DNA of 54,496 bases. Origin: Moraxella sp. Lineage in GTDB: Bacteria > Pseudomonadota > Gammaproteobacteria > Pseudomonadales > Moraxellaceae. The DNA lies in contig JAUNDZ010000013.1 in NCBI GenBank assembly GCA_030525825.1, positions 1 to 54,496 of the forward strand, in the 5' to 3' direction. Below are positions 1 to 54,496 of the stretch, one piece after another. The notes under the pieces are model-generated. The model worked only from the letters and a program-made list of their open reading frames with translations. It was not told the origin of the DNA and ran no database searches. How positions within the stretch are numbered: position 1 is the stretch's first letter; each line of letters opens with the position of its first letter. The translations under genes were made by a program, and so were the position numbers.

Positions 1-31
1 GTATGATTAAGGCTAAGGATATTGGATTGAG

Positions 32-565
32 ATGATAAAAAGATGTCAGGGTTTTGGTTTGCTTGAGATGGTGGTTGTATTGCTTATCATCTCTGTTTTG
101 CTGTTTTTTGCTTATCCTGCCTATGATTCATTGATGCAAAGAGTGGAGTCAAATTCGGTGCGTCGCCATATTCATGAAGCGATTCGTGTGGCAAAAATTG
201 AAAGCTATACCCAAAATAAAGATGTGATTATTTGTGCGATGAATGCAGCCAATCAATGCAGTAAAACTGCTCAACAACGATTGGTAGTATTTTTGGACAA
301 TAATCATGATAACCGATTTGATACAAAAGACGATATCGTCAGCAGTGAACCTTTGATTTTAAAATATGGTATAATCGACATGCGTGCTTCGTTGGGCAGG
401 GATTACATGAAGTTCATGGGTGATACAGGTAAACCTCGCGGGAATTTTGGACATATTAAATATTGCAATATCGCTCATAACAAGAAGCACGGCTTTCAGG
501 TGGTGATTAATGCTCATGGGGTGGTTTCCTTGAAGCAGGGCGAGATGTTTGATATTGGTTGTTAG
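32..565 (+). CDS. Type IV minor pseudopilin, FimT/GspH family
   Basis: A 177-residue prepilin-like protein. The N-terminus has a short basic leader ending in Gly, then FGLLEM, with Glu at position +5 of the mature protein. A hydrophobic helix of about 20 residues follows. This is the class III signal processed and N-methylated by prepilin peptidase PilD. The C-terminal part has paired cysteines and the Gly-rich pattern of the GspH/FimT fold. FimT-type minor pilins act at the tip of type IV pili and, in relatives, bind DNA during natural transformation; that role is inferred here. An AAGGA-like ribosome site lies upstream of the ATG. The 5'-nucleotidase gene starts 10 bases after the stop. The gene stands apart from any fimU/pilVWX cluster within this window. 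Confidence 0.85.
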   Translation: MIKRCQGFGLLEMVVVLLIISVLLFFAYPAYDSLMQRVESNSVRRHIHEAIRVAKIESYTQNKDVIICAMNAANQCSKTAQQRLVVFLDNNHDNRFDTKDDIVSSEPLILKYGIIDMRASLGRDYMKFMGDTGKPRGNFGHIKYCNIAHNKKHGFQVVINAHGVVSLKQGEMFDIGC

Positions 566-575
566 GTGGTGATTG

Positions 576-1610
576 ATGGCGGTAGATTTTTCTCAAACTT
601 TAATTGTGGCAATTTCAGCGACGGCGTTATTTGATTTATCTGCTGCTGAGTGTAAATTGCATGAGTTGACCCAACAAGATGAAAAAACCGCTGCTAAGCG
701 TTTTCGTGAATACATGCAAGCTCGGGAAAATGAGCCATTACAGCAAGGCACAGGTTATCCACTCATTCGAGCTTTATTAAATCTCAATAAATACCAAAAA
801 GCCAAAGATTATCATGATGAATCGCCCTTTGTTGAAGTGGTGATTGTCTCCAAATCCACGCCTGACATGGGCATTCAGGTGTTGAATGCCATTCGTACGC
901 ACGGCTTGGGCATCACTCGCTCTGCCTTTATATCAGGGGCATCGGTGGCAGATTACATCAAAGATTTTGATGTGGATTTGTTTTTGACGACCAACCGAGA
1001 AGATGCTCAAAAGGTGGCGGATGCCAAAATCTGTGCCTGTGCGATTTTGGATGCGGCTCCGATTGATGTTTCTGAGCTGGATACCGAGCAGGTGCGGATT
1101 GCTTTTGATGGGGATGCGGTGCTGTTCGATGAAGCAGGCGAACTGGTTTTTCAGCAGCAGGGCTTGCAGGCATTTCATCATTATGAAAATGAGCGGATGG
1201 ATTTACCAATGCAAAAAGGTCCTTATGCTGATTTTTTGATTAAATTGTCTAAACTACAAAACGAGCTGCCGAACGAGACCGAAGATGCGGTGCATAATCC
1301 CATTCGCATTGCACTGGTTACTGCAAGAAACGCACCTGCGGATATGCGAGCGATTAAGACTTTGCGTGAGTGGGGTGTGAGTGTTGATGTGGCATTCTTT
1401 TTGGGCGGGCTAAATAAAACCAAGGTGTTAAAAACCTTTGCACCGCATATTTTCTTTGATGATTCAATCAAGCACATCGATGCGGCTCGGGGCGTTGTGC
1501 CATCGGCATTGGTGCCTTATCACTCTACTTCCCCCTTAAATGAGCTGACCAGACCTTTGGACGCTCAGGTGTTTCAGCCAGTCAGTCCATGTACCAAACA
1601 AAGGTCGTAA
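576..1610 (+). CDS. 5'-nucleotidase, cytosolic NT5C1-like family
   Basis: The protein of about 344 residues belongs to the 5'-nucleotidase family related to animal cytosolic 5'-nucleotidase I. Family signatures visible are ISATALFDLSAAE near the N-terminus, IAFDGDAVLFDEA in the middle (a haloacid-dehalogenase-type DxD motif), and VALVTARNAPADMR followed by FFLGGLNK and IFFDDS towards the C-terminus. These form the HAD catalytic core that hydrolyses nucleoside 5'-monophosphates in the cytoplasm. A TTG at 573 is also in frame, but the ATG at 576 is a better start. It follows the pseudopilin gene by 10 bases and may share its transcript, although the functions are unrelated. The substrate is not predictable from sequence. 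Confidence 0.82.
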   Translation: MAVDFSQTLIVAISATALFDLSAAECKLHELTQQDEKTAAKRFREYMQARENEPLQQGTGYPLIRALLNLNKYQKAKDYHDESPFVEVVIVSKSTPDMGIQVLNAIRTHGLGITRSAFISGASVADYIKDFDVDLFLTTNREDAQKVADAKICACAILDAAPIDVSELDTEQVRIAFDGDAVLFDEAGELVFQQQGLQAFHHYENERMDLPMQKGPYADFLIKLSKLQNELPNETEDAVHNPIRIALVTARNAPADMRAIKTLREWGVSVDVAFFLGGLNKTKVLKTFAPHIFFDDSIKHIDAARGVVPSALVPYHSTSPLNELTRPLDAQVFQPVSPCTKQRS

Positions 1611-1615
1611 CTTAT

Positions 1616-1711
1616 ATGAAAAAATCAATCCTTTTAAAGCTCGCCATTGCCGCAGCTTTATTACTCTTGCCCAGACGCAGTAGTCCAAAACATGACCGTA
1701 CGCCTGATTGA
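1616..1711 (+). CDS. Possible 31-residue signal-peptide-like small ORF
   Basis: An ATG six bases after the nucleotidase stop opens a 31-codon frame. It has a positively charged start (MKKS), a hydrophobic core rich in Ala and Leu, then a polar tail that ends inside the first codons of tatD, in a different frame. The shape is that of a signal peptide or the stump of a secreted or lipoprotein gene, but there is no lipobox Cys. It could be a real small membrane peptide, a remnant left by deletion between the nucleotidase gene and tatD, or chance. No clear ribosome site is visible. Confidence 0.25.
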   Translation: MKKSILLKLAIAAALLLLPRRSSPKHDRTPD

Positions 1712-2537
1712 TACGCACACGCATTTTGATGTGCCAGAGTATGCCAACAGCCGAGCGGACTTTGCCGAGCGTGCTTTTGCTGGTGGAGTTCGGCATCTGC
1801 TGTTGATTGGGATTTTAGCAAAAAATTTTGAGCAGATGGTGCAGGTGCGTGATGAGTTGTCAGGCTTACAAAGTACGCCTGTTGCCCACCTTGCCTTCGG
1901 TCTGCATCCTTTGTATATTAAAGAGCAATGCCATCAAGACCTTGAAACTCTTGAAGGCTACATCAAAAACTACCAGTCGATAGCGATTGGTGAGATTGGG
2001 TTGGATACTTATCCAAATGAATTAAAACACGATATTAAGCTAATCGCCAAACAAGAAATATTTTTTATTGAGCAAATCAAACTTGCCAAGGCTTACAACT
2101 TACCGATTTTGTTGCACATTCGAAAACGACATGCCGATGTGATGCGAGTTTTGCGTCGTTATGATTATCGTGCTAGCGAGCTTGGCGGGATTGCTCATAG
2201 TTTTAGCGGTGGCGAACAAGAAGCATTGGCTTTTGTAAAGATGGGATTTAAGCTAGGTATCACAGGACAGATCACCAGTCCCAATGCCAAAAAGTTACGC
2301 AAAGCGGTCATGACGGTCTTTCGTCAATTTGGAGCATCAGCCTTTGTGATTGAAACTGACTGCCCTGACATGATGCCTGTGCCGTGCCAGCATCAAGGCT
2401 CGTTTAATGAGCCTGCTAATTTGCCTTATGTGTTGGACGAGATGGCAAGACTGTTTGAGATGGATAAAGAGCGGTTGGCAAGACAGCTTTGGCAAAATAC
2501 CAACGAAGCCCTGCGTCAAGATTGGATTTATGAATGA
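1692..2537 (+). CDS. tatD: TatD family metal-dependent hydrolase/DNase
   Basis: A 281-residue TatD-type TIM-barrel hydrolase. Visible metal-site motifs are LIDTHTHFD at the N-terminus, a central IGEIGLD with the conserved Glu, PILLHIRKRH, GIAHSFSGG and the C-terminal IETDCPDM. The family binds two divalent metals and acts on DNA 3' ends; roles in DNA repair and degradation are reported for E. coli relatives. A TTG at 1647 would extend the frame by 15 residues, but the protein family begins at the ATG at 1692. The stop overlaps the tcdA start, so the two genes are probably co-translated. Confidence 0.9.
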   Translation: MTVRLIDTHTHFDVPEYANSRADFAERAFAGGVRHLLLIGILAKNFEQMVQVRDELSGLQSTPVAHLAFGLHPLYIKEQCHQDLETLEGYIKNYQSIAIGEIGLDTYPNELKHDIKLIAKQEIFFIEQIKLAKAYNLPILLHIRKRHADVMRVLRRYDYRASELGGIAHSFSGGEQEALAFVKMGFKLGITGQITSPNAKKLRKAVMTVFRQFGASAFVIETDCPDMMPVPCQHQGSFNEPANLPYVLDEMARLFEMDKERLARQLWQNTNEALRQDWIYE

Positions 2538-3307
2538 TGAATGATGAGTTATTAACCACTCGTAGATTTACGGGTACTCGCACGCTATATGGTCAGGATT
2601 TTGAGAAATTTTGTCAGGCTCATGTCTATGTGATTGGCGTGGGTGGTGTCGGCTCTTGGGCGACTGAAGGGCTTGCTAGAACAGGCATCGGAGAGATAAC
2701 TTTGGTGGATTTGGATGTGTTGGTTGAGAGCAATATTAACCGCCAACTGCCCGCCTTAGATGAGACGCTCGGGGAGTCTAAGATAGAAGCGATGTCGTAT
2801 CGGTTAAAGCAAATCAACCCGAATTTGACGGTAAATTTGGTGGATGATTTTGTAACGCCTGAAAACATCAAGGACATATTACCCACCAAACAGATGGTGC
2901 AAGATGCGTTGGCGGCAGGTCGCCGCATTGTGGTGCTTGACTGCGTCGATGACATGAATGCCAAACTCGCCATCGCTTTGCATTGCCGATTTAATAAAAT
3001 CAAGCTCATCGTCTCAGGTGGAGCAGGGGGTAAGATTGACCCAACACAAATCCAAGTGGCTGATTTAAAAGATGTCAGCCAAGACCCACTGCTTGCCAAA
3101 TTACGAACCCGCCTAAAAGAAAAGAACATCAGCCAAAATAAAAAGGGTAAATTTGGCATCAAATGCGTGTATTCGACCGAACAGCTCAAATTGGCGACTG
3201 TGTGTGAAAGCGGTCTAAATTGTGGTGGCTATGGCTCTGCGGTGGCGGTAACGAGCGTGGTGGGCATGGTGATGGTGTCTGAATGCCTAGCGATGATTGC
3301 CAAATAA
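2534..3307 (+). CDS. tcdA: tRNA threonylcarbamoyladenosine dehydratase (CsdL/TcdA)
   Basis: A 257-residue ThiF/MoeB-like E1 enzyme. The nucleotide-binding loop GVGGVGSWATEG is near residue 37, followed by VDLDVLVESNINRQ, the ATP-binding arginine region. A mid-protein VLDCVDDMNAK and a C-terminal hydrophobic stretch (SVVGMVMVSECLAMI) fit the CsdL/TcdA group, which cyclises t6A to ct6A at position 37 of ANN-decoding tRNAs. Two adjacent ATGs are possible at 2534 and 2537. The gene overlaps the tatD stop by 4 bases. It pairs functionally with tsaD at 45.7 kb, which makes the t6A substrate, but is not adjacent to it. Confidence 0.9.
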   Translation: MMNDELLTTRRFTGTRTLYGQDFEKFCQAHVYVIGVGGVGSWATEGLARTGIGEITLVDLDVLVESNINRQLPALDETLGESKIEAMSYRLKQINPNLTVNLVDDFVTPENIKDILPTKQMVQDALAAGRRIVVLDCVDDMNAKLAIALHCRFNKIKLIVSGGAGGKIDPTQIQVADLKDVSQDPLLAKLRTRLKEKNISQNKKGKFGIKCVYSTEQLKLATVCESGLNCGGYGSAVAVTSVVGMVMVSECLAMIAK

Positions 3308-3345
3308 ATTGGTCAATCTTTGACTAAGATGGCATGAAAACCAAA

Positions 3346-3377
3346 GAAAAATCCCCAAATGATTGGGGATTTTTTTG
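3346..3377. terminator. Bidirectional intrinsic terminator between tcdA and efp
   Basis: A GC-rich hairpin (ATCCCCAA / TTGGGGAT) with an A-run on the left and a T-run on the right lies between the convergent tcdA and efp genes and can serve both. Confidence 0.9.
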
Positions 3378-3401
3378 ATGCTTGTGCAATGATTTGCAAG
3401 A

Positions 3402-3971
3402 TTACACACGAGATAGGTATTCGCCAGTACGAGTATCGACTTTGACGATTTCTTCTTGTTGTACAAATAGTGGCACACGAACCACAGCACCAGTTTCTAG
3501 GCGTGCAGGCTTACCACCACCGCCAGAAGTGTCGCCACGCAGACCAGGGTCGGTCTCTACGATTTGTAGCTCAACGAAGTTCGGTGGGGTAACGCTCAGT
3601 GGTGCACCGTTAAATAGCGTGATGGTGCAAAGTGCGTTTGAGTTTTCTTTTAGCCACTGAGCAGCATCACCCATGGCGTTTTTGTCGGCAGACATCTGCT
3701 CAAAGGTCTCTGGGTGCATGAAGTGCCAAAATTCGCCATCGTTGTACAGATAGTTCATTTCGGTGTCAATGACATCAGCACCTTCTAGGCTGTCGCCTGA
3801 TTTGAAGGTTTGTTCTAGGACTTTACCTGTTTTTAGGTTGCGAAGTTTGACACGGTTAAAGGCTTGACCTTTACCTGGTTTTACATATTCGTTTTCGATG
3901 ATAGAGCAAGGGTTGCCGTCAAGCATGACTTTGAGACCTGCTTTAAAATCATTGGTAGAATAACTTGCCAT
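3402..3971 (-). CDS. efp: Translation elongation factor P
   Basis: A 189-residue EF-P starting [12 protein letters not shown], preceded on its strand by an AAGG ribosome site about 7 bases upstream. It relieves ribosome stalling at polyproline motifs. The three-domain OB/KOW layout and full length are intact. The modification loop reads KPGKGQA with Lys at position 34, the residue that EpmB and EpmA convert to beta-lysyl-lysine. The adjacent divergent epmB gene agrees with this form of modification rather than rhamnosylation, which uses Arg. An in-frame extension upstream to 4097 is not conserved-looking and covers the promoter region, so it was rejected. Confidence 0.97.
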
Positions 3972-4103
3972 GATGATTACCTTTTTAAAAAAAGAAAAAC
4001 TTATTAAAAAACAAACTGGGGCGAAAGTGCGGTATAATACAACGCCGCAAATGTCGCTAAACAGCACATTATATATAGTTTTGTTGAATGTTGTCAAAAG
4101 ATA

Positions 4104-5144
4104 ATGAATGATTTTGTAAAAAATTCTGCCATTACTGTGGTGAATGAGTCAAAAAACGCCAGTTGGCAAGAAGAGCTTGCTGGGGCGGTGAGCAGTGTTG
4201 ATGAGCTTTATGAGATTTTAGGTCTAAATTCTGCCGATGTTCAGACGCCCACGCACACCCCAAAGGCATTTGCTCTAAAAGTACCAAGAGCTTTTGTCAA
4301 TAAGATGAAAAAGGGCGACCCAAACGATCCGCTGCTCTTGCAGGTGCTGCCAGACATTCAAGAGACGGTGGCGATGGCAGGGTATAGTAGCGACCCTTTG
4401 CTAGAAAATGAACACAATCCCATCAAGGGGCTACTGCACAAATACAAAAGCCGTGTGCTAATTACGACCACAGGGGCGTGTGCGGTGCATTGCCGCTACT
4501 GTTTTCGCCAGCATTTTGATTATCAGGCGAACATGCCGACAGGCAATCAGATGGATGAGATTGGGCGTTATATCGCTGCGTGTGATGAGATTGATGAAGT
4601 GATTTTTAGTGGTGGCGACCCGTTGAACCTTAGCCATCGCCGCCTGTCTTTGTGGTTTGAGATGGTGAATGCTTTGCCGAATGTCAAAACCATCCGCATT
4701 CATACTCGTCTGCCTGTGGTGCTGCCAAGCCGTGTGGATGATGAGTTATTAGCTTTGCTAAGAAACTCACCCAAGAACATCGTCATGGTGCTGCACATCA
4801 ATCATGCTAATGAGATTGATGAAGTGCTGCATGATAAGTGCCAAGCCCTAAGGCAAGCAGGCGTTACGCTACTGAATCAATCTGTCCTATTAAAAGGCGT
4901 CAATGATGATGCAGGTACGCTGTGCACGCTGAGCCATGCGTTATTTGCAGCGGGGGTATTGCCGTATTATCTGCACATATTGGATAAGGTGCAGGGGGCA
5001 GCTCATTTTGATGCGCCTGTCAGTCAGGCGGTTGAAATTTATTGGCAAATGCTAGAAAGGCTGTCAGGCTATCTGGTGCCAAAACTGGTGCAAGAGCTGC
5101 CAAACAAACCACATAAAACACCCATCAACCTATATCATGAATAA
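4104..5144 (+). CDS. epmB: EF-P beta-lysylation protein, lysine 2,3-aminomutase-like EpmB
   Basis: A 346-residue radical-SAM aminomutase. The CxxxCxxC cluster ligands are Cys126, Cys130 and Cys133 in [11 protein letters not shown], and VIFSGGDPL provides the SAM-binding GGD motif. The length matches EpmB rather than the longer clostridial lysine aminomutases. It converts alpha-lysine to beta-lysine, which EpmA then attaches to Lys34 of EF-P. It is transcribed away from efp across a 132-base gap containing a TATAAT box at 4033-4038 without a good -35 element. EpmA is not in this window. Confidence 0.93.
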
Positions 5145-5161
5145 AAAAGTGAAAAAAGTGC

Positions 5162-5189
5162 TTGCAAATTTTTAAAAAATTGCTAAAAT
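5162..5189 (+). promoter_or_regulatory. Sigma-70 promoter for tRNA-Val
   Basis: TTGCAA and TAAAAT separated by 16 bases sit about 15 bases upstream of the mature tRNA 5' end, a typical layout for a stand-alone tRNA gene. Confidence 0.7.
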
Positions 5190-5203
5190 AAGCACCACTA
5201 TTT

Positions 5204-5280
5204 AGGCGTATAGCTCAGTTGGTTAGAGCACCACCTTGACATGGTGGGGGTCGATGGTTCGAGTCCGTTTACGCCTACCA
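5204..5280 (+). tRNA. tRNA-Val (anticodon GAC)
   Basis: A 77-base cloverleaf. The acceptor stem is AGGCGTA/TACGCCT, the D-arm GAGC pairs with GCTC, the anticodon stem CCACC/GGTGG encloses the loop TTGACAT with anticodon GAC, the T-loop is TTCGAGT, and the 3' CCA is encoded. It reads GUC and GUU valine codons. It has its own promoter and terminator, so it is a single-gene transcription unit. Confidence 0.95.
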
Positions 5281-5286
5281 TATCCA

Positions 5287-5320
5287 AACCCCTTGAAATC
5301 ACTGGTTTCAAGGGGTTTTT
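5287..5320 (+). terminator. Intrinsic terminator of tRNA-Val
   Basis: ACCCCTTGAAA pairs with TTTCAAGGGGT and is followed by a T-run, 7 bases after the tRNA CCA end. Confidence 0.92.
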
Positions 5321-5468
5321 GTTATGTATTTATTATAAAGTGTTGAATTTGTCTTTCGTTTGAGCAAATCAAAGATAAAATTTTGTGTATCTGATTTGCT
5401 GGTAGATGACAAAATTATGACGAAGTGATAAACTATTTATCAAATATTTTGTAACATTTGGAATAGCC

Positions 5469-6386
5469 ATGACTTATGAACGCACCGTCGCACAAGAGAT
5501 TACGGCGACTGGCATCGGACTTCACAGCGGCAAGAAAGTAACGCTGACTTTATCACCTGCCGAAATTGGTACGGGCATCGTCTTTGAACGCACGGATTTG
5601 GATAACGCTCGCATTCCGATGAGTGCCACTTTGGTGCAAGATACCATGATGTCGTCCAATCTGGTGCAGGGCGATGCCCGTGTCGGTACGGTTGAGCATC
5701 TGTTGTCGGCGGTGGCGGCGTGCGGTCTTGATAACTTGATTATTAAGGTGGATGCTCCTGAGATTCCCATCATGGACGGCTCGGCAGCCCCGTTTTTATA
5801 CATGATTCATGAAGCGGGTGTTCAAGAGCAAGATGCCCCTAAGCAATTTTTAAAAATCTTAAAGCCTGTGCGTGTCGATGATGGCGATAAGTGGGCACAG
5901 TTTGAGCCTTATAATGACGGTTTTTTGATGGATTTTGAGATTGATTTTAATCACGAAGCCATCAAGGCGACCGACCAAAAGACCAGACTGGATTTTAACA
6001 CCGCCAATTTCGCCCAAGAAGTTGGTAGGGCACGAACTTTTGGCTTTTTGAAGGATTTGGAATACCTAAGAGCCAGAAATCTGGCTTTGGGTGGCAGCCT
6101 AGATAATGCGGTAGTGCTGGATGAGACTTCGGTGCTAAATGAAGGCGGTCTTCGCTATCCCAACGAATTTGTCCGACATAAGATGCTCGATGCGGTGGGC
6201 GATTTATTCGTGATTGGTTATCCGATTTTGGCACATTTTTCTGCCTATAAATCAGGTCACGCGGTGAATAATATGCTCATTCGTGCGGTACTTGCTGACG
6301 AAAGTTGCTATAAAATTGTAAATTTTTGTAACAAAGAATCCTCTCCGATTGAGTATTTGGAGCCTGTTTTTTCCATCAAAAATTAA
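5469..6386 (+). CDS. lpxC: UDP-3-O-acyl-N-acetylglucosamine deacetylase
   Basis: A 305-residue LpxC, the first committed enzyme of lipid A synthesis, acting in the cytoplasm on UDP-3-O-acyl-GlcNAc. Zinc ligands are visible as His77 (VEHLLSA), His237 and Asp241 (RHKMLDAVGD), and His264 lies in the KSGHAVNN motif that carries the catalytic His. The length is normal. The gene stands alone, with about 150 bases upstream, and is not linked here to ftsZ or secA. A DciA-like gene is convergent downstream, recalling the lpxC neighbourhood of pseudomonads. LpxC in enterobacteria is degraded by FtsH, which is encoded 4 kb downstream. Confidence 0.97.
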   Translation: MTYERTVAQEITATGIGLHSGKKVTLTLSPAEIGTGIVFERTDLDNARIPMSATLVQDTMMSSNLVQGDARVGTVEHLLSAVAACGLDNLIIKVDAPEIPIMDGSAAPFLYMIHEAGVQEQDAPKQFLKILKPVRVDDGDKWAQFEPYNDGFLMDFEIDFNHEAIKATDQKTRLDFNTANFAQEVGRARTFGFLKDLEYLRARNLALGGSLDNAVVLDETSVLNEGGLRYPNEFVRHKMLDAVGDLFVIGYPILAHFSAYKSGHAVNNMLIRAVLADESCYKIVNFCNKESSPIEYLEPVFSIKN

Positions 6387-6751
6387 GTTAAATTCGCCAA
6401 AGCATTCAGTAAGGAGCAAACTTAATGCAATCAAGTAGCAAGGTTTAATGAATGTGCTTGGTTGGTTTGGCGAATTTGACATCATCATGAACAAAACCCA
6501 CCAATGATTTATTTGGTGGGTTTTTCTTTTTTGTTGGGCAGCCTTTGTATTTACAGGGATTGGGAATGATTGTTATTTGCTGGGTGGGTGTGGGTTGATG
6601 GTTTTTTGTGAAGTGGTAAATGAGACTGTCTGGGAGAAAATAGGGCTGATTTGATGGTGAATTTTGGCTGCTTGTTTACATAACTTTACAAAACTAGGCA
6701 GTCTTTACCTAAGTATTCACAAAACTATGACAATAAACAACCGTTTACTCA
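6387..6751. other. 365-base intergenic region with two hairpins
   Basis: Two structured parts are visible. First, AAATTCGCCAAA at 6390-6401 and TTTGGCGAATTT at 6466-6477 form a perfect 12-base inverted repeat around a 64-base interior; that interior contains AGGAG followed by a 7-codon ATG...TAA frame at 6425-6448. Second, a terminator hairpin lies at 6493-6527. The remaining 220 bases to the end of the DciA-like gene show no ORF or strong signal. Confidence 0.6.
6493..6527 (+). terminator. Intrinsic terminator downstream of lpxC
   Basis: AAACCCACCAA and TTGGTGGGTTT form an 11-base stem with an 8-base loop, followed by a T-run. Confidence 0.9.
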
Positions 6752-7264
6752 TCAGTCATCTGCCAGACGCAATAATGCTTGTTTTAATCCATCATGGGTG
6801 ATGACAGTGCTTGCAGTTTGGTTTATAATACGCTTTGTGTTTTCGCTTAAGGTTTTTTTGGAACTGGTTTGGCGAGAGTCTGATGAAGGAGTTTTTGGCG
6901 TTACGATGACGCTAAACTCTTCTAAATGACAAAACCGCTCATCATATGCTTGCAGAGCTTGAACACAACTGGCAGTAAGATAACGCATATGATTGGCAGC
7001 AGTTGTTGACGGCAAAGCCACTACAAGGCGATGCTTATCAGTATGAGCAACGACACATTCTTCAAGTAGTTCACTTGGGAATAATGTTTTTAGAGCATTT
7101 TTTACCAAGATGGCACAAGAATGTCGTTGTTCTATTTGATGTGCAAGATGCTTAGGAATGTTAGCATAAGCAGCCTGTTTTTCAGGAATGCTTGCCAAAT
7201 GGTTCGGTGTGCTTTTCTTGACCAATAAATCAGCAATGTGCTTAGTTTTTGTAAAATCAGACAT
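6752..7264 (-). CDS. DciA-like DUF721 protein
   Basis: About 170 residues from the ATG at 7264; the ATG at 7276 is an alternative. The centre has the DUF721/DciA pattern: a helix ending in KNALKTLFPSELLEECVVAH, then a strand HRLVVALPSTTAANHMRYLT. DciA proteins load the replicative helicase DnaB in bacteria lacking DnaC. The C-terminal third is polar, rich in Ser/Thr/Lys and variable. Similarity is weak and rests on the domain pattern plus position next to lpxC, where pseudomonads carry a DUF721 gene. It is convergent with lpxC. Confidence 0.6.
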   Translation of the reverse strand: MSDFTKTKHIADLLVKKSTPNHLASIPEKQAAYANIPKHLAHQIEQRHSCAILVKNALKTLFPSELLEECVVAHTDKHRLVVALPSTTAANHMRYLTASCVQALQAYDERFCHLEEFSVIVTPKTPSSDSRQTSSKKTLSENTKRIINQTASTVITHDGLKQALLRLADD

Positions 7265-7537
7265 ATTCTCACTCATCATAACCAATAAAACCATGGACAT
7301 GGTGTCCAACAGAGCAAGTGTAACATGCCTTACGAGTAGATTACCAACAAAATCATACAAGTTTTTAAGCGATTGTTAAGCTATGTTGTTTTTGTTGTAT
7401 TGTGTGTGATTGGGTAATCTTGGTGCATTCGGATGTGCATCGCTGTTCACGAGCTTTTAATCAAAACCCAAACAAGCCGACCAAACAGACAAAAGGGGCG
7501 AATGCCATGTATGTTTTGTCGTGCAAGGATAATCCTT

Positions 7538-8251
7538 ATGAAAAGAGTATTTTGGCTGATGTCAGCAGTTGGGCTGACTTTTGGACAATCTAGTATTGCT
7601 CAATCAAACAACATTCAAGCCACTCAAGCTGGCTATGTTAATGTTAGTGGTGCTAGCAATGCAGTGAATATTGATAATACCATCAATCAACTGATTGCTA
7701 GACAGTCGGCAACAGCGGCGACTTACACCTATCAACCTTCAAATACCGCTTCTACGGTTTCTACAACAGCTCAATATTCGACCACATCGAATTTTAGCAG
7801 CAACTATCAATCTCCAATCGAACCAGCTCAGCTGACCGCAAGTAGTGCTCCAAGCGTTGCCGCCAAGGCTGCCGCACGAGCAGCACACGGCAAAAGCATC
7901 GGTCGCTGTGCTTTATATGTACGCAGAGCTTTGCAATCAGCAGGCTATGAGTTCACGCCAAACCCATCAGCGTATCAGTACGCACATGGCACGCTAGCCA
8001 GTGCAGGCTTTACCAAAATCAGCAATGACAACTATCAGCCACAAGTTGGCGATGTGGTCGTATTCAACCGTACTTCTCGCAACCCACACGGTCATATCCA
8101 AATCTATGACGGTAATCAATGGGTTTCTGACTATCGTCAGCCTAAGTTTAGCCCATATACCACGCACAATGGCTACACCGTATGGCGTGATATGCGTTAT
8201 ACAGATGCGTCGGCAAACACAGGCATCATGCTTGCTTTGAACGACCAATAA
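7538..8251 (+). CDS. Secreted CHAP-domain cell-wall amidase/endopeptidase
   Basis: A 237-residue exported protein. The ATG at 7538 has an AAGGAT ribosome site and begins a signal peptide with a Lys-Arg start and a cleavage region near SSIAQS. Residues 24-110 are a low-complexity linker rich in Ser, Thr, Gln and Asn. The C-terminal CHAP domain has Cys124 (GRCALYV) as probable nucleophile and a His at 184 or 186 (NPHGHI), preceded by QVGDVVVF, typical of CHAP peptidoglycan hydrolases. It probably cleaves peptide bonds of peptidoglycan in the periplasm or at the surface. A longer frame starting at 7433 has no signal peptide at its start and was rejected. The partner or trigger is unknown. Confidence 0.83.
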   Translation: MKRVFWLMSAVGLTFGQSSIAQSNNIQATQAGYVNVSGASNAVNIDNTINQLIARQSATAATYTYQPSNTASTVSTTAQYSTTSNFSSNYQSPIEPAQLTASSAPSVAAKAAARAAHGKSIGRCALYVRRALQSAGYEFTPNPSAYQYAHGTLASAGFTKISNDNYQPQVGDVVVFNRTSRNPHGHIQIYDGNQWVSDYRQPKFSPYTTHNGYTVWRDMRYTDASANTGIMLALNDQ

Positions 8252-8265
8252 TCCAATGGATTGAT

Positions 8266-8296
8266 AAAAACCGACCTGATGGGGTCGGTTTATTAT
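8266..8296 (+). terminator. Intrinsic terminator of the CHAP gene
   Basis: AAACCGACC / GGGTCGGTTT hairpin with a short T-rich tail, 15 bases after the stop codon. Confidence 0.8.
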
Positions 8297-8327
8297 TGTC
8301 TGTTATTTTGACATCAAAGCCTGTTTT

Positions 8328-8897
8328 TTATGCCAAAGTTTGCCAAAACGCCTTATCATGAAAATCAGGCGGACTGGCGTGCTGCACGGCATAAAAAATC
8401 GGTGTGCCATCACGGTATAAGATGGTGGCAGGATTGATATTGCTGATGCTCATCTGATTGATGCTACCCAGTTTGATCTTCAAATGATAAACATAAAACG
8501 CTGGTGGATGGGGCTTTGCCATGACCATGACCGAGCCGTCTGCCCAGACGGGTGGTAGTGTGCTTGGCGTGCGGTAATCATCGAATCGATATAAGTTAAA
8601 TGCACCTTTGGGTGAGTAATTCATCTCAAAATAGGATTTAGCATTTGTATTTTGCAAGTCAAAGAAGCATTCTAGGCAGTGATTTTCCCACAAAAAGTCC
8701 TGGCGTTCTGGTTCGTTGGTAGAACAAAAGGGCAAATCCAGCCAATCGCACTGCTTGATATAATAACTTAGCTGCAATGTGTCGCCTTGTGTGCTTGCGA
8801 CCACATGAATCTGTGGGGCGTTTGTGGCGGTGGCTGTTAAGGTAAATTGCTTGGTTGATGTGTTTGTTTGATGAAAAAATGGGTGGTGTGCAGGCAT
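8328..8897 (-). CDS. DOMON-like domain protein
   Basis: A 189-residue soluble protein without a signal peptide. The motif LWENHCLECFFDL, then YFEMNYSPKGAFNLYRFDDYR, is the hallmark of the DOMON-like (carbohydrate-binding-module-9-like) beta-sandwich family found as a single-domain protein in many proteobacteria. The family may bind haem or sugars but its cellular role is unknown. It stands between the CHAP gene (convergent) and yhbY (same strand, 90 bases upstream with a terminator in between), so it is probably its own transcription unit. Confidence 0.75.
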   Translation of the reverse strand: MPAHHPFFHQTNTSTKQFTLTATATNAPQIHVVASTQGDTLQLSYYIKQCDWLDLPFCSTNEPERQDFLWENHCLECFFDLQNTNAKSYFEMNYSPKGAFNLYRFDDYRTPSTLPPVWADGSVMVMAKPHPPAFYVYHLKIKLGSINQMSISNINPATILYRDGTPIFYAVQHASPPDFHDKAFWQTLA

Positions 8898-8941
8898 GAT
8901 ATTTCCAAGTTTTTAATTTTGGGATACTGGCAGATGCTCAA

Positions 8942-8973
8942 ATAAAAAGCCGCTGATGACAACGGCTTTTTTG
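8942..8973 (-). terminator. Intrinsic terminator of yhbY
   Basis: AAAAGCCG / CGGCTTTT hairpin with A- and T-runs on both sides, 14 bases beyond the yhbY stop. Confidence 0.85.
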
Positions 8974-8986
8974 ATAAACATGATGA

Positions 8987-9307
8987 TTAGTAGCCAAAGC
9001 GTGCCAAGTTGGACAGCTTGGGGTTGGCTTCTGGATTTTTGCGAAGCAATAGTACCATGCGTCCGATATGATGAACGACCTTAGAATCTGTGGCTTGGGC
9101 GATGGCGTCGGCACATTCTTTACGCTCTTCGCTGCTGCCTGCTGGAATTTTGATTTTGATGAGTTCGTGGTCGTGCAAGGCTCGAGAGACTTCTTCGAGT
9201 AGGGTTGGGCTAAGACCGCTTGCACCCACTGTTACAATTGGGTTTAGGCGATGACCAATGCCGCGCAGCTCTTTTAGGTCTTGCTTTTGTGCTTTTTTGT
9301 TGCTCAT
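8987..9307 (-). CDS. yhbY: YhbY, CRS1/CRM-domain ribosome assembly factor
   Basis: A 106-residue single CRM domain. LRGIGHRLNPIVTVG carries the GxxH/GxxG-like RNA-binding loop, and HELIKIKIPAG is the conserved core strand. It associates with the pre-50S subunit in E. coli. The ATG at 9307 is chosen over one four codons upstream because family members begin MSNKK-like. It is divergent from rlmE over a 172-base shared promoter region, the same arrangement as in E. coli. Confidence 0.92.
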   Translation of the reverse strand: MSNKKAQKQDLKELRGIGHRLNPIVTVGASGLSPTLLEEVSRALHDHELIKIKIPAGSSEERKECADAIAQATDSKVVHHIGRMVLLLRKNPEANPKLSNLARFGY

Positions 9308-9479
9308 AAGTATTTCCAAAGTAAAAAATTTGCGAAATTTACGAACATTATAGCAGAAATTATCCCAAATTATCCGAGAAAATGGTAAACTAGATATTTA
9401 TTATTTTATTTAGTCAAATTCATCAAGAGATTGGGCGGTAAGGGGTATTTTACTGCCGTTATTATGGTTTTAAGACATC

Positions 9480-10112
9480 ATGGCGACTCGCATCACCAAT
9501 AAGAAATTTTCCAAATCCAGCCGTGCTTGGATGAAAGAGCATATCGATGATTTTTATGTACAAAAAGCCCAAAAAGACGGCTACCGTGCCAGAGCGGCTT
9601 ATAAACTGCTTGAAATCAACGAAAAAACAGGTCTCATCAAAAAAGGCATGACGGTGGTGGATTTGGGTTCCGCCCCTGGTTCGTGGTCGCAGGTGGCAGG
9701 GCAGTTGGTGGGTGATACTGGGGTGCTGATTGCATCCGATATTTTACCGATGGATACTTTGGAGAATGTTACCTTTATCCAAGGCGATTTTCGTGAGCAA
9801 GAAGTCTTTGATAAAATCATGGCGGAAGTTGGCGGACGGCGTGTCGATGTGGTGTTATCAGACATGGCACCGAACACATCAGGCATGTCGGCGGTGGACA
9901 TGCCACGCATGATGTATCTGTGTGAGCTGGCGGTTGATTTTGCCCTAAAAGTGCTGCCTGATGGTGGTGCCTTGATTATGAAAGTCTTTCAGGGTGAGGG
10001 TTCGCCTGAATTAAGAGCTGAGATGCAAAAAAAATTCAGTAAGATTAAAAGCATCAAACCTGCTGCCAGCCGACCCCGCTCAAAAGAGATGTTCTGGGTG
10101 GCGATTAAATAG
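9480..10112 (+). CDS. rlmE: 23S rRNA (uridine-2552-2'-O)-methyltransferase
   Basis: A 210-residue RlmE/FtsJ. The SAM-binding motif VVDLGSAPGSWSQVA lies near residue 60. VVLSDMAPNTSG supplies the catalytic Asp, LIMKVFQGEG the catalytic Lys, and RPRSKEMFWV the C-terminal Glu region of the K-D-K-E tetrad. It methylates U2552 in the A-loop of 23S rRNA late in 50S assembly. It precedes ftsH by 115 bases, the conserved rlmE-ftsH order. Confidence 0.96.
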   Translation: MATRITNKKFSKSSRAWMKEHIDDFYVQKAQKDGYRARAAYKLLEINEKTGLIKKGMTVVDLGSAPGSWSQVAGQLVGDTGVLIASDILPMDTLENVTFIQGDFREQEVFDKIMAEVGGRRVDVVLSDMAPNTSGMSAVDMPRMMYLCELAVDFALKVLPDGGALIMKVFQGEGSPELRAEMQKKFSKIKSIKPAASRPRSKEMFWVAIK

Positions 10113-10227
10113 ATGATTTGGCTTGAATTTTTTAAGACAAGCCGCATATAACTAAAACTGCACATGTGCAAAACAGGGCGACAGCCCTAAATTTCAGCGA
10201 ATCACGCTAAGTAAGATAGGAAAGTTA

Positions 10228-12135
10228 GTGAGCGACATGGTAAAAAGCACTTTATTGTGGCTGGTTATTATTGGTGTGGTGGTTGCGATTTTTAGCAATC
10301 TTGACCGCACTAATTCTGATGCCGACCAGTTGAATTATTCGTCATTCGTAACGGCTGTTGCCAAAGGCGAAATTAAGGAAGTGAAGATTGATGGCGAAGA
10401 GATTACGGGCACAAAAGTCAATGGCTCGGAATTTGAGACGGTGCGTCCTGCCATCAGTGATGATGAGTTGATGCCACTTTTGCGTGAGCATAATGTGGAA
10501 GTGCAAGGCACTTTACCTGAGCGTCAAGGCTTGGGTTCTCAGCTCTTGATTGCTGCTTTTCCTATTTTGTTGATTATTGGTCTGCTTTGGCTATTCATGC
10601 GTGGCATGAGTGGTGGCGGTGCAGGCGGTGGCGGCATGGGTGGTCGCAACCCCATGAGTTTTGGTAAGTCTAAGGCAAAAATGCTCTCAGAAGACCAAAT
10701 TAAAGTTACCTTTGCCGATGTGGCAGGCTGTGAAGAGTCGAAACAAGAAGTTGTTGAGATTGTGGACTTTTTAAGAGATCCTGCCAAATTCACCAAGCTC
10801 GGTGCGACCATCCCTAGGGGTGTTCTGATGGTGGGGCCCCCTGGTACAGGTAAGACCCTACTTGCTAAAGCCATCGCAGGCGAGGCAAAAGTGCCGTTTT
10901 TCTCCATCTCAGGCTCGGACTTTGTGGAGATGTTCGTCGGTGTGGGTGCAAGCCGTGTGCGTGATATGTTTGAACAAGCCAAGAAAAATGCCCCTTGTAT
11001 CATCTTTATTGATGAGATTGATGCGGTGGGTCGTCATCGTGGCAGCGGCATGGGCGGTGGTCATGATGAGCGTGAGCAGACATTGAACCAGCTGCTCGTT
11101 GAGATGGATGGTTTTGAAGGCAATGATGGCGTGATTGTCATCGCTGCAACCAACCGTGTGGATGTGCTGGATAAGGCTCTACTTCGCCCTGGTCGTTTTG
11201 ACCGTCAGGTGTCTGTGGGCTTGCCAGACATCAAAGGTCGTGAGCAGATTTTGAATGTCCACCTTAAAAAACTGCCCCAGACCATCGGTGTCGATGTCAA
11301 TGCTCTGGCTCGTGGCACCCCGGGATTTAGTGGGGCTCAGCTTGCCAACCTTGTGAACGAAGCGGCTTTGTTTGCTGCTCGCCGCAACAAATCGCATGTG
11401 GACATGAATGACTTTGAAGATGCCAAAGATAAGCTGTACATGGGCCCTGAACGCAAATCGATGGTGCTGCGTGAAGAAGAACGCCGTGCCACCGCCTATC
11501 ACGAAGCAGGTCATGCCCTAGTTGCTCAACTTTTGCCAAATACCGACCCTGTGCATAAGGTTACGATTATGCCTCGTGGTTGGGCACTGGGCGTAACTTG
11601 GCAGCTGCCAGAGCAGGATGCGGTGAGCAACTATAAAGATAAGATGCTAAATGAGCTGTCTATCCTGTTTGGTGGGCGTATTGCTGAAGAGATTTTTGTC
11701 AATCGTAAGTCCACAGGGGCAAGCAACGACTTTGAACGAGCCACTAAGATGGCTCGTGCGATGGTCGCCAAATATGGCATGAGCGATAATCTGGGCATCA
11801 TGGTCTATGAAGCCGAAGAGCATGGCGGCTATATCGGTGGTTCAACTCGCACCATCTCAGAAGCCACCCAGCAAAAAGTCGATGATGAGATTCGCCGCAT
11901 CCTAGAAGAGCAGTACAATGTGGCATACAAGCTCATCGATGACAACCGTGACAAAATGCATGCCATGGTGGATGCACTCATGAAGTGGGAGACCATCGAC
12001 CGTGAGCAATTCTTGCAAATCATGAATGGTGAAGAGCCGCGTGAACCAAAAGAATATCAGCACGAAGTGCCTAGCATCAATGTGGCTGCACCAAAATCAC
12101 CCTTTGATGAATTGCCACCACCATTACCCACTTAA
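10228..12135 (+). CDS. ftsH: ATP-dependent zinc metalloprotease FtsH
   Basis: A 635-residue membrane-bound AAA protease. Membrane segments lie at about residues 8-22 and 105-124, flanking a periplasmic domain, followed by a Gly-rich linker (128-139). Walker A GPPGTGKT is at 203-210, Walker B IIFIDEID near 258-265, the arginine-finger region RPGRFDR near 320, and the zinc site HEAGH at 425-429. It removes misfolded membrane proteins and regulatory targets such as LpxC. GTG at 10228 is favoured over the ATG at 10237 because an AGGA site is correctly spaced from it. A Pro-rich tail closes the protein. Confidence 0.97.
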
Positions 12136-12149
12136 TTGTAATGATGGAT

Positions 12150-12189
12150 AAAAACAGCGTTAAGGCGATGGTCTTGACGCTGTTTTTTT
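12150..12189 (+). terminator. Intrinsic terminator of ftsH
   Basis: AACAGCGTTAAG pairs with CTTGACGCTGTT and is followed by seven T residues. Confidence 0.9.
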
Positions 12190-12321
12190 ATGGTGTGTCT
12201 AACGATTTTGCTTGGGTTGTAAAATTTTAAACACTCGTTCACTAAAAACACTTGCAATTTTGGCAAAAGTCTTATAGCATGGTTATCCTTATTTTACAGA
12301 CAATTGGTAAGAAGTGTTGTT

Positions 12322-13101
12322 ATGGCAGGTTTTTTAAAGACGCAGTTCAATCGTGGTAAAAAAATCGCAGGCATGGGGCTGACGCTCGTGGGTGGGTACC
12401 GTACCGCTAAGCGTGTCGGTGCATTTGGCGAGACACCACCAAGAGACATTTTGCCCAAATATATCCAAACCTTTTGCAAAAAAATGGCAAATTCTTTTGG
12501 TGTGCAGGTGGTGCAGGTCGAACAAGTGCCACAAACGCACGGACTATGGGTGTCTAACCATGTCTCGTGGCTTGACATTCCTGTGGTAGGAAGTGTCGCC
12601 CCTGTATTTTTCTTGTCAAAAGCAGAAATTGGCGAATGGTTCATTTTTGGTAAACTTGCCAAAGCAGGCGGGACGCTATTTATCAAGCGTGGCTCAGGGG
12701 ATTCGGCTGGCGTGAGTGAGCAGATTGCTGAGTTCTTGCGTGGTGGCTCATCAGTGGTATTTTTCCCCGAAGCGACCACCACCGATGGCAAACAAATCAA
12801 AAAAATCCACGGAAAACTACTAGAAGCAAGTATGCAAACAGGTCTGCCCATCTGCCCGATGGTGGTCGCCTATGTGGATAAGGACGACAAGCTCTCGGAC
12901 GATGCCGCCTACTATGGCAAACGCACGATGGTACAGAGCCTAAAAAAAGTCGCTGACAGCGATGGCATCACCGCCTATGTGCTGCCACTCAACCCCATTT
13001 ATCCAGAGAATAAGAGTAGAAGCGAGCTGACTGCTGAGCTACAACAGACGATGGTAGATGGGCTGTCAGAGCTGCACCAAAAGGTGTTAAAAGTTAAATA
13101 G
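12322..13101 (+). CDS. 1-acyl-glycerol-3-phosphate acyltransferase-like protein (PlsC family)
   Basis: A 259-residue acyltransferase. Block I is NHVSWLD with His80 and Asp85 (HX4D), and block III is FFPEATTTDG, where the usual Gly of FPEG is Ala. The N-terminus has an amphipathic membrane-associating stretch. It is expected to move an acyl chain to lysophosphatidic acid or a related lysolipid on the inner membrane. The annotated ATG is at 12322; a TTG at 12304 would add six residues. It is a monocistronic unit between two terminators. Moraxellaceae often carry several PlsC paralogues, so the exact acceptor is uncertain. Confidence 0.83.
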   Translation: MAGFLKTQFNRGKKIAGMGLTLVGGYRTAKRVGAFGETPPRDILPKYIQTFCKKMANSFGVQVVQVEQVPQTHGLWVSNHVSWLDIPVVGSVAPVFFLSKAEIGEWFIFGKLAKAGGTLFIKRGSGDSAGVSEQIAEFLRGGSSVVFFPEATTTDGKQIKKIHGKLLEASMQTGLPICPMVVAYVDKDDKLSDDAAYYGKRTMVQSLKKVADSDGITAYVLPLNPIYPENKSRSELTAELQQTMVDGLSELHQKVLKVK

Positions 13102-13120
13102 CAGCCAGCTGATGACCAAT

Positions 13121-13161
13121 AAAAAACAGCAAAAGTGCATGACCGCTTTTGCTGTTTTTTT
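13121..13161 (+). terminator. Intrinsic terminator between plsC-like gene and fkpB
   Basis: AACAGCAAAAG / CTTTTGCTGTT hairpin with flanking A- and T-runs; the two flanking genes are convergent so it can work both ways. Confidence 0.9.
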
Positions 13162-13180
13162 GAAATGGCTAAAAATCGGT

Positions 13181-13669
13181 TTAGACGAATTTTAGGCTGC
13201 TTTCACCCTGTGGTGTTACCTTAAAAATCTGCACCTTAAACAGCACTTCTTGTCCTGCCAAAGGGTGGTTAAAATCGACTTTGACTTCGTCATCGTTCAC
13301 TTCGCTGACCACACCGACCAAAGAATTTTTGCCTTTGTCATTAAATTCCATCATCATGCCGACCACAGGATTTGGTTCGGATAATGAGAATTTGGTACGG
13401 GGAAAAGTCTGTACATTCTCGACATTCCACTCGCCAAAGGCTTGATCGGGCGGTAGGTGGGCGGTGCGGACATCGCCTGCTTTTAGGTTGATGAGTACTT
13501 GCTCAAAGCCCGCTAACAGACTTTCATCACCGACGGTTAGGCTGACAGGCTCACCCCGTCCAAAGGTGGAGTCAATCACCGTACCATTGGGCAGGCTAAC
13601 TTCAAAATGCAGCTGTACATGACTGCCGTGTGTGATACGAATCTCTTCATTGGGTAGAATTGGGTTCAT
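13181..13669 (-). CDS. fkpB: FKBP-type peptidyl-prolyl isomerase, SlpA/FkpB family
   Basis: A 162-residue SlyD/SlpA-type FKBP. The N-terminus has HYLH-like HVQLHFEVSLPNGTVIDSTF; the centre shows LLAGFEQVLINLKAGD and the flap (insert-in-flap) region with PPDQAFGEWN. Such cytoplasmic proteins isomerise prolyl bonds and act as chaperones; FkpB binds ribosomes in E. coli. It lies downstream of ileS-lspA on the same strand, the conserved ileS-lspA-fkpB order, though 238 bases and a terminator separate it from lspA. ispH does not follow here. Confidence 0.9.
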   Translation of the reverse strand: MNPILPNEEIRITHGSHVQLHFEVSLPNGTVIDSTFGRGEPVSLTVGDESLLAGFEQVLINLKAGDVRTAHLPPDQAFGEWNVENVQTFPRTKFSLSEPNPVVGMMMEFNDKGKNSLVGVVSEVNDDEVKVDFNHPLAGQEVLFKVQIFKVTPQGESSLKFV

Positions 13670-13872
13670 GATTTACTCTGATGGTTAAAATGTACTTAGT
13701 TTACCATAGGCTTGATTTATAGTAAAATTTGGTTCAGCTATTTTAATGGCTGTCAAAATGTATTAAAAAAGTGGCATTATTCGATGACGAAATAGTAATA
13801 AGCAGGCTGATAAATATACCAGTATTTATTGCGCACAGACTGAAAATTATCGAAAATGTTGGTTATAACCAT

Positions 13873-13897
13873 TAAAAAACCGCCAAAGAGCGGTTTT
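13873..13897 (-). terminator. Intrinsic terminator of ileS-lspA
   Basis: AAACCGC / GCGGTTT hairpin followed on the minus strand by a T-run, just beyond the lspA stop. Confidence 0.85.
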
Positions 13898-13907
13898 GTT
13901 TGATGGG

Positions 13908-14426
13908 TTAGGCTGGCTTGCGTTTTTTCTCCAAAAACAGCATGTCCCACACCACCAGCACCATGCCCACGCAGATGCCAATATCAGCGATGTTAAAAAT
14001 CGGATAATGCCACACATCAGCATAATGCACATGAATAAAATCAATCACATAGCCGTGAATAAAGCGGTCAATGACATTGCCAATCGCACCGCCCAGCACC
14101 AAAGCCAGCCCAAGCGACAGCACCTTTGCGGTACGGGGAATCTGGCGTAAATAACCGATAATAAATACCGCAACCACCAAGCCTAAGATGGCAAAAAAGT
14201 ATTTTTGCCAGCCGCCAGCATCAGCAAGAAAGCTAAACGCCGCTCCGTAATTATACGCCAAAGTCCAGTTTAAGACGGGCGGTATCACATCGACAGTCTC
14301 ATACAGCTCAAAGCGAGTGTTGAAATAAAACTTGGTCATTTGGTCGATGATAAGTATGACAAGGGCGATGAGATAGTAACTCATCGCTTTGTTGCCGTTG
14401 TTTGATGGGGTGTTGGTGTTAGGCAT
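13908..14426 (-). CDS. lspA: Lipoprotein signal peptidase (signal peptidase II)
   Basis: A 172-residue inner-membrane aspartyl protease that removes signal peptides from diacylglyceryl-modified prolipoproteins. Four hydrophobic segments are visible. The catalytic pair is Asp120 (GNVIDRF) and Asp148 (FNIADIG), and the first conserved Asp is in LIIDQMTKF. The ATG at 14426 lies inside the last codons of ileS, giving an 8-base overlap and translational coupling. A short polar tail of about 14 residues precedes the first membrane helix. It processes lipoproteins such as the META-domain lipoprotein at 46.8 kb. Confidence 0.95.
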   Translation of the reverse strand: MPNTNTPSNNGNKAMSYYLIALVILIIDQMTKFYFNTRFELYETVDVIPPVLNWTLAYNYGAAFSFLADAGGWQKYFFAILGLVVAVFIIGYLRQIPRTAKVLSLGLALVLGGAIGNVIDRFIHGYVIDFIHVHYADVWHYPIFNIADIGICVGMVLVVWDMLFLEKKRKPA

Positions 14427-17400
14427 ATTGACGCACTTCCCCATCACCGTCGATGTTGTCGATGCAGCGGCTGCACAGCTGTGGGTGCTGTGCGTGCGTG
14501 CCGACATCTGGGCGAATGTGCCAGCAGCGAGTGCATTTGTCGCCTGATGCAGGCGTGATGGCGGCGGTCAAGCTGTCGCCTGCCTGTACGGCGGCGTCTG
14601 ATGTGATGAACACAAAACGCAGCTCATCGCCAAGTTTGCTCAGTGCCGCTGCAATGTCGGCAGGGGCGGTGATGGCGGCTTTGGCGGTTAGGTTGCTGCT
14701 GATGATTTTCTCGCCACGAGCGTCTTCGATGGATTTGTTCACCGTATCTTTGATGGATAAGATAGCATCCCAGTCGGCAGTGCCAATCTCGCCCATGTCT
14801 GGTGTTGGTAATTCGTACCATTCAGCGGTAAAGATGTAGCCGTCTGTGCCTTTTAGTACTTGCCATGCTTCTTGGGCGGTGAATGATAAAATTGGGGTAA
14901 TCCATCGTAGCAAGGCATGAGCGATGTGATAAAGGGCGGTCTGTGCCGAACGGCGTGGCAGCCCATCTGCCTTGGTGGTGTAGGTGCGGTCTTTGATGAT
15001 GTCAAGGTAGAAACCGCCCAAATCCTGCGAACAAAAAGTAGTAACCGCCTGACAAACTTGGTGGAAATCCATGTTCGTATAAGAACGGACAATCTCGTCT
15101 TGGACGGCTTTGGTACGGTGCAAGATATATTTGTCTAGGCTGATAAGTTCATTAGCAGCCACCATGTCTTTGCTGGGGTCGAAGTCGTCTGTATTGGCAA
15201 GTAAGAAACGCACCGTATTACGAATACGACGATACATATCGGTGGTACGGTCAAAGCCTTCTTTGGAGACTGCCATCTCGTAGCGATAATCCGATGAGCC
15301 GACCCACAGACGCAGAATGTCCACGCCCAGCTTATTGGCGATGTCTGATGGCTCAAAGCCTTTGGTATTGCCCTTAGACTTAGACAGCTTATGACCTTTG
15401 GCATCTACGGTAAAGCCGTGTGTTAGTACTTGCTTATACGGTGGGCGACCGTAGATGGATTCGCCAACCAGTAGTGATGACTGGAACCAGCCACGATGTT
15501 GGTCAGAGCCTTCTAGGTATAAGTCGGCAGGATTTGACAGCTCGCCACGACTTGCCAATACCGCAAAGTTGGTCGCCCCTGAGTCAAACCATACATCTAA
15601 GGTGTCGCTGCACTTATTGTAAGTGTCAGCATCATCACCGATGAAGTCTTTAGTATCTGCTTCAAACCACGCTTCAACGCCACCTTGCTCGATGAGCTTG
15701 GCAGCTTGTTCCATCAGTTCGCTGGTGCGTGGGTGCAGCTCGCCTGAATCTTTATGAATAAAGAATGGGATCGGCACGCCCCAAGTACGCTGACGGCTGA
15801 TACACCAGTCAGGGCGACCATTCATCATGGATTCGATGCGGTTTTGTCCCCATGCTGGCGTCCAGATGACATCAGGAATGTCTTTTAGGGCTTGTTCACG
15901 CAGCCCCTTGGCTTCCATGCTGATGAACCATTGCGGCGTGGCACGGAAAATAATCGGTGTCTTGTGTCGCCAGCAATGCGGATAGCTGTGGCGGATTTTG
16001 TTGTGTGCCAGCAGATGTCCGCTTTGTTGTAGCGTCTCAATAATCTTGGGCTGTGCTTTATAAATATGCTCACCGACAAAAACTTTGGCTTCATCTAGGT
16101 ACACACCGTTACCTGCTACAGGGTTCTCGGTCGGTAGGTTATAGGCACGACCGACATTGTAGTCGTCCACACCGTGAGCGGGGGCGGTATGTACCAGACC
16201 TGTACCGCTGTCAGCCGTTACATGTTCGCCTGTGATGATGGGGACGATACGCTCGGCGATGAGTGGGTGTTGGGCTTTTAGGGTGGTTAATTGCTCGCCT
16301 TTAATGGTCGCTATAATTTCGGTGTTTTCTAGGTTGACATTTTTGGTAAAGTCTTCGGCTAGGTCTTTGGCGGTGATGAAATGAGCGGTGCGGTCAATGG
16401 GGTTGGGATTGGCAAGGGTATAATGCCACATTGTGCCGTATTCGTTTTCAAAATCATTTTGATAAATACCGCCTAATTTTTCTACGGCTTTTTTGGAGCG
16501 TTCATTGCCTTGATGAATGTTAAAATGCACAGTATTTGTAAATTTAAAGGCATGACTTAATAAAGCACGCTTAATTTCATCATTTGCTCCTTTACCCCAA
16601 TACTCAGGCGTGATAAATGAATAGCCAATGCCGATGATGTCATCTTTTGTATTGTCATCATAAAAACGGGTTGTACCGATGATGTCGCCTGTCTTTTTGT
16701 CGATGATGGCGAAGGCTTTTGCCTTGACCGCTTTTTCAAAAAAAGAATCAAATACTTCTGGCAGATGGCGTTTGGTTGGCATCAGCTCCCAGATTTTTTC
16801 GTCAGCAGCTTTATCTTGTAGCTCTGCTTTGTCGTCTTTGGTCAGTGTTCTTAGGGTAAAGTTTTCGCTGTTAATTTCGTTTGGAATGACAAAGGCGTTA
16901 ATCTTGTCGCCTTTAATGATGACATAGTCAAGCTCGGCATGAGCAGAGATGGCTTGGTTGGCAGGCAGTGTCCAAGGGGTAGTTGTCCAGATGACGGCTT
17001 GTAGCGTGCCTGCGATGTCGGCAGTCTGGGCAAGTGCATCACGATTTGCCACATCAAAGCCAACATAGATGGCGTCAGAAGTCTTATCTTCGTATTCAAC
17101 TTCGGCTTCTGCCAGCGAGCTGCCACAGTCTAGGCACCAGTTCACAGGCTTCATGCCACGCACGATATGACCGTTTTCATAAATCTTGGCAAGGGCTCGC
17201 ACGGTGTCGGCTTCTTGCTGAAAATTCATGGTAAGATAAGGATTTTCCCAGTCGCCAAGCACGCCCAAGCGTTTAAAATCCGCCATTTGTAGGGTAATCT
17301 GGCTTTTGGCGTATGCACGGCAAGCACCACGAAATTCGGTGGCACTGATGATGCGACCGTCTTTTTCTTGACCGACCTTACCTAAGATGCCTTCGACTTT

Positions 17401-17724
17401 TTGTTCAATCGGCAGACCATGACAATCCCAACCCGGTACATAAGGGGCGTCGTAGCCGTCTAGGGTCTTGTATTTGACGATGATGTCTTTTAATACTTTA
17501 TTGACGACATGACCTAGGTGAATCTGACCGTTGGCGTATGGGGGGCCGTCATGCAGGGTGTAGGTTTTTCGACCTTGACGGGCTTTACGAATTTGTCCAT
17601 AGACATCGTCTTTTTCCCATTGTTCCAGCCAAATCGGTTCTCGTTTGGCAAGGTCGCCACGCATGGCAAAAGTGGTATCGGCAAGGTTCAGGGTGTTTTT
17701 GTAGTCGGTGGTCGGCTCGCTCAT
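14419..17724 (-). CDS. ileS: Isoleucyl-tRNA synthetase with an inserted GNAT domain
   Basis: 1101 residues, about 160-170 longer than usual bacterial IleS. All standard landmarks are intact: the HIGH region PPYANGQIHLGH at 61-72, the CP1 editing segment SGTGLVHTAPAHGVDDYN at about 506-523, KLSKS at 779-783, and a C-terminal zinc site formed by CTRC and CSRC near 1064-1087. The extra length lies at about residues 275-446, between LDYVIIKGD and HFITAKDLAEDF of the CP1 editing domain. It reads as a full RimJ/RimL-type GNAT acetyltransferase, listed separately. The frame is continuous, so the fusion looks expressed. It is followed by lspA with an 8-base overlap. It charges tRNA-Ile and edits Val-tRNA-Ile; the effect of the insert on editing is unknown. 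Confidence 0.96.
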   Translation of the reverse strand: MSEPTTDYKNTLNLADTTFAMRGDLAKREPIWLEQWEKDDVYGQIRKARQGRKTYTLHDGPPYANGQIHLGHVVNKVLKDIIVKYKTLDGYDAPYVPGWDCHGLPIEQKVEGILGKVGQEKDGRIISATEFRGACRAYAKSQITLQMADFKRLGVLGDWENPYLTMNFQQEADTVRALAKIYENGHIVRGMKPVNWCLDCGSSLAEAEVEYEDKTSDAIYVGFDVANRDALAQTADIAGTLQAVIWTTTPWTLPANQAISAHAELDYVIIKGDKINAFVIPNEINSENFTLRTLTKDDKAELQDKAADEKIWELMPTKRHLPEVFDSFFEKAVKAKAFAIIDKKTGDIIGTTRFYDDNTKDDIIGIGYSFITPEYWGKGANDEIKRALLSHAFKFTNTVHFNIHQGNERSKKAVEKLGGIYQNDFENEYGTMWHYTLANPNPIDRTAHFITAKDLAEDFTKNVNLENTEIIATIKGEQLTTLKAQHPLIAERIVPIITGEHVTADSGTGLVHTAPAHGVDDYNVGRAYNLPTENPVAGNGVYLDEAKVFVGEHIYKAQPKIIETLQQSGHLLAHNKIRHSYPHCWRHKTPIIFRATPQWFISMEAKGLREQALKDIPDVIWTPAWGQNRIESMMNGRPDWCISRQRTWGVPIPFFIHKDSGELHPRTSELMEQAAKLIEQGGVEAWFEADTKDFIGDDADTYNKCSDTLDVWFDSGATNFAVLASRGELSNPADLYLEGSDQHRGWFQSSLLVGESIYGRPPYKQVLTHGFTVDAKGHKLSKSKGNTKGFEPSDIANKLGVDILRLWVGSSDYRYEMAVSKEGFDRTTDMYRRIRNTVRFLLANTDDFDPSKDMVAANELISLDKYILHRTKAVQDEIVRSYTNMDFHQVCQAVTTFCSQDLGGFYLDIIKDRTYTTKADGLPRRSAQTALYHIAHALLRWITPILSFTAQEAWQVLKGTDGYIFTAEWYELPTPDMGEIGTADWDAILSIKDTVNKSIEDARGEKIISSNLTAKAAITAPADIAAALSKLGDELRFVFITSDAAVQAGDSLTAAITPASGDKCTRCWHIRPDVGTHAQHPQLCSRCIDNIDGDGEVRQYA
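16387..16902 (-). other. GNAT acetyltransferase domain embedded in IleS
   Basis: IleS residues about 275-446. Family features in order are FTLRTLTKDD (start of the RimL-like fold), AFAIIDKKTGDIIGTTRF (the strand pair with the typical IG.t.F pattern), IGYSFITPEYWGKGAN (motif A, acetyl-CoA pyrophosphate loop, with Glu in place of the usual Gln/Arg), and NERSKKAVEKLGGIYQ (motif B). This DNA is visibly more AT-rich than the surrounding ileS sequence, which suggests acquisition from elsewhere. No frameshift or repeat marks the edges. Catalytic activity and substrate cannot be told from sequence. Confidence 0.85.
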
Positions 17725-17820
17725 CGTTCATCAACTCTAAAAATAGAAAAATGCTTAATTATACTCCAAAAATTAGGGTTTAGAAAGATAAAATTTTTAC
17801 CAAACGCACAATGCTCATGC

Positions 17821-19050
17821 CTAAGAATAGAGCTTTGGATACAAATTTTTATAATAACCATCTAGCTTGTCATCGCTAATTTGATAAAGATGAGCGATGG
17901 TAGTATTTTTAAAAATCGCCCAAGATAAAATAAGCAAAATGAGACAAATCACGCCATAAAAATAGCCTAGAAGCTCATGGTTTAGCACCCAAGTTGTCAA
18001 CAAAACCCCGATGGGAATAAAGGCAATACAACACGCTAAAAAGACAAATTCAAAACTGGCACGAATATGTTTTGGGGTGGCACTACAGCGAATGTGCGTG
18101 CTGTTGATGTTGAACATGACAACGCCTACGCCAATCATCATTAACGCCATACAAAAACCATAAAAATTATTCATGATGGATAGTAAGATACCAATAGCCA
18201 CCAATAGAATGCTGAATGCGACCGCCTTGTGGCTGCCAAGTGTTTTATTAACGATTTTTAAAAAATAAGCACTACCAATGATCATGCCGATACCAAAAGA
18301 GCTTTCGGCAATGCCAATATAAAACGCAGGCAAGTTGAATTGGTGGGCAATTTTATGGGGAATAATATAAGCGATGATTGGTGTGATGATGAAGTTGGCA
18401 AGCAATGATATAAGTACCATTATTCTTTCAACGGGGTGGGCGGATAATATTTTTAGAGCATTTGTCGCTTGGTGTTCTGTGTGGTCTTGTGGGGAGATGT
18501 TTTTTATGCCATAAAACAAACATCCACTTACTAAAGAAAGAAAAATACAACCAGCGATGATTTGCTGTGTTTTAAAATAATGAATGATGAATCCAGCAAT
18601 GGCGGGGGATAAAACGGTATTGATGGAATTAACAAAACCACGCACCTTAAAACCGTGCGATTTGTCTTTATCATCATATAAGTCATTGGTCAGACTTGTG
18701 CCTAATGGGTTTAATAGAATGCTAACAATAGAACTAACAACAAAAACAACACCAAAAATAAAATAATGATGAACAAAAGATAATGCTAAAAAAGATACCA
18801 AGCAGATAAAACAAAAAGACAATAGCAGCTTTTTGCGATGAATGGTTGCCGCTGATTGATGAAACACCCAAGAAAATAATAACAATGCCAATACTTGACA
18901 TGCCCAAGAGATGCCAATAAAAGCTCCCAAATGCTCAGAGTGATGAAATACAGTCAGCATGAGCCAAGCGAATAAAAAACCGATTGTTCTGATGCTCGTA
19001 TTAAGCAGGGTCTCTGCAAACTGATAAAGATAAAAATCTTTATGCTTCAT
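17821..19050 (-). CDS. MFS transporter, substrate unknown
   Basis: A 409-residue polytopic protein with about 12 hydrophobic segments and an MFS-like layout, including a loop between segments 2 and 3 with the basic stretch IHRKKLLLS. No specific subfamily motif was recognised; its general shape resembles small exporters of the EntS type. The DNA is clearly more AT-rich than the neighbouring genes, with many Lys/Asn/Ile AT-rich codons, suggesting horizontal acquisition. It sits alone, 96 bases upstream of ileS on the same strand and divergent from the uracil permease gene. Substrate and direction of transport cannot be inferred. Confidence 0.72.
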   Translation of the reverse strand: MKHKDFYLYQFAETLLNTSIRTIGFLFAWLMLTVFHHSEHLGAFIGISWACQVLALLLFSWVFHQSAATIHRKKLLLSFCFICLVSFLALSFVHHYFIFGVVFVVSSIVSILLNPLGTSLTNDLYDDKDKSHGFKVRGFVNSINTVLSPAIAGFIIHYFKTQQIIAGCIFLSLVSGCLFYGIKNISPQDHTEHQATNALKILSAHPVERIMVLISLLANFIITPIIAYIIPHKIAHQFNLPAFYIGIAESSFGIGMIIGSAYFLKIVNKTLGSHKAVAFSILLVAIGILLSIMNNFYGFCMALMMIGVGVVMFNINSTHIRCSATPKHIRASFEFVFLACCIAFIPIGVLLTTWVLNHELLGYFYGVICLILLILSWAIFKNTTIAHLYQISDDKLDGYYKNLYPKLYS

Positions 19051-19299
19051 TGTCGTCCTTGATGATGTCTATGATTTTTCAAAGTAAGTATAGTATTTGG
19101 GCGAATTTTTGCCAAGTATTTAACAGATATTTAAAAAAGATGTATCATAAAAATCTATGGCTACCACCTGCCAATTACCACAATAAGAAAAATTATCTTT
19201 ATAAAAATTAACAAAACAATAACAATCCATAGTATAATACTTCGATTTTGCTTTTAAAAAGCCATCATTCCAACAAGACAGATAATAAACGGAGTCATC
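19051..19299. other. AT-rich divergent intergenic region
   Basis: It lies between the MFS gene and the uracil/xanthine permease gene. A TATAAT at 19233-19238, with TTAACA 19 bases upstream, is a plausible permease promoter, about 60 bases before the start codon. No ORF with support was found. Confidence 0.4.
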
Positions 19300-20610
19300 A
19301 TGAGCTGGTTTCCAAAATGGCAACCCTACACAGGCGACATCAATCGCTCACCAGTTGCTACCAATGAATATCTACCTGCCCCACAGACTGCCATGCTCGG
19401 CATTCAGCATGTGCTGGCGATGTTTGGGGCGACGGTACTTGCCCCGATTTTGATGGGTTTTGATGCTAATCTTGCCATCATGATGAGTGGTATTTGTACC
19501 ATTTTATTTTTCTTGATGACAGGTGGGCGAGTGCCAAGCTATTTGGGTTCGTCCTTTGCCTTTATTGGCGTGGTGGCGGCAGCGACCGCTCATGCCACAG
19601 GCTCAGGGGCAAACCCCAATCTGGGCGTTGCGTTAGGTGGTATCATCGCCTGCGGTATCTTGTATGCTGCCATTGGCTTTTTGGTGATGGCGACAGGTAC
19701 CAGATGGATTGAAAAGCTCATGCCGCCTGTGGTTACAGGTGCGGTGGTGATGATTATCGGTCTAAACCTTGCCCCTGTTACCGTCTCTGGGGTCAAGGAT
19801 AAGCCGTTTGAGCTGTGGATGACTTTGGTAACGGTGCTGTGTATGAGCGTGATTGCGGTGTTTGCTCGCGGCTTTTTGCAGCGTCTATTACTACTGCTTG
19901 GTTTGGTGCTTGCTTACATCATTTATGCCATTGTGGCAAATGGGCTGGGTTTTGGTACGCCGATTGATTTTAGTGTGATTTCTCAGGCGGCTTGGTTTGG
20001 TATGCCGAACTTTTCATCGCCTGTTTTTGACATGAATGCCATGCTGATTATCGCTCCTGTGGCATTCATCTTGGTGGCAGAAAACCTAGGGCATATCAAG
20101 GCAGTGGGTGCGATGACGGGCGAAAACCTGACCCCATATCTGGGGCGTGCCTTTGTGGCAGATGGCGTGGCGACGGCATTGTCGGCAGGCGTGGGCGGCA
20201 CGGGCATGACCACCTATGGCGAGAACATCGGTGTGATGGCGGTAACTCGTGTGTACTCGACCATCATCTTTGTGGTGGCAGGTGCGTTTGCCATCTTTTT
20301 GGGATTGTCGCCCAAGTTCGGTGCGTTAATCCAGACCATTCCCAGCCCTGTGCTGACAGGGGCGTCGATTGTGGTGTTCGGTCTGATTGCCATCGCTGGG
20401 GCGAAAATCTGGATTGATAATAAGGTCAATTTCGCCAACAATAAAAATCTCATGGTTGCTGCCATTACCATCATTTTGGGAACGGGTGATTTTGGCTTGA
20501 TGATTGGTGATTTTAATTTGGGCGGTATTGGCACAGCAACTTTTGCGGCCATTTTATTAAACTGGTTTTTAAGTTTAAAAGAAGCACCATCAGCCGAGCA
20601 GACGCATTGA
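19300..20610 (+). CDS. Uracil/xanthine permease, NCS2 family
   Basis: A 436-residue NCS2 (nucleobase-ascorbate) transporter with about 14 hydrophobic segments. Signature regions are PQTAMLGIQHVLAMFGAT, the substrate-site VAENLGHIKAVGAMTG, and GVGGTGMTTYGENIGVMAVTRV. It resembles UraA/RutG, proton-coupled importers of uracil and related bases. A GGAG site precedes the ATG. It is monocistronic in this window. The choice between UraA and RutG cannot be settled because no upp or rut genes are adjacent. Confidence 0.88.
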   Translation: MSWFPKWQPYTGDINRSPVATNEYLPAPQTAMLGIQHVLAMFGATVLAPILMGFDANLAIMMSGICTILFFLMTGGRVPSYLGSSFAFIGVVAAATAHATGSGANPNLGVALGGIIACGILYAAIGFLVMATGTRWIEKLMPPVVTGAVVMIIGLNLAPVTVSGVKDKPFELWMTLVTVLCMSVIAVFARGFLQRLLLLLGLVLAYIIYAIVANGLGFGTPIDFSVISQAAWFGMPNFSSPVFDMNAMLIIAPVAFILVAENLGHIKAVGAMTGENLTPYLGRAFVADGVATALSAGVGGTGMTTYGENIGVMAVTRVYSTIIFVVAGAFAIFLGLSPKFGALIQTIPSPVLTGASIVVFGLIAIAGAKIWIDNKVNFANNKNLMVAAITIILGTGDFGLMIGDFNLGGIGTATFAAILLNWFLSLKEAPSAEQTH

Positions 20611-20658
20611 TAATTAAAGGGTGGTGAGCAGTCATTAAGGTGACTTGTTACAAAAAGT

Positions 20659-20687
20659 TTGCATCGCTGTAACAAAAACTTTATAAT
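20659..20687 (+). promoter_or_regulatory. Strong sigma-70 promoter upstream of the broken symporter gene
   Basis: TTGCAT and a perfect TATAAT are separated by 17 bases. The predicted start of transcription is near 20694, and a strong terminator follows about 40 bases later. Confidence 0.7.
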
Positions 20688-20693
20688 AAGCAC

Positions 20694-20766
20694 ATCTACC
20701 CATTGCTGATATATCAAGTGATTTGATGGCGACAGGCGACAATCGTGATGATTTGTCGCCTTTTTT
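20694..20766 (+). ncRNA. Possible ~70-nt small RNA or attenuated leader
   Basis: The promoter at 20659-20687 and the terminator at 20735-20766 bracket a transcript of about 70 bases with no ORF. It could be an independent small RNA or a premature-termination leader of the symporter gene that starts at 20822. GGCGACA occurs twice in tandem just before the terminator loop, so the 3' TTGTCGCC arm could pair with either copy. Confidence 0.4.
20735..20766 (+). terminator. Intrinsic terminator/attenuator
   Basis: GGCGACAA / TTGTCGCC stem with a 10-base loop, followed by six T residues. It sits 125 bases after the permease stop and 56 bases before the symporter start. Confidence 0.85.
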
Positions 20767-20821
20767 GTGCTTGTTATCGGTTGATTTGGCATTGGCATTC
20801 ATTCATCAATATGGGGTAACC

Positions 20822-21978
20822 ATGTACGACAATCCATTTTCTTGTATTACGCAGCCGACTTTCGTTGAGAGTCTGCATTGTGCGGTGAATGCGGTCAGTA
20901 CGCCGCTTTGGGATGTTTTGCTGTGGCTATTGATTGCAGCAGGCGTGTTTTTTACGGTGGTGTCAGGATTTGCACAGTTTCGCCTGTTCGGTCGCAGTGT
21001 CAAGACCATGCTCGGCAGCCGCACAGGACATGACGAAAATCAAGGCATCTCGGCGTTTCAGGCGTTCGTTACGGGTCTGGCGAGCCGTGTCGGTGTGGGC
21101 AACATCGCAGGTGTGGCACTTGCCATCGGTATCGGTGGGGCTGGGGCGGTGTTTTGGATGTGGCTCATTGCCTTGATCGGTATGTGTTCGGCATTGGCGG
21201 AGTCCAGTCTGGCTCAGCTGTTTAAGATTAAAGATGAGACGACAGGACGGTTTCGTGGTGGTCCTGCTTACTATATTGAGCAGGGTTTGGGGCAAAAGTG
21301 GCTTGGTTTGGTATTTGCCCTAGCACTCATTGTGTGCTTTGGTTTTGTGTATCAGTCGATTCAGTCAAACACCATCACGCTGTCTATCCAGTCGGCGATG
21401 GGCTGTACTGCTCAGACGGATGCGTGTCAGAATGATTGGCAGTGGAGCAAGGCACGATTCAGATGCTGGGCGTGTTCGTGGATACGCTGATCGTCTGTTC
21501 TTGCACAGCATTCATCATCTTACTTGCGGTCATGCCAGAAAATGCGGCAGATTTGTCGGGTGTGCAGCTTACCCAAGCAGCACTTGAAAGTCATGTGGGC
21601 AGCTGGGGTCAGTATTTCTTGGCGGTGATTTTGTTCATGTTTGCCTTCTCGACCATCATCGGTAACTATGCTTATGCTGAGTCGAACATGCAGTTTTTGA
21701 AAAATAACACTGTGGTGCTGACGCTGTTTCGCTTGATTGTACTTGGCTTTGTGTATTTTGGGGCGGTTACCAAAGTAGCGGTCGTTTGGGACATGGGTGA
21801 TTTGACCATGGGAACAATGGCGTTCATTAACCTAATTGCGATTTTACTGCTGTCAAAATATGTGTTTTTGCTGGTCAAAGACTATACCAAACAGATTAAA
21901 GCAGGGGTGGCGGAGCCAGAATTTAAGCTAGACGATTACCCAGAGCTAAAATCTAAGGTCAAATCGAACATTTGGTAA
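20822..21978 (+). pseudogene. Alanine/glycine:cation symporter (AGCS), disrupted by internal deletion and frameshift
   Basis: The first part, from the ATG at 20822 to about 21430, encodes the N-terminal half of an AGCS symporter, including GLASRVGVGNIAGVA and GGPAYYIEQGLG. The second part, from about 21436 to 21978 in another frame, encodes the C-terminal part starting EQGTIQMLGVFVDTLIVC. The segment between these in normal AGCS proteins, about 100 residues carrying the FGG and SNEAGMGSAPN regions, is missing. The two parts therefore cannot make a working carrier. The junction lies at about 21425-21440. The rest of each half is well preserved, so the lesion looks recent. A sequencing or assembly error cannot explain the missing 100 residues. 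Confidence 0.85.
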
Positions 21979-21988
21979 CTTTGATATA

Positions 21989-22018
21989 AAAAACCTGCCT
22001 AAAAAGCAGGTTTTTTTG
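21989..22018. terminator. Intrinsic terminator after the symporter pseudogene
   Basis: AAACCTGC / GCAGGTTT hairpin with A- and T-runs; the flanking genes are convergent, so it may act in both directions. Confidence 0.9.
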
Positions 22019-22059
22019 TGAAATGAGCTTGCGTGGTTAAAAAGCCAATATGTTTGGGC

Positions 22060-23205
22060 TTATTTCTCGCCCCACACCTCATCGGCAATCTCACGAATCA
22101 TCTTCACCTTCGCCCATTGTGCCTCTTCGGTTAGGATATTGCCCTCTTCGGTGGACGCAAAGCCACATTGTGGGCTTAGGCACAACTGGTTGATGTCCAC
22201 ATATTGTGTCGCCTCTTTGATGCGGTCGATGATGTCTTGTTTGTTTTCAAGATCACCTGTTTTTGAAGTTACTAAGCCTAGCACAACTTGTTGATTTTTA
22301 ATGTGTTTTAGTGGAGTAAAGTCGCCTGCTCGCTCGCTGTCGTATTCTAAGAAAAAGCCGTCCACTCGGCAAGTGCCAAACAGCACTTCGGCAACAGGAG
22401 CATAACCGCCTTCTGAGAACCAAGTCGAGCGGAAGTTGCCACGACAGATGTGCATGGTAATTTGCATGTCGGCAGGTTTGGCATCTACGATGCGGTTGAG
22501 CATGGCGACATAATCCACCGCCAATTTGTCAAAATCAATGCCACGCTCGGCAAATTCTGCCTTTTTATCTAACGCACAAAACTGCCCCCAACTGGTGTCA
22601 TCTAGCTGTAAGTTACGCAGACCCATGTCATAAAATTTGTGCATGGCTTTGATGTAGGCATCGGCAATGTCTTGATATAAGACACTCTCGTCCTTGTAGC
22701 GGTCAATCGGCTCATAATTCACATCTCGCACGCACGCCACCAAGTGTAGCATGGAAGGCGATGGAATGGTGAATTTGGTCGGGGTGTCGCCTGCACAGTC
22801 TTTTAGGATTTGGTAGGCTTTGACAAAGGGGTGGTTTTCGGAGAAATTAATCTTATCGACGATTTTAACGCTATAACTTTTTGGCTTAGCGTCTTTAAAC
22901 TGCACCGAAAAATTCTCGGTTTCCACCCACTCCACGCCGTCTAATTCTGCCATAAAATCCAAATGCCACCACACACGGCTAAACTCACCATCGGTTACGG
23001 CGTGCAGTCCGTTTTGTTTTTGTTTGGCAACGAGTTTGGCGATTTCATCTCTTAGGACGACATCGTACTCATCTTGGCTGATTTCGCCAGCATTTAGCTT
23101 GGCTTTGGCACTCATTAGCGTATCGGTACGTAAGAACGAGCCGACCACATCATTACGATAAGGGGCTTTGGTGCGTGGGGTGGCGGTGGGGAAAAGTTGG
23201 CTCAT
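22060..23205 (-). CDS. MetE-like (YxjG/YxjH-type) methyltransferase
   Basis: A 381-residue protein equal to the C-terminal catalytic barrel of cobalamin-independent methionine synthase. It starts with RNDVVGSFLRT and AVTDGEFSRVWWHLDF, has the zinc-ligand region ITMHICRGN, and ends with LCLSPQCGFAST, which provides the last Cys ligand. It lacks the N-terminal half of MetE. Homologues such as B. subtilis YxjG and YxjH are sulphur-regulated and their methyl donor is uncertain. It is distinct from the mesD gene at 49.2 kb. No riboswitch or MetR-like dyad was seen upstream. Confidence 0.82.
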   Translation of the reverse strand: MSQLFPTATPRTKAPYRNDVVGSFLRTDTLMSAKAKLNAGEISQDEYDVVLRDEIAKLVAKQKQNGLHAVTDGEFSRVWWHLDFMAELDGVEWVETENFSVQFKDAKPKSYSVKIVDKINFSENHPFVKAYQILKDCAGDTPTKFTIPSPSMLHLVACVRDVNYEPIDRYKDESVLYQDIADAYIKAMHKFYDMGLRNLQLDDTSWGQFCALDKKAEFAERGIDFDKLAVDYVAMLNRIVDAKPADMQITMHICRGNFRSTWFSEGGYAPVAEVLFGTCRVDGFFLEYDSERAGDFTPLKHIKNQQVVLGLVTSKTGDLENKQDIIDRIKEATQYVDINQLCLSPQCGFASTEEGNILTEEAQWAKVKMIREIADEVWGEK

Positions 23206-23505
23206 GGCTGACTCTCTTTTTGGTTGGTTAAAATTATCTTTGAGTTTATTATATAGTTAAAGAATTACAAAACTGATACAAAACTGGTTTTGTCGGTAAT
23301 CAGGTACCACACACCATTAAAGGGTTTTGGAGTAAAACGGTGCGTGGTACCTGCTTACAGCTTGTAACAATTTTTAGGTTTGGTTGGTATAATTTAAAAA
23401 ACTGCATTCTCAACTTGATAGTAGTGTTTGATTTGCCCTACGACATTAAAATCATGGATAATCAATGAGTTGTCATTTTAGCTTGGATTGGGATTTATAA
23501 CAATA
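23206..23505. other. 300-base intergenic region with a palindromic repeat
   Basis: It separates the MetE-like gene from the upstream MFS carrier gene on the same strand. The repeat at 23297-23360 is described separately. The rest is AT-rich and probably contains the promoter of the MetE-like gene. Confidence 0.5.
23297..23360. repeat. Palindromic repeat element, copy A
   Basis: Arms CAGGTACCACACACC (23301-23315) and GGTGCGTGGTACCTG (23339-23353) form an inverted repeat with one mismatch around a 23-base centre containing TAAAAC. It shares its layout with copies B and C in the prp operon. Confidence 0.75.
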
Positions 23506-24810
23506 TTAACGCTCATTTGGTCTTAAAAAATACAACGCCACCACCGCAAGCAGGATAAAGCCACTGGCTCCCAGATACAAATCGTCCTTACCCACGCCCA
23601 TATCCAGTAGCTTGCCTGCCAAAATGGGCGAAACAATAGAGCCAATTCGTCCCACGCCAATCGCCGTGCCAACCCCTGTACTTCTAAATTCTGGGGCGTA
23701 TAGTGTGGGGTTGATGGTGTACAGTCCTGTGATACATCCGTTCACTAGACTGCCGACCAAGATGGCAAAGATGAGTGCCACCGCCAAAGAGGGGCTAAAC
23801 ACAAAGGCAATGATGGCAAGCGATGATAAGACGACAAAGGTCATGAGCGTGGCTTTTGGGGCAAATTTACTCACCAAAAAGCCAAAGATGAGCGAGCCTA
23901 TTGTGCCACCGATGCTGATTGCCATGCCGACTTTTTGACTGTCTTCTTTGGCAAGCCCTGATGTTTCTAGCAGGGCAGGTGTCCATGAGCTGATGAAATA
24001 AAAGGACGACATAACAGCAATAAAGGCAAGCCAAATGAGAAGCGTGGTGGCAAGCTGACCTTTGGCAAAGAGCTGGCTGATGGGGGCTTTTGGCGTTTCG
24101 CTGGATTTGGCTGGCAGTTGGTAGCTGCCAGTTTTGCCGATTTTTTGGGCGATTTTGCCAAGTTTGTCTAATGCCCCTTTGGGCTGTTTTTGATTTAAAA
24201 AATCCACCGATTCAGGCAGTAGGGCAATGATGGCAACAAGTGCAAGGGTGGTCAATATCGCCCCTGTCAAAAACACCGAGCGAAAGCCAAAGGCATCTTG
24301 GAGCATGACCGCTGACAGACCGCCTAGCATCGCCCCAATGCCAAAACCGCAAGCATAGATGGCAATGGCTAGCCCACGCCATTTTTGGTTGGCGTATTCG
24401 CTGACGATGACATTGGTACAAGGCAAAATCCCACCCACGCCAATGCCTGTAACCACTCGCCAAAAGCCAATGCTCTCCACACTGTGCGAAAAATAAGTCA
24501 TGAGCATACCGATGGCGGATAGGGCGGTGGCGATGATGAGCAGTGGTCGTCTGCCAAATTTATCGGCAAGTGGAGCAAGTCCCATTGAGCCGATTGCCAT
24601 GCCGATAAAGCCTGCACTCATGAGCGTGCCGATTTGACCACCTGTTAAGCCAAGCTCGTTTTGGATACTTTTGGCGGTAAAGGCGATGGCTAAGACATCA
24701 AAGCCGTCTAACACATTTAAGATGACCGCCAAAGCCACGATGAGCCATTGGTAGGCACTCATGGGGCTATGGCTGATGGCGTGGGCAAGGTTGGTGGTGT
24801 TGGTTGTCAT
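23506..24810 (-). CDS. MFS transporter, aromatic acid:H+ symporter (AAHS) family
   Basis: A 434-residue, 12-segment carrier. The AAHS signature DGFDVLAIAFTA lies in the first segment, GLAPLADKFGRRPLLI is the 2-3 loop motif, and GIGVGGILPCTNVIVSEYANQKWRG is the segment 4/5 region typical of PcaK/BenK-like carriers. It probably imports benzoate, protocatechuate or another aromatic acid. No aromatic catabolic gene is nearby, so the substrate is open. Confidence 0.85.
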   Translation of the reverse strand: MTTNTTNLAHAISHSPMSAYQWLIVALAVILNVLDGFDVLAIAFTAKSIQNELGLTGGQIGTLMSAGFIGMAIGSMGLAPLADKFGRRPLLIIATALSAIGMLMTYFSHSVESIGFWRVVTGIGVGGILPCTNVIVSEYANQKWRGLAIAIYACGFGIGAMLGGLSAVMLQDAFGFRSVFLTGAILTTLALVAIIALLPESVDFLNQKQPKGALDKLGKIAQKIGKTGSYQLPAKSSETPKAPISQLFAKGQLATTLLIWLAFIAVMSSFYFISSWTPALLETSGLAKEDSQKVGMAISIGGTIGSLIFGFLVSKFAPKATLMTFVVLSSLAIIAFVFSPSLAVALIFAILVGSLVNGCITGLYTINPTLYAPEFRSTGVGTAIGVGRIGSIVSPILAGKLLDMGVGKDDLYLGASGFILLAVVALYFLRPNER

Positions 24811-24920
24811 GATGTCATGTAAGCTGTCATAAAAGATGGCGTCATTATACTAAAAATTATTGATGAAAAAAATCTTAATATTTTCAATATTGGATGAATA
24901 TTTTTCATGTTAATAACCAT

Positions 24921-24950
24921 AAAAAAGCCCGCATTTACGGACTTTTTAAG
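24921..24950 (-). terminator. Intrinsic terminator of fdxA
   Basis: AAAAAGTCCG / CGGGCTTTTTT hairpin read on the minus strand, about 20 bases after the fdxA stop. Confidence 0.85.
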
Positions 24951-24969
24951 AGTTAATAAAAGGGGTGGA

Positions 24970-25293
24970 TTAACGCTCCAAGTATTGAATCTTTCCTGAC
25001 ACGCCGTCCCATTTTTCATGCTCTGGCATTGGGTCTTTTTTCTCGGTGATGTTAGTCCAGATTTGCGACAGCTCTTCGTTTAGAGCAAGATATTCTTCTT
25101 GACCTGCTGGGATTTCATCTTCGGAGAAAATGGCATTAGCAGGACATTCTGGCTCACACAATGCACAGTCGATGCACTCATCAGGATTGATGACCAAAAA
25201 GTTTGGACCTTCATAAAAACAGTCCACAGGGCAAACTTCCACACAGTCGGTATATTTGCACAAAACGCAGTTATCAGTTACAACAAAAGTCAT
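24970..25293 (-). CDS. fdxA: Seven-iron ferredoxin FdxA
   Basis: A 107-residue ferredoxin with the [3Fe-4S] motif [17 protein letters not shown] near the N-terminus and the [4Fe-4S] motif [12 protein letters not shown]. The C-terminal extension, with [12 protein letters not shown], is typical of the Azotobacter-type FdI family. It carries electrons in the cytoplasm; partners are unknown here. Confidence 0.95.
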
Positions 25294-25590
25294 GGGAGTA
25301 CCTTGGCTAAAAATGGCTAACAGGTAGCAATAAGTTTATTATCAAAAATGCACAATACATGGCATGAGTAAAACGAACTATATTTTAACTTGTTTGGCGG
25401 ATTTTCTCAAACAAAACCTGTCATTTTGTTATGCCAAAATAGAAAAATAATTGACAAAAATCGCAAATAATGAGCGTCATTGATAACGGTTATTATTCAT
25501 CGTGTATCAATGACGCTTTCGTGTGTTTTATTAAGACTGTATCAGATAAGCAAATGAGTTTTCTTATCAGTCATCTGATGATTGGTGGGG
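25294..25590. other. 297-base noncoding gap with inverted repeats
   Basis: AGCGTCATTGATA (25473-25485) and TATCAATGACGCT (25505-25517) form a perfect 13-base inverted repeat with a 19-base centre. A second, weaker dyad, ATCAGATAAG...CTTATCAG, lies at about 25535-25580. A TTGACA occurs at 25451, but no matching -10 follows. The fdxA promoter should be at the left end. A 64-codon plus-strand frame at 25470-25664 overlaps the next gene antisense and is not credible. Confidence 0.5.
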
Positions 25591-26094
25591 TTATTGTGCT
25601 TTTAGCTGAGCTTCTTTGGCGACTTGATAGCAGTGGTCGATATGCTCAAAAGCGATTTTCTTAAAAATCATATAGCCGATGGTGGCAGCGACCATCTGAC
25701 CGCCCAGCGGTACATATTTGGCGACTTGCTTGCCGATGATGCGACCACCAAAACCTTGAATGGTCTTATTGACCACACCACGAGTCGCCACCAAACCACC
25801 GATGGCGACGATGCGGTTTTGGATGCTTTGTCTGCGTTCTTGTTCGCTGACGCTGCTGTTTGGGTCGGTTGGCTCTTGCAGTCCGAATTTTTTGGTGATT
25901 TCTGGCAGTAGCTTAGACAGCATACCGACATCAATCGCCACATCCAAGAACGGTACAGGAATGATGGCAACGCCTGCGGAGATTTTGGCACGAGACTTAG
26001 CAAGGGCTTGGCATTCGGCACGGATTTTTTCAAGATTTAGATTTGGGTCAAAGTCTTTGGCGACAGGCTGACTGATTGGCTGAATGAGACTCAT
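25591..26094 (-). CDS. Conserved hydrophobic protein, DUF697/YcjF-like
   Basis: A 167-residue protein. The segment AKISAGVAIIPVPFLDVAIDVGMLSKLLPEI, quoted in part as AIIPVPFLDVAIDVG, resembles the DUF697/YcjF helical region that occurs with small GTPases. Two hydrophobic, Gly-rich stretches occur in the second half (RIVAIGGLVATRG and GGQMVAATIGYMIF), suggesting membrane association. No catalytic motif is visible. It lies upstream of the fdxA gap and downstream of murJ on the same strand, separated from murJ by 118 bases. Function unknown. Confidence 0.75.
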   Translation of the reverse strand: MSLIQPISQPVAKDFDPNLNLEKIRAECQALAKSRAKISAGVAIIPVPFLDVAIDVGMLSKLLPEITKKFGLQEPTDPNSSVSEQERRQSIQNRIVAIGGLVATRGVVNKTIQGFGGRIIGKQVAKYVPLGGQMVAATIGYMIFKKIAFEHIDHCYQVAKEAQLKAQ

Positions 26095-26212
26095 GAGATT
26101 TCCTTTTGTGGTTGATTAAGTTGTCTTAATTATAGCAAGTTCTCGGTTGTCGTGTGTAACTAAGCTGTAACAGAGTAAGGCATTTTGTGTAAAAATTATG
26201 CACTTTTGGTCA

Positions 26213-27763
26213 TCAGCCGTGCTTTAATTGGCGTGGTCGAAACCCTGTGCCAAGCAGTGCTGCCCCATAGACGGCTGCACCTGCCACACAGATGCCCAGT
26301 AGGACAATGATACGCATCATGGCGGTGCCGTCGGTCGGGTAGTAGGGCAGCAGCATGGTCAATGCCAGCACCATGGCGATGCTTGCGACAACAAACTGAA
26401 TGCCCATCTTTTGCCAATGATGACCAAAGCGAAAAACCCCCCGCTTGTGCAAGAAATAATACAATAGTCCAGCATTGACAAAGCTGGCGGCGGTGGTCGC
26501 CAACGCCAGACCGCCGTGCAAAGGAATTTTTGCCAGATGAAAAATACCGATGAACAGCACGCTAAAAATCATGTTGGCAAAGACAGAGACGATGCCGATT
26601 TTGACAGGGGTTTTGGTATCTTGACCTGCAAAAAACGCAGGGGCAAAAATCTTAATCAGCATAAAGCCTAAGATGCCGCCCGATAGGCATTTTAGGGCAA
26701 GACCGCTCATCAAGGCATCATCTTGGGTGAACTCACCACGCACGAACAGGGCGTTCATGAGTACATCAGCGAGCATGAACATGGCAAGCGATGCGGGCAA
26801 TCCCACTAAGATGATGAGTCTTGCTGCCCAGTCGAGCGTCTTTTTGAAGGTGTCATCATCGGCTTTGGCACGACTGGCAGACAGGCTTGGCAAAATCACC
26901 GTGCCAATCGCCACACCAATCAAGCCCAAAGGCAGCTCGCTTAGGCGTTCGGCAGCGTACAGCCAAGACACCGAGCCACCAATCATGAGCGATGCAAAGA
27001 CGGTGTTTAACAGCAGGTTAATCTGGGTAACCGACACACCAAAAATGGCAGGCAACATGAGCTTTAAGATGCGTACGACGCCTTCGTGTTTAAATTCAAC
27101 CTTAGGAGCGATGAGCAGCTTTTGGCGATACAGCTGTGGCAGCTGAATAAGCAGCTGCAATAGCCCTGAGATGGCGACCGCATAACCCAATGCCATGATG
27201 GGTGTATCTAGCATCGGAGCGAACAATAATGCCGCCAAAATCATGCAGACATTGAGCAGTACAGGGGCAAAAGCAGGGGCGGCAAAGCGACCATAGCTTT
27301 GTAAGATACTGCCAAAAAAAGCAGTCATGGAGATGAATAGCAAGTATGGAAAGGTCAATCTAAGCAGTTCGGTGGCGGCAGCGAACTTGACAGGGTCGTC
27401 ATTAAACCCTGGGGCGAACAGATGAATGACCAGTGGTGCAGCAGCGATGACCACAACCGTCAGAACCAGCAGCACAAGGCTTAGCACGCCCGAGACACGG
27501 CTGATGAGTATCTGCACTTCGTTGAGCGTGCGTTTTTCTTTGTATTCGGACAAGATGGGGACAAAGGCTTGGCTAAATGCCCCTTCGGCGAACAGACGAC
27601 GCAAAAAATTGGGGATTTTAAAGGCGACCAAAAAGGCGTCCATCAGACCGCCAGCACCAAACACACCCATCAAAACCACATCACGCACCAAACCTAAGAT
27701 GCGAGAGAGCATGGTCATGGCACTAACGACCATGGTCGAGCGAAAAAGACGAGATTTTGCCAT
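26213..27763 (-). CDS. murJ: Lipid II flippase MurJ (MviN)
   Basis: A 516-residue, 14-segment MOP-superfamily membrane protein that moves lipid II to the outer face of the inner membrane. The N-terminal MAKSRLFRSTMVVSAMTMLSR (shortened: LFRSTMVVSAMTMLSRILG) and RDVVLMGVFGAGGLMDAFLVA regions are diagnostic, as are IPNFLRRLFAEGAFSQAFVP and the central SAERLSELPLGL-like AAERLSELPLGLIG. The start is at MAKSR; an upstream in-frame extension to 27859 lacks family support. Peptidoglycan genes ampD and mrcA are within 6 kb but not operonic. Confidence 0.95.
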   Translation of the reverse strand: MAKSRLFRSTMVVSAMTMLSRILGLVRDVVLMGVFGAGGLMDAFLVAFKIPNFLRRLFAEGAFSQAFVPILSEYKEKRTLNEVQILISRVSGVLSLVLLVLTVVVIAAAPLVIHLFAPGFNDDPVKFAAATELLRLTFPYLLFISMTAFFGSILQSYGRFAAPAFAPVLLNVCMILAALLFAPMLDTPIMALGYAVAISGLLQLLIQLPQLYRQKLLIAPKVEFKHEGVVRILKLMLPAIFGVSVTQINLLLNTVFASLMIGGSVSWLYAAERLSELPLGLIGVAIGTVILPSLSASRAKADDDTFKKTLDWAARLIILVGLPASLAMFMLADVLMNALFVRGEFTQDDALMSGLALKCLSGGILGFMLIKIFAPAFFAGQDTKTPVKIGIVSVFANMIFSVLFIGIFHLAKIPLHGGLALATTAASFVNAGLLYYFLHKRGVFRFGHHWQKMGIQFVVASIAMVLALTMLLPYYPTDGTAMMRIIVLLGICVAGAAVYGAALLGTGFRPRQLKHG

Positions 27764-27852
27764 AAAACAGCTTAGAGATAAAAAAGTGGTATTATAATGG
27801 ATTTTGGGCGGTTGCGTAGCAAAGTTTGTGTAAAATTTTGCAGATGATGTGA

Positions 27853-27884
27853 GTACCATACCATAAAGCCTTTATGGTATGGTA
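27853..27884. repeat. Perfect hairpin between murJ and ampD
   Basis: TACCATACCATAAAG and TTTATGGTATGGTA form a near-perfect palindrome of about 14 base pairs with a minimal loop. No T-run follows on either strand, so it is not a standard terminator. It could be a 3' stabilising hairpin of ampD or a protein-binding operator for murJ. Confidence 0.6.
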
Positions 27885-27890
27885 AAGCTG

Positions 27891-28496
27891 TCATGACTTG
27901 TCGGTATGATTGGCAAGCAGTGTATCAACCATCTGTCTGATTTTTTGCCAATCAAAAAACGCCCCAGGGTCGGTCTTGCGATTTGGGGCGATGTCGCTAT
28001 GCCCCATCAGATGTCGCACAGTCTTGGGGTAGGCTTGGTAGATGGCGTGGATAATCTGGGCAAGGGTGGTGTACTGCTCATCGGTAAAAGGCGAAAAATC
28101 ATCGCCTTCAAGCTCAATACCGATGGTAAAGTCATTGCAGTTATTTCTGCCTAGATAGACCGATTGTCCTGCGTGCCATGCTCGGTCATTGAAATTGACG
28201 AACTGCACCGCCGTGCCGTCTCGTTTGATGAACAGATGGGCGGAGACTTGCATGGTGTGGATGGTAGCAAAATACTCGTGGTCGTCTGGGTTTAGACGGT
28301 TTTGAAAAAAGGCTTCGACAAAGTGTACGCCATCCTTGTTGGTTTTGCCAAATTGGGACGGTGGCAGGCTGATGTTATGAATGACAATGCCATCAATGGT
28401 GGGCGTGCCATCAATGGTAGGGCGAGCGTTGAAATTGGGCGACGGCATAAAATCCGCCCCCTGCAACACGCCATTTTTTATGGTGAAATCGGTCAT
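27891..28496 (-). CDS. ampD: 1,6-anhydro-N-acetylmuramyl-L-alanine amidase AmpD
   Basis: A 201-residue cytoplasmic amidase that recycles peptidoglycan by cleaving anhydromuropeptides. Zinc-site motifs are GIVIHNISLPPSQFG (first His), ND.TIGIELEG, and the C-terminal LMGHSDIAPNRKTDPG (His and Asp). A short in-tandem repeat, PTIDG, appears twice just before the first zinc motif and lengthens a loop that is variable in the family. It is divergent from the DUF4105 gene, 46 bases apart. Confidence 0.95.
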   Translation of the reverse strand: MTDFTIKNGVLQGADFMPSPNFNARPTIDGTPTIDGIVIHNISLPPSQFGKTNKDGVHFVEAFFQNRLNPDDHEYFATIHTMQVSAHLFIKRDGTAVQFVNFNDRAWHAGQSVYLGRNNCNDFTIGIELEGDDFSPFTDEQYTTLAQIIHAIYQAYPKTVRHLMGHSDIAPNRKTDPGAFFDWQKIRQMVDTLLANHTDKS

Positions 28497-28542
28497 GATG
28501 ATGATATACTAAGAGTATGGTTATTATTGTAGCAAAATTATC

Positions 28543-30336
28543 ATGAATACGAAACGCTTTCATCGGTTTTTGTTGGTGGCATTGGCGGTGGGCTGTGGCA
28601 CGGTGAGTTCATGGGCGATGGTTGAACCTGCCATACCCAGCGAGCTTGTCGCCAGCTCTCACCCCTTTGGTCTTAGTGATGAGCAGCTTGACGAGTTGTC
28701 AAGCCATGTGCTGTGGCGACGACTGCTCATGTTTGGCGATACCAAGCCCATGAGTGGCAAAAGCCGTATTGAGTCGGCGGCATTTTTCTTAGCAAGCGAT
28801 GGGCGTGTAAGCCCAAAAAGCGAGCTTATTGCCATGTTGTCAGCGATGGCGGTCAATGATGATGGGGTGATTTGTCGTTTTCCTGCTCGCACGCATTTTT
28901 TAAAGGATGAATTGTTTAAGATGGGCATCGATGTGGTGGTATCAGATGCAGGCTGTCAGGCATTTCATGCGTGGGCGGATAAGATTGACGCACAGAGCCT
29001 ATCTTTGGTGTTTGCCGAAGAGCATGCCAATAACATCGGCTCAGCATTTGCTCATGCTTTTATGCGTATTGATGCGTCTGGCGATGGGGCGGATGAGCGT
29101 GCCACCGCCATGAATTATACGGTGGCAAGTAGCAGCGATGATGGTGTGATTGCCAGTGCCATCAAGCCGCTGACAGGTCGTTATGCGGGCGTGATGGAGA
29201 TTTTGCCGTATCAGGTAAAGGCTCATGATTATCTGGTCAAGGACGAGCGGGATTTGTGGGTGTATCGTCTTGACTTGACGCCTACTCAGGTGGCTCAAAT
29301 CATGCGACACATCTGGGAAGTGCAGGATTTGGCACGCCCTTATTATCTGACGCATGACAACTGTGCAACCGAGATTGTTCGTTTGATTGATGTGGTGCGT
29401 GCTGATAAATCGCTGGCGTCCATGCTGGGTGTGGTAACTACCCCTGCTAAGGTCGCCCAAGTGCTAAACGAGCAGGGCGTCATCACAAGCACCACTTATC
29501 ATCCGTCCAACTCTACCAAACGCCAAGCCGTCATGACAAACGGCAGTGCCTTTGACATGGCGACCATCAAACCAAATAACAACAACCCTACCACCGCCAG
29601 CCCAACGCACCGTCTGGGCGTGGCGGTATCTTATGATGAAAGGCGTGTGGATAATGTCGGCTATCATTTCAGCTTCCGCTCAGCCTATCAAGACATGTTG
29701 GATAACCCTGCTGGTGTGCGTAAGTTTCATGAAGTACTGCTGCCGTCCATTGATTTAACCCATCAAGATGGCAAACTTCATCTTAACGAGCTGACGATAT
29801 TTAAAGCAGCCAGCCTAAACCCTGCCAACACCGCCAAAGCCTACCCTGATGGACAAAGCGAGCAAAAGGCATGGGCAAATCGAATGCAGCTTGGGCTAAG
29901 GCAGGTGGTCGATGCGTCAAATGAGCAAAATGACACGCATCTGGTGGTAGACATTGCCTTACAAAAAGGCAAATCTTGGACGCTAGGCACACCAAAAGCT
30001 CAAACAGGTGATATGGCGGATACCGTGTGCTATGTGCTGGGTGGTGCGACCACACAGCTAGGCAGGGTCAATCAAGGCTATCGTGTGGGCGTGCAGCTAA
30101 ATACAGGCTGTATCCATCATCAGACGGACAGATGGCGAGTGATGGGTGAGCTGGAAGTGCCGTATTGGTATCATAAAGACAGCGTGGGGCGTTCAGGCTA
30201 TGTACAGCCTATGTTAAAACTGGGTACGCAATACGACCTAAGTCGTCATCATGCCCTAAGAATGACCGCCAGCACCCAAAAGAATCACAGCCAAAGCGAC
30301 CATGCGGTCAAAGTAGAAATGCTGCGTTATTTTTGA
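28543..30336 (+). CDS. DUF4105 (Lnb periplasmic-domain) protein
   Basis: A 597-residue exported protein with a signal peptide (LLVALAVGCGTVSSWA). Residues about 150-300 hold the DUF4105/Lnb N-terminal domain, with GRYAGVMEILPYQVKAHDY, DERDLWVYRLDLT and the HDNCATEI segment with the conserved Asn-Cys. That domain has a papain-like arrangement; in eukaryotic and bacterial relatives it is linked to lipoprotein or glycan metabolism, but the role here is unknown. The C-terminal half is variable and probably beta-rich, ending in a barrel-like pattern. ampD is divergent. Confidence 0.72.
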   Translation: MNTKRFHRFLLVALAVGCGTVSSWAMVEPAIPSELVASSHPFGLSDEQLDELSSHVLWRRLLMFGDTKPMSGKSRIESAAFFLASDGRVSPKSELIAMLSAMAVNDDGVICRFPARTHFLKDELFKMGIDVVVSDAGCQAFHAWADKIDAQSLSLVFAEEHANNIGSAFAHAFMRIDASGDGADERATAMNYTVASSSDDGVIASAIKPLTGRYAGVMEILPYQVKAHDYLVKDERDLWVYRLDLTPTQVAQIMRHIWEVQDLARPYYLTHDNCATEIVRLIDVVRADKSLASMLGVVTTPAKVAQVLNEQGVITSTTYHPSNSTKRQAVMTNGSAFDMATIKPNNNNPTTASPTHRLGVAVSYDERRVDNVGYHFSFRSAYQDMLDNPAGVRKFHEVLLPSIDLTHQDGKLHLNELTIFKAASLNPANTAKAYPDGQSEQKAWANRMQLGLRQVVDASNEQNDTHLVVDIALQKGKSWTLGTPKAQTGDMADTVCYVLGGATTQLGRVNQGYRVGVQLNTGCIHHQTDRWRVMGELEVPYWYHKDSVGRSGYVQPMLKLGTQYDLSRHHALRMTASTQKNHSQSDHAVKVEMLRYF

Positions 30337-30420
30337 TGTAAGTTTTTTAATTGCAATACATTTAGGTCGTATCGATAAGTTATGCAGTAGCAAAGGGTGC
30401 GACGATTTTTAAGGATGGAT

Positions 30421-31257
30421 ATGAAGGCTAATAACAATCGCTATCTCATCATCGGACAGGGCGATATTGGACTGTCTTTGACCAAAGAACTTGCCAAATC
30501 GGGGCAGCAGGTCATCGGGCTATCACGCACGGCTAAGTGCCATGATGGCTTACCCATCACGCATTGGCAGATGAATGCTGTGGAGCTAGATGCCAAGCGA
30601 CTGCATGACATCACGCACATCGCCATCATCGTCTCGCCTGATACGCAGACCGACAGAGTGCAAGCATACCAAGACAGCTATCTTGCCATCTGCCGACATA
30701 TGGCATCCTTGGCAGATGAGCTGCCTAGCATTCGCCAAGTGCTGTTCGTGTCATCGACGGCAGTCTATGGTGAGAATGCAGGCGAGCTGATAGATGAGCG
30801 GATGATTGCCACGCCTGCCACACCCACCGCCAAAGTGCTTTATGATGCTGAGTGTGCCATCGTAAAAGCCTTTGGCGACAAAGCAGTCATCGTGCGTCCA
30901 AGTGGCATTTATGGGGTGGGCAGACAGCGTATGCTAAGGCTTGCCAAGACGGCACATATTGACGGTGTACCAAGATGTCACTATACCAATCGCATCATGG
31001 ATACGGATTTGGTGGCGGTGCTTTGGCGGATTTTAAGGCAAGATGAACCAAAACCCATCTACATAGCGACCGATTTTTGTCCTGTCAGTAGCCAAGAAGT
31101 GCTGGCATTTTTGTGCCAACGATTACAATATCAGCCGCCTTGTGTGATGGATGCACCCATCACAGGCAAACAGCTTGTCAGTAATCTGCCCAAAGCATGG
31201 CTACAATTTACCGATTATCGTCAAGGCTATGCGTACATTCTAGATGAGCTGGGTTGA
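30421..31257 (+). CDS. NAD(P)-dependent SDR-type epimerase/dehydratase, YeeZ-like
   Basis: A 278-residue extended SDR protein. The Rossmann loop is IIGQGDIGLSLTKELAKSG; FVSSTAVYGENAGE resembles the Ser-x-Tyr active region; and VIVRPSGIYGVGRQRM is a typical extended-SDR segment. It resembles E. coli YeeZ, of unknown substrate. The ATG at 30421 has an AAGGA site 5 bases upstream; an in-frame GTG at 30397 is less likely. It is convergent with mrcA across a strong terminator. Confidence 0.8.
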   Translation: MKANNNRYLIIGQGDIGLSLTKELAKSGQQVIGLSRTAKCHDGLPITHWQMNAVELDAKRLHDITHIAIIVSPDTQTDRVQAYQDSYLAICRHMASLADELPSIRQVLFVSSTAVYGENAGELIDERMIATPATPTAKVLYDAECAIVKAFGDKAVIVRPSGIYGVGRQRMLRLAKTAHIDGVPRCHYTNRIMDTDLVAVLWRILRQDEPKPIYIATDFCPVSSQEVLAFLCQRLQYQPPCVMDAPITGKQLVSNLPKAWLQFTDYRQGYAYILDELG

Positions 31258-31278
31258 TGCTAGATAAAATTGACGCAA

Positions 31279-31314
31279 TAAAAAAGATGGCCTGCTGATG
31301 AAGCCATCTTTTTT
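31279..31314. terminator. Bidirectional intrinsic terminator
   Basis: AAAAAGATGGC / GCCATCTTTTT hairpin between the convergent YeeZ-like and mrcA genes. Confidence 0.92.
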
Positions 31315-31331
31315 GCTTAAAGGGCGGATTA

Positions 31332-33782
31332 TTACTGCGTGGCAGGCTGTGTTCTGCTTGGGGCGGTGGGCTTGTCATCGGTTAGGTTGATGACTTTTTG
31401 TTCGCCTTTGGCAACTTTGGATAAATCTTCTTCAGAAATCCATTGTCTTGGCGTGTTACGCAGCTGATGACGGCTAAAATTTACCCAAATCGGCAAGGCG
31501 GCGACACCGCCATACTCCTGTGGACCCATCGGAGCGGGGTTGTCAAAGCCGACCCACACCACCGTCGCACTGGTTGGGTGTACCCCAGCAAACCATGCGT
31601 CTTTGGCTTGGTTGGTTGTGCCTGTCTTACCGCCCACATCAGAACGACCCAATGCCAAAGCCTTTCTTCCTGTACCGCTGGTAATGACTTCACGCAGCAT
31701 GCCTGCCATCTCATAAGAAGTCTTGTGGCTGATGACGCGTGGGGCTTGCTCAGCAGTAGCATAAGCTATCGGCTCGCTTGGTTTTAGTCGGTCATGTCGT
31801 GGTGTGGCGTTTAGCCTGCTATCAGCAGATGTCTTGCTGTCTTGGTCTGCTTTGGCTTGTTCATCGCTTGGCTGTGTTCGTGCTTTTGCAAGAGTTTCGT
31901 TTTTCTCGGTCAGCTCTTCGTTATAGCATAAGGCACAGGCTTGGGCGGGATTTGCCTGAAAGATGATGTCATTGCCAAAATTATAAATGCGTTCGATGAA
32001 ATATGGCTGCACACGATGACCGCCATTGATGAGAGCGGCAAAGCCAGTCGCCATCTGCAATGGCGTGGCGTCAGCAGCACCAAGTGCCAATGCTAAGGTG
32101 GCAGGCAGGCGTTCTTTTTCAAGTCCGAGCATATCCAGCGTCTGGCGAGCTTCATCAAGTCCTGTGGCACGAAGCAGGCGAATCGCTGGCGTGTTTCTTG
32201 ATAGGGCAAGAACTCGGCGTACTGGCATGTCGCCTGTATATCTGCCGTCAGCATTCTTCGGCTGCCAACCGCCCACACGAATGGCGGCGTCTGATACCAG
32301 ACTGTTTGGCGTGTATTTGCCAGTTTCTAGGGCGGCTGCGAAAATCAGCGGCTTGATGATAGAGCCAGGCTGGCGATAGCCTTGTGTGGCACGGTTAAAC
32401 TTGCTGTGGTTGAAGTGAAAACCGCCCACCAAAGCACGCACCGCTCCATTTTGGGGATGTACAGAAACCAAAGCACCCTGAATGGATGGTGGCTGGGTCA
32501 GTCGCCATGCGGTCTTTTCTTGGTTGAGTGGCATGACTCGTACGATGTTGCCTTCTTTGACCATCTGATGAGCATTGCTAAAATAACCGCTGGTGCGACC
32601 TGGACCGATGGAGCGACGAGCCCAATTCATGCCAGACCAAGGAATGGTGATGGTGTCGCCTGATTGTAATTGTGCCTGAAAGCTGGTGTTATTGACCTTG
32701 GTAACCTTGGCAGGGTACATATTGTCAAAGTTTTTAAATTTGCTCAAATCGCCATCTTCGGACTCTGGACCTTGCCAGCCATTGCCATGACGGTTATCAT
32801 AACTTCTAAGTCCTGCAATCAGGGCATTCTCAGCGGCGGTTTGTTCTTGGCTGTCGATGGTCAGCTGTACACGCCATCCGCTGTCCATCACCGCTTCGCC
32901 GTATTTTTCGACCAAGGCATTTCTTGCCATCTCTGCCAAATAAGGCATGTTCATGTCAAGTTTTTCTTGATAAAGGTTGAGTCCAATCGGAGCTGCCACC
33001 GCTTCATCGTGCTGTGCTTGGCTGATGCGTCCTTCTTTTAGCATGCGACCGATGATCCAGTTGCGGCGTTCTAAGGCACGCTCGGGGTTGGCGACAGGGT
33101 TGTAGGCTGACGGTGCTTTTGGCAGACCAGCAATCATCGCCATCTCAGCAATACTAAGTTGGTCTAAGGTCTTGCTATAATAACGACGAGCCGCCGCAGC
33201 GATGCCGTATGCCCCTTCACCAAGATAAATCTTATTGACATACAGGGTTAAGATTTCATCTTTGGTCATCTCGTTTTCAATCTTTCGGGCGATGAACAGC
33301 TCGGTTAATTTACGCTCAAGCGTGCGTTCAGCACTCAAAAAATAGTTCTTCGCCACCTGCATGGTGATGGTGGAGCCACCTGTTTGGGTGTCGTCATTGG
33401 TAACTACTTCGGTCATCGCACGACCAATACCCTTGACGCTGATGCCGCTATGCTCAAAGAAGCCAGAATCTTCTGCTGATAAGAACGCATCAATGAGATG
33501 CTTGGGGATTTGCTCATAGCTGACAGGCATGGAAAAGCGGTTGCCATACTGACCGATGAGCTTATTATCCGCTGTATAAATCTGCAAGGGCATCTCAAAG
33601 CGGTTGGTATCGATATTTTTGACATCAGGCAGGGTGGGCTCAAGATACATCGCCATGCCATAAAAGCCAATCGGAAAGGCAAGCACCAAAATCAAAAGCA
33701 GGGCAAGAATGGCTGCCAAACAGCGTAAAATCACAGAGAGTATCGACGCACTAAGCGTTGTGGTGGTGTTGGTTTGAGTCAT
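31332..33782 (-). CDS. mrcA: Penicillin-binding protein 1A
   Basis: An 816-residue bifunctional class A PBP. A cytoplasmic tail and membrane anchor (about 13-42) precede the GT51 glycosyltransferase domain with catalytic Glu104 in SAEDSGFFEH and GGSTITMQVAKN. The transpeptidase domain has Ser474 in PGSIIKP (SxxK), SRN at 528-530 and KTGT at 719-722. A polar insert of about 70 residues lies between residues 615 and 685, before KTGT. It polymerises and cross-links peptidoglycan in the periplasm. The usual neighbour pilM is absent; an AT-rich 308-base region lies upstream. Confidence 0.95.
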   Translation of the reverse strand: MTQTNTTTTLSASILSVILRCLAAILALLLILVLAFPIGFYGMAMYLEPTLPDVKNIDTNRFEMPLQIYTADNKLIGQYGNRFSMPVSYEQIPKHLIDAFLSAEDSGFFEHSGISVKGIGRAMTEVVTNDDTQTGGSTITMQVAKNYFLSAERTLERKLTELFIARKIENEMTKDEILTLYVNKIYLGEGAYGIAAAARRYYSKTLDQLSIAEMAMIAGLPKAPSAYNPVANPERALERRNWIIGRMLKEGRISQAQHDEAVAAPIGLNLYQEKLDMNMPYLAEMARNALVEKYGEAVMDSGWRVQLTIDSQEQTAAENALIAGLRSYDNRHGNGWQGPESEDGDLSKFKNFDNMYPAKVTKVNNTSFQAQLQSGDTITIPWSGMNWARRSIGPGRTSGYFSNAHQMVKEGNIVRVMPLNQEKTAWRLTQPPSIQGALVSVHPQNGAVRALVGGFHFNHSKFNRATQGYRQPGSIIKPLIFAAALETGKYTPNSLVSDAAIRVGGWQPKNADGRYTGDMPVRRVLALSRNTPAIRLLRATGLDEARQTLDMLGLEKERLPATLALALGAADATPLQMATGFAALINGGHRVQPYFIERIYNFGNDIIFQANPAQACALCYNEELTEKNETLAKARTQPSDEQAKADQDSKTSADSRLNATPRHDRLKPSEPIAYATAEQAPRVISHKTSYEMAGMLREVITSGTGRKALALGRSDVGGKTGTTNQAKDAWFAGVHPTSATVVWVGFDNPAPMGPQEYGGVAALPIWVNFSRHQLRNTPRQWISEEDLSKVAKGEQKVINLTDDKPTAPSRTQPATQ

Positions 33783-34090
33783 GACAGTCTTTTTGGTTTG
33801 GTGTAGCGATTGCCTGTGGCTACATGGATTTTATTCGTTAAATGGGTAATTTTACCATTTTATCACAAATTTATCACAAAAATGTCAGTCTTATATCTGT
33901 AATCATGAGAATTTTACCGATGATTTTTATTATAAAATATTGATTTTATTGTATTTTTATAAAAAATAAATAGTGGTTTTTTGCAATTTTTATACAATAA
34001 ATCTTGGAATTTACCGCATAAAATAAGACAAATTTGGTGCAATGCTGACAATGAGATAAAAAGGGCAAGCTACCCACTTGCCCGCATTCA
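33783..34090. other. 308-base AT-rich intergenic region
   Basis: It holds the promoter region of mrcA on the right of its start and the prpF terminator at 34056-34083. The middle 200 bases are very AT-rich, with direct TTTATCACAAA repeats at about 33857-33881, and no ORF. Confidence 0.5.
34056..34083 (-). terminator. Intrinsic terminator of the prp operon
   Basis: GGGCAAG / CTTGCCC hairpin followed by a T-run on the minus strand, just after the prpF stop. Confidence 0.88.
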
Positions 34091-35257
34091 TTAAAAACTG
34101 TCTGACGGCACAAACACACTCCCCACCATAAGCCTGCGTGCCGAACGGCTCATAGACACCTTACGAGCTAACCATTTACCGTCCACACATTCCGACTGAC
34201 CGCCAACCGTAAGCGTGCCTGACGGGTGTCCAAAAGTAACTTCACTCAAAGCCTTGCCGCCTGCCACCTCATTGACAATCGTCCCGACAATCGTCCCTGC
34301 CGTGCCAATCGCTACGCTCGCTGTTCCCATCATAGCGTGGTGCAGCTGCCCCATACTCATTGCACGCACCAAAAGGTTTATGTCATCAGCTTTCACCGTT
34401 TTACCACTGGATGCAACATAGTCGCAAGGCTTAGCAACCCAAGCAATTTTGGGCGTGTGCTGACGGCTTTGGGCTTGCCCCACATCGTCAATCAAACCCA
34501 TTTTGACCGCACCGAATGCACGAATTTTTTCCAATTTGGCTAAAATTTCTGCATTAGAATTGATGTCTTTTTGTAGCTCTGTGCCTGTAAAGCCAAGTTC
34601 GTGAGCGTGTAAAAATATCGTGGGAATGCCTGCGTTAATCATTGTAACGGTAAACTCGCCCACATCAGGCACAGTCAAAGTATCCTTTAAATTGCCTGTG
34701 GGGAACATCTCACCGCCCTCGTCCACAGGGTCTATAAATTCAATTTTAATTTCACTGGCTGGAAAAGTTACCCCATCAAGCTCAAAATCACCTGTTTCTA
34801 CTACTTGACCATTCTCAATCGGTACATAGGCGATGATGGTCTTTTTGATGTTTTCTTGCCAGATACGCACGGTGCAAATGCCGTTGTTGGGGATTTTGGC
34901 TTGGTCAATGAGTCCATTAAAAATGGCAAACGAACCGACCGCTCCTGTTAAATTCCCACAGTTGCCTGACCAATCTATCATCGCCTTGTCAATGGCGACC
35001 TGCCCAAACAGATAATTGACATCGTGTATGCCGTCTGTGCAAGGCGAGATAATCACGACTTTGGAAGTGCTTGATGAGCCATTGCCCATACCGTCAATCT
35101 GCTTGCCGTAGGGGTCTGGACTGCCGACAACACGGAGCAAAAAATTGTCTCGTGCCTGCCCTGCCACTTGGCAAGGCTCTGGCAAATCGGAGAGTTTAAA
35201 AAATGTGCCTTTTGATGTGCCACCACGCATATAAGTGGCTGGGATTGGGGTTTGCAT
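34091..35257 (-). CDS. prpF: 2-methylaconitate cis-trans isomerase PrpF
   Basis: A 388-residue diaminopimelate-epimerase-fold isomerase that works with AcnD in the methylcitrate cycle. MRGGTSKGTFFKLSDLP at the start and GIPTIFLHAHELG / MVGSVFVPSD near the end are characteristic PrpF regions; LGMGNGSSSTSKVVI-like DGMGNGSSSTSKVVI is the phosphate-like substrate loop. It is the last gene of the operon. Its AGGAG ribosome site lies inside the last codons of the unknown gene upstream, from which it is only 3 bases away, so the two are translationally coupled. Confidence 0.93.
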   Translation of the reverse strand: MQTPIPATYMRGGTSKGTFFKLSDLPEPCQVAGQARDNFLLRVVGSPDPYGKQIDGMGNGSSSTSKVVIISPCTDGIHDVNYLFGQVAIDKAMIDWSGNCGNLTGAVGSFAIFNGLIDQAKIPNNGICTVRIWQENIKKTIIAYVPIENGQVVETGDFELDGVTFPASEIKIEFIDPVDEGGEMFPTGNLKDTLTVPDVGEFTVTMINAGIPTIFLHAHELGFTGTELQKDINSNAEILAKLEKIRAFGAVKMGLIDDVGQAQSRQHTPKIAWVAKPCDYVASSGKTVKADDINLLVRAMSMGQLHHAMMGTASVAIGTAGTIVGTIVNEVAGGKALSEVTFGHPSGTLTVGGQSECVDGKWLARKVSMSRSARRLMVGSVFVPSDSF

Positions 35258-35260
35258 TGG

Positions 35261-36025
35261 TTACTCCTGCATTATATTGATAGCTATTTGTTTTTTGGAA
35301 AAGATTGTGGTTGCAAAATAATTAAACTTATCAGTCCTTGCCCAATCGCCAGCAACCAAAATTTGTAGTCCAGAAAATTTATTTGGTGGTGCATTATTAT
35401 AAATTCTAGTTACTGTATCAGTATATAATTTTAGGTTTTGAAATTTTAAAATAATAGTATAGTCTCCAACTTTTGATGTGATTGTTTGCTCATTTCTATC
35501 ATAGCTAAGACTTTGGCATTCTACGACCTTTTTTCCAAAAATTCCCTTACTATGGTATTTTTTAAGACTTCTTTCATCTAATAACATTTTTCCAATACGA
35601 TATCCATTGTATGTACTATCTATTGAAAAATCTTTGCACATATAATAAAAATTTTTCAAAGTTCTGATAGGTCCTTTGCTGTTTTCTTTATTTGCATTGT
35701 CTGTTTTATCAATATCGATGTCAGATTTTTTGTAAGAATGATGACTGCCTGCACTGTTCATCAAAAAATCAAGCATATTGCCAAGATTGAATTTGTCTTC
35801 ATCATAATCGTGATAAGATTTTCCTGCTCTATAAGGACATTTTTCTGTATGTTTATGATGTTGCTCACTGGCAAAGTAAGGGTTGCCTCCAATATCTCTT
35901 ATTTTTAAAATAGCATTACAATTTTTGTTTGGACAGTAAAAGAATGTATCTTTATCGCTAATCGTAATATCAAATGCAGATACTTTGGTTTCACGAGATT
36001 TTTCGCGATATGCTTCACGAGCCAT
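35261..36025 (-). CDS. Unknown AT-rich protein with CoiA-like zinc-binding N-terminus
   Basis: A 254-residue protein lying between acnD and prpF, where these two genes are normally adjacent. Residues 28-65 carry Cys31, Cys36, His56/His57, His59 and Cys63, a pattern that resembles the zinc-binding N-terminal module of CoiA-like nuclease-associated proteins (a CxxxxC followed by HxHxxxC). The middle is rich in Asp, Lys, Ser and Asn. The C-terminal third is predicted mixed strand (SGLQILVAGDWARTDK). The DNA is much more AT-rich than its operon neighbours, indicating transfer. No catalytic nuclease motif was recognised. Function unknown. Confidence 0.8.
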   Translation of the reverse strand: MAREAYREKSRETKVSAFDITISDKDTFFYCPNKNCNAILKIRDIGGNPYFASEQHHKHTEKCPYRAGKSYHDYDEDKFNLGNMLDFLMNSAGSHHSYKKSDIDIDKTDNANKENSKGPIRTLKNFYYMCKDFSIDSTYNGYRIGKMLLDERSLKKYHSKGIFGKKVVECQSLSYDRNEQTITSKVGDYTIILKFQNLKLYTDTVTRIYNNAPPNKFSGLQILVAGDWARTDKFNYFATTIFSKKQIAINIMQE

Positions 36026-36119
36026 AACTTAAATCCTAAAAATGCGATTTTTAAATACGACGACCAACTCATTAAATCCAAGTCAGTCATCTATTTTGAT
36101 ATCTATTGATTGTCTATAA

Positions 36120-38699
36120 TTACCCCAAAAACCTCCCCGCAAACTCCCTTAACACGCCCCCCGCCTTATAAGTTCTTACATCGCTATCGCTATCTAGGCG
36201 GCATAAAACAGGCACTTTTTCAATATCGCCATTTTTGCGTTCAATGATTAAATCCAAAGTACAGCGAGCCGAAATTTCCCCTTGTACCGCATAAATTTCT
36301 GTACCATCTAAGTTAAGGGTATGGCGATTTTGACCGTTTATAAATTGCAGCGGCAACACGCCCATTCCCACCAAATTGGTGCGGTGAATGCGTTCAAAGC
36401 CTTCTGCGACAATCACTTCCACGCCAGCCAAACGCACGCCTTTTGCCGCCCAGTCTCGGCTTGACCCTTGCCCATAATCCGCCCCTGCAATGATGATGAG
36501 AGGTTGTGAGCGGTTCATATAGGTCTCAATCGCCTCCCACATTCTCATCACCGTGCCATCTGGTTCAACTCGTGCCAGTGAGCCTTGTTTGATTGTACCA
36601 TCAGCGTTTTTGACCATTTCATTAAAGAGTTTTGGATTTGCCAAAGTCGCTCTTTGTGCGGTCAAATGGTCGCCTCGGTGGGTGGCATAAGAGTTAAAAT
36701 CTTCCTCTGGCACGCCCATTTTGGCAAGGTACTCGCCTGCGGCTGAATTTTTGACAATGGCGTTGGACGGCGACAAATGGTCGGTGGTAATATTATCAGG
36801 CAAAATGGCAAGCGGTCGTAAGTTTTTAAGTTCACATTCTTTTGCCAGTGCTCCCTCCCAATAGGGTGGACGGCGGATATAGGTGGACTTTTCACGCCAA
36901 TCATATAAAGGATTGCTTGCCTTGTCAGATTTATCCAAATCAAACATTGGAATGTAGATTTCTTTAAATTGCTCTGGTTTTACGCACTTGGCGACAATCT
37001 CATCAATTTCATCATCTGATGGATAAATGTCTTTTAGATAAATCGGCTTGTCGTTATGATAGCCTAAGACATCATTTTCAATATCAAAACGAATCGTGCC
37101 AGCAATGGCATACGCCACAACGAGTGGCGGACTTGCCAAAAATGCCTGTTTTGCTTGTGGGTGAATGCGTCCATCAAAATTACGATTACCAGACAGCACC
37201 GCCGTGGCGTATAGGTCTCGCTCCACGATTTCTTGTTCAATCTTTGGGTCTAAAGCCCCACTCATTCCATTACAAGTGGTGCAAGCATAGGCAACAATAC
37301 CAAAGCCTAATTTTTCAAGTTCGGGCAGTAACCCTGCTTCTTCTAGGTAGAGCTTGGCAACTTTTGAGCCGGGAGCAAAAGACGATTTGACCCACGGCTT
37401 ACGAGTTAGACCAAGTTCATTGGCTTTTTTTGCCAAAAGTCCTGCTGCAACGGTATTTCTTGGGTTTGAGGTATTGGTACAACTGGTTATTGCTGCGATA
37501 ATGACCGCTCCGTCAGGCATTAAGCCGTCATCACGATTTTCTACCACCCCTGCAATGCCTCTCTCTTTTAGTTCGCTGGTGGCAACTTTGGCGTGTGGAT
37601 TGGAAGGTCCTGCGATGGTGCGAGTTACGCTTGATAAATCAAATTCTAACACTCGTGGATACTGGGCGTTTACCATTTTATCCGCCCATAGTCCGATTTG
37701 TTTGGCGTAAGTTTCCACCAATTTTACTTGTTCAGGCTCTCGCCCTGTTAGAGTTAGATAATCTAAGGTATTTTGGTCAATATAAAACATCGCCGCCGTT
37801 GCCCCATATTCAGGCGTCATATTAGAAATGGTGGCACGGTCGCCCACACTAAGCGAGTTTGCCCCTTCGCCAAAAAATTCCAAGAATGCACCAACGACTT
37901 TTTGCTCTCGTAAAAACTTGGTCAAAGACAATACCATGTCGGTTGCCGTAATCCCCGCCCCGCGTTTACCTGTTAAATGCACACCGATGATGTCAGGGGT
38001 ACGCATCATTGAGGGTTGTCCTAGCATTACGCATTCGGCTTCAAGTCCGCCTACGCCCACAGAAATCACGCCCAAAGCATCGGTATGTGGCGTATGGCTG
38101 TCTGTTCCTACACAAGTATCAGGGAACGCTATGCCGTCTTTTCTTTGCACCACAGGCGACATCTTTTCTAAATTGATTTGGTGCATAATGCCGTTGCCAG
38201 CAGGAATCACATCAACATTTTTAAAGGCGGTTTTTGTCCAGTTGATAAAATGAAAACGGTCATCATTACGGCGGTCTTCAATGGCACGGTTTTTGGCAAA
38301 AGCGTCAGGGTCATCGCCGCCGTGTTCCACCGCCAAAGAATGGTCCACAATGAGCTGGGTTTGCACCACAGGATTGACTTTGGAGGGGTCGCCGCCAGCT
38401 TGGGCAATCGCATCACGCAGTCCCGCCAAATCCACCAAAGCCGTCTGACCCAAAATGTCGTGGCATACCACTCGTGCAGGATACCAAGGAAAATCTAGCT
38501 CTTGCTTATTACCGATAAGTTCATTTAGATAATCGGTAAGTTTTGGGTCATCACTACAATTTCGTACCAGTTGCTCGGCAAGTACTTTGGCGGTGTAGGG
38601 AAGTGCTTCATACGCATTTGGGCGAATGTCGTTAATCGCCTGCTCTACATCAAAGTAGTCTAATGCAGTATCGGCTAAGGGTTTACGGTAGTTTTTCAT
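36120..38699 (-). CDS. acnD: Fe/S-dependent 2-methylisocitrate dehydratase AcnD
   Basis: An 859-residue aconitase-superfamily enzyme that dehydrates 2-methylcitrate in the propionate pathway. The cluster cysteines lie in ITSCTNTSNP and ACTTCNGMSG, and the swivelling C-terminal domain has ADYGQGSSRDWAAKG. Size and the presence of PrpF identify it as AcnD rather than AcnA. The start is MKNYRKP at 38699, with AAAGGA upstream; the longer frame to 38810 runs into the repeat element and was rejected. The operon order is prpB-prpC-acnD-unknown-prpF. Confidence 0.93.
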   Translation of the reverse strand: MKNYRKPLADTALDYFDVEQAINDIRPNAYEALPYTAKVLAEQLVRNCSDDPKLTDYLNELIGNKQELDFPWYPARVVCHDILGQTALVDLAGLRDAIAQAGGDPSKVNPVVQTQLIVDHSLAVEHGGDDPDAFAKNRAIEDRRNDDRFHFINWTKTAFKNVDVIPAGNGIMHQINLEKMSPVVQRKDGIAFPDTCVGTDSHTPHTDALGVISVGVGGLEAECVMLGQPSMMRTPDIIGVHLTGKRGAGITATDMVLSLTKFLREQKVVGAFLEFFGEGANSLSVGDRATISNMTPEYGATAAMFYIDQNTLDYLTLTGREPEQVKLVETYAKQIGLWADKMVNAQYPRVLEFDLSSVTRTIAGPSNPHAKVATSELKERGIAGVVENRDDGLMPDGAVIIAAITSCTNTSNPRNTVAAGLLAKKANELGLTRKPWVKSSFAPGSKVAKLYLEEAGLLPELEKLGFGIVAYACTTCNGMSGALDPKIEQEIVERDLYATAVLSGNRNFDGRIHPQAKQAFLASPPLVVAYAIAGTIRFDIENDVLGYHNDKPIYLKDIYPSDDEIDEIVAKCVKPEQFKEIYIPMFDLDKSDKASNPLYDWREKSTYIRRPPYWEGALAKECELKNLRPLAILPDNITTDHLSPSNAIVKNSAAGEYLAKMGVPEEDFNSYATHRGDHLTAQRATLANPKLFNEMVKNADGTIKQGSLARVEPDGTVMRMWEAIETYMNRSQPLIIIAGADYGQGSSRDWAAKGVRLAGVEVIVAEGFERIHRTNLVGMGVLPLQFINGQNRHTLNLDGTEIYAVQGEISARCTLDLIIERKNGDIEKVPVLCRLDSDSDVRTYKAGGVLREFAGRFLG

Positions 38700-38750
38700 T
38701 GCTAAGTTTCCTTTTCTTTGGCTGTGAAAAATTGGGGGTTGTGGTGGGTT

Positions 38751-38815
38751 GTAAGGTGCGTACCACGCACCAATAAAAAGACAGTTTTCTAAACGGTGTG
38801 TGATACGCACCTTAC
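38751..38815. repeat. Palindromic repeat element, copy B
   Basis: The arms GTAAGGTGCGTACCACGCACC-like 38751-38771 and 38795-38815 are complementary apart from two positions, around a 23-base AT-rich centre ending TAAAC. The 21-base arms are described here by position. Confidence 0.85.
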
Positions 38816-38930
38816 GGCTACGGCTTAATAAAAAACCTTAAAAACAAAGGCATATTTTACCCATCAAATATGCCCCTGTTTTATTTGTATTCAGAACAAC
38901 GCTAAAATTACCACAAAATCTATTTTTGAG

Positions 38931-38996
38931 CGTAAGGTGTGTACCACACACCATCAAAGAATTTGGTTTAAAACGGTGTGTAAGACGCACCTTGCG
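38931..38996. repeat. Palindromic repeat element, copy C
   Basis: Arms at 38931-38952 and 38975-38996, with cores AAGGTGTGTACC and GACGCACCTT. The central spacer and TAAAAC match copy A closely. A few mismatches separate the arms. Confidence 0.85.
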
Positions 38997-39030
38997 AATT
39001 GTGGTATTTTTTGGTGTTTGATTGGTATAA

Positions 39031-40182
39031 TCAACGCTCATTCATCGGCACAAACTCTAAATCATCAGGGCCTGTATAGTTGGCTGATGGACGGATAATT
39101 TTGCCATCAGCACGCTGTTCTAGCACATGAGCCGACCAGCCTGTGGTACGAGCGATGACAAACAGCGGGGTAAACATTGCGGTGGGTACGCCCATTTTTT
39201 GATAGGACACCGCAGAGAACCAGTCAAGATTTGGGAACATCTTTTTCTCGTCCCACATCAAGGTCTCTAAGCGTTCGGCAATGTCAAACAAACGCATATC
39301 GCCTGTCTCTGCCGACAAATCTTTGGCAACTTGTTTAATCACCACATTACGGGGGTCAGAGATGGTATAGACAGGGTGCCCAAAGCCGATGATGATTTCT
39401 TTTTTGGCGATACGCTCACGAATGTCAGCTTCGGCATCATCAGCGTTGCGATAGCGTTTTTGAATGTCGTACGCCACTTCGTTGGCACCGCCGTGTTTTG
39501 GACCTTTTAGAGCCCCGATAGAGCCTGTGATACACGAATAGATGTCCGAGCCTGTGCCAGCGATGACACGGCTTGTAAAGGTGGAGGCGTTAAATTCATG
39601 CTCAGCGTATAGGATTAGGCTGATGTGCATGGCTTTGATGTGGCTGTCTGATGGACGCTCGCCGTGTAGCAGGTGCAAGAAATGTCCGCCAATGCTATCT
39701 TCTTCGCTCTCAACCGAGATACGCTTGCCGTTGTGGCTGTATTGATACCAATATAGGAGCATGGAGCCAAGAGACGCAATGAGCTTATCGGCAATATCTC
39801 TGGCTTCTGAGGCAGGCTGACTTTCACGCTCGGGGTGTACACAGCCTAGCATGGATACGCCCGTACGCATCACATCCATCGGGTGCGTGTGGGCAGGCAG
39901 ACTTTCTAAAACTTCAATCACACGAATGGGCAAGCCACGAAGCGATTTGAGTTTTTGTTTGTAGGCGATAAGCTCAAATTTGTTGGGCAGATGACCATGA
40001 ATGAGCAAGTGGGCGACTTCTTCAAACTCGCAATGCTTGGCAAGGTCAAGAATGTCATAGCCCCGATAGCTCAAATCATTGCCTGAGCGACCAACCGTAC
40101 ATAGGGCGGTGTTGCCTGCTGGCACGCCTGATAGGGCAACGGATTTTTTGGGTTTGAAGGTGGCTTGGGTGGTGTCTGTCAT
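39031..40182 (-). CDS. prpC: 2-methylcitrate synthase PrpC
   Basis: A 383-residue citrate-synthase-fold enzyme that condenses propionyl-CoA with oxaloacetate. The N-terminal [22 protein letters not shown] (shortened [19 protein letters not shown]), [19 protein letters not shown] and the catalytic [13 protein letters not shown] regions are visible. Length and the prp context favour PrpC over GltA. It is 143 bases downstream of prpB, a gap containing a hairpin, and 331 bases upstream of acnD. Confidence 0.95.
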
Positions 40183-40259
40183 GGAAATTCTCCTTTCGTC
40201 CTTAATGGGAATGATGATTTAATGGCTGTTTATATGGCGGTTAAATCATCGGTGGTTTG

Positions 40260-40297
40260 TGGTTTGGCTTGAATAATCCACTTGCTAAGCCAAACCA
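40260..40297 (-). repeat. Hairpin in the prpB-prpC spacer
   Basis: TGGTTTGGCTT and AAGCCAAACCA form an 11-base perfect stem with a 16-base loop. No T-run follows. It could stabilise the prpB message or attenuate read-through into prpC. Confidence 0.6.
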
Positions 40298-40325
40298 TCT
40301 AAATCATCTTGTTTTAGTTTAGCGG

Positions 40326-41204
40326 CTATTTGGCAAATGATTTATCCAAATAATCTTCAAAAGCGTGGTAATTAATGCGTTCGTATAGTTCGGCACGGGT
40401 TTGCATTGTGTCTATGACATTTTTTTGCGTGCCGTCAGCTCGTATGGCATTATAGACATTTTCGGCAGCTTTGTTCATCGCTCGAAATGCTGACAGTGGA
40501 TAAAGCACCAGCGAGACATCTACACTGGCTAATTCGTCAGTGGTATAAAGGGGTGTTGAACCAAATTCGGTAATATTGGCAAGAATGGGTACACCCGTTT
40601 TATCGCTAAACTGTTTGTACATTGACAAATCGGTAATCGCCTCTGGAAACAGCATGTCCGCCCCTGCCTCGATATATGCCCCTGTACGGTCTATGGCGGC
40701 TTGCAGACCTTCTACCGCTAGGGCATCGGTACGAGCCATAATCACAAAATTCTCATCGGTGCGAGCGTCCACCGCCGCCTTGATGCGATCTACCATCTCT
40801 TGTGTAGAAACCACAGCCTTGTTGGGGCGGTGTCCACAGCGTTTTGCACCTACTTGGTCCTCAATGTGCATTGCTGCTGCCCCAAATTTAATCAAAGATT
40901 TGGTGGTACGAGCCATATTAAAGGCACTTGCTCCAAAGCCAGTATCAGCGTCCACCAAAAGTGGTACATCACAGACATCAGTAATGCGGCGAACATCGGT
41001 CAAAACATCGTCAAGACCGCTAATACCCAAATCAGGCAACCCCAAAGACCCTGCCGCCACACCACCGCCAGATAAATAAATGGCTTTAAAGCCAGCTCGT
41101 TTGGCAAGTAGGGCGTGATTGGCGTTAATCGTGCCAACGACTTGTAGGGGTTTTTCGTTGGCGACGGCTTGGCGGAATTTTAGTCCTGCTGATGTGATAC
41201 TCAT
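40326..41204 (-). CDS. prpB: Methylisocitrate lyase PrpB
   Basis: A 292-residue isocitrate-lyase superfamily enzyme that splits 2-methylisocitrate to pyruvate and succinate. The active-site loop KRCGH lies at 121-125 (Cys123), and [11 protein letters not shown] with the metal-binding Asp residues at 81-91; HIEDQVGA supplies the conserved Glu. The ATG at 41204 has an AAGGAT site. An upstream in-frame extension to 41294 was rejected. It is the first gene of the operon after the LysR gene. Confidence 0.95.
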
Positions 41205-41253
41205 GGCGTTATCCTTTGTCCTTAAAAGCAGCAAAAGCTGGCTGTGAGTGAGA

Positions 41254-41272
41254 AAGGTGCGTCTGATGCACC
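41254..41272. repeat. Degenerate half palindrome, copy E
   Basis: AAGGTGCGTCTGATGCACC resembles a single collapsed arm pair of the repeat family, about 50 bases upstream of prpB. Confidence 0.45.
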
Positions 41273-41392
41273 AAAATGGATAAAAGTAGGGCAATTTGGG
41301 TTATTGCCGATGGATTTAGTATAGCCATAAGTGTGAACGATTGCCATAGGCGACTATTAAAAAATCCTTGTTCTTGCTAAGGCTTTTATCAT

Positions 41393-41434
41393 ACTATCCA
41401 AAAAATGAATGGTATGTCTCATTTTTTGGATAGT
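41393..41434. promoter_or_regulatory. Perfect 16-base dyad in the lysR-prpB gap
   Basis: ACTATCCAAAAAATGA and TCATTTTTTGGATAGT are perfect reverse complements around a 10-base centre. On the plus strand a T-run follows, but both flanking genes are on the minus strand, where no T-run follows. It may end lysR transcription weakly or be an operator for prp regulation. Confidence 0.5.
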
Positions 41435-41491
41435 TTTTTTGGGGGATTTATACGAATTTTGGATATTGTGCAGGGGGATTGAAATGTTTTG

Positions 41492-42427
41492 TTACAAATT
41501 TGCTAACTGGGGATTGGTCTGGGTGATGTGCTGTTTTTCATAGACGGTTTGAATTGCCGTCAGCAGGGCGGTGATGTTTGGATTTGGGTCGCCTAGGCGT
41601 GTGTTTAGATAGATGGGCGATGTGGCGTTGTCAGGGTTAAATGGCAGGTAGGTGATTTTTTCTTGATGGATGCCTTTTAGGCTCATCGGCACGATGGTTA
41701 CGCCTTCGCCAGCCGACACCAAGCCTAGGGCGATTTGTATGTCTCTGACCTTTTGGGTGTGTTTGGGGCTAAGATGTCGCTCATAAAATAAGTGCAGCAG
41801 TGGGTCAAAGCTCTGACCTGTGCCTAGCAGCATGGGCGTGCGATGATACAAAATCAGCGTCTCATCAATGAGTGATTTAAAGCCAACACTGCTTTTTTTG
41901 GCAAGTCTGTGCTGCGTGGGTAAGGCGACGACCAGCCGCTCATGCCGCAAAAATATCTGCTTGATAAAAGATTCTGATGACAAAAACCGACCAAAACCGA
42001 CATCAATCTCCCCCGCCTTTAATGCACGAGTCTGCTCATCAGAATTGACTTCTGTCAGCCTGATGTCAAGATTTGGCAGGTGTGTCCTTAGCTCGGTGAT
42101 GACATCGGGCAATAGCCCATATAAGATGGATGCGACAAAGCCGATGTTTAGGGTGTTTGGGGTGGACTTGCCAAAGTTTTGGGTAAGTGTGATAAGCTCA
42201 TTTAATTCATGTAGGTTTTTCTTGGCGTGATGATAAAAAAAGCTGCCTGCCGCCGTCAGCTGTATGGGACGATGCGTGCGGTCGATGAGCTGTTGTCCAA
42301 GTGCCTGTTCCAGCTGAGCGATGTGGCGAGACAAGGTAGGCTGCGACATACCAAGCATCTTGGCAGACTGGCTGATGTTGCCCGTCTGTGCGATGTGAAT
42401 GAAAGTATTAAGGTGGAATAAATCCAT
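41492..42427 (-). CDS. LysR-family transcriptional regulator
   Basis: A 311-residue LysR regulator. The helix-turn-helix lies at residues about 17-40 (ISQSAKMLGMSQPTLSRHI), followed by the coiled linker helix and a two-lobed effector domain (LDIRLTEVNSDEQTRALKAGEIDVG). The effector domain resembles the CatM/BenM subgroup. The ATG at 42427 is preferred over a GTG at 42439. It is upstream of prpB on the same strand, so it may control the propionate genes; prp operons are more often governed by PrpR or a GntR regulator, so this is inference. Confidence 0.88.
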   Translation of the reverse strand: MDLFHLNTFIHIAQTGNISQSAKMLGMSQPTLSRHIAQLEQALGQQLIDRTHRPIQLTAAGSFFYHHAKKNLHELNELITLTQNFGKSTPNTLNIGFVASILYGLLPDVITELRTHLPNLDIRLTEVNSDEQTRALKAGEIDVGFGRFLSSESFIKQIFLRHERLVVALPTQHRLAKKSSVGFKSLIDETLILYHRTPMLLGTGQSFDPLLHLFYERHLSPKHTQKVRDIQIALGLVSAGEGVTIVPMSLKGIHQEKITYLPFNPDNATSPIYLNTRLGDPNPNITALLTAIQTVYEKQHITQTNPQLANL

Positions 42428-42811
42428 AATCTGTGCCACGCTGTGTCAAAATCGGTGTCATTAGGGTAGCACAAAATGGCAGCCTTGTGGAGCTTATCCC
42501 AGATAGGTTGCTATAATGTTACAATAGGGTTAAAAAATTTCTTAAATTTTCTACAAAAACACTTGAAATGCTAAAAAAGTATGCTATTATGCCACCTACC
42601 AAAAAAGTATTTATGTTTTGTAAAGTTCTAATTCGCCAATAAATCGTGCTGATACACCTTTTGTTGATGGATTGGTTAAAATTGTGGTCTACTTTCTTAA
42701 CAGGATTTAATGAGTGGTAGCAATTTTTAGGACTAAAAACAGTCTTAAGAAGGATTTTGTTAGGGAAGTGTGGTTTTTAAATTGCTTTGAGCAATTTACA
42801 AGGAGGTTACC
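42428..42811. other. 384-base divergent region with a long symporter leader
   Basis: It contains the lysR promoter region on the left and, on the plus strand, a promoter at 42563-42590 followed by a 5' leader of about 215 bases before the DUF4212 start. The leader has a GACT/AGTC hairpin at about 42731-42744 and a perfect TAAATTGC/GCAATTTA hairpin at 42778-42798 directly next to the AAGGAGG ribosome site. Confidence 0.5.
42563..42590 (+). promoter_or_regulatory. Sigma-70-like promoter of the symporter genes
   Basis: TTGAAA and TATTAT with a 16-base spacer. The predicted start is near 42597, leaving a leader of about 215 bases. Confidence 0.55.
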
Positions 42812-43078
42812 ATGTCACATGGTACAGAACACGACGCTGCAGGCTACTGGAAAGCCAATGTGCGTATCATTATCGGTTGCTTAATCGTTTGGGCATTATG
42901 CTCACTTGGTTTTGCCGTTCTACTTCGCCCAGCATTGATGGGTATCACTTTCATGGGTACAGACCTTGGACTGTGGTTCGGTCAGCAAGGTGCAATCCTT
43001 ACTTTCGTTGCTCTTATCTTTTTCTATGCTTGGCGCATGAACAAGCTGGACAAAGAGTTTGGCGTTGAGGAGGAGTAA
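42812..43078 (+). CDS. DUF4212 small subunit of a sodium:solute symporter
   Basis: An 88-residue membrane protein with two hydrophobic segments and the DUF4212 motifs YWKANVRII and LDKEFGVEE at the ends. DUF4212 proteins occur directly before VC_2705-type sodium:solute symporters and are thought to be their small subunit. A perfect AAGGAGG site precedes the ATG. It ends 3 bases before the large-subunit gene. Confidence 0.9.
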   Translation: MSHGTEHDAAGYWKANVRIIIGCLIVWALCSLGFAVLLRPALMGITFMGTDLGLWFGQQGAILTFVALIFFYAWRMNKLDKEFGVEEE

Positions 43079-43081
43079 GCC

Positions 43082-44857
43082 ATGAGTCAATTTGTTATTA
43101 ACTTGATTTTCGTTGGTGCGTCTTTCCTACTGTACTTCGGTATCGCACTGTGGGCTCGTGCAGGCTCAACAGAAGAATTCTATGTTGCTGGCGGTGGCGT
43201 ACACCCTGTCGTGAACGGCATGGCAACAGGTGCTGACTGGATGAGTGCGGCATCGTTCATCTCGATGGCAGGTATGCTTGCCATGGGTGGTTATGCTGCT
43301 TCTGCCTATTTGATGGGTTGGACGGGTGGTTTCGTTCTACTTGCTCTATTATTGGCTCCTTATTTGCGTAAGTTTGGTAAGTTTACTGTGCCTGACTTCA
43401 TCGGCGACCGTTTCTATTCTAAGAGTGCTCGTCTGATTGCGGTGGTGTGTCTTATCTTGGCGTGTACAACCTATGTTATCGGTCAGATGACTGGTGCAGG
43501 CGTGGCATTCTCTCGCTTCTTGGAAGTGGATAAGAATACAGGTCTTATCATCGCTGCCATCGTGGTATTGTTCTATGCGGTACTAGGCGGCATGAAGGGT
43601 ATTACCTATACGCAGGTTGCTCAGTATGTCGTACTGATGATTGCCTACATCATTCCTGCAATTTTCATCTCGCTAAACATCACAGGCAACCCTATTCCTG
43701 CACTAGGTATGTTTGGTAATGATGTTGAAAGTGGCATGACCATGCTGAACAAACTTGACGCATTGGTAACTGACCTAGGCTTCGCTGCCTATACTGCTGA
43801 TGTGCCTGATAAGCTCAATATGTTCCTACTGACCTTATCTTTGATGATTGGTACAGCAGGTTTGCCGCATGTTATTATCCGTTTCTTTACGGTAAATAAA
43901 GTTTCTGACGCTCGCTCTTCTGCTGGTTGGACGCTGGTATTCATTGCATTGCTATATACTGCTGCTCCTGCGGTAGGTTCTATGTCTCGCATGAATTTGG
44001 TTGAAACCGTTTATCCACAAGGCACAACTTCTGCTCCAATTGAGTATGAGGCACGCCCAGAGTGGATGAAAAACTGGGAGCAAACAGGTCTATTGAAGTT
44101 TGAAGATAAAAACGGTAACGGTCGTATCGACTACTACAATGACAAATCTAAGTCTGAAGAGTTCTTGGCAGCGGCTGAAGCTAAGGGTCTAAAAGGTAAT
44201 GAGCTGGATGTGAACAACGACATCATGGTACTTGCCAACCCTGAGATTGCAAACTTACCTGGCTGGGTGATTGGCTTGATTGCCGCTGGTGGTATCGCTG
44301 CCGCTTTATCTACCGCAGCAGGTCTACTCCTTGCCATTTCGTCAGCCATCTCGCATGACCTGATTAAGATGGTTCTAAAACCAGACATCTCTGATAAAGG
44401 TGAGCTTAATGCAGCTCGTGTTGCGATGGTCATTTCGATTGCAGTGGCAACATGGCTTGGTATGAACCCACCTGGATTCGCTGCACAAACGGTTGCTTTG
44501 GCATTTGGTATCGCAGGTGCATCTTTATTCCCTGCCTTGATGATGGGCATCTTCTCAAAACGCATCAACAACAAAGGTGCAGTTGCGGGTATGCTTGCCG
44601 GTCTGATTGTAACTTGTGTGTACATCTTCATCTTCAAAGGCTGGTTCTTTATCCCTGGTACTAATATGCTGCCAGATGATGCGACAGGCTGGATTATGGG
44701 CATTAACCCACTAGGCTTCGGTCCAATTGGTGCGTTGATTAACTTTGTGGTTGCATTTGCAGTATCTTACATGACTGCACCACCACCACAAGAAATCCAA
44801 GACCTAGTCGAGAGCGTACGCTATCCAAAAGGTGCAGGTGCTGCGATTGACCACTAA
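43082..44857 (+). CDS. Sodium:solute symporter, VC_2705/ActP-like family
   Basis: A 591-residue carrier with about 13 hydrophobic segments. The SSS motifs GADWMSAASFISMAGM, the GGMKGITYTQVAQY region and the AAGGIAAALSTAAGLLLAISS segment are present. It is related to acetate permease ActP and probably imports a small carboxylate together with the DUF4212 subunit. A soluble loop near residues 325-375 includes DKNGNGRID at 342-350, an EF-hand-like calcium loop. Its proximity to the prp operon would suit uptake of a short-chain acid, which is inference. Confidence 0.88.
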   Translation: MSQFVINLIFVGASFLLYFGIALWARAGSTEEFYVAGGGVHPVVNGMATGADWMSAASFISMAGMLAMGGYAASAYLMGWTGGFVLLALLLAPYLRKFGKFTVPDFIGDRFYSKSARLIAVVCLILACTTYVIGQMTGAGVAFSRFLEVDKNTGLIIAAIVVLFYAVLGGMKGITYTQVAQYVVLMIAYIIPAIFISLNITGNPIPALGMFGNDVESGMTMLNKLDALVTDLGFAAYTADVPDKLNMFLLTLSLMIGTAGLPHVIIRFFTVNKVSDARSSAGWTLVFIALLYTAAPAVGSMSRMNLVETVYPQGTTSAPIEYEARPEWMKNWEQTGLLKFEDKNGNGRIDYYNDKSKSEEFLAAAEAKGLKGNELDVNNDIMVLANPEIANLPGWVIGLIAAGGIAAALSTAAGLLLAISSAISHDLIKMVLKPDISDKGELNAARVAMVISIAVATWLGMNPPGFAAQTVALAFGIAGASLFPALMMGIFSKRINNKGAVAGMLAGLIVTCVYIFIFKGWFFIPGTNMLPDDATGWIMGINPLGFGPIGALINFVVAFAVSYMTAPPPQEIQDLVESVRYPKGAGAAIDH

Positions 44858-44875
44858 TCGCAAAACTCCCTAAAA

Positions 44876-44917
44876 AAATGCAAGCCACCATGCAAGTCTT
44901 GGGGCTTGCATTTTTTA
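44876..44917 (+). terminator. Intrinsic terminator of the symporter operon
   Basis: ATGCAAGCC and GGGCTTGCAT form a stem with a 14-base loop, followed by six T residues. Confidence 0.88.
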
Positions 44918-45092
44918 TGAGCATAAAAAACTAACTGCATGAAAATCAACGATATTTTTCATAAAAAAGATAAAAAATCTGCTACTCAATCACCGTGCTT
45001 TATGATATAGTGAGACCACTTTTTTAAGAGCCTTTGCCAAAGTTTTTGGCTTGGGGTGATGGGCTGATTGATAAATCTAAGGAAAAATAACG

Positions 45093-45563
45093 ATGTTTTG
45101 GGAATTGATTGCGACTTTTTTGGCAGGGTTTATGGCGGCAGGCGTGGCGTTGTCGCTGCGACTTATCATCAAAAAATTGCCAAAATGGATTGTGCCAGCG
45201 GCAGCAGGGCTTGGCATGATTGGCTTTCAGGTGTACAGTGAGTACAATTGGTTTAACCACACCAAAAACCGTCTGCCAGATGGCGTTGTGGTGGTGGCGA
45301 CGCATGAATCGCCTGTGTTTTATCAGCCTTGGTCGTACTTTTCGGCACCGACCACTCGTTTTGTGGCGGTCGAAAAGTCGGCAGATGAAGCAGGGCTTGA
45401 TGTCAGGCAGGCGAATTTGTATTTTTTTGAAAGACGAATGCCAGCAGCTCATACACCGATTTTGGTGGATTGCCAGAATGGACGCCAGTCCGATTTTTCA
45501 AAAACGCCCAATTGGGGCATCACGCCAATGACTGATGAGATTGTCAAAGCGGTGTGCAATTAG
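45093..45563 (+). CDS. Small conserved membrane protein, unknown function
   Basis: A 156-residue protein with two N-terminal hydrophobic segments (about 3-26 and 33-47) and a soluble remainder predicted on one side of the membrane. Features include VYSEYNWFNHTKNRLPDG, ESPVFYQPWSYFSAPTTRF and a C-terminal Cys pair. No known domain was recognised, but the composition and full-length frame, ribosome context and downstream terminator support a real gene. It is monocistronic and precedes tsaD. Confidence 0.75.
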   Translation: MFWELIATFLAGFMAAGVALSLRLIIKKLPKWIVPAAAGLGMIGFQVYSEYNWFNHTKNRLPDGVVVVATHESPVFYQPWSYFSAPTTRFVAVEKSADEAGLDVRQANLYFFERRMPAAHTPILVDCQNGRQSDFSKTPNWGITPMTDEIVKAVCN

Positions 45564-45581
45564 CATTGAGATTTGACACAC

Positions 45582-45607
45582 CAAGACCGTGAATGCGGTC
45601 TTTTTTG
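45582..45607 (+). terminator. Intrinsic terminator upstream of tsaD
   Basis: AAGACCG / CGGTCTT hairpin followed by a T-run. Confidence 0.87.
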
Positions 45608-45696
45608 TGAGTTATGATTTGGCTGATTGACGGATAAGAAGTTATCAAAATCATGTTATAATAAGCGGTTTGACAGTTTAAAAAATTTGAGAGCGT

Positions 45697-46728
45697 ATGA
45701 AAGTATTAGGGCTGGAAACTTCCTGTGATGAGACAGGGCTTGCCATTTATGACAGCGAATTAAATGACGGTAAGGGCGGTGTGCTTGCCCAAGTGCTGTA
45801 CAGTCAGATTGAGCTGCACGCCACCTATGGCGGGGTCGTGCCAGAGCTTGCCAGTCGAGACCATATCCGCAAACTGGTGCCACTGCTTGATGAATTATTA
45901 AAAAAAGCAGACATCACCAAGAGCGACATCGATGCCATCGCCTACACCAAAGGGCCAGGACTGATTGGGGCGTTGATGACAGGGGCATTATTTGGTCGTA
46001 CGCTTGCCTATGGGCTTGGCGTGCCTGCCATTGGCGTGCATCACATGGAAGGGCATTTGCTTGCTCCGATGATTGAAAGTGATGATATTGCCTTTCCTTT
46101 TGTGTGCCTGCTTGTCTCGGGCGGTCATACCATGCTGGTGCGAGCCGATGGCGTGGGGGCGTACACCATTTTGGGCGAGAGCATTGATGATGCGGCAGGC
46201 GAGTGCTTTGATAAGGCAGCTAAAATGCTGGGCTTACCCTACCCAGGGGGACCGAACATTGCACGACTGGCAATCGGTGGCGACAAGCACGCCTATGAGC
46301 TGCCACGCCCCATGTTGGGTAAGGGGCTGGATTTTTCGTTCAGCGGTATGAAAACCGCCATTCACAATGTCATCAAGGATACGCCCAATGCCGACAGCGA
46401 CCCTGTGGTGTGCGCCAATATCGCAGCGAGTTTTGAGTATGCGATGGTGGACACACTTGTTAAAAAATGCACCAAAGCCCTAAAACAAACAGGGCTAAAA
46501 CACCTTGTCATCGCAGGTGGGGTCTCTGCCAACAGCGAGCTTCGAGCAAGCCTAGAAGCTGAGCTTGCTAAACTTAATGCCACCGTGTATTACGCCCCAA
46601 AAGAGCTGTGTACTGACAACGGAGCGATGATTGCTTATGCGGGTTTTTGCCGTATGCAGATGGGGCAGATGGACGATTTGAGTGTGGCGTGCGTGCCACG
46701 ATGGAGCATGGAGACGCTGGCGGTATAG
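45697..46728 (+). CDS. tsaD: tRNA N6-adenosine threonylcarbamoyltransferase TsaD
   Basis: A 343-residue Kae1/TsaD protein. [15 protein letters not shown] opens the ASKHA fold, the iron ligands are His116 and His120 in [10 protein letters not shown], and [11 protein letters not shown] and [19 protein letters not shown] are conserved. It transfers the threonylcarbamoyl group to A37 of ANN-decoding tRNAs in complex with TsaB and TsaE. It is convergent with the META-domain lipoprotein gene, with only 26 bases between stops. Its product feeds TcdA encoded at 2.5 kb. Confidence 0.97.
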
Positions 46729-46754
46729 GGCTTTTTTTGGTGCTGCCTTTGCCG

Positions 46755-47885
46755 TCAATGCAGCCATAGACCGCTTTCAAAGGCTTGGTGCTGTTTTTGG
46801 TTGTAGGCTTCTGATACAAAGAACAACATCTGCCCATCATAAACCACCTTTAACAGCCTGCCATCATCATTCTCCATGAGCTGATAATTCCCATGATATA
46901 GGGCGTTGTGAATGATGCTCTCGTCGGCATTTTTATACGCCTTTGGAATGTCGCATTTGGCTTGGGTGCTGATGATTTTATCAAAGTCAAAAGCGAATTT
47001 GCCATTATTAAAAATAAAAGGAATGCTCATGTGATTGCAATCATTTGGCATGGATAAGAAATAGGTGTCATCGCTTTCTTTGTTAAAGGAAATCTGATAA
47101 CGCTCATTGCCATTTTTTTGCCAAAGGTCTAAATGGATTGGCTTATAATTATTATCGCCAATCGCATATAACCGCCAATCACCCAACAAATCATCAGCAC
47201 GATAAGAAACTGCGTGCCAATCGTGGCGGTCTTTGTTAAAACTTTTTAGTAAGCCATAATGATACATTGGGTCATGAGCATAAAAGAACCAATATTGACC
47301 ATCGTGCGTGAGTTTTAATATTCGCTGCTTGCCTTTTTCTAAAATTTGATACTTGCCATGAATGATTGCTTGATGAACGATGTCGTCATCTAATTCACTT
47401 GGGGGTTTGTCGCAAGACATTTGCGTTGTTGGTAAGTTTTCAGGGGTATTAATGCCTGTGCCAGTTAAAACAATTCTGCCGCCCATGCCATTGCAATTAT
47501 TGGGCATGCTGACACTATAATAATCCTTGATGATTGGACTTTTGCTAAACTCTACACTAAACGGTCGTTTTTTGACAATGGGTAAATCCAAGTCATTTAA
47601 TGCCGTATCGCTCACGACCAGCAGCCGCCAGTTATCAGACAGGTTGTCATAGCTCAGCGGTAGGCTCTGCCATACATCAGATGTTTTTAGCTCGGTCAGT
47701 AGCTCATGGGCGGTCGGTGGTGTCGGTGCGACCGCTTGGTTGGACTTTTGGCTTGGCTCTTGTCTTGTCTTAGTGCTAGCATCTTGGGTGCTGTCTTGGC
47801 TGTTTTTGGGTAGGACAGCTTGCGATGGGGGATGTTGGCAGGCACACAGCAGTACAAAGAGCGATAGGGCGGTGATGGTTTTCAT
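46755..47885 (-). CDS. Lipoprotein with two META/HslJ-like domains
   Basis: A 376-residue exported protein. The signal peptide ends in a lipobox (LLCAC), so the mature N-terminal Cys is probably acylated. A Ser/Gln/Pro-rich linker of about 45 residues follows. Two repeats of about 130 residues then share the order: NWRLL or DWRLY, SMPNNCN or SMPNDCN, TTQMSCD or STQAKCD, an Ala/Ile-rich helix, and LKLTHDGQYWFF or LKVVYDGQMLFF. This matches the META/HslJ fold, and the repeats look like an internal duplication. Function unknown; likely outer-membrane or inner-membrane anchored. It is convergent with tsaD. Confidence 0.78.
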   Translation of the reverse strand: MKTITALSLFVLLCACQHPPSQAVLPKNSQDSTQDASTKTRQEPSQKSNQAVAPTPPTAHELLTELKTSDVWQSLPLSYDNLSDNWRLLVVSDTALNDLDLPIVKKRPFSVEFSKSPIIKDYYSVSMPNNCNGMGGRIVLTGTGINTPENLPTTQMSCDKPPSELDDDIVHQAIIHGKYQILEKGKQRILKLTHDGQYWFFYAHDPMYHYGLLKSFNKDRHDWHAVSYRADDLLGDWRLYAIGDNNYKPIHLDLWQKNGNERYQISFNKESDDTYFLSMPNDCNHMSIPFIFNNGKFAFDFDKIISTQAKCDIPKAYKNADESIIHNALYHGNYQLMENDDGRLLKVVYDGQMLFFVSEAYNQKQHQAFESGLWLH

Positions 47886-48139
47886 GTCGGCTCATGAGTT
47901 GGGGTGTTGGGAGCATTATGGCATATTTTTTTGTCTTTGCAAATACACTTGCCAATGAGTAATTGATATCGCTTGATGGGCGGTAGGTACCGTGCTTGAT
48001 TGGGCATCATGTGGGCTATAAGGTAACTTGAAAAATTTTCAACTAATTTTAAAAATATATCATTTTTATTCAGCTAAGTTTTGTGGTTTAATATACCCAA
48101 TCTCAAAACAACCTCAAACCAATCAAGATAGGTAAAAAA
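47886..48139. other. Divergent region upstream of mesX
   Basis: An AT-rich region between the lipoprotein gene and mesX. It contains the dyad TTGAAAAATTTTCAA at 48028-48042; no other strong signal was seen, though a TAATAT box lies at about 48087. Confidence 0.5.
48029..48041. promoter_or_regulatory. MetR-like operator upstream of mesX
   Basis: TGAAAAATTTTCA fits the enterobacterial MetR consensus TGAA-N5-TTCA exactly and is embedded in a 15-base perfect dyad (48028-48042). It is about 100 bases upstream of mesX. The regulator is not encoded in this window; the match is strong but short. Confidence 0.5.
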
Positions 48140-49123
48140 ATGAGTAATTTTAATTTTAAATGTAAGGTGCATACCACTTGCTTTGATGAAAACTACGAGC
48201 CAGCCAGTAGCACTCGCTTGACCACGAACTTCGCCAACCTAGCTCGTGGCGAAAATCGCAAGCAAAACCTACAAAATGCCATTCGTATGATTAACAATCG
48301 TTTTAACGACTTGGCAAACTGGGACAACCCTAATGGCGACCGCTATTCGGTCAAACTTGACATCGTGTCTATTGATATTGATGTTACAGGTAAAGGTGAG
48401 TATTTTTCGGGGCTTGAATGGCTAAACACATCAGTCATCGACCACAAGACAGGCAAAACCATCGATGGTATCGTAGGTAATAGTTTCTCCTCTTTTGTGC
48501 GTGATTATGATTTTAGCGTGCTGCTGCGTGAATATAATGCAGACAAAGCAGAATTTACCGTGCCAGAGGGCTATGGCGATTTGCATGGCAAACTGTTTAA
48601 ATTCATGCTTGCCTCTGATGAGTATAAAGCCCAATTTAAAAAACCACCCGTGTTATGCCTAAGCGTGGCGATCACTCGCACCTATCATCGCACGACCAAT
48701 GTTCACCCCATTTTGGGCGTGGAATATGTGCAAAATGACTACTCATTGACCGATGAATATTTTGCCAAAATGGGCTTAAAGGTGCGTTATTTTATGCCGC
48801 CAAAGTCGGTTGCTCCTTATGCGTTTTATTATGATGAAAATGCAGATTTGCTGAATGACTACACTAATTTAGAGCTAATCAGCACGATTGCGACAATGGA
48901 AGCCTTCCAAAAAATCTACCGCCCAGAGATTTATAATGCCAACTCAGTGGCAGGGCAGACCTATAAGGGTAGCCTAACTTATGATGATTATTCTGTGCCA
49001 AAAGTGGACTATGACCGTGTGGAGCGTACTGATTTGGCAATCAAGCAAGGCAAACTTGCCGAGGAGAAATTCATCAAGCCTTACAAAGAGATTTTGGATC
49101 ATTGGCTAAACGAAAATAACTGA
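48140..49123 (+). CDS. mesX: MesX (DUF1852), partner of the MesD methionine synthase
   Basis: A 327-residue soluble protein of the DUF1852 family, which occurs beside MetE-core methionine synthases. In Acinetobacter the pair is known as MesX and MesD; MesX is required for MesD activity, and the system needs oxygen and not methyl-folate. Landmarks are NFKCKVHTTCFDENY at the start, a DIVSIDIDV strand, and LSVAITRTYHRTTN. No cofactor motif is obvious. The upstream MetR-like dyad and the neighbouring mesD support a role in methionine synthesis. A strong terminator follows. Confidence 0.8.
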   Translation: MSNFNFKCKVHTTCFDENYEPASSTRLTTNFANLARGENRKQNLQNAIRMINNRFNDLANWDNPNGDRYSVKLDIVSIDIDVTGKGEYFSGLEWLNTSVIDHKTGKTIDGIVGNSFSSFVRDYDFSVLLREYNADKAEFTVPEGYGDLHGKLFKFMLASDEYKAQFKKPPVLCLSVAITRTYHRTTNVHPILGVEYVQNDYSLTDEYFAKMGLKVRYFMPPKSVAPYAFYYDENADLLNDYTNLELISTIATMEAFQKIYRPEIYNANSVAGQTYKGSLTYDDYSVPKVDYDRVERTDLAIKQGKLAEEKFIKPYKEILDHWLNENN

Positions 49124-49128
49124 GCTGT

Positions 49129-49171
49129 ATCCAAATCAGTCAATGAAAAGATTGGCTGATTTGGATTTTTT
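49129..49171 (+). terminator. Intrinsic terminator of mesX
   Basis: ATCCAAATCAGTCAAT pairs with ATTGGCTGATTTGGAT (one G-T wobble), loop GAAAAG, then a T-run. It overlaps the mesD promoter. Confidence 0.9.
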
Positions 49172-49179
49172 GGTATAAT
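49152..49179 (+). promoter_or_regulatory. Putative mesD promoter overlapping the mesX terminator
   Basis: TTGGCT and TATAAT with a 16-base spacer. The predicted start is near 49186, leaving a leader of about 17 bases before mesD. Confidence 0.6.
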
Positions 49180-49202
49180 AGAAAACTTTTTAAATTTAGG
49201 AT

Positions 49203-50240
49203 ATGACAATGACAGACATTTTACTCCCTACTTCCACCGCTGGTAGCCTACCAAAACCTGCTTGGCTTGCCGAACCTGAAAAACTCTGGTCAGAGTGGAA
49301 ATTTACAGGCGATGAGCTATTACAAGCCAAGCAAGATGCCCTGCTTGTGTCTTTGGCAGAACAAACCCGTGCAGGCATTGACATTGTCAGCGATGGCGAG
49401 CAGACTCGCCAGCATTTTGTAACGACATTTATTGAGCATTTGGACGGTGTGGATTTTAATAAGCGAGAGACTGTGCGTATCCGTAACCGCTATGATGCGT
49501 CTGTGCCTAGCGTGGTGGGTGCGGTGTCTCGCCCCAAGTCGGTCTTTGTGGACGATGCTAAGTTTTTGCGTGCCCACACCGATAAGCTCATCAAATGGGC
49601 CCTGCCCGGTCCGATGACGATGATTGATACGCTGTATGACGGCTATTATAAGAGTCGTGAGAAACTGGCTTGGGAGTTTGCCAAAATCCTAAACGATGAA
49701 GCTCGTGAGCTAGAAGCGGCAGGCGTGGATATTATCCAGTTTGATGAACCTGCCTTTAATGTGTTTTTTGATGAGCTGAACGACTGGGGCGTGGCGGCAT
49801 TGGAGCGAGCGGTAGAAGGGCTAAAATGCCAAACGGCAGTACACATCTGCTACGGCTATGGCATTAAGGCAAACACTGACTGGAAACAAACGCTAGGTTC
49901 AGAGTGGCGTCAATACGAAGAGAGTTTTCCGCTCCTTCAAAAATCCAGCATTGATATCGTCTCGCTAGAATGCCAAAATTCCAAAGTGCCAATGGATTTG
50001 ATTGAGCTGATTCGTGGCAAAAAAGTGATGGTGGGGGCGATTGATGTGGCGACCAATACCATTGAAACGCCAGAGCAAGTGGCAGATACTTTGCGTAAAG
50101 CCTTGCAGTTCGTGGACGCCCAGAACTTGTATCCTAGCACCAACTGTGGTATGGCACCGCTGTCTCGCATAGTGGCTCGTGGTAAGCTCAACGCCCTATG
50201 TCAAGGGGCGGACATTATCCGTCAAGAGCTGGCAAAATAA
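49203..50240 (+). CDS. mesD: Core-MetE methionine synthase MesD
   Basis: A 345-residue protein equal to the C-terminal barrel of MetE, without the N-terminal folate-interacting half. Key regions are STAGSLPKPAWL, VDIIQFDEPAFN, the zinc-ligand stretch TAVHICYGYG, VSLECQ and the final Cys in TNCGMAPLSR. It is the likely MesD of the MesD/MesX pair, whose methyl source is not 5-methyltetrahydrofolate. A short spacer with its own promoter separates it from mesX. The downstream flavin reductase gene is 76 bases away. Confidence 0.82.
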   Translation: MTMTDILLPTSTAGSLPKPAWLAEPEKLWSEWKFTGDELLQAKQDALLVSLAEQTRAGIDIVSDGEQTRQHFVTTFIEHLDGVDFNKRETVRIRNRYDASVPSVVGAVSRPKSVFVDDAKFLRAHTDKLIKWALPGPMTMIDTLYDGYYKSREKLAWEFAKILNDEARELEAAGVDIIQFDEPAFNVFFDELNDWGVAALERAVEGLKCQTAVHICYGYGIKANTDWKQTLGSEWRQYEESFPLLQKSSIDIVSLECQNSKVPMDLIELIRGKKVMVGAIDVATNTIETPEQVADTLRKALQFVDAQNLYPSTNCGMAPLSRIVARGKLNALCQGADIIRQELAK

Positions 50241-50254
50241 CTAACCGCCAGTGT

Positions 50255-50280
50255 GTAAGGTGCGTATCACGCACCTTATG
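50255..50280. repeat. Palindromic repeat, short copy D
   Basis: GTAAGGTGCGT and ACGCACCTTAT form a near-perfect 11-base palindrome with a 3-base centre. It is a collapsed version of the elements in the prp operon, and it lies between mesD and the flavin reductase gene. Confidence 0.75.
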
Positions 50281-50316
50281 TTTCATTTTTAAACTTCTAA
50301 AATTTTAAGAAATCAA

Positions 50317-50808
50317 ATGGTATCCGTAACAGATTTTAAAGACGCAATGGCAAAGCTGACCACCGCTGTGCATATCGTAACCACCGATGGCGAGTATGGT
50401 CGCTATGGCTTTACTGCATCGGCGGTGGCAAGCGTAACCGACGCTCCGCCCACGCTCCTTGTGTGTATGAACACAAACATTCGCTTTTATGAAGAATTTG
50501 TCAAAAATGGCGTGTTGTGTGTCAACACCCTAACTGCCGAGCAGTCGCACTTATCCAATGCCTTTGCCTCACCTTTGACTGCCGAAGAACGCTTTGCTAA
50601 GGCAAGTTGGACGACTTTGACGACAGGCTCGCCAATCCTTGAAAATGCTCTCATCAATTTTGATTGTAAAATCAGCGAAGTCAAAGTGGTTGGTACGCAT
50701 GGCATTTTGATTTGTGAGATTATTGGCATTAAGCACAGCAAGCATCATAAGGCATTAACTTATTATGACAGGGCGTATCATCAGATAGATGAAGGGACGG
50801 CTTTATAA
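50317..50808 (+). CDS. Flavin reductase (HpaC/RutF-like)
   Basis: A 163-residue flavin-reductase fold protein. The N-terminal LTTAVHIVTT, GFTASAVASVTDAPPTLLVCMN and GVLCVNTLTAEQSHLSNAFA stretches are the standard FMN-site motifs. It makes reduced flavin at the expense of NAD(P)H for a partner oxygenase. The partner is unknown; position directly after mesD suggests the oxygen-dependent MesD/MesX system, as inference. A short palindrome separates the two genes. Confidence 0.82.
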   Translation: MVSVTDFKDAMAKLTTAVHIVTTDGEYGRYGFTASAVASVTDAPPTLLVCMNTNIRFYEEFVKNGVLCVNTLTAEQSHLSNAFASPLTAEERFAKASWTTLTTGSPILENALINFDCKISEVKVVGTHGILICEIIGIKHSKHHKALTYYDRAYHQIDEGTAL

Positions 50809-50824
50809 GCTGATGGCTGTATTG

Positions 50825-50852
50825 AAAGGGCGATGTATTCGCTCTTTTTTTA
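50825..50852 (+). terminator. Intrinsic terminator of the flavin reductase gene
   Basis: AAAGGGCGA / TTCGCTCTTT hairpin with a T-run. Confidence 0.8.
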
Positions 50853-50952
50853 TTTTGATAGAGACTGGATGGCACTTGATGATGATTTGATAACAATATC
50901 AATATCGTTTTATGTTGATTGTTGGTATGATAAGCATCATGATTAAATAAAA

Positions 50953-52515
50953 ATGGTGAAGTTCATGAAACTTTGGGATGGCTGGTTGTTCGAACTGTTC
51001 GCTTTGCTGCATATTGTGGTGGTTTTGGTATTGGTTGCAAATATTTTAATTCGCCAAAAAAATTACAGTGTGGCGATTGCGTGGATTGCTGTGATTGCCC
51101 TAATGCCGTATGTTGGCGTGATTTTGTATCTGATTTTTGGTCAGATTTTTATCAGTAAGCGTTATCAAAACCGCATCAGCACTGTTCGAAATCTGCTTAT
51201 GGATTTTGCCAATACCCAAAATATCAGCCTGTCAAGCGATGATGATATTAAAACAACCGATAAATGGCTGAACCTTGCCAAGATGGGTGAGTCTCAGACG
51301 GGTTTTGGTGTGCAACGCAATCACAGTGCCACCTTATTGACCAGTGATACACAAATTTTTGATGCCATTCTCCGTGATATTCATCATGCCAAAAAATCCA
51401 TTCTGCTCGAATTTTATATCGTCCATCCCAAAGGGCGAGTGTTGGAAGTTTTTGATGCCTTAAAGCAGGCGACCGCTCGGGGTGTGTCGTGTGTTTTGTT
51501 GGCTGATAGCGTTGGTAGTATGGGCTTTTTTGTCGATAAAAGCCATCAAGACTTAAAATTGGCAGGCGTGCATATCCAAGAGTTGTTTCCTGTGGGTCTG
51601 TTCAAATCAGTGGTGGCTCGTGCCGATGTCCGCAACCACCGTAAGCTGGTGTGCATTGATGGGCATATTGGCTATACAGGCAGCTTTAATTTGGCTGACC
51701 CTAAGTTTTTTAAGCAGGGCAGTGGTGTGGGTGCTTGGATAGATGTCATGTTGCGAGTGATTCATGAAGAAGATTTGGGCGTGGTAAAAGCGATGGGAGC
51801 GGTGATCACTTCGGATTTGAGTGCCGAAAAAGATGACAATATTTATTTTTTAAAAAATATCATCAACAATTACCGAAATAAAATCATCATTGGTAAAAAT
51901 GAGTTTACATACCATAACAACAGTCAGACCCACAAGCATTATGCGACAGTCAATGATGTGCAGCTGCAATTATTGCCATCTGCACCACAGCTGTCTGGGC
52001 ATTTGGTGTATGAGACCATCATCAGTGCTTTGTATTATGCCAAACATCAAATCATCATTACCACGCCTTATTTTGTGCCTGATGAGCCGTTGATGCTGGC
52101 GTTATTGAGTGCCAAACGGCGTGGCGTGGACATCGCCATCATCATGCCTAAGGTGAATGATTCAAAATTGGTAAAATACGCATCCCAAGCTTATTTTGAG
52201 CCTTTATTAAAAGAGGGTATTCGCCTTGCCTTATATCAAGGGGGTTTGTTGCACAGCAAAATCATCAGCGTCGATTCGCAATATGCACTGTTTGGCACGT
52301 TCAATATGGACATGAGAAGTTTTTATTTGAACATGGAGGTAACTTTGGCGGTTTATCGAGGCGATGAGCATTTTGGTTTGCTCGATGAGATTGATGAGTT
52401 GCAAGGCGATTATTTGCAGGCGTGTGAGTTGTTATCTTTTGATGAATGGCGTGCCAGAGCATGGTATTTTAAATTACTAGATGGTGCTGTCAGATTACTA
52501 AGCCCGCTTTTGTAG
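50953..52515 (+). CDS. cls: Cardiolipin synthase (phospholipase D family)
   Basis: A 520-residue membrane protein with two N-terminal hydrophobic segments and two HKD motifs: NHRKLVCIDGHIGYTGSFN and LHSKIISVDSQYALFGTFN. These are the catalytic sites for joining two phosphatidylglycerols into cardiolipin. The length suits ClsA. An ATG at 50965 is an alternative start, four codons downstream. It is monocistronic. Confidence 0.92.
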   Translation: MVKFMKLWDGWLFELFALLHIVVVLVLVANILIRQKNYSVAIAWIAVIALMPYVGVILYLIFGQIFISKRYQNRISTVRNLLMDFANTQNISLSSDDDIKTTDKWLNLAKMGESQTGFGVQRNHSATLLTSDTQIFDAILRDIHHAKKSILLEFYIVHPKGRVLEVFDALKQATARGVSCVLLADSVGSMGFFVDKSHQDLKLAGVHIQELFPVGLFKSVVARADVRNHRKLVCIDGHIGYTGSFNLADPKFFKQGSGVGAWIDVMLRVIHEEDLGVVKAMGAVITSDLSAEKDDNIYFLKNIINNYRNKIIIGKNEFTYHNNSQTHKHYATVNDVQLQLLPSAPQLSGHLVYETIISALYYAKHQIIITTPYFVPDEPLMLALLSAKRRGVDIAIIMPKVNDSKLVKYASQAYFEPLLKEGIRLALYQGGLLHSKIISVDSQYALFGTFNMDMRSFYLNMEVTLAVYRGDEHFGLLDEIDELQGDYLQACELLSFDEWRARAWYFKLLDGAVRLLSPLL

Positions 52516-52637
52516 CTGCTGGCGTCCTATTAAGAGAAAATTTGTCTTGCTTAGATGGATTGATTTTGAGAAAATAGGGTCTTTAATCGATGCACTCATC
52601 ATTTATTCATCTATTGATTAACTAAAAAGAGCCAACC

Positions 52638-54089
52638 TTGCCATTATCTGAATCGTCTTTAAAATTTGAATCATTGCCTGGATTTTTTGCCAATCTGTAT
52701 TCTAATGTCTTAGCTGCCCTAAATATGCTCATTGGCAGCACTCGGGCGTTCTCATTGGTCAAGCCGACCTTTGGGCAGTTTGTGCTGTTTTTGCTTGCAG
52801 CATCAGGCTCGAACATCTTATTTGGCTACTTGTCGGCACATGAGGGCGGCTATTTCAATGAGCAAGGACTTATCAGCTACTTGATTTGGCCAGTGATTAT
52901 CTTGGTGGTGGGCATCATCTTGGCAAGACGCACGATGAACTACTCGCTGCTGTTTGTGCCTGTGATTTTGTGGCTCGCTGCCGATACCATGCTGGTGCTG
53001 TTACAAAGTGGCATTCAGTTTTTGGATATTAAAGGGCTGTTGCCGTCATTGTTGTACGGTATTTTGCCAAGTCTGTTCATGCTGCTGTTTGTGTGGCAGA
53101 CAGCGTCTTTGCTGTGGATTTTTGCCAAAAAACTGCACTGGTCGTGGTGGGAGCGACTGCTCATGATGATTGGTGCGGTGGCATTGCTCATCGTTTGGCA
53201 AAAGAACACCGCTGACCAGCCGATTTTTAAGGTTAAAGAAGTCGTGCCAACGCTTAGCGAACAGCAGTTTTATGAACAATCGGTGCTACTAGAACAGCAG
53301 TTATCCGCCATCGCCAAAGGGGTTAAGGGTAAGAGCGAATGGTATTTTGTGGGGTTGGCAGGTTATGCCGAGCAGAATGTCTTTGCCAAAGAAATCGAGC
53401 AAGCAAACCAGCTGTTCGAAGCTCGTTTTGGGGCAAAAGACCGCTCTTTGGTGCTGGTTAATAATCCGTACACTTGGGACACCTACCCCATCGCCAGTCG
53501 CACCAGTTTGGCTCATTCATTAAAGAGCATCGGCACGAAGATGAATCCTGATGAAGATGTGCTGTTTTTGACATTAAGCTCACACGGGGCGGTTGATGAG
53601 TCTGGCAGTATCTTGGGGGATTTGGTGATGACTAATCCACCTTTGACGCTAGAATCCATCGACCCTGTGTGGCTGCGTGGGGCATTGGACGCATCAGGCA
53701 TTCGCTGGCGTGTCATCGTGGTGTCGTCCTGCTATTCTGGCTCATTCATTCAGGCTCTATCCAGTCCGACCACTGCCATCATCACCGCCAGCCGAGCTGA
53801 CCGTGCGTCTTTTGGGTGTAGCAATGATGCGGACATGACCTATTTTGGTCGGGCATTTTTTGCTGAGAGCATGCGTGAGCAAAGCACGCTGTCTGGGGCG
53901 TTTTCTCAGGCTCGCCGCCGTGTCGGTGAGCGAGAAGCACTCATGGGCTTTGAGCCGTCCGAGCCACAGATGGTGGTGGGGGCGATGATGCAGACGGCAT
54001 TGCCTGAGCTTGAAAAGGCACTGTTTCATCATGCCAATAACCCCAGTATTGAGCTGCCCAAATTTAATCATACCGAAGACATCAAGTAG
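52638..54089 (+). CDS. Membrane-anchored C13-family (legumain-like) peptidase
   Basis: A 483-residue protein. About five hydrophobic segments lie in residues 45-190 and a soluble domain follows, with conserved His316 (TLSSHGA) and Cys365 (VVSSCYSG), the catalytic pair of clan CD peptidases; IITASRADRASFGCS is also family-typical. The only good start in frame is TTG at 52638; ATG at 52725 would delete the N-terminus. It is likely an inner-membrane protease whose cytoplasmic or periplasmic domain side is uncertain. Substrate unknown. Confidence 0.82.
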   Translation: MPLSESSLKFESLPGFFANLYSNVLAALNMLIGSTRAFSLVKPTFGQFVLFLLAASGSNILFGYLSAHEGGYFNEQGLISYLIWPVIILVVGIILARRTMNYSLLFVPVILWLAADTMLVLLQSGIQFLDIKGLLPSLLYGILPSLFMLLFVWQTASLLWIFAKKLHWSWWERLLMMIGAVALLIVWQKNTADQPIFKVKEVVPTLSEQQFYEQSVLLEQQLSAIAKGVKGKSEWYFVGLAGYAEQNVFAKEIEQANQLFEARFGAKDRSLVLVNNPYTWDTYPIASRTSLAHSLKSIGTKMNPDEDVLFLTLSSHGAVDESGSILGDLVMTNPPLTLESIDPVWLRGALDASGIRWRVIVVSSCYSGSFIQALSSPTTAIITASRADRASFGCSNDADMTYFGRAFFAESMREQSTLSGAFSQARRRVGEREALMGFEPSEPQMVVGAMMQTALPELEKALFHHANNPSIELPKFNHTEDIK

Positions 54090-54387
54090 TGGTCTTTATC
54101 GGTCTTAGTCAATCAGCACCCCAAAGGCAAAATGTGAGTCTGTTGGGGTGTTTTTTTATGGCGTTTTTGTGGTGAATTATTGGTTTTTTTGAAGTATATA
54201 TTTGCTAAAACTGATTGATGCGCTTAAATATATCATAAATTCTGATATATGTATAAAAAATTGTGAATAATGTTTGCAATTCGTTCAATTTTTGATTATA
54301 TTATATTTACTGATGAACACATTAACAGAAATAATGAACTTCTGCCATGTGATGAAGTTTTTTATTATCAATACAGGAAATGCTGCC
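54090..54387. other. AT-rich intergenic region before gdhA
   Basis: A terminator at 54116-54158 ends the C13 gene. The remaining 230 bases are very AT-rich, without ORF, and probably hold the gdhA promoter. Confidence 0.5.
54116..54158 (+). terminator. Intrinsic terminator of the C13 peptidase gene
   Basis: CACCCCAA / TTGGGGTG stem, followed by seven T residues. Confidence 0.88.
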
Positions 54388-54496
54388 ATGACTATCCAGT
54401 CCGCCATCGCCAAAGTAGAGCAAAACTACGCCCACCAGCCAGAATTTATCCAAGCGGTCAAAGAAGTCGCCATGACCATCGAAAAGGTCTATGCCG
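54388..54496 (+). CDS. gdhA: Probable glutamate dehydrogenase, N-terminal fragment
   Basis: The first 36 codons of a gene cut by the window edge. HQPEFIQAVKEV resembles the N-terminal helix of NADP-type glutamate dehydrogenases (the E. coli equivalent is NQTEFAQAVREV). The ATG follows AGGAAA. The identification rests on a short stretch. Confidence 0.6.
   Translation, partial: MTIQSAIAKVEQNYAHQPEFIQAVKEVAMTIEKVYA

Follow-up and report, generated by a model that had tools for sequence, protein, structure and literature searches.

Class I aminoacyl-tRNA synthetases such as isoleucyl-tRNA synthetase (IleRS, encoded by ileS) are known to edit by hydrolysis, and IleRS is also a clinical drug target, namely that of mupirocin. 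ItaT, a GNAT-RHH toxin whose target is Ile-tRNA, is likewise a GNAT with a link to IleRS, whose product it modifies, but it is a separate toxin gene accompanied by an RHH antitoxin and does not lie inside a synthetase. By sequence, the closest solved chains to the domain described below are PacT (PA3270) and its homologues (8gxk, 8gxf, 8gxj, and 1yre), which have the GNAT fold; PacT binds Fur and is a stand-alone toxin with an Xre-type antitoxin, whereas our domain has no antitoxin gene adjacent to it. The MccE and RimL acetyltransferases, which represent a type of detoxifier that acetylates aminoacyl-adenylates or analogues of these, act in trans.

The same full-length architecture as that of our protein is already named in NCBIfam as NF040702.1 (ileS_w_GNAT, “isoleucine--tRNA ligase, N-acetyltransferase domain-containing”), which the IleS studied here matches end to end (model positions 1-1100) with 2213.1 bits against a curated cut-off of 1999. 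An earlier note on this DNA, which knew of no described IleS with a GNAT domain at this place, has to be corrected in this respect. NF040702 is a naming model, that is, a name and a score, and differs from a described system in giving no functional account of the fusion. We found no paper on the function of a GNAT-bearing IleS in the open-access literature, a scope outside which most subscription papers lie, and the accession NF040702 appears in no paper of the open-access literature searched; the portions of PMC5370406 and PMC6456759 available to us make no mention of an IleS-GNAT fusion. The IleS-GNAT architecture has thus been catalogued before, and what is new here is the history of the insert.

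The GNAT domain and the synthetase that carries it

The window, that is, the whole stretch of 54,496 nucleotides of Moraxella sp. DNA that was analysed, carries ileS at 14419..17724 on the minus strand, where all the features below also lie. Its product of 1101 residues is indeed longer than usual, as the earlier note had stated, and by its motifs and profiles it is an ordinary full-length bacterial IleRS with a GNAT domain in its CP1 editing domain. TIGR00392 matches above its cut-off with 891 bits (NF040702, 2213 bits), and Pfam recognises four parts, namely the synthetase core of class I, an anticodon-binding domain, the zinc finger zf-FPG_IleRS at the C-terminus (residues 1061-1090, 14455..14544), and, internally, Acetyltransf_3. 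The HIGH-type motif GQIHLGH (residues 66-72, 17509..17529), the KMSKS-type motif GHKLSKSKGN (residues 777-786, 15367..15396), the T-rich editing motif WTTTPWTLPAN (residues 246-256, 16957..16989), and the second editing motif GTGLVHTAPAHGVDDY (residues 507-522, 16159..16206) are all intact and in frame, as that note had said of HIGH, KLSKS, and the editing motif. This is the single IleS found in a genome of 1.82 Mb that is 88.8% complete, two further matches being weak and spanning just 76 and 55 residues.

Alignment to the insert-free IleS proteins of the genus, together with an insert profile, places the insert proper at residues 278-443 (16396..16893), so the block of 16387-16902 given earlier was correct to a few codons. 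Acetyltransf_3 (PF13302) covers residues 289-418 (E 6.3e-18, 66.2 bits, cut-off 25.4), and Acetyltransf_1 also passes its cut-off (29.7 vs 20.7), so a GNAT profile match does exist within residues 275-446, where its absence would have spoken against the domain. Residues 274 and 447, which flank the insert, align to two neighbouring residues, 259 and 260, in the solved chain 8c9e, which we take to be IleRS from Priestia megaterium. The domain, its location, and its motifs as given in the earlier note are right, and from the sequence the site looks like the turn of a CP1 beta-hairpin. The insert is AT-rich, as had been noted before, with a GC content of 0.40 vs 0.51 in the remainder of ileS, and it lies below the core in 10/10 carriers. 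Chance or mis-assembly as the source of the fusion is ruled out, given that ten genomes have one frame of more than 1000 codons containing the insert.

The neighbours of the window ileS are an MFS_1 transporter just upstream (17821-19050, minus), 96 bases away, a permease, and a signal peptidase II. The end of ileS is overlapped by the listed lspA ORF (13908-14507, minus), which has its signal peptidase II domain from residue 47; an internal ATG (MSYYLIALV) would abolish the overlap. MFS relatives occupy the same spot in carriers (G000, G021) and in non-carriers (G004, G009) of the insert, with other neighbours in other genomes. Neither an Xre antitoxin gene, as in PacT-type GNAT-Xre toxins, nor an RHH antitoxin, as in the GNAT-RHH toxins ItaT, AtaT, and TacT, was found beside ileS, and the GNAT is embedded in the synthetase.

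Distribution of the insert and its movement within ileS

In a sample with one genome per species, 19 members of the genus have a full IleS, and 7 of them carry the insert, as do 3 of 6 in a sister genus. The 12 non-carriers of the genus have an IleS of 919-940 residues, with start sites chosen during the analysis, and therefore the insert is not a normal element of CP1. A block common to all bacterial IleS proteins, which the earlier note had considered as the contrary case, is ruled out by these 12 genus members and also by the fact that, among 398 phylum genomes sampled, the window IleS alone passes the NF040702 cut-off. The CP1 turn does vary in length, and G211 and G214 have short extra loops there. 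For G007, a complete, one-contig member of the genus, both searches that covered it came back without a candidate. In three further genomes (G730, G1429, and G1414), the open frame with the IleS match is 1179-1305 residues long and the match starts past the GNAT part; these may be fusions of another kind or frames that run far upstream. A record titled Streptomyces cinereus JCM 3040 (BMPS01000005.1) contains an ileS of the sister-genus type that has the same core and the same insert, without any difference, as G213; a real spread to that species is improbable, and a wrong label or contamination of the record is the probable cause.

The insert did not simply descend with the gene. On a tree of the IleS core covering 34 of 41 loci, six insert changes are required, all of them forced by starred branches, and the insert label is more clustered than in most shuffles (4/500 equally low, near-copies included), so the insert travels partly with ileS. 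The rpoB tree, built from 26 genomes and with SH-aLRT support only, requires seven changes, six of them forced, and 199/500 shuffles are equally low. The clearest case is G012, whose core is 93.6% identical to that of the insert-free G005 and 76.4% identical to that of G021, and whose insert, counted together with the hairpin ends, has 83.2% identity to the G021 insert; along ileS, the base identity of G012 and G021 is 78-93% in insert windows vs 48-84% elsewhere. Conversely, the core sisters G000 and G021 have inserts that are 67.9% identical vs 87.0% for their cores. Core DNA rejects a clade of G021 and G012 (AU p 6e-66), and insert DNA rejects the clades G000+G021 (p 0.007) and G006+G017+G011 (p 0.019), these two insert p values being somewhat generous since the clades were named after the trees had been seen. 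G012 and the insert-free G005 and G002 have, by eye, the same upstream ORF and, in the flanking sequence covered, no lspA in any of the three, and with this common upstream flank the difference sits inside ileS.

Given that the insert and core trees conflict, loss alone is insufficient, and movement of the piece between species within ileS, by recombination inside the gene, explains the data best; an essential gene seems here to have traded an entire domain across species. As a separate observation, the IleS of G212, which belongs to genus g8, falls in a starred clade with the IleS proteins of four members of the first genus (G002, G005, G008, and G012), unlike its rpoB, which groups with g8, and ileS itself seems to have crossed genera there.

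The acetyl-CoA site and the free-standing relatives

The nearest relatives of the insert that we found are a family of free-standing GNATs with the motif IWxxHP (for example, a 181-aa ORF in locus L048), mostly solitary and of about 170-220 residues, that is, not embedded in IleS as the insert is. The earlier note had proposed a search for the closest free-standing homologue, and it gave 26 near relatives, 26-34% identical to the window insert and sharing its acetyl-CoA-site residues. In an unrooted tree of the 10 inserts and 37 free-standing relatives, the latter taken from the strongest matches, all the inserts fall on one side of a branch (98/95); further relatives may exist. This fits one capture, and a single capture would be the simplest reading, the source being a family of small GNAT proteins that stand alone. 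Around ten loci of free-standing relatives, a survey by eye of the longest ORF of at least 70 residues on each side, within flanks of about 1.5 kb, found no recurring neighbour, although such a survey could miss small antitoxin ORFs. In locus L138 (1384-2808, plus strand), a free-standing-type GNAT and an inositol monophosphatase domain (PF00459, E 1e-58) form one fused protein, a similar ORF adjoins the GNAT in L139, and in L132 a regulator-like ORF lies upstream. A recent phage or plasmid source is not supported: phage records gave no insert match at E 1e-5, and the 11 matching plasmid records are all below 60% identity. The phage-borne acetyltransferase family phrog_1249 is a distant match (E 3.3e-9), none of the PADLOC models matched at E 0.1, and an aminoglycoside acetyltransferase family and KbpA in NCBIfam (E 0.005 and 0.007) fall far under their own cut-offs.

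The residues of the cofactor site have persisted both in the inserts and in these relatives. Columns conserved in at least 9/10 inserts and at least 21/26 near free-standing forms include W312, P316, R319, G350, R353, W376, G377, N381, K385, N407, R409, S410, and K416; against this, G006 has Ser at G379 and G003 has Asn at K416. Seven of them (W376, G377, N381, K385, N407, R409, and S410) are present in 10/10 inserts and in at least 25/26 near relatives, with W376, G377, and N381 in all 26. Nine acetyl-CoA contacts are named for PacT in PMC9561280, and, mapped by alignment with an inferred numbering offset of 2, six of the nine (M47, G108, G110, N140, R142, and K149) are the same in the window insert, two are similar (T100 to Ser, L102 to Ile), and one is different (L141 to Glu). 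Within the segment N407-E-R409-S410 (16495..16506), N407 and R409 align with the contacts N140 and R142. The PacT-type acetyl-CoA loop W376-G-K-G-A-N381 (16582..16599) does not conform to the textbook pyrophosphate-loop signature Q/RxxGxG/A given in PMC5370406. The Asn at its last position is also found in the near free-standing family, in PacT, and in PacT homologues that bind acetyl-CoA in crystals, so the match is weaker to the textbook motif and not to the PacT-type loop.

One position departs from this conservation. At the column of M315 (16780..16782), His is found in 26/26 near free-standing relatives, unlike the inserts, which have M, L, or T in 10/10; M315 aligns, through a weak stretch of the alignment, with PacT M47, an acetyl-CoA contact. 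With the cofactor site kept and this residue, possibly near the acetyl group, changed, we read the replacement as pointing to a new acceptor.

The insert might instead be a folded passenger that is tolerated without any catalytic use, rarely removed cleanly and spread by hitchhiking on ileS recombination, which we regard as rather unlikely. Such a passenger would suit a CP1 turn that already varies in length, a label clustered on the core tree, and an insert that changes faster than its core, as in G000 and G021. On the other hand, five pairs have dS below 0.7 (G021-G012, G017-G011, and three g8 pairs), and their insert dN/dS is low, 0.08-0.15. In close pairs with unsaturated dS the insert is under weaker constraint than the core (for example, 0.12 vs 0.11 in G017-G011; 0.08-0.15 vs 0.06-0.08 in the g8 pairs), and over all 45 pairs, many of which have saturated dS, its dN/dS rises to about 0.37, higher than the core. 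Folding alone could account for these low values, and the argument that an intact ORF means a working GNAT must be dismissed because the frame is forced by IleRS itself. The acetyl-CoA-site residues, however, are unchanged in inserts as little as 45.7% identical, and in a passenger the cofactor site would have no reason to persist; moreover, G012 and G005 differ inside the gene next to a common upstream flank, so the piece also moves alone. Taken together, the sequence comparisons support a functional acetyl-CoA enzyme tied to IleRS.

Possible substrates at IleRS

All carriers (10/10) have both editing motifs, the T-rich one and GTG-HTAP, intact; of 23 non-carriers, 22 have an identical T-rich motif, and for the second motif 12 are identical and the other 11 of the same type. 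The insert, therefore, does not replace a lost editing site, and this also weighs on the idea that the GNAT acetylates aminoacyl-tRNA(Ile), either mischarged Val- or norvalyl-tRNA, or Ile-tRNA under stress, with the CCA end at CP1, as a second, non-hydrolytic quality control or as a translation brake relieved by peptidyl-tRNA hydrolase. We consider this idea unlikely, yet it is favoured by PacT and its homologues being the nearest solved relatives, given that PacT is reported to acetylate aminoacyl-tRNAs (PMC9561280). AtaT and other GNAT toxins are likewise reported to acetylate aminoacyl-tRNAs, and the insert sits in the very domain that receives the CCA end. Nevertheless, with the editing motifs intact there is no editing gap to fill, the patchy on/off distribution is odd for a fidelity function, and between the MFS ORF and the overlapping lspA ORF there is no space for an antitoxin gene directly beside ileS.

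Another proposal makes lysines the target of the GNAT, on IleRS itself or on a partner protein, so that charging would be linked to the acetyl-CoA level. A tethered enzyme could easily modify its own host, RimL-type GNATs act on proteins according to the MccE paper, and a 2017 paper cited in PMC6456759 reports, by its title, a regulation of aminoacyl-tRNA synthetases through lysine acetylation in E. coli. No core column, however, is Lys in 10/10 carriers and Lys in at most half of the 23 non-carriers, which argues against a carrier-specific target lysine and leaves a shared lysine or a partner, and patchy presence is odd for regulation as well. We hold this proposal to be quite improbable.

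Because the insert is patchy in its distribution, has been exchanged across species, and coexists with hydrolytic editing motifs that are intact, we favour detoxification at the target rather than a function in fidelity, and read the insert as an accessory defence or resistance trait and not as housekeeping proofreading. In a broad form, with a likelihood that we put not far below even, the synthetase would have a second chemistry in its editing domain: the GNAT would cap, on site, the amino group of aminoacyl-adenylates, of their antibiotic mimics, or of mischarged tRNA, as a removable cassette that species trade within an essential gene. In a narrower form, which we offer tentatively, the insert would fold and be an acetyl-CoA-dependent, catalytically active N-acetyltransferase, an accessory and locally useful trait, and would transfer the acetyl to the amino group of an aminoacyl-adenylate or its mimic, the presumed substrate, at IleRS, that is, at the target itself.

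Placed in the editing domain, an acetyltransferase would amount either to a novel form of quality control or to resistance borne by the drug target itself, and the question is directly testable because nature provides on/off pairs of close species, such as G012 with the insert and G005 without it.
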